Both the position numbers and the translations under genes were made by a program. Positions 1 to 32,675 of a stretch of 32,675 bases of DNA are shown in pieces. Below the pieces are notes generated by a model that did not search any database, was not told the origin of the DNA, and worked only from the letters and a program-made list of their open reading frames with translations. The DNA is taken from assembly GCA_007130145.1 (NCBI GenBank), contig SLSY01000139.1, forward strand, positions 1-32,675. The letters are read 5' to 3'. Each line of letters starts with the position of its first letter. Position 1 is the stretch's first letter. This DNA comes from Bacillota bacterium. Lineage in GTDB: Bacteria > Bacillota > Sulfobacillia > UBA8153.

Positions 1-16
1 AGGAGGGACACAGATC

Positions 17-712
17 ATGCGTAAGGGCGCTTGGGTGGTCTTCTTGCTGCTGGTCGTCACGTTATATTTTCTGTCGTCCATTCCCGGCTTACGGGTTCTC
101 CCCGTGCTCTCCGCAGTCCATAGAGCCATGAGCCGCGTGGACCTTGGCGTAGCTCAGTTCTCCCAGTGGTTCGCTTCACGTCTGCCAATTGATACGCACG
201 AGTTGCGTCACATTGATACGGTAACAGCTGACTTTCTGGCCTATGCCAGAGACAACCCCATTATCATCGAGTTTCTCCTGCGAAAGCTGGCCCATATCTT
301 CGTATTCTTCATCATTACCATTGCCCTGTTCTTCCTGCTCCATCAATACCTAAAGAGTTCAGCTCTGGCGGTGGGTCTTGCCTTTGTCGGTGCCACCATC
401 CTGGCCGCGCTGGATGAATACCGCCAGTCCATGGTGGCAGGGCGCGTAGGCAGTCTGTTGGATGTTGGCATCGATATGATAGGTATCACCATAGCTACCC
501 TGCTCATCATTTTTGCCCTTTTCTTGACGCGATCAGGCCGGCACCATGCTGTCAGCCGCTCCGGTCAGCAGGGAGAAAAAGAGGAAAGCGCAAGCGATGA
601 AAGCACCGTCATCTGCCAAGAGGGAGATCCGGGGGCCCGAGCCACGACGGGCCCAGAACGTGACACGGCCCAATCCCCCGAATATAAGAGCGAACGTCAT
701 CCCCCTCAATGA
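17..712 (+). CDS. VanZ-like family membrane protein
   Basis: ORF with SD AGGAGGG at 1-7. Several TM segments; VanZ-type motifs RKLAHIFVFFIITIALFFLL and LDEYRQSMVAGRVGSLLDVGIDMIGI. Hydrophilic C-terminal tail of about 50 aa. Confidence 0.8.
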   Translation: MRKGAWVVFLLLVVTLYFLSSIPGLRVLPVLSAVHRAMSRVDLGVAQFSQWFASRLPIDTHELRHIDTVTADFLAYARDNPIIIEFLLRKLAHIFVFFIITIALFFLLHQYLKSSALAVGLAFVGATILAALDEYRQSMVAGRVGSLLDVGIDMIGITIATLLIIFALFLTRSGRHHAVSRSGQQGEKEESASDESTVICQEGDPGARATTGPERDTAQSPEYKSERHPPQ

Positions 713-722
713 GATTCGAGCA

Positions 723-1493
723 TCAACGGGGAACCACTCGATCTACCCGAAATGTCGTCTTTTGCTCTGATCCCAACTCCACTTCCCAGCCCACGAACAT
801 GCTATAGCCACTAATCTCGGCAATCTCAAACCGATAATCCAGCTGCTGACCGGCGGCAGTGTAATGAAAATGATACTGATGCACCGTTACGTTGCCATCG
901 CCCAGGTCGCGAGTGCTCTGATCTCGGGATGCCACCGTCCATCCCTGGCGCCGAAAACCTTCAGATTGGACAAAGGCGTCTTCCCAGTCGCTAGCATAAA
1001 GAGCAAAAGGCATGACGACAATAACCAAAAGCATATCGGCCATAACCGGTCCTAGCGCTCCGGTATCTTCTCCATCCAACACGAGCCGCAGTGTATTCCC
1101 ATCCTCATCCATCCAGAAGTCCAGTTCAGACTTCTCATCACCGCCGATCGTCAATGTCACGTGATCGGCACTGGTATCGCCGACGTTGGCCGGACCGACC
1201 AGCTCGTAGGTGACAGTGATTTCGTTCTCGTGATCGCTAAAAGAGAATTCCAGGAGGCTAAAGGCCCGAATGATGTCACGCATCTCCCGGATTTCGTGGA
1301 AGGATGATAGAATCCCCGTCTCATCGACATCATTACCGGTTGATTCGTCTTCTTCACCCGGTGTTACCCCCTCCGATGAGCCGGCTTCCTCTTCCGCCCT
1401 TGTTGGATCGGCCTCAGGTGCGGTGGGGCTCCCGCAGCCTACCAGCATAAGCAGCAAACAAACGACAAGAGTCCAAGTCATTGCGTTTCTCAT
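723..1493 (-). CDS. Putative lipoprotein of unknown function
   Basis: Start refined to ATG at 1493 (SD GGAGGT). Signal peptide and lipobox LLMLVGCGSPTAPEA. Confidence 0.7.
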   Translation of the reverse strand: MRNAMTWTLVVCLLLMLVGCGSPTAPEADPTRAEEEAGSSEGVTPGEEDESTGNDVDETGILSSFHEIREMRDIIRAFSLLEFSFSDHENEITVTYELVGPANVGDTSADHVTLTIGGDEKSELDFWMDEDGNTLRLVLDGEDTGALGPVMADMLLVIVVMPFALYASDWEDAFVQSEGFRRQGWTVASRDQSTRDLGDGNVTVHQYHFHYTAAGQQLDYRFEIAEISGYSMFVGWEVELGSEQKTTFRVDRVVPR

Positions 1494-1557
1494 GGCGTAC
1501 CTCCACTCAGATTCTCTTCCGCCACACCACATTCGCCCAAGGAAAACAAACCAGGCA

Positions 1558-2376
1558 TCATCTCGTTATCTTCCGTCCCGGCTCATCGGTACACTGTCCT
1601 ACCCCCTGCGAAGATGCGCCCAATTCTTCGGCGAGCTGGAACAATGGCTGACAGGAAACCCTCTCCTGATCTGCCAACGACAAGTGATTCTTGACCTTCT
1701 CATCGTCAGCAGGCGGCAAAATACCATCCTCCCCTCCCTCGCTTATGCCCCTTTCCGTCATGACGACAATGAGGTGCTCATCGACGACCAGTGTATCGTC
1801 TGTCCCTAGCTGATTCCAGTACGCGAGTTCTTCGCTCTCCACAGCATAGCGTCGGGCCACCGAGGCCAGCGTATCGCCGTCCATAATATGATGGATGTTA
1901 TATTCGACCGGAATCAAACACTCTTGGCCTACCTCCAACCGGTTCTTATTGACCAACCGTAACGCGACCGCGCTCACCCCGAATGCCCGGGCAATCTCAT
2001 CCCACGATGCGTCTTTCCTTACGACGAAGGCATGTTGAGGCCATTGGCTCGCGAGATGATACCACTGAAGATGTTGGAGGTAATCGCCTCCCACCTTCGC
2101 GGTGTCGGGGTCCAGCACCAGCAACGCCAAAAGAGCCTCAAAGGTACGCTCGTCTAATACGCCATCGGCTCCGCCCAACGTCTGGCCGAAATAGCCCAGT
2201 GTCATTTGCAGCTCGTAGACATCCTCACCCTCGATACCCACCCACAAGGGGCGATACGCCACATGAGCCGACTCAACTATGCCTCCGGCTAAGAGCATCA
2301 ACATCACGAACCCACCAGCTACCCAGCGCAATTGCATCCCCTCCGCAGAGAAGGGATTCGTCACGCTAGTTTCCAA
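1558..2376 (-). CDS. Membrane-anchored peptidoglycan-binding / LysM domain protein
   Basis: N-terminal hydrophobic anchor, PG_binding_1-like segment (GEDVYELQMTLGYFGQTLGGADGVLDERTFEALL) and two LysM-like repeats (FVVRKDASWDEIARAFGVSAVALRLVNKN; YNIHHIMDGDTLASVARRYAVESEELAYWNQL). Start codon uncertain: TTG 2376 or ATG 2337. Confidence 0.7.
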   Translation of the reverse strand: METSVTNPFSAEGMQLRWVAGGFVMLMLLAGGIVESAHVAYRPLWVGIEGEDVYELQMTLGYFGQTLGGADGVLDERTFEALLALLVLDPDTAKVGGDYLQHLQWYHLASQWPQHAFVVRKDASWDEIARAFGVSAVALRLVNKNRLEVGQECLIPVEYNIHHIMDGDTLASVARRYAVESEELAYWNQLGTDDTLVVDEHLIVVMTERGISEGGEDGILPPADDEKVKNHLSLADQERVSCQPLFQLAEELGASSQGVGQCTDEPGRKITR

Positions 2377-2385
2377 TTCCTTCCA

Positions 2386-3453
2386 TTAAACGCGAACCAA
2401 TTCCTTCGGCGCATGCGTTAAGAGTTCGTATCCCCCTTTAATGATCAGAACATCATCCTCGATCCGGACTCCGCCCCACCCCTCTATGTAGATTCCGGGT
2501 TCTATGGTAACGATGCAGCCCGCAACCAGTTCCTCCTTAACTCCTGGTGCCACATGGTAGCCGCCGCCCAGGGCGTGCCCCAAACCGTGTCCGAATTCAT
2601 CGCCAAAACCGGCTTCGGCGATATGTGTACGGGCTATGGCATCCACTTCCTCGCCGGTAACCCCGGGGGCAAGTACGGATAGGGCGCGCTGTTGCGCTTC
2701 CAAAACCGTGCCGTACACCTCTTCCTGGCGGGCTGTGGGTTCGCCCACAACAACCGTGCGGGTGATATCCGAGCCACAGCCGTCCCAAACCGCACCATAA
2801 TCCATGGTCACCAGATCTCCTGCCTCCAGTTTTCGCGTGGTGGGAGACCCATGACAGTAACTGGAACGAGGGCCGGACACGACAATGGTGGGGAACGAGA
2901 AGGCAGTCACCCCCTGTTTGCGCATGAAGTATTCCAGTTCTGCCACCAGATCGAGTTCACTAACCCCTTGTCCCATGAGCGGAAGCAGGTGGATGAAGGC
3001 GGCATCATCAATGGACGCCGCTCGCCGGAAGGCCGCGATCTCCCCAGGCGTCTTGACATTGCGCACCTGGTTCATCAGGGCGTCAGCGGGCACCATCTGC
3101 ACCTTGCCAAGCGCCTCGTGCAGGCTAACAAAGGCACTGTGGGACATACGTTGGGCTTCAAATCCTAGCGAACGCACACCATGCTTTTGTGCCAGCTCCG
3201 CCACCTGGGACAGGGCACTGTGCTGGCGGTCACAGGATACCACCGTGCAATTAGCGGCTTGGGCTCGCGCCTCGGCTCGTTCCACGAAGTAGCTGAAAAG
3301 GTAGTTCTCCTCACGAGTGATAAGGACCTGACCGGCACGGGAGGAACCCACCAGATAGCCGCAGTCATCGGGTTTGCCCACAAGCAAAGCATCGAGTTCC
3401 TGGGCCTCCATGGCTTCGTGTACTCGGCGGGTCCGTTCTTGGTAGTCTTTCAA
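2386..3453 (-). CDS. M24 family Xaa-Pro peptidase
   Basis: M24 motifs: YCHGSPTTRKLEAGDLVTMDYGAVWDGCGSDITRT, GHGLGHALGGGYHVAPG, IEPGIYIEGWGGVRIEDD. TTG start with SD GAGGAG. Confidence 0.9.
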   Translation of the reverse strand: MKDYQERTRRVHEAMEAQELDALLVGKPDDCGYLVGSSRAGQVLITREENYLFSYFVERAEARAQAANCTVVSCDRQHSALSQVAELAQKHGVRSLGFEAQRMSHSAFVSLHEALGKVQMVPADALMNQVRNVKTPGEIAAFRRAASIDDAAFIHLLPLMGQGVSELDLVAELEYFMRKQGVTAFSFPTIVVSGPRSSYCHGSPTTRKLEAGDLVTMDYGAVWDGCGSDITRTVVVGEPTARQEEVYGTVLEAQQRALSVLAPGVTGEEVDAIARTHIAEAGFGDEFGHGLGHALGGGYHVAPGVKEELVAGCIVTIEPGIYIEGWGGVRIEDDVLIIKGGYELLTHAPKELVRV

Positions 3454-3515
3454 CTCGCACCACTCCTCAGTCCCATATATTGCTCATACTAACCTGGCCC
3501 ATGTGATTCCCATGA

Positions 3516-4463
3516 CTACCCCTTGTGCTGCCCTGAAACCACCGTCAAACCCTCGGACAGTTCATCCAAGATGGCCGCATCCACCAGAGCCTCACGCCAG
3601 CGCTCAGGAAGGCGCGAGTAACCATAGAACGCACCGGTCAGCGCCCCGGTGACGGCTCCCAGCGTATCGGCATCACCTCCGAGGTTCACGGCGGCAACAA
3701 TGGCATCCTCAGCACTATCATTGTTGAGAAAGCACCAGCAGGCAGAGATGAATGTATCCACAACATACGCTGTGCTCTTCAACTCATCGTAGGTTACATC
3801 TTCCAGTGCGTGCAGCTGTTCCACGATGGCTTTGGGCACCACGTCACCCATAATGCCCTGGGCGTGATGAAGAGCCGTATGGTACGCTTCATGACGCTCC
3901 GCCTCTCTACCCACACACACTGCGATCATGGAGCAATAGGCCACAGACAGCAGTTGACACAACGAGCTGGCATGAGTCATGGCGGTAAGTTTCTGAGCCC
4001 AGTGGTCACGCTCGCCCGAGCGGTGCCAATAAGCCAGTCCCACCGGAGCGATGCGCATGAGCGCACCGTTTCCGCACGCCCGCTCACCCAGTGCCTGCAC
4101 TACCAAGCGCCCCGCCTCTTCCCAAACCGGATTCTGGCGGTAGCACTCCAAAGCCATGGCTACCGTATGGCCGATATCCGGGGGATCTGTTTCTTGCCAT
4201 TCCAAGAAGCGTTGGCCAACGGCATCCACAGGGTCTTGGGGATCTTCTATGATCCCCTGGGCCGTAGCGATAGCCATGGCCGTATCATCAGTCCCCTGCC
4301 CCGGTGCCAGCTGCAACCAACCTCCCCCTTGGATGTCAACCAAACGCCCCAGCTTCTCCTTAATGTCATCGCGAGACATGAATTCTGCCGTCGCACCCAA
4401 CGCGTCGCCCATCGCCAGACCCCACATGCCGCCGCGAATCGAGTCCTTCACATTCTGGGCCAT
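3516..4463 (-). CDS. ADP-ribosylglycohydrolase (DraG) family protein
   Basis: Motifs GLAMGDALGATAEF, GTDDTAMAIA and NLGGDADTLGAVTGALTGAFYG. ATG start with SD AGAGGTGG. Confidence 0.9.
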   Translation of the reverse strand: MAQNVKDSIRGGMWGLAMGDALGATAEFMSRDDIKEKLGRLVDIQGGGWLQLAPGQGTDDTAMAIATAQGIIEDPQDPVDAVGQRFLEWQETDPPDIGHTVAMALECYRQNPVWEEAGRLVVQALGERACGNGALMRIAPVGLAYWHRSGERDHWAQKLTAMTHASSLCQLLSVAYCSMIAVCVGREAERHEAYHTALHHAQGIMGDVVPKAIVEQLHALEDVTYDELKSTAYVVDTFISACWCFLNNDSAEDAIVAAVNLGGDADTLGAVTGALTGAFYGYSRLPERWREALVDAAILDELSEGLTVVSGQHKG

Positions 4464-4712
4464 ATTTCCACCTCTTTCTGGACCCTATCTACCCCAGGCG
4501 CAAGCGCATACTTATTCCCCTCATCGTATATTTCGTGCGCAGAACTAAACCCGAGGTATTGGCCGATTCTTTCCTCTTTCCTGTCGCCCTCCCTATAACA
4601 GCAAGCCTCCTAACCGTTGCAGGCCGAAAACTGGCCAATTTAGCATTTGCGTGCCATGACCTGGGTTTGATACCATGAGAATGGTTGTCATAAACGGTAA
4701 GGAGGTACTACT

Positions 4713-4931
4713 ATGGCATTGATTTCCGACCAAATGCTGGCAGCAAAAGTCAAAACCCAAATTGCGGTGGATGGACTCAAGTCAAAAGGCGATATCACCG
4801 TAGAAGCCAAAGATGGCACCATCACCCTTACGGGACAGGTAGATTCGGAAAAGACCATTGAAGCCGCCCGTCGCTCGGCCCTCAGCATACCTGAGGTTAT
4901 GGGAATTGAGAACCTACTAAAGGCACAGTGA
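4713..4931 (+). CDS. BON domain protein
   Basis: 72 aa; VKTQIAVDGLKSKGDITVEAKDGTITLTGQVDSEKTIEAARRSALSIPEVMGIENLL is a BON-type pattern. SD AAGGAGG. Confidence 0.85.
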   Translation: MALISDQMLAAKVKTQIAVDGLKSKGDITVEAKDGTITLTGQVDSEKTIEAARRSALSIPEVMGIENLLKAQ

Positions 4932-4942
4932 CATTCGATGAA

Positions 4943-4972
4943 GGGGGGCTGGCCGGGCCAGCCCCCTTATTT
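4943..4972. terminator. Probable intrinsic terminator between convergent genes
   Basis: GGGGGCTGGCC-G-GGCCAGCCCCC hairpin followed by TTATTT on +; AAATAA precedes it, so it may work for both strands. Confidence 0.8.
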
Positions 4973-4978
4973 CCAGTA

Positions 4979-5755
4979 TCACTTGCCCTGAAAAGAAGGC
5001 TCTCGCTTTTGCAAGAATGCCTTCATTCCCTCCGTTTGATCCCAGCTAGCGAACAGCTGTCCAAATTCCTCCGCTTCAAAAGCACAGCCCTGTTCCAAGG
5101 TCAGATCCAGCCCACGACCGATGGCGCGTTTGGCCGCGCGTATCGCTAAAGGTCCCTTTCGGGCAATCAAATGACCCAGTTCTTGGCAGGTGACCAGCAA
5201 TTCATCTGCGGGCACCACCTGGTCTACTAAGCCCAGAGCCAACGCGGGTTGCGCCTTGACCAATTCTCCGGTGAAGATGAGTCGTTTGGCCTGACTGCGT
5301 CCAATCAAACGAGCCAAACGTTGCGTTCCGCCAAATCCCGGGATCACCCCTAGATTCACCTCCGGCTGACCCAAACGAGCCTTTTCCGAAGCAATACGCA
5401 TGTCACATGCCATAGCCAGTTCACAGCCGCCTCCCAAGGCAAATCCATTAATGGCCGCGATCACTACCAATGGTGAGCATTCAATCTCGAAAAACGTCTT
5501 CTGCCCCAAATCGGCAAAGGCACGGGCTTCTTCCACGCTCATGTCGGCCATCGCTCCGATATCTGCCCCAGCTACGAAAGCGCGATCACCGCTGCCGGTC
5601 AGAATAGCTACCAGGATCTCCTCTTCTTCACGCAGGGCCGCAAAGACTCCAGAAAGCTCCTCCAGAACCTGACGGTTGAGGGCATTCATGGCTTGGGGCC
5701 GGTCAATGGTCACGGTAGCCAAACGTTCTTTTCGCTCTACCTTTACAAACTCCAC
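4979..5755 (-). CDS. Enoyl-CoA hydratase/isomerase (crotonase) family protein
   Basis: Crotonase motifs AFVAGADIGAMADMS, ALGGGCELAMACDMRIAS, GQPEVNLGVIPGFGGTQRLARLIG. GTG start with SD GGGGGTGA. Confidence 0.92.
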   Translation of the reverse strand: MEFVKVERKERLATVTIDRPQAMNALNRQVLEELSGVFAALREEEEILVAILTGSGDRAFVAGADIGAMADMSVEEARAFADLGQKTFFEIECSPLVVIAAINGFALGGGCELAMACDMRIASEKARLGQPEVNLGVIPGFGGTQRLARLIGRSQAKRLIFTGELVKAQPALALGLVDQVVPADELLVTCQELGHLIARKGPLAIRAAKRAIGRGLDLTLEQGCAFEAEEFGQLFASWDQTEGMKAFLQKREPSFQGK

Positions 5756-5769
5756 GAACTCACCCCCGT

Positions 5770-6618
5770 CTAGTACTGATAGAATCCTTGCTTTGTCTTC
5801 ATACCCAAAAGGCCAGCTCTTACCATGCGCCGCAACAGCGGGCAGGGCCGATACTTTGGATCGCCAAAACCCTCATACAACACGTCCATGATTGCCAAAC
5901 AGGTATCCAGGCCGATCAGGTCAGCCAAAGCCAACGGGCCCATGGGATGGTTCATACCTAGCTTCATGACGGTATCAATATCCTCTTTTGTGGCAACGTT
6001 CTCCATAAGACAGTATACGGCCTCATTGATCATGGGCATGAGAAGACGATTGGCAATGAAACCCGGGTAGTCGTCCACCGTCACCGGCGTCTTCCCCATG
6101 CTCCGACTCAGGTTCGCCACCTCGTCATGGACCTCATCGGCCGTCTGCTGCCCCCGAATCACTTCGACCAATTTCATCAAAGGCACTGGATTCATGAAAT
6201 GCATGCCGATGACGCGCTCTGGCCGCTGCGTAACCGCACCCAGTTCAGTAATGGATATTGATGAGGTATTAGAAGCGAAGATAGTCTGGGGAGGACAGAT
6301 AGAATCAAGTTCCGAAAACAGATCGCACTTGACCTGCGTACGCTCTATCACAGCTTCGATAATGAGTTCCGAGTCACTGGCCGCCCTCAGATCATCAGTG
6401 ACCTCTATCCGTTGGAGAGTGCCTGTGAGATCCTCTTGTGACAGGCGTCCCTTCTCAACACTGCGACGCAGGAACTTCTCAATCCCCTGCCGGCCCTTTT
6501 GGGCCAGTTCCATCGTGAGATCAGTGAGCGTAACCTTGAGGCCTGCCTGGGCCGCAACCTGAGCGATGCCCGCCCCCATTTGACCGGCACCCACCACGGT
6601 GATTCTCTCGATACTCAT
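5770..6618 (-). CDS. 3-hydroxybutyryl-CoA / 3-hydroxyacyl-CoA dehydrogenase
   Basis: Rossmann motif [64 protein letters not shown]. Confidence 0.93.
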
Positions 6619-6633
6619 ACCAGGGCCCCTTTC

Positions 6634-7815
6634 TCATTCCACCCGGATGAGGGTGGCTTCACCTTGACCTCCACCGGAACAGATAGCCGCCAAACCATAT
6701 ATGAGTCCCCGCCGCCGCAATTCGTAAATAAGAGTGGTTAGAATCCGTCCTCCGCTAGCACCAATGGGATGTCCCAGAGCAATGGCCCCACCGTTGACAT
6801 TGACCCGCTCTTCATCCAAACCTTCCATCTTAATGCTGGTAAGGGTCACAGCTGCAAAGGCCTCGTTGATCTCCATTAAGTCCATATCGCTCCAGGACAT
6901 ACCCGCTTTCTCCAAGGCCCGGCGCCCGGAGAGGGCAGGCACTGTTCCCAGTTCATGAGCCTCTCCTGACACCATACCGTGAGAGACAATGGTAGCCAGT
7001 ACGGGAAGCCCGAGAGCCTCGGCGCGCTTACGTGACATCAGGACCAACGCCGCGGCCCCGTCGTTGATGCTCGGAGCATTGCCAGCGGTAATGGTACCCT
7101 CACGACCAAATGCCGGCTTGAGTTTGGCTAACACGTCAAGGCTTGTGTCCCGGCGCGGGCACTCGTCGGTAAGAAAGGGCAGCGCATCACCCTTGCGTTG
7201 TGGCACGTTAACCGGAACCACTTCCGAGGTGAACACCCCTTCATCAATCGCCTTGATGGCTCGCTGGTGGCTGCGCAAAGCCCAAACATCCTGTTCTTCG
7301 CGGGATAATTTGTGTTCACGGGCCATGGTGTTGCCGTGATTGCCCATATGAACATCCGTCACCGGACACCACAGACCATCATGGACGGTAGAGTCCACCA
7401 CTTCTCCGTGACCTAGACGGTAACCAAACCTCCCCTTGCGCAGCAGATAAGGACCCTGACTCATGTTCTCCATGCCGCCGGCCACGATGACCTCAGCTTC
7501 ATTGCTGCGGATCATCATATCGGCCAGATTGACCGCGCGCAGGCTGGAAGCACAAACCTTGTTGATGGTCTCAGCTGGCACGCTGACGGGCAGACCGGCG
7601 ATAATTGCCGCCTGACGGGCTGGCACCTGCCCCGCACCTGCAGCCACAACCATGCCCATCATAACGTTATCCACCGTCTCGGGGTCTACCTCAGCACGCT
7701 CCAAAGCTGCACGTATGGCCACAGCCCCTAGCTGAACGGCAGGAACATCCCGTAGCGCGCCGCCAAACGCACCAAATGGGGTTCGGCAAGCACTGACCAC
7801 TACCGTCTCTTGCAT
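6634..7815 (-). CDS. Acetyl-CoA acetyltransferase (thiolase)
   Basis: Start refined to ATG at 7815 (SD AGGAGG). Active-site motifs NKVCASSLRAVNLA, NVNGGAIALGHPIGASGGRI, AAICSGGGQGEA. Confidence 0.93.
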   Translation of the reverse strand: MQETVVVSACRTPFGAFGGALRDVPAVQLGAVAIRAALERAEVDPETVDNVMMGMVVAAGAGQVPARQAAIIAGLPVSVPAETINKVCASSLRAVNLADMMIRSNEAEVIVAGGMENMSQGPYLLRKGRFGYRLGHGEVVDSTVHDGLWCPVTDVHMGNHGNTMAREHKLSREEQDVWALRSHQRAIKAIDEGVFTSEVVPVNVPQRKGDALPFLTDECPRRDTSLDVLAKLKPAFGREGTITAGNAPSINDGAAALVLMSRKRAEALGLPVLATIVSHGMVSGEAHELGTVPALSGRRALEKAGMSWSDMDLMEINEAFAAVTLTSIKMEGLDEERVNVNGGAIALGHPIGASGGRILTTLIYELRRRGLIYGLAAICSGGGQGEATLIRVE

Positions 7816-7841
7816 ACAAGTCACCTCCTGAATTCTTCAAC

Positions 7842-8627
7842 CTATGGGTTATCAGCACCAATGATTCGCTGTGGATGTCCGTACACGTTAAAGCGCTGTC
7901 CTCGCGCAAACCCCACCATGGTAATACCGGTTTGCTGGGCCAATTCGATGGCGGCCCGGGTGGGAGCACTGCGGGAAACAATGAGCGGCAACCCCATCCG
8001 CGCCGCTTTTTGCACGATGTCCGATGAAATACGCCCGCTCAACGCCAAAGCAACCCCTTGGGCATCCTGAAGCATCATCATACCTGCCACTTTGTCCACG
8101 GCATTATGGCGTCCAATATCTTCGCAAGCACAGGAAAGACCACCATCGTCACGGCCTAAGGCAGCGACGTGAGTCCCGCCCGTAGCCCGAAATATCTGGC
8201 TTGACGCCTGCAGAGCCAACATGAAAGACTTCACTGCATCGCTGTCTATCCGCCCACAACGGGTGACTGCCTCCAGTTGTGATAGGCGCGGCACGGGACG
8301 GCTCAAGCAACCATCGGATTGTACCGGCCAATCGAACACAGTCGTCACGCTACCAGGTGCTGTTTCTACTTCAGCACGACTCCCACATTCGCTCACCCGC
8401 AGCAACTCAATATCGCTCTTGTGATTGACATAGCCGCTCGTTAGCAAGAATCCCCCGGTGAGTTCGGCCAGATGCTGCGGGGTGCAACTCAACCGGATTA
8501 CGGTGCGACCATTCCAGACGATATCGAGCTCATGCTCAACCACTACCTCGTCCTCTGTGGTCTCCATGTGTCCTCTGGTCACGCGCCACACCCTCACAGC
8601 CTCGGTCAGGGCTTGCAATTGTATCAC
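7842..8627 (-). CDS. fdhD: FdhD-family sulfurtransferase (formate dehydrogenase accessory protein)
   Basis: GGFLLTSGYV, GGTHVAAL, CACEDIGRHNAVDKVAG, LSGRISSDIVQKAARMGLPLIVSRSAPTRAAIELAQQTGITMVGFARGQRFNVYGHPQRI. Start uncertain (GTG 8627 or a nearby TTG). Confidence 0.88.
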   Translation of the reverse strand: MIQLQALTEAVRVWRVTRGHMETTEDEVVVEHELDIVWNGRTVIRLSCTPQHLAELTGGFLLTSGYVNHKSDIELLRVSECGSRAEVETAPGSVTTVFDWPVQSDGCLSRPVPRLSQLEAVTRCGRIDSDAVKSFMLALQASSQIFRATGGTHVAALGRDDGGLSCACEDIGRHNAVDKVAGMMMLQDAQGVALALSGRISSDIVQKAARMGLPLIVSRSAPTRAAIELAQQTGITMVGFARGQRFNVYGHPQRIIGADNP

Positions 8628-8868
8628 CTCGATACCAGCCCAACAGACCGCAAACTGGGAGAATGCTTCAGTGGGATGGTAAATTCTCTAAATAACCATA
8701 TTAGTCGTAAGAAGACTCTTTTCCTGCCATAAACCCGCCCAAACCGGGAGGCTTGATGGCAATAGACGCCCCTGTCGCGCTCATGATTATGCAACCTATT
8801 TGCAAAGCGCTCCTCCTACATGCCGCGCCAAAAAGGTAGGGTTTGAAGTCAATGCGTTCGGCAGGATT

Positions 8869-8877
8869 TGGTATGAT
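8869..8877 (+). promoter_or_regulatory. Candidate extended -10 promoter upstream of formate-THF ligase
   Basis: TGGTATGAT matches TGnTATAAT with one mismatch. No strong -35 found. Confidence 0.35.
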
Positions 8878-8920
8878 ACACCGAGAAATGGAACGGTTAG
8901 CACCACCAAAGCAGTGGAAA

Positions 8921-8950
8921 CTCATACAATGACCAAGGTCCTTGTATGAG
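8921..8950. promoter_or_regulatory. 30-bp near-perfect palindrome in the presumed 5' leader of formate-THF ligase
   Basis: CTCATACAA-T-GACC-AA-GGTC-C-TTGTATGAG: 9-bp and 4-bp paired arms with one T/C mismatch; no T-tract follows. Confidence 0.6.
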
Positions 8951-9022
8951 GTGATCTCCGATGGTGAGCACGAAATTTGATCGTTGAGGCTTACTTAACA
9001 ATTTCATTGAGGAGGACTGCCA

Positions 9023-10786
9023 ATGCCACTGGATCCCACCAAACATGCGGATTGGGAAATCGCCGAAGCTGCAGAAGAAACTATGAAAACAATCGACCAG
9101 GTTGCCGAAGAAATGGGGCTGGAGAAACGGGAACTTCTCTCTCACGGCCATTATGTCGGCAAGGTAGATTACAAGCAGGTTCTGGAGAGACTGGGTGACA
9201 AGCCCGACGGAAAGTATATTGACGTGACGGCCATCACCCCCACCCCACTGGGCGAAGGTAAATCAACGTCCACCATGGGTCTGACTCAGGGCATGGGACG
9301 CCGGGGCAAGCGGGTGGTAGCCACCATCAGGCAACCGTCCGGTGGACCCACCATGAACATCAAAGGATCCGCTGCTGGAGGCGGTCTTTCCCAGTGCATT
9401 CCCCTGACACCTTTTTCGCTAGGACTGACGGGGGACATCAATGCCGTGATGAATGCCCATAACCTGGCCATGGTAGCTCTCACCGCGAGGATGCAACATG
9501 AGTTCAATTATGGGGATAAGACATTGAGCAAGAAAGGGCTCAAGCGTCTCAATATTGATCCGCGTAACGTGGAGATGAAATGGATCATCGACTTCTGCGC
9601 TCAGGCCATGCGCAACATCACCATCGGCAAGGGCGGCAAGATGGACGGCTTCATGATGGAATCAGGCTTCGCCATCGCAGTATCTTCTGAGATCATGGCC
9701 ATTTTAGCGGTGGCCAAAGACCTCGAGGATATGCGTCAGCGCATGGGGCGCATTGTGGTGGCCTACGACAAGCGGGGCAAACCGGTTACCACGGGGGATC
9801 TAGAAGTGGATGGCGCTATGACTGCCTGGATGGTTGAAGCCCTCAATCCCAACCTCCTTCAGACTCTGGAGGGTCAGCCGGTTCTCGTTCATGCCGGACC
9901 CTTTGCCAACATTGCCATCGGCCAGTCCTCCATCGTAGCTGACCGGGTAGGACTCAAACTGAGCGACTACGTAATTACCGAATCGGGCTTTGCCGCCGAT
10001 ATTGGCTTTGAGAAGTTCTGGAATCTCAAGTGCCGCATGTCCGGACTCAAACCTCACGCGGCGGTTTTGGTTGCCACCATCCGGGCCCTCAAGGCTCATG
10101 GCGGCGCTCCCTTACCCGTACCGGGCAAACCGTTGGATAGATCCTACAGCGAAGAACAGGTGGAATGGGTGGAGAAAGGTTGCGAAAATCTTGTCCACTG
10201 CATCAATATCATCAAGAAATCAGGGGTCAACCCTGTTGTATGCATCAATGCATTCTACACGGACACCGACAACGAGATCAAGGCCGTCCGGGAGGCAGCA
10301 GAAGCAGCTGGTGCCCGTGTCGCTCTTTCTCGCCACTGGGAGAAAGGCGGAGACGGCGCACTCGAGCTGGCCGATGCTGTCATTGATGCCTGCAATGAAC
10401 CCAACGACTTCCGCTATCTCTACGAGCTGGATACCCCCCTCAGAGAGCGCATCAACCTGATCGCAACCGAGGTTTACGGGGCCGATGGCGTGGAATATAC
10501 GCCTGATGCACTGGCTAAAGCCAAGCAGATGGAACAAGATCCCGAGCTGCAGAAGCTGGGCACTTGCATGGTCAAGACGCACTTGAGTCTTTCCGATAAT
10601 CCCGCGCTCAAGGGCGTACCCAAGGGCTGGACACTGGCCATACGCGACATTCTTACCTACAAAGGAGCAGGCTTCGTGGTACCGGTTGCCGGCACCATCA
10701 GCCTGATGCCCGGAACGTCTTCTGACCCGGCCTACCGGCGCGTGGATGTAGACGTGGAAACAGGCAAGGTGCGTGGTCTTTTCTAG
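9023..10786 (+). CDS. fhs: Formate-tetrahydrofolate ligase
   Basis: P-loop [75 protein letters not shown]-terminal GLF. SD GAGGAGG. Confidence 0.93.
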
Positions 10787-10802
10787 ATCTCTACCGACCC
10801 AA

Positions 10803-10836
10803 AAAGGGCGCTGGCCCCCGTGGCACAGCGCCCTTT
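10803..10836. terminator. Probable hairpin terminator between convergent genes
   Basis: AAAGGGCGCTG ... CAGCGCCCTTT, 11-bp stem, 12-nt loop, lying 16 bp past the fhs stop and 10 bp from the convergent CDS end. Confidence 0.7.
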
Positions 10837-10846
10837 CCCGTTCGCC

Positions 10847-12220
10847 TTATTGCTCAGTAACTATTTCGATGTTGGTTTCGGCTGCCCTGATCACCTGGCC
10901 ATCTTCCAACTGGATTTCCACTACATAGACCGAGGCCTCGGTAGGTAGACGTACAGGCTCTGGCACCACTCTCTTGATACGCCCCCATTTTCCATAATGG
11001 GTGCGGCTAACCACGCGCACCAGAGTGCCGGGCTCAACGGTCGTGGTTTCGTCCGTCACGGGTTCGTCTGCATGAGAAAGCCCCTCCCAGTCAACGTCGG
11101 GCAAAGGAACAATGACTTCCGGGCGGATGGTCCCGGCGCGAATCTGGGTGGCGCCGTTGACCGATACCACCGTTCCTTCATGCTGCTTGAGAAGGTCCCA
11201 AATGCGCTCATGCATGGGCATGGACCCAAAACCCTCTGTGAGCACCACCGTGAGCGCCATTTCTTCCAGTCCGGTAAGACCGATGGTAATCTCGCGCCCC
11301 GCCACTTGGACTAAGTCGATATTATCAACTCCACCAGCAACAATGGCCTTGACTTCTTCGGAAAGGGCCTTTTGCATTGCCTCCAGGGAAACGCGGTTCC
11401 CTCCCACCACCACACATCCGGCGTGCTCGGAGGTGATCATGTCAGCCGTCAACTCCTCGTCCCGCCCGGCGAGAACAACAAGACGACCGTAGGTCTCCCC
11501 GCCTATGCCAAACACTCCCTGCACAAACGCAGCCGCAGTCGTAACTTCGACACTCTCTGCCTCCTCAATGTGGGTCACCTTCCCTGAGATGTAAGCATCC
11601 ACCAGCGTAGGCTTGGCCTTACGCACCAGGGTAATGGTGCCCGTACGCGTGCAGATCTTCTCTATGGTTCCCGCCACCGATGCATAGGCACAGTCCCAAC
11701 TCACCGTCGACGGCGATGCCGCCAGAATCTGGCCCTGCTTGACCTCGTCGCCTTCCTTCACCTGAGTATACATACGCAGCATGCGCGGCCACACATCGAG
11801 CAGCTTCGCCGCCGGTATAAGAACCACTGGATTGGCTGACTTCCCGTCTTCGCGAATGAAGACCCGGTGATTGACGCGAGAGATGAACTCCACCACTCCG
11901 GTTACCGGAGAGGTGATGGTCTTTTGACCGAATGTTCCACTCTGGCGCGCGAGAACAGCGCCACGCTCCACTCGATCGCCCACCTTAGCCTCCATAACCT
12001 CATCCATGAAACTGGGGTTGGCGCGCGCCTTTTTCACCCCGAATTCCTGGGCCATATCCAGGACATACGGATCGCCTGGGAGCAAGTCACTGCGTGCCAG
12101 CAACGTATCGGGTGCAACCTCTTGACCCATCTCTACCAATATCATCCCCGGCAGTGGTAGCCTCCGCGTTCTCTGTACCTTCGCCTGTTCGATGACTTTA
12201 ACCTGAGCATTGGTTGCCAC
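10847..12220 (-). CDS. Uncharacterised protein with repeated barrel-sandwich (lipoyl/biotinyl-like) segments and a C-terminal KOW/SH3-like segment
   Basis: VGDRVERGAVLARQSGTFGQKTITSPVTGVVEFIS and EGDEVKQGQILAASPSTVSWDCAYASVAGTIEKI resemble barrel-sandwich half-motifs. C-terminal VEPGTLVRVVSRTHYGKWGRIKRVVPEP is KOW-like. GTG start directly abuts the upstream TAG. Confidence 0.65.
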   Translation of the reverse strand: MATNAQVKVIEQAKVQRTRRLPLPGMILVEMGQEVAPDTLLARSDLLPGDPYVLDMAQEFGVKKARANPSFMDEVMEAKVGDRVERGAVLARQSGTFGQKTITSPVTGVVEFISRVNHRVFIREDGKSANPVVLIPAAKLLDVWPRMLRMYTQVKEGDEVKQGQILAASPSTVSWDCAYASVAGTIEKICTRTGTITLVRKAKPTLVDAYISGKVTHIEEAESVEVTTAAAFVQGVFGIGGETYGRLVVLAGRDEELTADMITSEHAGCVVVGGNRVSLEAMQKALSEEVKAIVAGGVDNIDLVQVAGREITIGLTGLEEMALTVVLTEGFGSMPMHERIWDLLKQHEGTVVSVNGATQIRAGTIRPEVIVPLPDVDWEGLSHADEPVTDETTTVEPGTLVRVVSRTHYGKWGRIKRVVPEPVRLPTEASVYVVEIQLEDGQVIRAAETNIEIVTEQ

Positions 12221-14032
12221 CTACATCACCCCCCTATCAGCCGTAGCTTCTCGTTCGGGATACGCCTTGAGCGCCTCCATCCATTCCTTGAGACTCCTGA
12301 TCCGTTCATGCTCTTGGGCAGGTAGCATCAGCGGCCGGCCGCGTCCATCCAGAATCAGGCCGACCTCTCCGCCGCGCACCCGGCTCTCCAGAGGCCGATT
12401 GCGTCCCAAGCCGATATCATAGCCAGCTCTTGGCTTCACCACAATATCTACTTCTTCATCTGCCTTCAGGGGCACAACCTTTAAGCTGCCAGCGGTCAGG
12501 CTAAACTCTCCCCGGCCCTCCACGTTAATGTCGGCGATGACTCTTCCCGCATGGGCCTTGCCGACCGGAGCGATGACCGTACCCAGAGGAAGTAAGCATT
12601 CATCGACCAGGAGCTTCTCTGCCTCTTGCTCATTGACCTCAGCCAGGGCTCCCAATTGGGGTAACATGAACTCGGCGTCAAGGAACAACCGGGTGATGCC
12701 CTTGGGCTCCAATGCATCAATGAGAAGCATGGCTGCTTGGGCAGGTCGTGGTGCATGAGCCAGTACGCCACCGCTACCAACAATGGACCCGACACGGTCC
12801 AGACTGACCAAAGGCTGCCCGGTGGGCTTCTGATCGAAGACCTCGTCCATGGTTCGTTCGATGCGGATACCCTTTAGCGTCACCGCCAGCTTCATGTGGT
12901 GTTCAAAGGAAAGCCGCATGGCCTCGCGGGCCAATGCATGCTCTACCATGAGTTCCTCAATGGTCTCCGGAAGGCTTTCGGGTCTGATCATTTTGTTGAA
13001 GTTCAAGTTGCGCAGCTCACTCTCCGAGAACTCAAAGGGCAGCCAAGAAAGGATTCGTTCGGGGCTGGCTTGCACCAGGACGTTGCCAAGACTGTAACTC
13101 ATGCCCAGGTTAGCACTGACGGAGCGGTGATACTGACCCCCGGTAACGGAGAATACGTCAGTGGTGGCTCCGCCAATGTCCAGCCCCAGCACGTCCGTAT
13201 CATGCAGCGTTGCCAGCCGCTCCATCATCTTGCCCACCGCTGTTGGTGTGGGTTGAATGTGGCCACCGGCTACTGTCAGTAAGTCCTGATAACCGGGAGC
13301 ATGAGCCATGACATGATTGAGGAACAGACGATGAATCTCATCGCGCACCTTGTCCAGGACTTCTTCCTCCAGCTTGGGACGAATGTTATCCACAACATAC
13401 ACGTCCATCAACTCACTTAGTATGGTCGTGACAAACTCGCGGGCCTGCACGTTGCCAGCGTAAATCACGGGCATGCGGTATCCTGCACCGGCCTTGGGCG
13501 TTGGATTAGCAGCGGCAATGTATTCTGCCATACCCCCCACATGACCAATGGCACCCTCGTCAGTGCCCCCTGTAAGCAAAATCATGTCGGGGCGCAGTTC
13601 GCGCACACGCCTGATACGCTCTACTACCAAACGGGCGTCATCCATGGCAATGACGTCTGTGACAACGGCACCGGCACCTAACGCCGCTCGCTCCGCACTT
13701 TCTGCCGTCAGACTGCGCACAAGACCGGTAACCAACATCTGCAGTCCCCCGCCTGCCGAGGACGTCGCGACCACGAGATCAACCCCTCGATCACTTTCAC
13801 CCTTCGTGATGATCTGCCCCTCTTCCAATAACGGGCGCTGGCACTGCTCCTGCAGGCGACGTAGTGCCCGATCGATGCCGATCATGACATTCTGGGTGGG
13901 TTTCTCAACCGTCGTGGCTGCTACAGCCCGGCCCAACAGCTGCATGCCGTCGTCGCTATAACCAAACAACAGGGCCTTGCTAGTGGTACTTCCCACATCT
14001 ATTGCCAACACATGGTTTGCTCGCTCCACCAT
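12221..14032 (-). CDS. GlmL/MutL-family ASKHA ATPase (glutamate mutase accessory-like), orphan
   Basis: Phosphate-binding motifs AIDVGSTTSKALLF and GLDIGGATTDVFSV; adenosine motif VGSGGVLAHAP; MILLTGGTDEGAIGHV typical of the MutL/GlmL family. Confidence 0.85.
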   Translation of the reverse strand: MVERANHVLAIDVGSTTSKALLFGYSDDGMQLLGRAVAATTVEKPTQNVMIGIDRALRRLQEQCQRPLLEEGQIITKGESDRGVDLVVATSSAGGGLQMLVTGLVRSLTAESAERAALGAGAVVTDVIAMDDARLVVERIRRVRELRPDMILLTGGTDEGAIGHVGGMAEYIAAANPTPKAGAGYRMPVIYAGNVQAREFVTTILSELMDVYVVDNIRPKLEEEVLDKVRDEIHRLFLNHVMAHAPGYQDLLTVAGGHIQPTPTAVGKMMERLATLHDTDVLGLDIGGATTDVFSVTGGQYHRSVSANLGMSYSLGNVLVQASPERILSWLPFEFSESELRNLNFNKMIRPESLPETIEELMVEHALAREAMRLSFEHHMKLAVTLKGIRIERTMDEVFDQKPTGQPLVSLDRVGSIVGSGGVLAHAPRPAQAAMLLIDALEPKGITRLFLDAEFMLPQLGALAEVNEQEAEKLLVDECLLPLGTVIAPVGKAHAGRVIADINVEGRGEFSLTAGSLKVVPLKADEEVDIVVKPRAGYDIGLGRNRPLESRVRGGEVGLILDGRGRPLMLPAQEHERIRSLKEWMEALKAYPEREATADRGVM

Positions 14033-14060
14033 TCATCTCTCCTTTCATCGACAAGGTCGA

Positions 14061-15299
14061 TTAGAATCCTCCACAACGTCCACAATTGGTACATGACGGA
14101 TTGGGATTGACGTACACGCGCCTGGCATGCAGCAGTTGATCAACGGAAGCCAATTTTGCCAGGCGTACCGGCATCCAGGTGGCCACGGCAAACACCAAAG
14201 CCGCCATGAGAGCCGCCCCTACATAGATTCCCCAGGTGATCTCCAGGGTCGTTTCCAGTTCCCGAGCCGCCAAAGCCACGGCCAACGTTCCTAAGATCCA
14301 GCCGGTCACCAACCCAGCCCCGGATAGAATGGCTCCCTCCAAGGTCAAGAGCAGCCCAATCTGGCTACTTTCCATTCCCAGAGCCTTCAAGGTGCCCAAC
14401 TGGCGCTTACGGCGTAAGAACGCCAATAGCAAGAGATTGAAGACCCCCAGTACGGCGAGCAGAGCACCCATTCCCATCAAAACCCGTACCGGTCCCATGG
14501 CCCGACTACTCATACGCGTCAACATCGTTTCACCCGCCAGTTGGGTCATTAAGTGATCCTCACGCCCTAACCGTCCCAGGACAGACCGTTGCACCAGGTA
14601 AGGATTCCGATCATAGCCAAGCCAGCCGTTGGGCGCGACGCCACCGGCTGTGAACACCGTACGGGCCACCAGCGGTACACTGAAAGAGCCATCCGGATCC
14701 TCATAGACACCCCTCACCTTCACCCAAACGTCCTGCCATCCACCGTCGCCCCGGTACCCCAGCCAAACCCTATCGCCGGTCTTGTAACCCCATGACTTGG
14801 GGAAAAGTCCCACGCCATCTTCATCGCGCACATCTTCTATGAGTTCGGAAGGCAACCCAACATGAGCGAAGAGGGGAACCGGGAATGTCGTGCCAATGGC
14901 CATCGCCGCTCCCTGGGAGGTGTAAACCTCATGAACGACCGCAACATCGCTATAGCGCATCCCCAAACGGCTTGCCAGGTCTGATCTCAGCTGCCCATCC
15001 ACGATGATGTTGGGGCCGTAGAGAATGATCTCAGCCGGCGCCCATATCTTCTCAGCTTGTGCGCCCTGACTCTCGATGGAAGCCCGCGTCGCCGCGCTGG
15101 CCACCAGGTGAAGAGCCACTGCCAAACAGACCACCAGTGCCAAGAATACGCTGCGGGCCCGGCTACGCTTGAGTTGCCGCACTGACAACGGAAATACCAG
15201 CCGGGCATCCTTGGCCAGCCGCTCTCGCGCCGCCGGATCACGGATCATCGCAAACATCCGCCGGGCCCATGCACTAATCGCATCAAAGAAATCTATCAT
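14061..15299 (-). CDS. FtsX/MacB-type ABC transporter permease with Cys-rich C-terminal tail
   Basis: Start refined to ATG 15299 (MIDFFDAISAW). Extracytoplasmic domain and C-terminal FtsX-like TM region (LLAFLRRKRQLGTLKALGMESSQIGLLLTLEGAILSG). Ends SCTNCGRCGGF. Confidence 0.85.
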   Translation of the reverse strand: MIDFFDAISAWARRMFAMIRDPAARERLAKDARLVFPLSVRQLKRSRARSVFLALVVCLAVALHLVASAATRASIESQGAQAEKIWAPAEIILYGPNIIVDGQLRSDLASRLGMRYSDVAVVHEVYTSQGAAMAIGTTFPVPLFAHVGLPSELIEDVRDEDGVGLFPKSWGYKTGDRVWLGYRGDGGWQDVWVKVRGVYEDPDGSFSVPLVARTVFTAGGVAPNGWLGYDRNPYLVQRSVLGRLGREDHLMTQLAGETMLTRMSSRAMGPVRVLMGMGALLAVLGVFNLLLLAFLRRKRQLGTLKALGMESSQIGLLLTLEGAILSGAGLVTGWILGTLAVALAARELETTLEITWGIYVGAALMAALVFAVATWMPVRLAKLASVDQLLHARRVYVNPNPSCTNCGRCGGF

Positions 15300-16020
15300 G
15301 AGCGGTACCTCCCCCGCTATCCTGCATCCACCGGGCCTCTCCTTTTGCTCCCACAATCGTACCATCCAACATGTGAATGGTCACGTCTGCGTAGGGCACA
15401 AAGCCCTTATCGTGAGTCACCACGACGAACGTCTGACCATATTCGCGGTTGAAGCGGCTGAACAACTCCATGACCTGCTCCTTGCTCTCAGAGTCCAGGT
15501 TCCCCGTCGGTTCATCCGCCAAGACCACCGCCGGGCGATTGGCCAGAGCCCGGGCAATGGCTACTCGCTGCTGCTGCCCGCCGGACAACTCATAGGGAGA
15601 ATGCGTGGCCCGATCCGCCATATCCACTTCCCACAAGAGCTCCATGGTACGATCGTTCACCTCACCCGGAGATAAACCAGCCATCCGCAAAGGAAGAGCA
15701 ACATTTTCCGCTGCTGTTAAGTCAGGAAGGAGATTGAAAAATTGAAACACGATACCTAGCTGGTGACGTCGTAGGCGTGCCAATTCATTCTCTGATAGCT
15801 GGCTGTAACGTTTGCCGTTAAGAACGACCTCCCCGTGCGTCGGCCGGTCCAGCCCACCCAATATGTTGAGCAGTGTGGTCTTGCCGCATCCGGAAGGTCC
15901 TGCAATCAGCATGAACTGACCCGCTTCCACTTCCAACCGGATGTCTTTGAGTGCATTGACTCCCTCTCCAACCAGAAACCGCTTGCTAATCGAATGGCAT
16001 TTGAGAACGGGCTCACTCAT
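15283..16020 (-). CDS. ABC transporter ATP-binding protein (LolD/MacB type)
   Basis: Walker A GPSGCGKTT, signature LSGGQQQRVAIARAL, Walker B AVVLADEPTGNLDS. Confidence 0.95.
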   Translation of the reverse strand: MSEPVLKCHSISKRFLVGEGVNALKDIRLEVEAGQFMLIAGPSGCGKTTLLNILGGLDRPTHGEVVLNGKRYSQLSENELARLRRHQLGIVFQFFNLLPDLTAAENVALPLRMAGLSPGEVNDRTMELLWEVDMADRATHSPYELSGGQQQRVAIARALANRPAVVLADEPTGNLDSESKEQVMELFSRFNREYGQTFVVVTHDKGFVPYADVTIHMLDGTIVGAKGEARWMQDSGGGTAHDRFL

Positions 16021-17365
16021 GATCTAGCACCTCCCTAGTGGTAGCACGGACAGCATACCAAGCCGGCAAGACACCCGCCACAAGTCCCGTTGCTAGCGCC
16101 AGGCCCAGAACCTGCCCGAGTGCGGACAAAGCTGTGGCACTCGCCTGCACAGCCGTTACATCACTGGCAAAATAGAACAGCACGAGAAAGAGCATGACAA
16201 CACCATATCCCACAAGAGCGCCGAGCAGAGCGAATACCGCTGTTTCACTCAGAAGCAACACGAATAACTCCCGCCCCGATGCCCCAATCGCTTTCAAGAC
16301 GCCCAGCTCGCGCTGGCGTTGTGTCACCAAAATGAACATATTGGTGGATGCCATCATGGCCGATAAAGCAAAGGCCATGACCACGTAGGCTCCGGAAACA
16401 TCCGGGGCCTCCGCCGGCGGCATTGAACCGGACATACGGGCCAGTTCCGGAACAGATAGAATCGTAGCCCTGCTCACTTGCTCAGACAAACGCACCTGCG
16501 TTTGATCTGCCAGGAACATACTGTCCACGGTCACGCCTACTTGATGCACGTATTGCAGATTCTTTCCCCCACTGGCCTGGGTAAAGATCTCGTGCCAAAT
16601 GCCGGACGGAACGAGCACATCTTTGTTTTCCAAGAATATCTCTACGACGTCTTCCTCCACATACTCCCTGTCGATCACAAAAGCATAGTCACCGATGCGT
16701 TCCAGTTGGAACCCGTGACGAGCCTGGTAATCAAAGACCGTGCCTTGGGCCGTATGCTCCACTATACTCGGCACTTCAATGCGCAGCGTATCACCCCAAC
16801 CTCCGTGGGGCGTCGCCTGACTGTTGGTAACGCACACCCACTGATGCTGCTGCTGTGAAGAGAATAAGTCAAGTTCCCACCGCCTCTCATCCACCTCAGC
16901 ATAGCGCCCCCTCAAAACGGTCTGGACTATCACCTCACCGTTGGCGTCCAAAACAAAGACCGGCAAGGCCAAGTATGGATAGACGCCCGTCACCTGCGCA
17001 ACTTCACCAAAACGCAGCAATTCGTCCATTTCAAACGCTCTACCCTCACGTTTTAGGTAAGGGGATACGGTAATGTCGGAAAAGTACGTGGCCAGATCAT
17101 AACGATAGACCAAGTCATCACCGCCGGTAGCAAGCCGATACACCTCAGGCTCATCGGGAGGACGGAAAGGAAATCCGTCCGCATACGCCACGATGTCGGC
17201 GCCGGCAAACTGTCGGTAGGATGAGAAGGCATGACGCGCGTACCCTGACCCGGTCGCTGCTGCGCCTGTGAAGACGCCGGCGGCCAGAGCGATGCCGACA
17301 ATGGCAAGCAGGCTGCGACTGATGTTTCGTCTTGCATTGACAAAAGACAAACCAACAAAGAGCAT
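16013..17365 (-). CDS. FtsX/MacB-type ABC transporter permease
   Basis: N-terminal TM, large extracytoplasmic domain, FtsX-like segment NMFILVTQRQRELGVLKAIGASGRELFVLLLSETAVFALLGALVGYG. Confidence 0.88.
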   Translation of the reverse strand: MLFVGLSFVNARRNISRSLLAIVGIALAAGVFTGAAATGSGYARHAFSSYRQFAGADIVAYADGFPFRPPDEPEVYRLATGGDDLVYRYDLATYFSDITVSPYLKREGRAFEMDELLRFGEVAQVTGVYPYLALPVFVLDANGEVIVQTVLRGRYAEVDERRWELDLFSSQQQHQWVCVTNSQATPHGGWGDTLRIEVPSIVEHTAQGTVFDYQARHGFQLERIGDYAFVIDREYVEEDVVEIFLENKDVLVPSGIWHEIFTQASGGKNLQYVHQVGVTVDSMFLADQTQVRLSEQVSRATILSVPELARMSGSMPPAEAPDVSGAYVVMAFALSAMMASTNMFILVTQRQRELGVLKAIGASGRELFVLLLSETAVFALLGALVGYGVVMLFLVLFYFASDVTAVQASATALSALGQVLGLALATGLVAGVLPAWYAVRATTREVLDHE

Positions 17366-17382
17366 GCCCTTCCTCCCTCCTT

Positions 17383-19290
17383 CTACATGCTGGGATAAAC
17401 TCGCCCCTCATCTTTAAGCAACTGTTTTAGGCGTCGGGAAAAAATGGTCACTCGTTCCTCATCGCCGCGCAAGGTGCAAATATCGACGTACTCTTGCACC
17501 GCTAGAACCAACCCTCTCCAGTGTCCGCGATGCTCGGCCAGCTCCACGGCCCGTCCGATGGCAGCAAGGCCCTCCTGCGTATTATAGCTTCCCAAGAACA
17601 GCCGGGAGAGAACGGCTAAGGCGCGGATGAGGCCGTCGTAGTCACGCATCTCACCCAACTGTCGCACAGCCCCTCTGACATCCTCGATTGTCGCAGGCAA
17701 CGTCCCCTCGTCCAGCCAAGCGAGCTCCACGCCCGAACGCAAAGCAAAGCGAAGGTCATTAACCTCCTGAGCCAACCGTTTGCTCTCTTTGAAGGCTTTT
17801 ATTGCCTTCTGTGTCTGGCCCTTGGCAAGCCAGGTATGCCCAAGATAATATTGACACCGCCCCATGAGCCTCTCATTGCCTGCATCGCGTGCCAGTGCTA
17901 AGGCCCGGTGCAAACGAGTCAGTGCCGCATCCATATCCCGCTGCTCGAGTTTCAACCAACCCACCGACAGCATGATGTCCGCCACGAGATGCTCGTGAAC
18001 CTGACGCTCGGCGCTCAAGAGGGCTTGGTACATCTGCTCCTGTGCAGCATCCCAATTCCCTTGGAGCATCTGGATGACGGCCTGATTATGCAATAGACGA
18101 CAACGCAGCTGCTCATCTCGCGCCCGTTCATTCAAGACGAGCGCCTTCTCCAGGGCAGCCAAGGAATCTTCTAGCTGATACGCACGGGAATACAATGAAG
18201 CCAGTAGATTCAGGCAGATGATTTCACTCTCGGTATCAGCATGCGCAGCAAAACGGAGCCGGGCTTGCTCGGCATGTTCGATAGCTTGATCCCATTGTTC
18301 CAGTTGGCCGCAGGTCAAGCTCAGTTTATAGCCAATATCGGCAACCACAGCCGCAGTCTTCGTGGCTCGTGCTAGAGCCAGAGCTTGGCCATAAAGTGTC
18401 AGTGCACTGCGGTAGAAATGCTCGCGGAACGCACCATCCCCCGCCTCCTCCATCGTCAACAGAGCAGACTCCATCTGCCCTGCATGCCAAAGATGAGTGG
18501 CCCGTTCTCCCTGCTCCTGCCAAGTTGTCTTGCCGAATTGCTCGAGCCTTAGAGCAGCCTTGTGGTGAAATTCCTTCCGCATATCGGCCGAGATTCGCCG
18601 GTACAGACTCCGCCTGATAGAAGGCGATGGGAAGTTGACCACCAACCCTTCCCCGTCAATATTCAGCTGGCACCACGTCTCCATTTGTCCCAAACTACTC
18701 ACCACTTCCGCCTCATCCACATCCAATATCCCAGCAACCTCAGAGGTATGGCAGCCTTCGCCCAGTACTACCGCCGCCGCAAGAGCGCGCTTTAGCGAGT
18801 CAGGGAGAGATTCAGCCCCATCCAGCGCCAGATACTGTGACCCCGGGTCGGCCTCCTCACTCCAACCTCTGACCACATCCGACAGAAAGCTTGCTACCAA
18901 GTGAGCCCCCTCGTCTTTGAGGCGGCCAAACGCGCGATACACGGAGACCCGGCGTTCCTGCGGGAGACCGGCACACGCCATCCAGTCTTCCAATGTATCC
19001 ATCTCGCACTTTCTGCCCCAAAGCCCATCGCCGTTCTCTAACGACAACAGATGGTCGGGGTCCGAAAGCAAAGAAGGTGGAGACTCACTGTATAACTGAG
19101 ACACGCTTGTTCCCAGAGCCGCCGCTATTCGGTCTTTATACATATCATTCAGATTGTCACGAGCTCCCGATAGAACCAACGATAGGTACGAATCGGACAC
19201 CTCTACTAGCTCAGCCAGGTCCTTAATGCGCATCCTCTTTTGCCCCAGCTGTCGCTTAACATTTCTGGCAAAGACTTCTATAGACTTCAT
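17383..19290 (-). CDS. XRE-type HTH plus TPR-repeat transcriptional regulator
   Basis: Start refined to ATG 19290 (SD GGAGGAAGGAT). HTH: MRIKDLAELVEVSDSYLSLVLSGARDNLNDMYKDRIAAALGTSVSQLYS; C-terminal TPR-like repeats (ALLSAERQVHEHLVADIMLSVGWLKLEQRDMDAALTRLHRALALARDAGNERLMGRCQYYLGHTWLAKGQTQKAIKAFKESK). Confidence 0.85.
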   Translation of the reverse strand: MKSIEVFARNVKRQLGQKRMRIKDLAELVEVSDSYLSLVLSGARDNLNDMYKDRIAAALGTSVSQLYSESPPSLLSDPDHLLSLENGDGLWGRKCEMDTLEDWMACAGLPQERRVSVYRAFGRLKDEGAHLVASFLSDVVRGWSEEADPGSQYLALDGAESLPDSLKRALAAAVVLGEGCHTSEVAGILDVDEAEVVSSLGQMETWCQLNIDGEGLVVNFPSPSIRRSLYRRISADMRKEFHHKAALRLEQFGKTTWQEQGERATHLWHAGQMESALLTMEEAGDGAFREHFYRSALTLYGQALALARATKTAAVVADIGYKLSLTCGQLEQWDQAIEHAEQARLRFAAHADTESEIICLNLLASLYSRAYQLEDSLAALEKALVLNERARDEQLRCRLLHNQAVIQMLQGNWDAAQEQMYQALLSAERQVHEHLVADIMLSVGWLKLEQRDMDAALTRLHRALALARDAGNERLMGRCQYYLGHTWLAKGQTQKAIKAFKESKRLAQEVNDLRFALRSGVELAWLDEGTLPATIEDVRGAVRQLGEMRDYDGLIRALAVLSRLFLGSYNTQEGLAAIGRAVELAEHRGHWRGLVLAVQEYVDICTLRGDEERVTIFSRRLKQLLKDEGRVYPSM

Positions 19291-19331
19291 AAATATCCTT
19301 CCTCCCCCATTCCCCGGAACACCAACACTAG

Positions 19332-19378
19332 TATACATAATGTATATGTTTCTACATCTAGTAGAATATTCCTACTCA
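19332..19378. promoter_or_regulatory. AT-rich cluster of inverted repeats upstream of the regulator (candidate operator/promoter)
   Basis: TATACAT-A-ATGTATA at 19332-19346, then CTAC-ATCTA-GTAG and overlapping AGTAG-n7-CTACT, 40-90 bp upstream of the ATG. Confidence 0.45.
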
Positions 19379-19477
19379 TCTTCTCCAAGATTATCACTAT
19401 GTCCTTTCTCTCTGCAATATTTCCTTTCATTCTCATCTCCTCTGCTGTGCTGGGACTTGCGGGTAAAAATCTGATCG

Positions 19478-19497
19478 TTTACTCATAGTTACTCATG
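19478..19497. repeat. Short tandem direct repeat TTACTCAT-AG-TTACTCAT upstream of arsC
   Basis: Two identical octamers with a 10-bp period at 19479-19496, about 85 bp upstream of the arsC start. Confidence 0.4.
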
Positions 19498-19579
19498 TCA
19501 ATCACCTGATCATTGCTATGCCCATCCTTTCATGGCAAAATAAGACACAGAGCAAGGAATTGAGCAAAGGAGTATAACG

Positions 19580-19996
19580 ATGAAAAAGCATTTACTCTTC
19601 CTTTGTACGGGCAACTCGGCGCGGAGCCAAATGGCTGAAGGGCTCGTACGGCATTGGGGTAGCGAACAATGGGATGTATCTAGCGCTGGTTTGGAACCCA
19701 GTTGTGTGCATGAGCTAGCCATCGCCAGCATGGCCGAGCTTGGCATTGACATCTCAGAGCAACTCTCAAAGCCGATCACCAAGGAACGTTTGGATCAGGC
19801 TGATCTCATTATAACACTGTGCGGAGACGCCAAGGAACGGTGCCCTCTGACCCCGGGCAGGGCCCGCTACCACTGGCCGCTGCCTGACCCGGCACGGGTT
19901 CAAGGAGACCGCGAGGAAAAGCTTGACGTGTTTCGACAAGTGCGTGACGAGCTGATGCAGCGAGTACGTTCGTTCTTGGATCAAAATGAGTCTTGA
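19580..19996 (+). CDS. arsC: Arsenate reductase, LMW-PTPase-like (thioredoxin-coupled) family
   Basis: CTGNSARSQMAEGL active-site loop; TLCGDAKERCPL carries the resolving cysteines; HWPLPDPA motif. Confidence 0.9.
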   Translation: MKKHLLFLCTGNSARSQMAEGLVRHWGSEQWDVSSAGLEPSCVHELAIASMAELGIDISEQLSKPITKERLDQADLIITLCGDAKERCPLTPGRARYHWPLPDPARVQGDREEKLDVFRQVRDELMQRVRSFLDQNES

Positions 19997-20277
19997 TGCT
20001 CATGGGCAAGCTCGCGTAGTGTTCATGCCGGTAAGATCACCGAGCAGTATGGCCCAAGCAACCACCAGCCCGAGAGTATGGGTGAAGTCATTCGAGGCAT
20101 TTTACTGTATCCCCAACGTCCGGTGAACTCACCGTTGTCCGGGAATCTCGAAAACCCAAGGAGCCATGAGAGGGGCCCAGCTGCGAAGACGGCTTGGTCT
20201 TCATGGTCACGTTGTTGCTGGTGGACTGTCATGATGATATCATGTCACAGAACAGCCGACAAATCGGCTGCGAATAG

Positions 20278-20306
20278 TTGAAGCAGATGGGCACTTGTGA
20301 TATAAT
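20278..20306 (+). promoter_or_regulatory. Candidate sigma-A promoter of guaB
   Basis: TTGAAG (20278-20283), 17-bp spacer, TATAAT (20301-20306), 35 bp upstream of the start codon. Confidence 0.7.
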
Positions 20307-20334
20307 AATTGAAATATCTCGGTCTAGGAGTTGA

Positions 20335-21801
<1,467 letters not shown>

Positions 21802-21815
21802 AAGACCCGGAAAGA

Positions 21816-21848
21816 AACGAGCTCAGAAGGCACGCCCCTGAGCTCGTT
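21816..21848. terminator. Probable hairpin terminator between convergent genes
   Basis: AACGAGCTCAG ... CTGAGCTCGTT, 11-bp stem, just after the guaB stop; followed by CTTG, so only a weak T-tract on +. Confidence 0.65.
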
Positions 21849-21861
21849 CTTGATCCCAAAC

Positions 21862-22860
21862 TCATTGCAGTACCATCGAACCCTTCAGCGATTGGACCAG
21901 GAGATCCACACAGGCTTTAACATCACCTGCATCCACCATTTCCGAAGGCGAGTGAATGTAGCGGCAAGGCACGGAAATCACACCCGCAATAATACCGGCT
22001 CGCGAAAGCTGCATGGCCGCTGCGTCGGTCCCGCCCCTTTCCAGAACCTCCAACTGGTAAGGGATCTTGTTTTCTTTGGCTATCTCCACCAGGTGTTTAC
22101 GCAAAGCGGGATGACAAATAAGGCTACTATCCTTAACCTTAATGGCAGCCCCGCCCCCAAGGGACACTTCCATGATGTGACTTTTGGGCGTGTCCCCCAC
22201 GCGAGTCACATCACAGGCAATACCTATCTCAGGGTCTACCCCGTAAGCAGCTGTTCGAGCTCCCCGTAGACCCACTTCTTCTTGCACGGTGAAGACGAAA
22301 TAGACATCATGATCGCAAGCTCCCAACTGGCGCAGGGTCTCGATGAGGACCACGCAACCTATGCGGTCGTCCATAGCTTTGGCTACCCAGCGCTCGCCCA
22401 TATCAAAGAGGGGGCCGTAGAAAACGGCCATGTCCCCAATCCCCACGTTTTCGCTGGCAGTCGCCTTATCGCTAGCTCCGATATCGATAAAGAGCTTGGT
22501 CACTTTCAGTTCCTTTATGTCGTCGAGGTGTTCAGTATGAATCACCCCGCTGGTACCGTTGGCGAATATCACCCTCTTGCCCAGAAGTGTCGGAGGGCTC
22601 CAGCCACCAACCGGGGCAAAGCGCAAGAATCCCTTGTCATCAATGGATGTCACGATAATACCGATCTCATCCATGTGCGCCGCCAGCATTACCTTCTTTC
22701 CCTTACCATTACCTTTCTTGCGAGCGATGAGATTACCCAAGGCGTCCACTCGCACTTCATCGGCAAGCTCCTTGATCTCTTCCTCGATCATCTGCCGCAC
22801 CGGGCCTTCATCGCCGGCGGGACCATAACTCTCGACCAACTTCTTGACCAGATCCTTCAT
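21862..22860 (-). CDS. M42 family aminopeptidase/cellulase-like metallopeptidase (paralogue 1)
   Basis: AAHMDEIG, AMDDRIGCVV, VQEEVGLRGA, ACDVTRVGDTP, CRYIHSPSEM. Confidence 0.92.
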   Translation of the reverse strand: MKDLVKKLVESYGPAGDEGPVRQMIEEEIKELADEVRVDALGNLIARKKGNGKGKKVMLAAHMDEIGIIVTSIDDKGFLRFAPVGGWSPPTLLGKRVIFANGTSGVIHTEHLDDIKELKVTKLFIDIGASDKATASENVGIGDMAVFYGPLFDMGERWVAKAMDDRIGCVVLIETLRQLGACDHDVYFVFTVQEEVGLRGARTAAYGVDPEIGIACDVTRVGDTPKSHIMEVSLGGGAAIKVKDSSLICHPALRKHLVEIAKENKIPYQLEVLERGGTDAAAMQLSRAGIIAGVISVPCRYIHSPSEMVDAGDVKACVDLLVQSLKGSMVLQ

Positions 22861-23879
22861 GGCCTAAAACCTCCCTCGATGCTCTTGAGGAATAGGGATA
22901 ACAGTTTAACGGTATTCTTGAAATCATCCTGGCAGGCTACAGATACGGGGGCATGAATATAACGACAGGGTACGGACACGCCCACGGTTGGAACCCCAGT
23001 ATGGGCGAGACTCATGCGACCGGCGTCGGTCCCTCCTCCTGTTGTACGCCGAAACTGATAGGGCAGCTCGCTGTGTTCGGCGAGACGAATGAGTTCCTTG
23101 AGCATTTTTCGGTTGGGAATGGTGGCCGCATCCATCACAGTAAGGGCGGGACCCGCTCCCAAATTGGTCACGTGGAACTCCGGCTCAACTTCAGCCAATT
23201 CATTGGACACTGTCCCTTCCAGAGCCACTCCCATATCAGGATGAACGCGGTGAGCTGCTATGGCCGAGCCTCTCAACCCAATCTCCTCCTGAACAGTAAA
23301 GCAGGCATAGATAGGCAAAGAGGTCTGCTCTTTGAGCAGCGAAATGAGAACTGCACACCCCACCCGATCATCCATAGCCTTGCCCTTGACAAAGCCATCT
23401 CCAAATTCGCTATATTGGGTGTCAAACACCACAACATCGCCCAGCTTGACTCGCTTCTGGGCGTCCTCCTTATTCTTCGCTCCTATGTCAATGTACATGT
23501 CGCGCATGCGCACGGGGTGCTGACGTTCTCGTGGTTCTTGCAGGTGAATCGGTTTGCTGCCGATGACCCCGGGCAATTGCTCTTTACCTACCCGGACCGT
23601 CTTTGACAATAATACCCGATCATCTATGCCTCCGGCCTTGCGAAATCGCAAGAATCCACTGCGCTCAAACCCTGTGATGATCATACCCACTTCATCCATG
23701 TGCGCGGCAAACATGATCTTGGGTCCCGGAGCATCCGGATTCTTGATGGCGATCATGTTTCCAATGGTGTCGCTTTCAATCACATCGACCAGACCCTCGA
23801 TCTCCGCGCGGATGATAGCTCTCACCGCTTGCTCATGTCCGGCTACACCCGGTGCTTCGCTCAACATCTTCAGGACCAT
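22857..23879 (-). CDS. M42 family metallopeptidase (paralogue 2)
   Basis: AAHMDEVGMI, AMDDRVGCAV, VQEEIGLRGS, ALEGTVSNELAEV, CRYIHAPVS. ATGA overlap with paralogue 1. Confidence 0.92.
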   Translation of the reverse strand: MVLKMLSEAPGVAGHEQAVRAIIRAEIEGLVDVIESDTIGNMIAIKNPDAPGPKIMFAAHMDEVGMIITGFERSGFLRFRKAGGIDDRVLLSKTVRVGKEQLPGVIGSKPIHLQEPRERQHPVRMRDMYIDIGAKNKEDAQKRVKLGDVVVFDTQYSEFGDGFVKGKAMDDRVGCAVLISLLKEQTSLPIYACFTVQEEIGLRGSAIAAHRVHPDMGVALEGTVSNELAEVEPEFHVTNLGAGPALTVMDAATIPNRKMLKELIRLAEHSELPYQFRRTTGGGTDAGRMSLAHTGVPTVGVSVPCRYIHAPVSVACQDDFKNTVKLLSLFLKSIEGGFRP

Positions 23880-24925
23880 ACTAATCCCTCCACAAAACCG
23901 CGGTTGACAGCGGCAATGAAAAACGCCAATAACTTCCCCGCCTTCTCCACATCATCCAAGTGCAATGTCTCCACCGAGGTGTGCATGTAGCGCAAGGGTA
24001 CGGAAACCAAACCGGTGGGTACCCCATGACGAGAAATCTGCATGGCCCAAGCATCGGTACCAGTCTGAGCAGGTGCCACATCCACCTGAACCTCAATACC
24101 TGCATCCTTGGCTGCTTGCTCCAGCAACTCATAGACTCTGGGAGCTATATTGGGGCCCATCGTAATCACCGGACCCTTGCCAAGCTCAGATACCAGATCC
24201 TCCGGCTGTCCCGGACCATCACCATGGCATACATCGATAGCGATGCCGATGTCCGGCTCAAGGCCGTATGTACTCACAGTCGCACCTTTGAGTCCTATCT
24301 CTTCCTGCACGGTAGCCACGGCATATACGTCGGCGGTGATGCAGAGTTTCTCGAGCCATTGCAGACAGCTATGAATCACTGCTACACCCGCCCGATCATC
24401 AAAGGATTTACCAGCCAAAAAATCGTTGGCCAGCTCGGTGACGTCTCGTTGAAACGTGATGACATCTCCGATTTCCACCACGTCGACCAGACGCTCCTGA
24501 GCGAGTCCTACATCAATGAACAGCTCCTCCATCTTAGGCGCCTTGTCCTCTTCCCCGGCGGAGAGAAGATGAGGTGGCTTGGTGCCGATGATCCCTGCTA
24601 GTTGACGCCGACCATGGACTGTCACTTCCATGCCCGGCAGGATGCGAGGATCAATCCCACCCACTTGAGTAAACCGAATATAGCCACGTTCATCTATCTT
24701 GGTCACCATCATGCCAACTTCGTCCATATGAGCAGCCAACATTACGCTAGGGCGCGGTTCTTCACCTACACCTCTGCGCTTGGCGACAAAGTTTCCCAAA
24801 ACATCGGTGCTCATTTCGTGAACCAACGGCTCCCACGCAGCGCGCAAGGACGAATGTAGTCCATGCTCGAATCCGGCCACTCCGGCCGACTCCGAGAGAT
24901 TCTTGAGAAGTTCCTTTACTTGCAA
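23870..24925 (-). CDS. M42 family metallopeptidase (paralogue 3)
   Basis: Start refined to TTG 24925 (SD GGAGG, protein LQVKELLKNLSESAGVAGFE). AAHMDEVGMM, SFDDRAGVAV, VQEEIGLKGA, AIDVCHGDGPG, RYMHTSVETLHLDD. 10-bp overlap with paralogue 2. Confidence 0.9.
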   Translation of the reverse strand: MQVKELLKNLSESAGVAGFEHGLHSSLRAAWEPLVHEMSTDVLGNFVAKRRGVGEEPRPSVMLAAHMDEVGMMVTKIDERGYIRFTQVGGIDPRILPGMEVTVHGRRQLAGIIGTKPPHLLSAGEEDKAPKMEELFIDVGLAQERLVDVVEIGDVITFQRDVTELANDFLAGKSFDDRAGVAVIHSCLQWLEKLCITADVYAVATVQEEIGLKGATVSTYGLEPDIGIAIDVCHGDGPGQPEDLVSELGKGPVITMGPNIAPRVYELLEQAAKDAGIEVQVDVAPAQTGTDAWAMQISRHGVPTGLVSVPLRYMHTSVETLHLDDVEKAGKLLAFFIAAVNRGFVEGLVWS

Positions 24926-25001
24926 CCTGTTGCCTCCTTTCCCGATACAACCCGAACTTGCCAACACACGTAGTATTCTTCTTCTTCTCACCTTCTCCTT
25001 T

Positions 25002-26324
25002 TCACCGACGGCCAACGATACGGCACGGTATCCCCAGTTGACTTTCCAAGACATGATAGGGCTCGCCGAGGAGATCGCGTCCCCACGCATCGAAGGGTTT
25101 GGGTGGGAGCAATACCAGGTCATGACCGATGACCGCTTCCCGCAGCTGCTGACGGATATCACCGAGGGTCAATAGCCCGGTGCATGCTATGGAACCGCCA
25201 AAGAAATCGGGTTTGACCCCAAGCAGAAGGGCTTGCTGACCCCCCGCGCTCAAACCCCAATTTAACAAAGGTTTAGCGCGCACAGACGTAACGATAAGAG
25301 GACGCTTTGCACCGTAAGCCTCAATGGCATCCTGGATGTCCTGGATATCGTCTGGATCTAAATCATAGTCCATAATCAGCCCCTCACGTGCTGATGGCTT
25401 CCAGTCCAGTGTCCTTCCGTCAGAAAGCTCAATGCACTCACAACCCTCCTCACCCAAGAGCCGGAATGCCTCTACTCGCGAGAAAGGAGGAACCCCGTCA
25501 ATGCGAACAATGCGATCTCCGCGGCGAAGACCACACTGCCCGGCCGGAGAATCGGGCATGACGCCGGTCACGACAGAGCGCAAGTCCACCGGCAAACTGG
25601 GCTCAAGGAGTACAGGCACCCCACATCTAGAAGAGATCTTCTCGACCACATCGGCCAGATGATTCCTTGTGTCCGGGGACGGAAGTAAGGACGCAGGAGC
25701 CCGTTTCGTAAAGCCCGGTTCGAATATACGTATGCAACGTGCACCGTGTTCGGCCAAAAAGAGAGCGGTTTCATGTATGTCCTCATAACCCGTAATGTGA
25801 GGCATGGCTACGATGCTTCCCTCGAAACAAAGGTCATGAACACCCAACCATTTCAAGTTACGGGGAACTGCCACCGGATCGCTTTCTTTCATCACCCGTT
25901 GCCGCGTTTTTTTATCCACAGAGTTCAACGATACCATCAGTTCGATATTCAGATCTCTCAACTTCTCCACCGCATCCTGCGTGAGCAATGACCCGTTGGT
26001 GGTCATCTGTACCGTCACCTGTGGATGCATCTCCCTGAGCCGGCTCAACACGTCCCAAACAGCAGCGTAAAGCAAGGGTTCCCCTTCTTTGATGCGAGTG
26101 GTCGCTTCTCCCATAACGACCTTCGCATCGGTGTTGAGCCAGTCCAACATGGTGACAACATCTTGGCGTGGCAAGTCAGGTAACGTGTAAACCTCGACAC
26201 CCGGAGGATTGAATCCATGGCTGCAAAAAACGCACTGAACATTGCAGCGTGATGTCAAGGGCAATACTCCGCGGCTTGCGGCCTGGTACAATACGGCGGG
26301 CAAGGAAGGCCGCTCAGAAGTCAT
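25002..26324 (-). CDS. Radical SAM protein with PDZ domain and DUF512-like C-terminus
   Basis: Start refined to ATG 26324. CNVQCVFC (CX3CX2C); PDZ-like SVVTGVMPDSPAGQCGLRRGDRIVRIDGVPP; DUF512-like KPDFFGGSIACTGLLTLGDIRQQL...LLPPKPFDAWGRDLLGE. Confidence 0.8.
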   Translation of the reverse strand: MTSERPSLPAVLYQAASRGVLPLTSRCNVQCVFCSHGFNPPGVEVYTLPDLPRQDVVTMLDWLNTDAKVVMGEATTRIKEGEPLLYAAVWDVLSRLREMHPQVTVQMTTNGSLLTQDAVEKLRDLNIELMVSLNSVDKKTRQRVMKESDPVAVPRNLKWLGVHDLCFEGSIVAMPHITGYEDIHETALFLAEHGARCIRIFEPGFTKRAPASLLPSPDTRNHLADVVEKISSRCGVPVLLEPSLPVDLRSVVTGVMPDSPAGQCGLRRGDRIVRIDGVPPFSRVEAFRLLGEEGCECIELSDGRTLDWKPSAREGLIMDYDLDPDDIQDIQDAIEAYGAKRPLIVTSVRAKPLLNWGLSAGGQQALLLGVKPDFFGGSIACTGLLTLGDIRQQLREAVIGHDLVLLPPKPFDAWGRDLLGEPYHVLESQLGIPCRIVGRR

Positions 26325-26806
26325 AGTCCATAATCCAGTTCCCGAGCAGGCACGCCGGCAACTGTAACCCCTGACGGCACGTCGCGAGTGACGACAGCAC
26401 CGGCACAGACAACCGCATGATCTCCAATACTTATGCCGGGCAAGATGGTCGCATTGGCGCCGATCAGTACGGCTTCTCCGATGCATACCGGTCCCTTACG
26501 CCACTCGTCCTGAGTGAACTCATGGGTGAGTATGGTCGCATTGTAACCGATGATCGTCCGATCACCAATGGTAATGAGTTCAGGGAAAAGCACATCCATC
26601 ATGGCCATCAACCCCAAACCCACTTGGTCTCCGAGTTTCATACCCGTCCATCTGTAAAGGCGGACCTTCAAACCCAGCCATGGAATGAAGCGCCCCGCCT
26701 GAATCACGAAACCACACAATAGAGCCCGCCAAAACGGCACAATATGGGCCCAAAGATAAATGGGATTGACTCCCTCTGGTGCCTTATGCCTCTCCAGGCG
26801 ACGCAC
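26321..26806 (-). CDS. Hexapeptide-repeat (left-handed beta-helix) acyltransferase
   Basis: ITIGDRTIIGYNATILTHEFTQDEWRKGPVCIGEAVLIGANATILPGISIGDHAVVCAGAVVTRDVPSGVTVAGVPAREL. GTG start with SD GGGGGAGG. Confidence 0.88.
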   Translation of the reverse strand: MRRLERHKAPEGVNPIYLWAHIVPFWRALLCGFVIQAGRFIPWLGLKVRLYRWTGMKLGDQVGLGLMAMMDVLFPELITIGDRTIIGYNATILTHEFTQDEWRKGPVCIGEAVLIGANATILPGISIGDHAVVCAGAVVTRDVPSGVTVAGVPARELDYGL

Positions 26807-27830
26807 TGTTGCCTCCCCCTAAACTCAGATTGGCCTTAGCATTCAGGCTAAGACTGTGTCGTTGCCCTCGCTCCAAACTATACGAGCCGGCCGCAGCCAC
26901 CATGGCAGCATTATCCGTGCAATACACTTGGGCGGGAATGTGGAGGGCCATCCCTTCAGATTGGGCCCTGGTGCGGAGCTGCTGGCGAAGACGAGAATTG
27001 GCTGCAACTCCTCCTCCGAGGACGATTTGCTCAACCCCTCTTTTGTGCGCCAGCGCCAGTGATTTATCGACCAGCACCTCTACCACGGCAGCCTGGAAAC
27101 TTGCACAAAGATCGGGCAAACAGGCATGATCCTCTTTGCACTTCGCCCACTCCATGAGCACGGCCGTCTTGAGACCACTGAAGCTGAAGTCAAAGCTGCC
27201 AGGTTCCAAATAGGCCCGGGGAAACGCAAATGCACGCGCGTCCCCCTCTTGGGCTAGCTTGTCAATCAAGGGGCCCCCGGGATAGCCCAGATGCATAGCA
27301 CGGGCTAGTTTGTCGAACACCTCGCCAGCTGCATCATCCCTGGTTTCTCCCTCCAGGCTCAGCCGGCCGTGTCCTGACATATACATCAGATCGGTGTGCC
27401 CACCGGAAACGACGAGGCAAACAGCAGGAAATGCAACCGGAGGCAAGGGTTCTAAAAAGGCTGCATAGATGTGCGCCTCCAAGTGGTTGATCCCTACAAG
27501 CGGCCGCTGGCTTGCCAACGCAAGAGCCTTGGCGGCAGACAAACCCACCAGCAACGCCCCGGCCAGTCCAGGACCGTACGTGACGGCAATGCCGTCCACG
27601 TCCGCGAGGGCAACACCAGCGCTGTCAAGAGCCTTGTCAATCACGGGCAAGATGGTATCGACATGCTGGCGCGAAGCCAGTTCTGGCACAACTCCGCCAT
27701 ATTCATCATGAAGTTTCGCTTGGGATGAGATAATGCTGGAAAGAACCGTGCGGCCACTGCGCACCACAGCTGCTGACGTCTCATCGCAAGATGTTTCAAT
27801 CCCTAGTACTAGTCTTCTCAAGGCTTTCAC
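26784..27830 (-). CDS. tsaD: tRNA N6-adenosine threonylcarbamoyltransferase TsaD
   Basis: LGIETSCDETSAAVV, VPELASRQHVD, GINHLEAHIYA, VSGGHTDLMYM, GGGVAANSRLRQQL. Confidence 0.96.
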   Translation of the reverse strand: MKALRRLVLGIETSCDETSAAVVRSGRTVLSSIISSQAKLHDEYGGVVPELASRQHVDTILPVIDKALDSAGVALADVDGIAVTYGPGLAGALLVGLSAAKALALASQRPLVGINHLEAHIYAAFLEPLPPVAFPAVCLVVSGGHTDLMYMSGHGRLSLEGETRDDAAGEVFDKLARAMHLGYPGGPLIDKLAQEGDARAFAFPRAYLEPGSFDFSFSGLKTAVLMEWAKCKEDHACLPDLCASFQAAVVEVLVDKSLALAHKRGVEQIVLGGGVAANSRLRQQLRTRAQSEGMALHIPAQVYCTDNAAMVAAAGSYSLERGQRHSLSLNAKANLSLGGGNSASPGEA

Positions 27831-27876
27831 CCCGTCTTAACATTCTCATCCTGAGCAATGATTCCTCCTCTCGCTT

Positions 27877-27908
27877 AAAACGAATCAAGGGCCTTGCGGC
27901 CCTTGATT
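27877..27908 (-). terminator. Intrinsic terminator downstream of the RRM gene
   Basis: Minus strand: AATCAAGGGCC-GCAA-GGCCCTTGATT followed by CGTTTT. Confidence 0.85.
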
Positions 27909-27920
27909 ACGAGAGCTCTC

Positions 27921-28196
27921 TTAGAATCGGCGGCCGCCACCGGGACGCGGAGCGCGGGGGCGCGATTCATTAACTACAATCTGTCTGCCGTCAAGATCGG
28001 TTCCGTTGAGCGCTTCGATAACGGAGTCAGCAGCATCGGCCGGTACCTCCACGAATCCAAAGCCTCTTGAACGCCCTGTATCGCGGTCGGTCACCACCCG
28101 CACGGAGATGACTTCGGCCAGTGGCTCCACAGCAGAAGCAAGTCCGTCCTCAGTCGTAGTCCAGGCCAAATTTCCAAAGTAGAGGGTCTTGGTCAC
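27921..28196 (-). CDS. RRM-domain RNA-binding protein
   Basis: Start refined to GTG 28196 (SD GGGGAGG). RNP2 KTLYFGNLAW, RNP1 RSRGFGFVEV, basic/Gly tail RPRAPRPGGGRRF. Confidence 0.92.
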   Translation of the reverse strand: MTKTLYFGNLAWTTTEDGLASAVEPLAEVISVRVVTDRDTGRSRGFGFVEVPADAADSVIEALNGTDLDGRQIVVNESRPRAPRPGGGRRF

Positions 28197-28514
28197 AGTG
28201 ATGTATCCTCCCCATGAAATATATTGGTTCGCGGTCAGACTGGATACGGGGAGACAACCACTACAGGGCATGCTCGGCACCGTTCATCCTAACGCTAAAC
28301 CAGTTTAAGTGTATCATCAGTCTCGGGGATTCACAAGCTAAACCACCCTCTAAGATGAGCAAATTCTGACTGTGGGTCGGGAAAACACTGAGTTCACAGA
28401 TTGACGCCCTGATGACTGAATACTCGCAGTTATTTGTTCTTCGGATGCTTCGCTGCAGGAAATGTCCGCTTTGGGACCGAAGGTAGGAGAAATCTACTAC
28501 GGAGGGATCAGACC

Positions 28515-29429
28515 ATGGACTTCACTGAGCGTTTGCGTCATCGTATCACCAAGTACAATAGCCGTATTGTCGTCGGTATCGACCCGTTTCCCGAACGCCT
28601 GCCAGATTTTCTGGTTAACGATATCATTCCGGGCAACACTCGGACCGTGAGCCAGGCACTTCACACCTTTGGGCGCATGGTGGTAGAAAGTGTTGAGCCC
28701 TACGCAACAGCTGTCAAGTTCCAGATTGCCTTTTATGAGCAATGGGGCATGGCCGGACTGGCTGCCTTGGAGAAAACCCTCGCCGACATACGTGGAACCG
28801 ATATGCAGGTGTTCCTCGATGCAAAGCGCGGTGATGTTAGCAGCACGGCACAAGCATATGTCAATGCCTTCTTGGCCGGTCCGAAATTAGGCGGGCACCA
28901 GTATCCTTCCCCATGGCAGGTTGACGCCGTGACACTCAGTCCATACCTGGGACAGGATACTCTCCAACCGTGGTTGGATGCAGCAGACAACCACGGCAAG
29001 GGACTCTTTATCCTGGTTAAGACATCGAACCCTGGATCGGGAAGCATCCAAGACTTACCGGTGTGTGGGGGCGATACCGTGGCCGAACGGGTGGCAAGAA
29101 TGCTTACCAAGATGGGAGAGAACTTTGTCGGTGCGTCGGGGTATTCACCTATGGGGGCCGTGGTAGGAGCAAACTATCCCGAGACCTTGGCTGCCTTGCG
29201 CCGGTTGCTGCCTCATTCTTACTTGCTGCTTCCGGGATATGGTGCGCAGGGAGGTACGGCAGAGAGCATTGGTCCGGCTTTTGACGATCAGGGTATGGGC
29301 GCCTTGGTGAGTGCATCGCGCTCCGTGATCTTTGCGGCCGAACCGACCGCGTCTGCTCGAGAAACGGCGGATGCCATAGGCCAAAGTGCCCGGCGATTCA
29401 GGGATGATGTGAATCGTGCTGTGCAGTAA
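28515..29429 (+). CDS. pyrF: Orotidine 5'-phosphate decarboxylase (type 2)
   Basis: Start refined to ATG 28515 (SD GGAGGG). RIVVGIDPFPERLP, VKFQIAFYEQWG, VFLDAKRGDVSSTAQAY, YLLLPGYGAQGG. Confidence 0.93.
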   Translation: MDFTERLRHRITKYNSRIVVGIDPFPERLPDFLVNDIIPGNTRTVSQALHTFGRMVVESVEPYATAVKFQIAFYEQWGMAGLAALEKTLADIRGTDMQVFLDAKRGDVSSTAQAYVNAFLAGPKLGGHQYPSPWQVDAVTLSPYLGQDTLQPWLDAADNHGKGLFILVKTSNPGSGSIQDLPVCGGDTVAERVARMLTKMGENFVGASGYSPMGAVVGANYPETLAALRRLLPHSYLLLPGYGAQGGTAESIGPAFDDQGMGALVSASRSVIFAAEPTASARETADAIGQSARRFRDDVNRAVQ

Positions 29430-29883
29430 TATCGGATAAGTCGTATTTCCACATGATGATGGCATCTTCGTGAGTATCGGCATAATAGCCCTTACGAAGA
29501 CCACGTTCTACAAAGCCGGCTTGAGCGTAAAGCTTTCGCGCTCCATCGTTGGAGGGTCTTACTTCCAACGTCATGCGGGTTGCTCCTAGATCGTGCGCGC
29601 GTACAATGAGCTCGTGCACAAGTCTTCTCCCCAGACCCATGCGTCGCCACTCAGGATGCACCGACACATTGGTCACATGTGCTTCATCCAAAATAACCCA
29701 CATGCCAGCATATCCAAGCAATTGGGTTCCGGCATGGGCAACCAGATAGTATGCGTATACGTTTTCGGTCAACTCACCCACAAAGGCCCGACGTGACCAG
29801 GGGGTCGGATAACAGACCTTCTCAATCTCCATTACATCATCCAAATCAGAGAGCTGCATCCGCGAAATGCGTACGTCTTCCAA
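29398..29883 (-). CDS. rimI: Ribosomal protein S18-alanine N-acetyltransferase (GNAT)
   Basis: GNAT motif VSVHPEWRRMGLGRRLVHELIVRAHDLGATRMTLEVRPSNDGARKLYAQAGFVERGLRKGYY; adjacent to tsaB/tsaE. Confidence 0.92.
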   Translation of the reverse strand: MEDVRISRMQLSDLDDVMEIEKVCYPTPWSRRAFVGELTENVYAYYLVAHAGTQLLGYAGMWVILDEAHVTNVSVHPEWRRMGLGRRLVHELIVRAHDLGATRMTLEVRPSNDGARKLYAQAGFVERGLRKGYYADTHEDAIIMWKYDLSDITAQHDSHHP

Positions 29884-29885
29884 AC

Positions 29886-30578
29886 TTACTCCCCCCGACC
29901 CATTTTCCTTTCCCGCACGATTTCTGCCTGGGATTTTGCCAGGTAATGCGCGCGAAGCACAAAAGGATCCACTGTCCGCCCTTGGTTAAATGCCGCCAAA
30001 CCCATTTGCGCTACCACCGCAGCTCTTGGGTATGAGACGCTTATAGGCGCACTTTCCAATAAACCAGACAGCCGTTCTCTGTGAAGAAGTTCTCCTCGTT
30101 CGAGGGCATCTCCTACCACCAGAACCGGTTGGGCCAAAGAGACCAAGTATTGGAACCACTCCCCCTCATCAGCCACATGCGGCTTGCACCGGCAGCGTTC
30201 TTCTTCGTAGAGAGCGGCATACACCTGACCCTTTCGGGCCATAACGACGGGGCTAACGGGCATCGCCGTCACCAAGCCGCAAGCTAGCACTTGGAGAGTG
30301 TCCACGGGACACACGGGCACACCCCACACGTAGGCCAGCATTTTGGCAGTGGTAATACCGATGCGCAATCCGGTGAAAGACCCTGGGCCGGTGGTAACAG
30401 CAATGGCATGCACGTTGTCAGGAGTGGTGCCCGTATCGTCAAGAAGCGTCGACAAGGCCGGGACCAACCAGCGGGAATGGGCCCGGGCAATCCCCAGAGA
30501 GAATTCTGCTAGAATGCCTTCGTCACCGGCCAGCGCTACAGTGCAAATGCGACTGCTCGTGTCCATGGCTAAGATCAT
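29886..30578 (-). CDS. tsaB: tRNA threonylcarbamoyladenosine biosynthesis protein TsaB
   Basis: MILAMDTSSRICTVAL, AIAVTTGPGSFTGLRIGITTAKMLAYVWGVPV. Confidence 0.94.
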   Translation of the reverse strand: MILAMDTSSRICTVALAGDEGILAEFSLGIARAHSRWLVPALSTLLDDTGTTPDNVHAIAVTTGPGSFTGLRIGITTAKMLAYVWGVPVCPVDTLQVLACGLVTAMPVSPVVMARKGQVYAALYEEERCRCKPHVADEGEWFQYLVSLAQPVLVVGDALERGELLHRERLSGLLESAPISVSYPRAAVVAQMGLAAFNQGRTVDPFVLRAHYLAKSQAEIVRERKMGRGE

Positions 30579-31111
30579 GTCATTCTCTCCTTCATTTGTG
30601 AAACCAACTGCTGGGCCGGCAAGCCGTGCGCATCAAAGCTAAAGCGGCGATGATTGGGGCAATCGTTGATCTTCTCGATCACGACGCGAAGATACCGGGG
30701 AGGATACCATTGACATGCACGCTCGGCCCACTCAATGATGATGACGCCGGGGGCTTCAAGATACTCAGATAACCCGACATCAAAGAGGTCATCTTCCTCC
30801 AAGCGGTAGAGGTCCAAATGATATATGGGAAGACGCCCTTCGTACTCGTTGACCAACACAAAACTGGGGCTCTTCACCCTCTCCTCGACGCCAAGACCGG
30901 TGCCTATTCCCTGAACAAAGCAGGTCTTTCCCGCCCCCAATTCGCCTTCAAGGAGCACAAGAAGGCCTGTGTAGGCCAGCTGGCCTACACAACTCCCCAG
31001 AGAACGGGTCGCATCAGGGGATGAACTAATCCACTCCAACACCATCATCTCCACACTATGTATGATGGCCCAAGGGGCCGGGAAAACTTCTAGGTGAGAG
31101 GTGAAATCCAT
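30575..31111 (-). CDS. tsaE: tRNA threonylcarbamoyladenosine biosynthesis ATPase TsaE
   Basis: Walker A LEGELGAGKTCFVQGI, VKSPSFVLVNEYEG, IYHLDLYRLEE, IIIEWAER. True start probably internal, near 31048. Confidence 0.92.
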   Translation of the reverse strand: MDFTSHLEVFPAPWAIIHSVEMMVLEWISSSPDATRSLGSCVGQLAYTGLLVLLEGELGAGKTCFVQGIGTGLGVEERVKSPSFVLVNEYEGRLPIYHLDLYRLEEDDLFDVGLSEYLEAPGVIIIEWAERACQWYPPRYLRVVIEKINDCPNHRRFSFDAHGLPAQQLVSQMKERMT

Positions 31112-31322
31112 GTTAGCACAAGAAAAAATCGAGCTCTATGCTCTCATCGGTGATCTGAAAGAAACCCTGTATGCGCAAATGCTGGTCATATCAGCATTGC
31201 ACGAGATGCTCCCAGCAGGCCAGGGTGTAGATGCAGTTGTTCTGGAGCGGAAAATTGAAGAGCTAAGCCAACAAGATGCATCCCTTGTAGGCAAGACTAC
31301 ATCACCTCATCCAGACGTTTAA
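31110..31322 (+). CDS. Small predicted alpha-helical protein of unknown function
   Basis: SD GAGAGGTG upstream of ATG 31110. MLAQEKIELYALIGDLKETLYAQMLVISALHEML...LERKIEELSQQ, helical/coiled-coil-like. Confidence 0.5.
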   Translation: MLAQEKIELYALIGDLKETLYAQMLVISALHEMLPAGQGVDAVVLERKIEELSQQDASLVGKTTSPHPDV

Positions 31323-31902
31323 CCAACTGCATGTCCTCCCATACCGGACGTTTCTTGTGCGGGTCGCGCAGCAGGGCAGCAGGATGAAAGGTGGGGATGA
31401 TATGCCTGCCATCCTTTTGGTAGGACGTACCCCTTACGCGCGTAATGGCTGCACTCGGATCGAGCAGGGTGCGGGTAGCTAGTGCACCCAAGCAAACGAT
31501 GAGCACAGGATCAACTAGGGTGATTTGCTCCGTAAGGAAGTGAAGACAGGTCCTGACTTCCGCTGGCTTGGGCAAGCGGTTGGCCGGAGGACGACACTTA
31601 ACCACATTGGTTATATAGACCTCACTGCGCGAATAATCGGCCGCAGACAGAATCGCATCGAGCAACGCTCCGGCGGCACCCACAAACGGACGTCCCGTCT
31701 GATCCTCTTTGGCGCCAGGCGCTTCGCCCACCAACATGATGCGAGCAGCCCGCGCTCCTTCCCCTAATACCGTTTGCTGACACGTCACGCGCAGCGGACA
31801 GTCGCTGCAAGCTTCAACCCTACAAGACAGTTCAATCCAGCGTTCCTCGTTGGCTGCCACGTGACCCGTTGGCTGCAACGCCATTTGCTCTTGCCTGTTC
31901 AT
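31297..31902 (-). CDS. Family 4 (Fe-S) uracil-DNA glycosylase
   Basis: CSDCPL, MLVGEAPGAKEDQTGRPFVGAAGALLD, VYITNVVKCRPPANRLPKPAEVRTC, PTFHPAALLRDP. Confidence 0.92.
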   Translation of the reverse strand: MNRQEQMALQPTGHVAANEERWIELSCRVEACSDCPLRVTCQQTVLGEGARAARIMLVGEAPGAKEDQTGRPFVGAAGALLDAILSAADYSRSEVYITNVVKCRPPANRLPKPAEVRTCLHFLTEQITLVDPVLIVCLGALATRTLLDPSAAITRVRGTSYQKDGRHIIPTFHPAALLRDPHKKRPVWEDMQLVKRLDEVM

Positions 31903-32675
31903 CTCTTACTGCTGCGCTCCTTCAGTTCCCTTACATGGGCCTTGATCATCTCGGGAAACTGCAATACGCGCTCACGGTTAGCCTCCAACTGTGCTATATA
32001 GGCTTCACCCAGCTCAGGAGCCACCGCATTGATAGCCTCGTAGATGGCTTTCCCCTGGGCTGCCGCATCCTCACAATCAGGGAAACAGGGGATGAAGTCA
32101 CGCGTAAAATAGGTAAAGCAGTTGATCTTCTCAAGATTATCCGTAATCTGCTGAGATGCTCTTTCCTCAGCCGTCAATACGACAGAAGTACGGTCGAAGG
32201 TATAACGCTTGATGCAGCAATCCGGATAACCCAGAAGGCGTCCTACCTGCTGGCCAAACTCCGGAAAGCCATCTTCTGGAAACACATTCCGAGATGGCCT
32301 CCGCGTGCGCAGTGCTATCTTGCGGCATTCTTTGCGCAGGCGTGCGACCTCCCGGATATCAAGAATTCCATCCGCATCCTGAGCAAGGTAAAGCTCATGC
32401 ACTGTTGGCCGGCACTCTTCCACCTCGCCTCGTAGACCCAGTTCGCGCACCCATTTCCGCAAGGACTTGTAACTCTCAGCCGACTGCACTTCCTCAACAA
32501 AGATGCGGTTCATCAAGGACTTCTTGTATGCCGTTTCCGAGACAAACTTGGACTTGATCTTTTGCAGTGAGCGCTTGAACGCACGCCCCACACGATCACC
32601 ATCACCTTCTCCCACGGCTTCATAGAAGCGACGATCTATCTCGATTCCCAGTTCCGCAGCATCCGGAAGCTCAGC
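31899..32675 (-). CDS. DUF483-like protein, 5' end truncated by the window edge
   Basis: VGRLLGYPDCCIKRYTFDR and FIPCFPDCEDAAAQGKAI resemble DUF483. The frame stays open to the last base (AELPDAAELGIEIDRRFYEAVGEG...). Confidence 0.7.
   Translation of the reverse strand, partial: AELPDAAELGIEIDRRFYEAVGEGDGDRVGRAFKRSLQKIKSKFVSETAYKKSLMNRIFVEEVQSAESYKSLRKWVRELGLRGEVEECRPTVHELYLAQDADGILDIREVARLRKECRKIALRTRRPSRNVFPEDGFPEFGQQVGRLLGYPDCCIKRYTFDRTSVVLTAEERASQQITDNLEKINCFTYFTRDFIPCFPDCEDAAAQGKAIYEAINAVAPELGEAYIAQLEANRERVLQFPEMIKAHVRELKERSSKR

Follow-up and report, generated by a model that had tools for sequence, protein, structure and literature searches.

A MutL-family ATPase and its adjoining partner protein in a Bacillota genome: association with membrane-protein genes rather than B12-dependent mutases

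The window (the whole stretch of DNA analysed, 32,675 nt, contig SLSY01000139.1 of the Bacillota assembly GCA_007130145.1) contains two adjoining ORFs, here termed M and P, on the reverse strand (Table 1). Both ORFs, encoding 603 and 457 aa, are present as the original prediction had described them, and the close junction that it claimed can be read directly from the sequence: GAT AGG GGG GTG ATG TAG / GTG GCA ACC on the reverse strand, where the stop codon of M abuts the GTG of P and a purine-rich Shine–Dalgarno (SD) sequence lies within the end of M. Upstream, on the same strand, is a run of genes encoding a TPR protein, an FtsX-type permease, an ABC ATPase and a second FtsX-type permease (19338–14061), followed 28 nt further on by M. 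At the other end, P converges on a formate–tetrahydrofolate ligase gene. The FtsX–ABC–FtsX genes resemble those of the LolCDE and MacB FtsX-type ABC transporters, but their matches fall below the family cut-offs, and no transporter of these types is known to depend on an ASKHA ATPase. The permease nearest to M (14061–15365) has a Cys-rich tail (NPSCTNCGRCGGF), which is odd for the family. A promoter and terminator scan gave a result at chance level. Elsewhere in the window there are three M42 peptidase genes in a row (21862–25162), and an ADP-ribosylglycohydrolase gene (3516–4463) near a butyryl/acetoacetyl-CoA pathway cluster (4979–7824).

Table 1. Features of the M–P locus and the genes upstream of it
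Feature	Coordinates	Strand	Basis
P, 457-aa partner; barrel-sandwich domains, central alpha/beta domain, KOW-like C-terminal domain	10847..12220	-	Pfam, profiles, AlphaFold2
KOW-like C-terminal domain of P, residues ~398–457	10847..11029	-	Profile matches, AlphaFold2, fold search
M–P junction; SD inside last codons of M, TAG abutting GTG	12218..12232	-	Sequence
M, MutL-family (PF13941) ASKHA ATPase, 603 aa, 'extended' clade	12221..14032	-	Pfam, ASKHA motifs, tree
C-terminal extension of M, ~residues 479–603, missing from GlmL	12224..12598	-	Alignment with the genome's own GlmL
FtsX2, FtsX-type permease, 28 nt upstream of M, probably same operon	14061..15365	-	PF02687; order kept in eight relatives
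LolD/MacB-type ABC ATPase	15283..16020	-	PF00005; best NCBIfam LolD/FtsE/MacB, below cut-offs
FtsX1, FtsX-type permease	16013..17365	-	PF02687
TPR protein heading operon-like run; homologues linked in L237, L238	17383..19338	-	Pfam

The whole length of M is covered by the Pfam MutL family (E 5.8e-114). As originally noted, both ASKHA phosphate motifs and the adenosine motif are kept, namely phosphate-1 DVGSTTS at residue 12, phosphate-2 DIGGATTD at 285 and adenosine GSGGVL at 419. With GlmL/MutL (the methylaspartate mutase accessory protein) and Or-4 (of ornithine degradation), both in PF13941, M thus shares an ASKHA core of about 450 residues and all three ATP-site motifs; it differs from them in forming its own clade, in its C-terminal extension, in having P as a fixed partner and in lacking mutase neighbours. 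The extension makes M about 120 residues longer than GlmL; it has conserved columns (alignment A4) and no Pfam matches up to E 10. Among solved structures, a profile search at E 0.1 yielded no relative of M, and hydropathy predicts no membrane spans in either M or P.

Comparison with the NCBIfam models places M below all the relevant cut-offs (GlmL, 218.6 against 475; Or-4, 198.3 against 600; glmL_fam, 160 against 204). When 92 MutL-family proteins were placed in a tree, built by a quick tree search and with some long branches, a single branch with SH-aLRT 100 separates 62 M proteins from 30 of the GlmL type. The original description of M as GlmL/MutL-like therefore stands at the level of the superfamily (PF13941), where Pfam places it, and lapses below that level, as M has its own clade, its own C-terminal domain and scores short of the GlmL cut-offs.

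No B12-binding domain is encoded on the window's contig, in keeping with the earlier observation that the window lacks a B12 mutase. The search for such enzymes elsewhere in the genome, which had been proposed as a check, found an OraE (NF040743, 1104 bits) and three methylmalonyl-CoA-mutase-type (acyl-CoA mutase) loci, all on other contigs. On these grounds M could serve a B12-dependent mutase from another part of the genome, as a chaperone or reactivase of the GlmL type to which P would contribute as a delivery subunit; the place of M in Pfam MutL and its identity of about 35% to the genome's own GlmL are consistent with this. The genome, however, already has a dedicated protein of this kind, its GlmL/Or-4-like gene lying on another contig beside a probable ornithine racemase gene (L006:13063–15500) and among chemotaxis and ribosomal-protein genes. 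The helper of methylmalonyl-CoA mutases, moreover, is MeaB and not a MutL protein, which also counts against a reactivase role for M. Of 29 GlmL-type loci, 19 had an OraE-like aminomutase sequence, and of the more than 100 M/P loci none had one (Fisher 8e-16), the M/P loci mostly being displayed with more flank than the GlmL-type loci in this count. Linked mutase genes in relatives, which would have argued for a mutase accessory after all, were thus seen at none of these M/P loci, and the orphan status noted originally is supported. Because of the phylogeny, the linkage and the NCBIfam cut-offs, the reactivase reading is rejected as highly improbable, and the sequence comparisons allow us to say with considerable confidence that M would not act as a mutase reactivase.

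The pairing of M with P is repeated within the genome and far beyond it. The 2.37 Mb metagenome-assembled genome carries three M–P pairs, each overlapping or abutting: that in the window and two in tandem on contig C122 (L005). The latter locus (L005:1–10482) reads c7, M, P, c2, a phage-type integrase-like gene (6112–7020), M and P. At least 553 relatives were found, and pairing was scored at 88 sites in 80 named records from Bacillota, Bathyarchaeota, Poribacteria, Marinimicrobia, Planctomycetota, Armatimonadota, Cloacimonadota, WOR-3 and others. P immediately follows M at 73 of these sites; the 15 exceptions are mostly in Poribacteria and Fimbriimonadales, and all 12 of the exceptional genomes that were tested have exactly one M elsewhere. 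Two pairs are carried by a record titled Symbiobacterium thermophilum (L029). With three copies in this genome, hundreds elsewhere and a median gap between M and P of 0 nt (103 pairs), pairing by chance is excluded. Evolutionary distances among the M proteins correlate with those among their partners (r=0.876, 103 pairs), shared descent contributing to the value, while 1000 shuffles peak at 0.15. At 17 of the 18 loci with two pairs, swapping the partners worsened the fit, a clear sign that specific M and P partners have co-duplicated. The fixed 457-aa partner foreseen in the original prediction is borne out by these figures, and it is very likely that M and P form an obligate functional pair. 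The window pair belongs to a third, separate M–P lineage in its class.

P-like proteins without an M of their own adjoin FtsX–ABC genes at L247:3976–5091 and L238:1–1074. A possible fused architecture was also seen in class relatives (e.g. G058:C31, G036:C1 and G016:C117), in which the N-terminal two-thirds of MutL (about 300 residues) lies within open frames of 1220–1360 aa.

Pfam gives weak RnfC_N and NqrA_N matches for P, whose barrel-sandwich domains resemble the N-terminal barrel-sandwich domain of those proteins. P differs from them in having no other Rnf/Nqr domain, and no adjoining rnf or nqr gene was seen. Its identification as an Rnf/Nqr subunit was rejected (rnfC, 30 bits against a cut-off of 246; nqrA, 26 against 321). 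An RnfC-type Fe–S protein was likewise rejected, with CxxC in only one of 85 P sequences, as was a biotinyl/lipoyl carrier, with MKM in 3/85 and DKA in 5/85, counted anywhere in the sequence.

The AlphaFold2 model of P has a pLDDT of 91.5, and its central alpha/beta domain bears a conserved NGATQIRAG motif. A fold search against the PDB gave no global match (TM-score ~0.1); what matched were separate pieces of P, to NusG, to RNA-polymerase barrel-sandwich inserts and to SPT5 KOW, the best weak fold match being 2xhc. Profile searches also matched SPT5/NusG KOW. P may accordingly be compared with the NusG and SPT5 KOW proteins through its KOW-like C-terminal domain, but it differs from them in domain set and gene context. 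P has a new domain architecture. That M–P acts on transcription or translation, with P as a NusG/SPT5-like factor and M as its regulator, draws on the fact that these are the top profile and fold matches of P, and window-type pairs adjoin DprA–TopA–TrmFO genes in L241 and L244. The matches, however, span single small domains; of the NGN plus KOW architecture of NusG/SPT5, only KOW-like and barrel-sandwich stretches were found in P, with no NGN match. This reading also leaves unexplained the linkage to DUF6754 described below, and we consider it improbable, although the KOW domain would fit nucleic-acid or ribosome binding as well.

Clustering of the neighbours of P reveals a conserved set consisting of c2 (about 112 aa), c5 (DUF6754, PF20539), c6, c3 and c4. 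The gene order is M–P–c2–c5–c6–c3–c4 in Marinimicrobia, and M–P–c5–c6–c3–c4 or its mirror in Planctomycetota, Scalindua and Bathyarchaeota. Six loci of class relatives (L134, L137, L138, L139, L133 and L143) have the order c7–c5–c6–c3–c4–M–P–c2–M–P. Hydropathy predicts median numbers of membrane spans of three for DUF6754, six for c6, two for c3 and five for c4. Among 61 genomes, P was found in 29 and DUF6754 in 24, all 24 being P-positive (p 2e-12, ignoring relatedness); DUF6754 was found in none of 14 control genomes and in 25 of the 26 P-bearing genomes reached via named records. Three genomes (G009, G030 and G046) carry P without DUF6754. The original prediction had hoped that a fixed partner could reveal the function of GlmL; this expectation is not supported, as M is tied to membrane-protein genes and not to B12 enzymes.

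In the c3 model (pLDDT 93.6), an N-terminal helix is followed by an alpha/beta domain and then by a long C-terminal helix, and the flanking charges place the alpha/beta domain on the predicted outer side of the membrane. A fold search of the PDB with c3 gave no global match and nothing that reached E 1e-3, a profile search of solved structures gave nothing convincing for DUF6754 or c3, and P, DUF6754 and c3 showed no homology when compared with one another.

The membrane module also occurs apart from M–P. Four standalone DUF6754–c6–c3–c4 modules with the same gene order are present in this genome (L129, L130, L131 and L132), each on a different contig and with no M–P nearby. A relative (G014) has 27 DUF6754 matches, and the complete genome of Ca. 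Fermentithermobacillus carboniphilus has 14, against five P genes. From these extra copies, it follows that few M–P pairs coexist with many membrane modules. Amidohydrolases are somewhat over-represented among the neighbours of the extra modules (11/116 against 3/111, p 0.05), an excess too weak to name a substrate.

In pairs of the window's type, the neighbours are often transporters. Permease–ABC–FtsX genes followed directly by such a pair on the same strand were found at eight loci from several families (L234, L236, L237, L238, L246, L247, L248 and L252). At L242–L244 the pair precedes two MsbA-type ABC genes, and at L239 and L241 it has no adjoining transporter, so the link is frequent and not universal.

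Taken with the gene context, the predicted properties of the two proteins suggest that M–P probably acts on membrane complexes. On balance, we lean towards a cytosolic ATPase–adaptor unit that would serve inner-membrane complexes, rather than B12-dependent mutases, by powering, gating or assembling them. M, as an actin-fold (ASKHA) ATPase, would hydrolyse ATP; P would bind M physically and relay the conformational change that ATP drives in M to a membrane complex, at its cytoplasmic face. The target in most genomes would be the DUF6754–c6–c3–c4 module together with the small protein c2, and in the window it may be the FtsX–ABC–FtsX transporter of the same gene run. A parallel may be drawn with the PilM/GspL-type actin-fold proteins, cytosolic ASKHA proteins of pili and secretion systems that, like M, are linked to inner-membrane proteins; they belong to another ASKHA family, no pilin, PilN/O or secretin gene was incidentally noted at the M–P loci, and M–P occurs in archaea too.

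What such a unit does at the membrane is less certain. Transport is favoured by the presence of polytopic proteins, by the ABC context and by the high ratio of modules to pairs, and M–P may tentatively be supposed to energise or gate transport rather than assembly. It could instead act as a chaperone in the assembly or quality control of membrane complexes, in which case the ATP cycle of M, acting via P, would load or release subunits and power no transport. Chaperones and reactivases are common among ASKHA ATPases, and a few pairs alongside many modules (five P genes and 14 DUF6754 matches) is what a shared chaperone would show, but M–P occurs without DUF6754 in some genomes, and no result separates this role from an energising one. 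Taken alone, a chaperone is somewhat unlikely, and nearly as likely as transport. Returning to the ATPase–adaptor unit, a more specific and still speculative possibility is that M–P, c2 and DUF6754–c6–c3–c4 make up an undescribed transport or assembly machine of bacteria and archaea, in which one or a few actin-fold ATPase–adaptor pairs energise several interchangeable modules and which, in this lineage, is also coupled to an FtsX-type ABC transporter.

In the literature searched, which did not extend to subscription sources, no paper mentioning DUF6754 and no description of orphan MutL-family proteins or orphan GlmL was found, and to our knowledge an ATPase of this type has not previously been tied to such a membrane machine. 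Under the database name 'MutL', which denotes a B12 enzyme accessory protein, annotation would be misled in many uncultured lineages. What the data point to is a widespread membrane system of several genes that has no name. Its conservation in lineages ranging from Bathyarchaeota to Marinimicrobia speaks for a basic function, and the M–P pair offers a defined, expressible handle on what that function may be.
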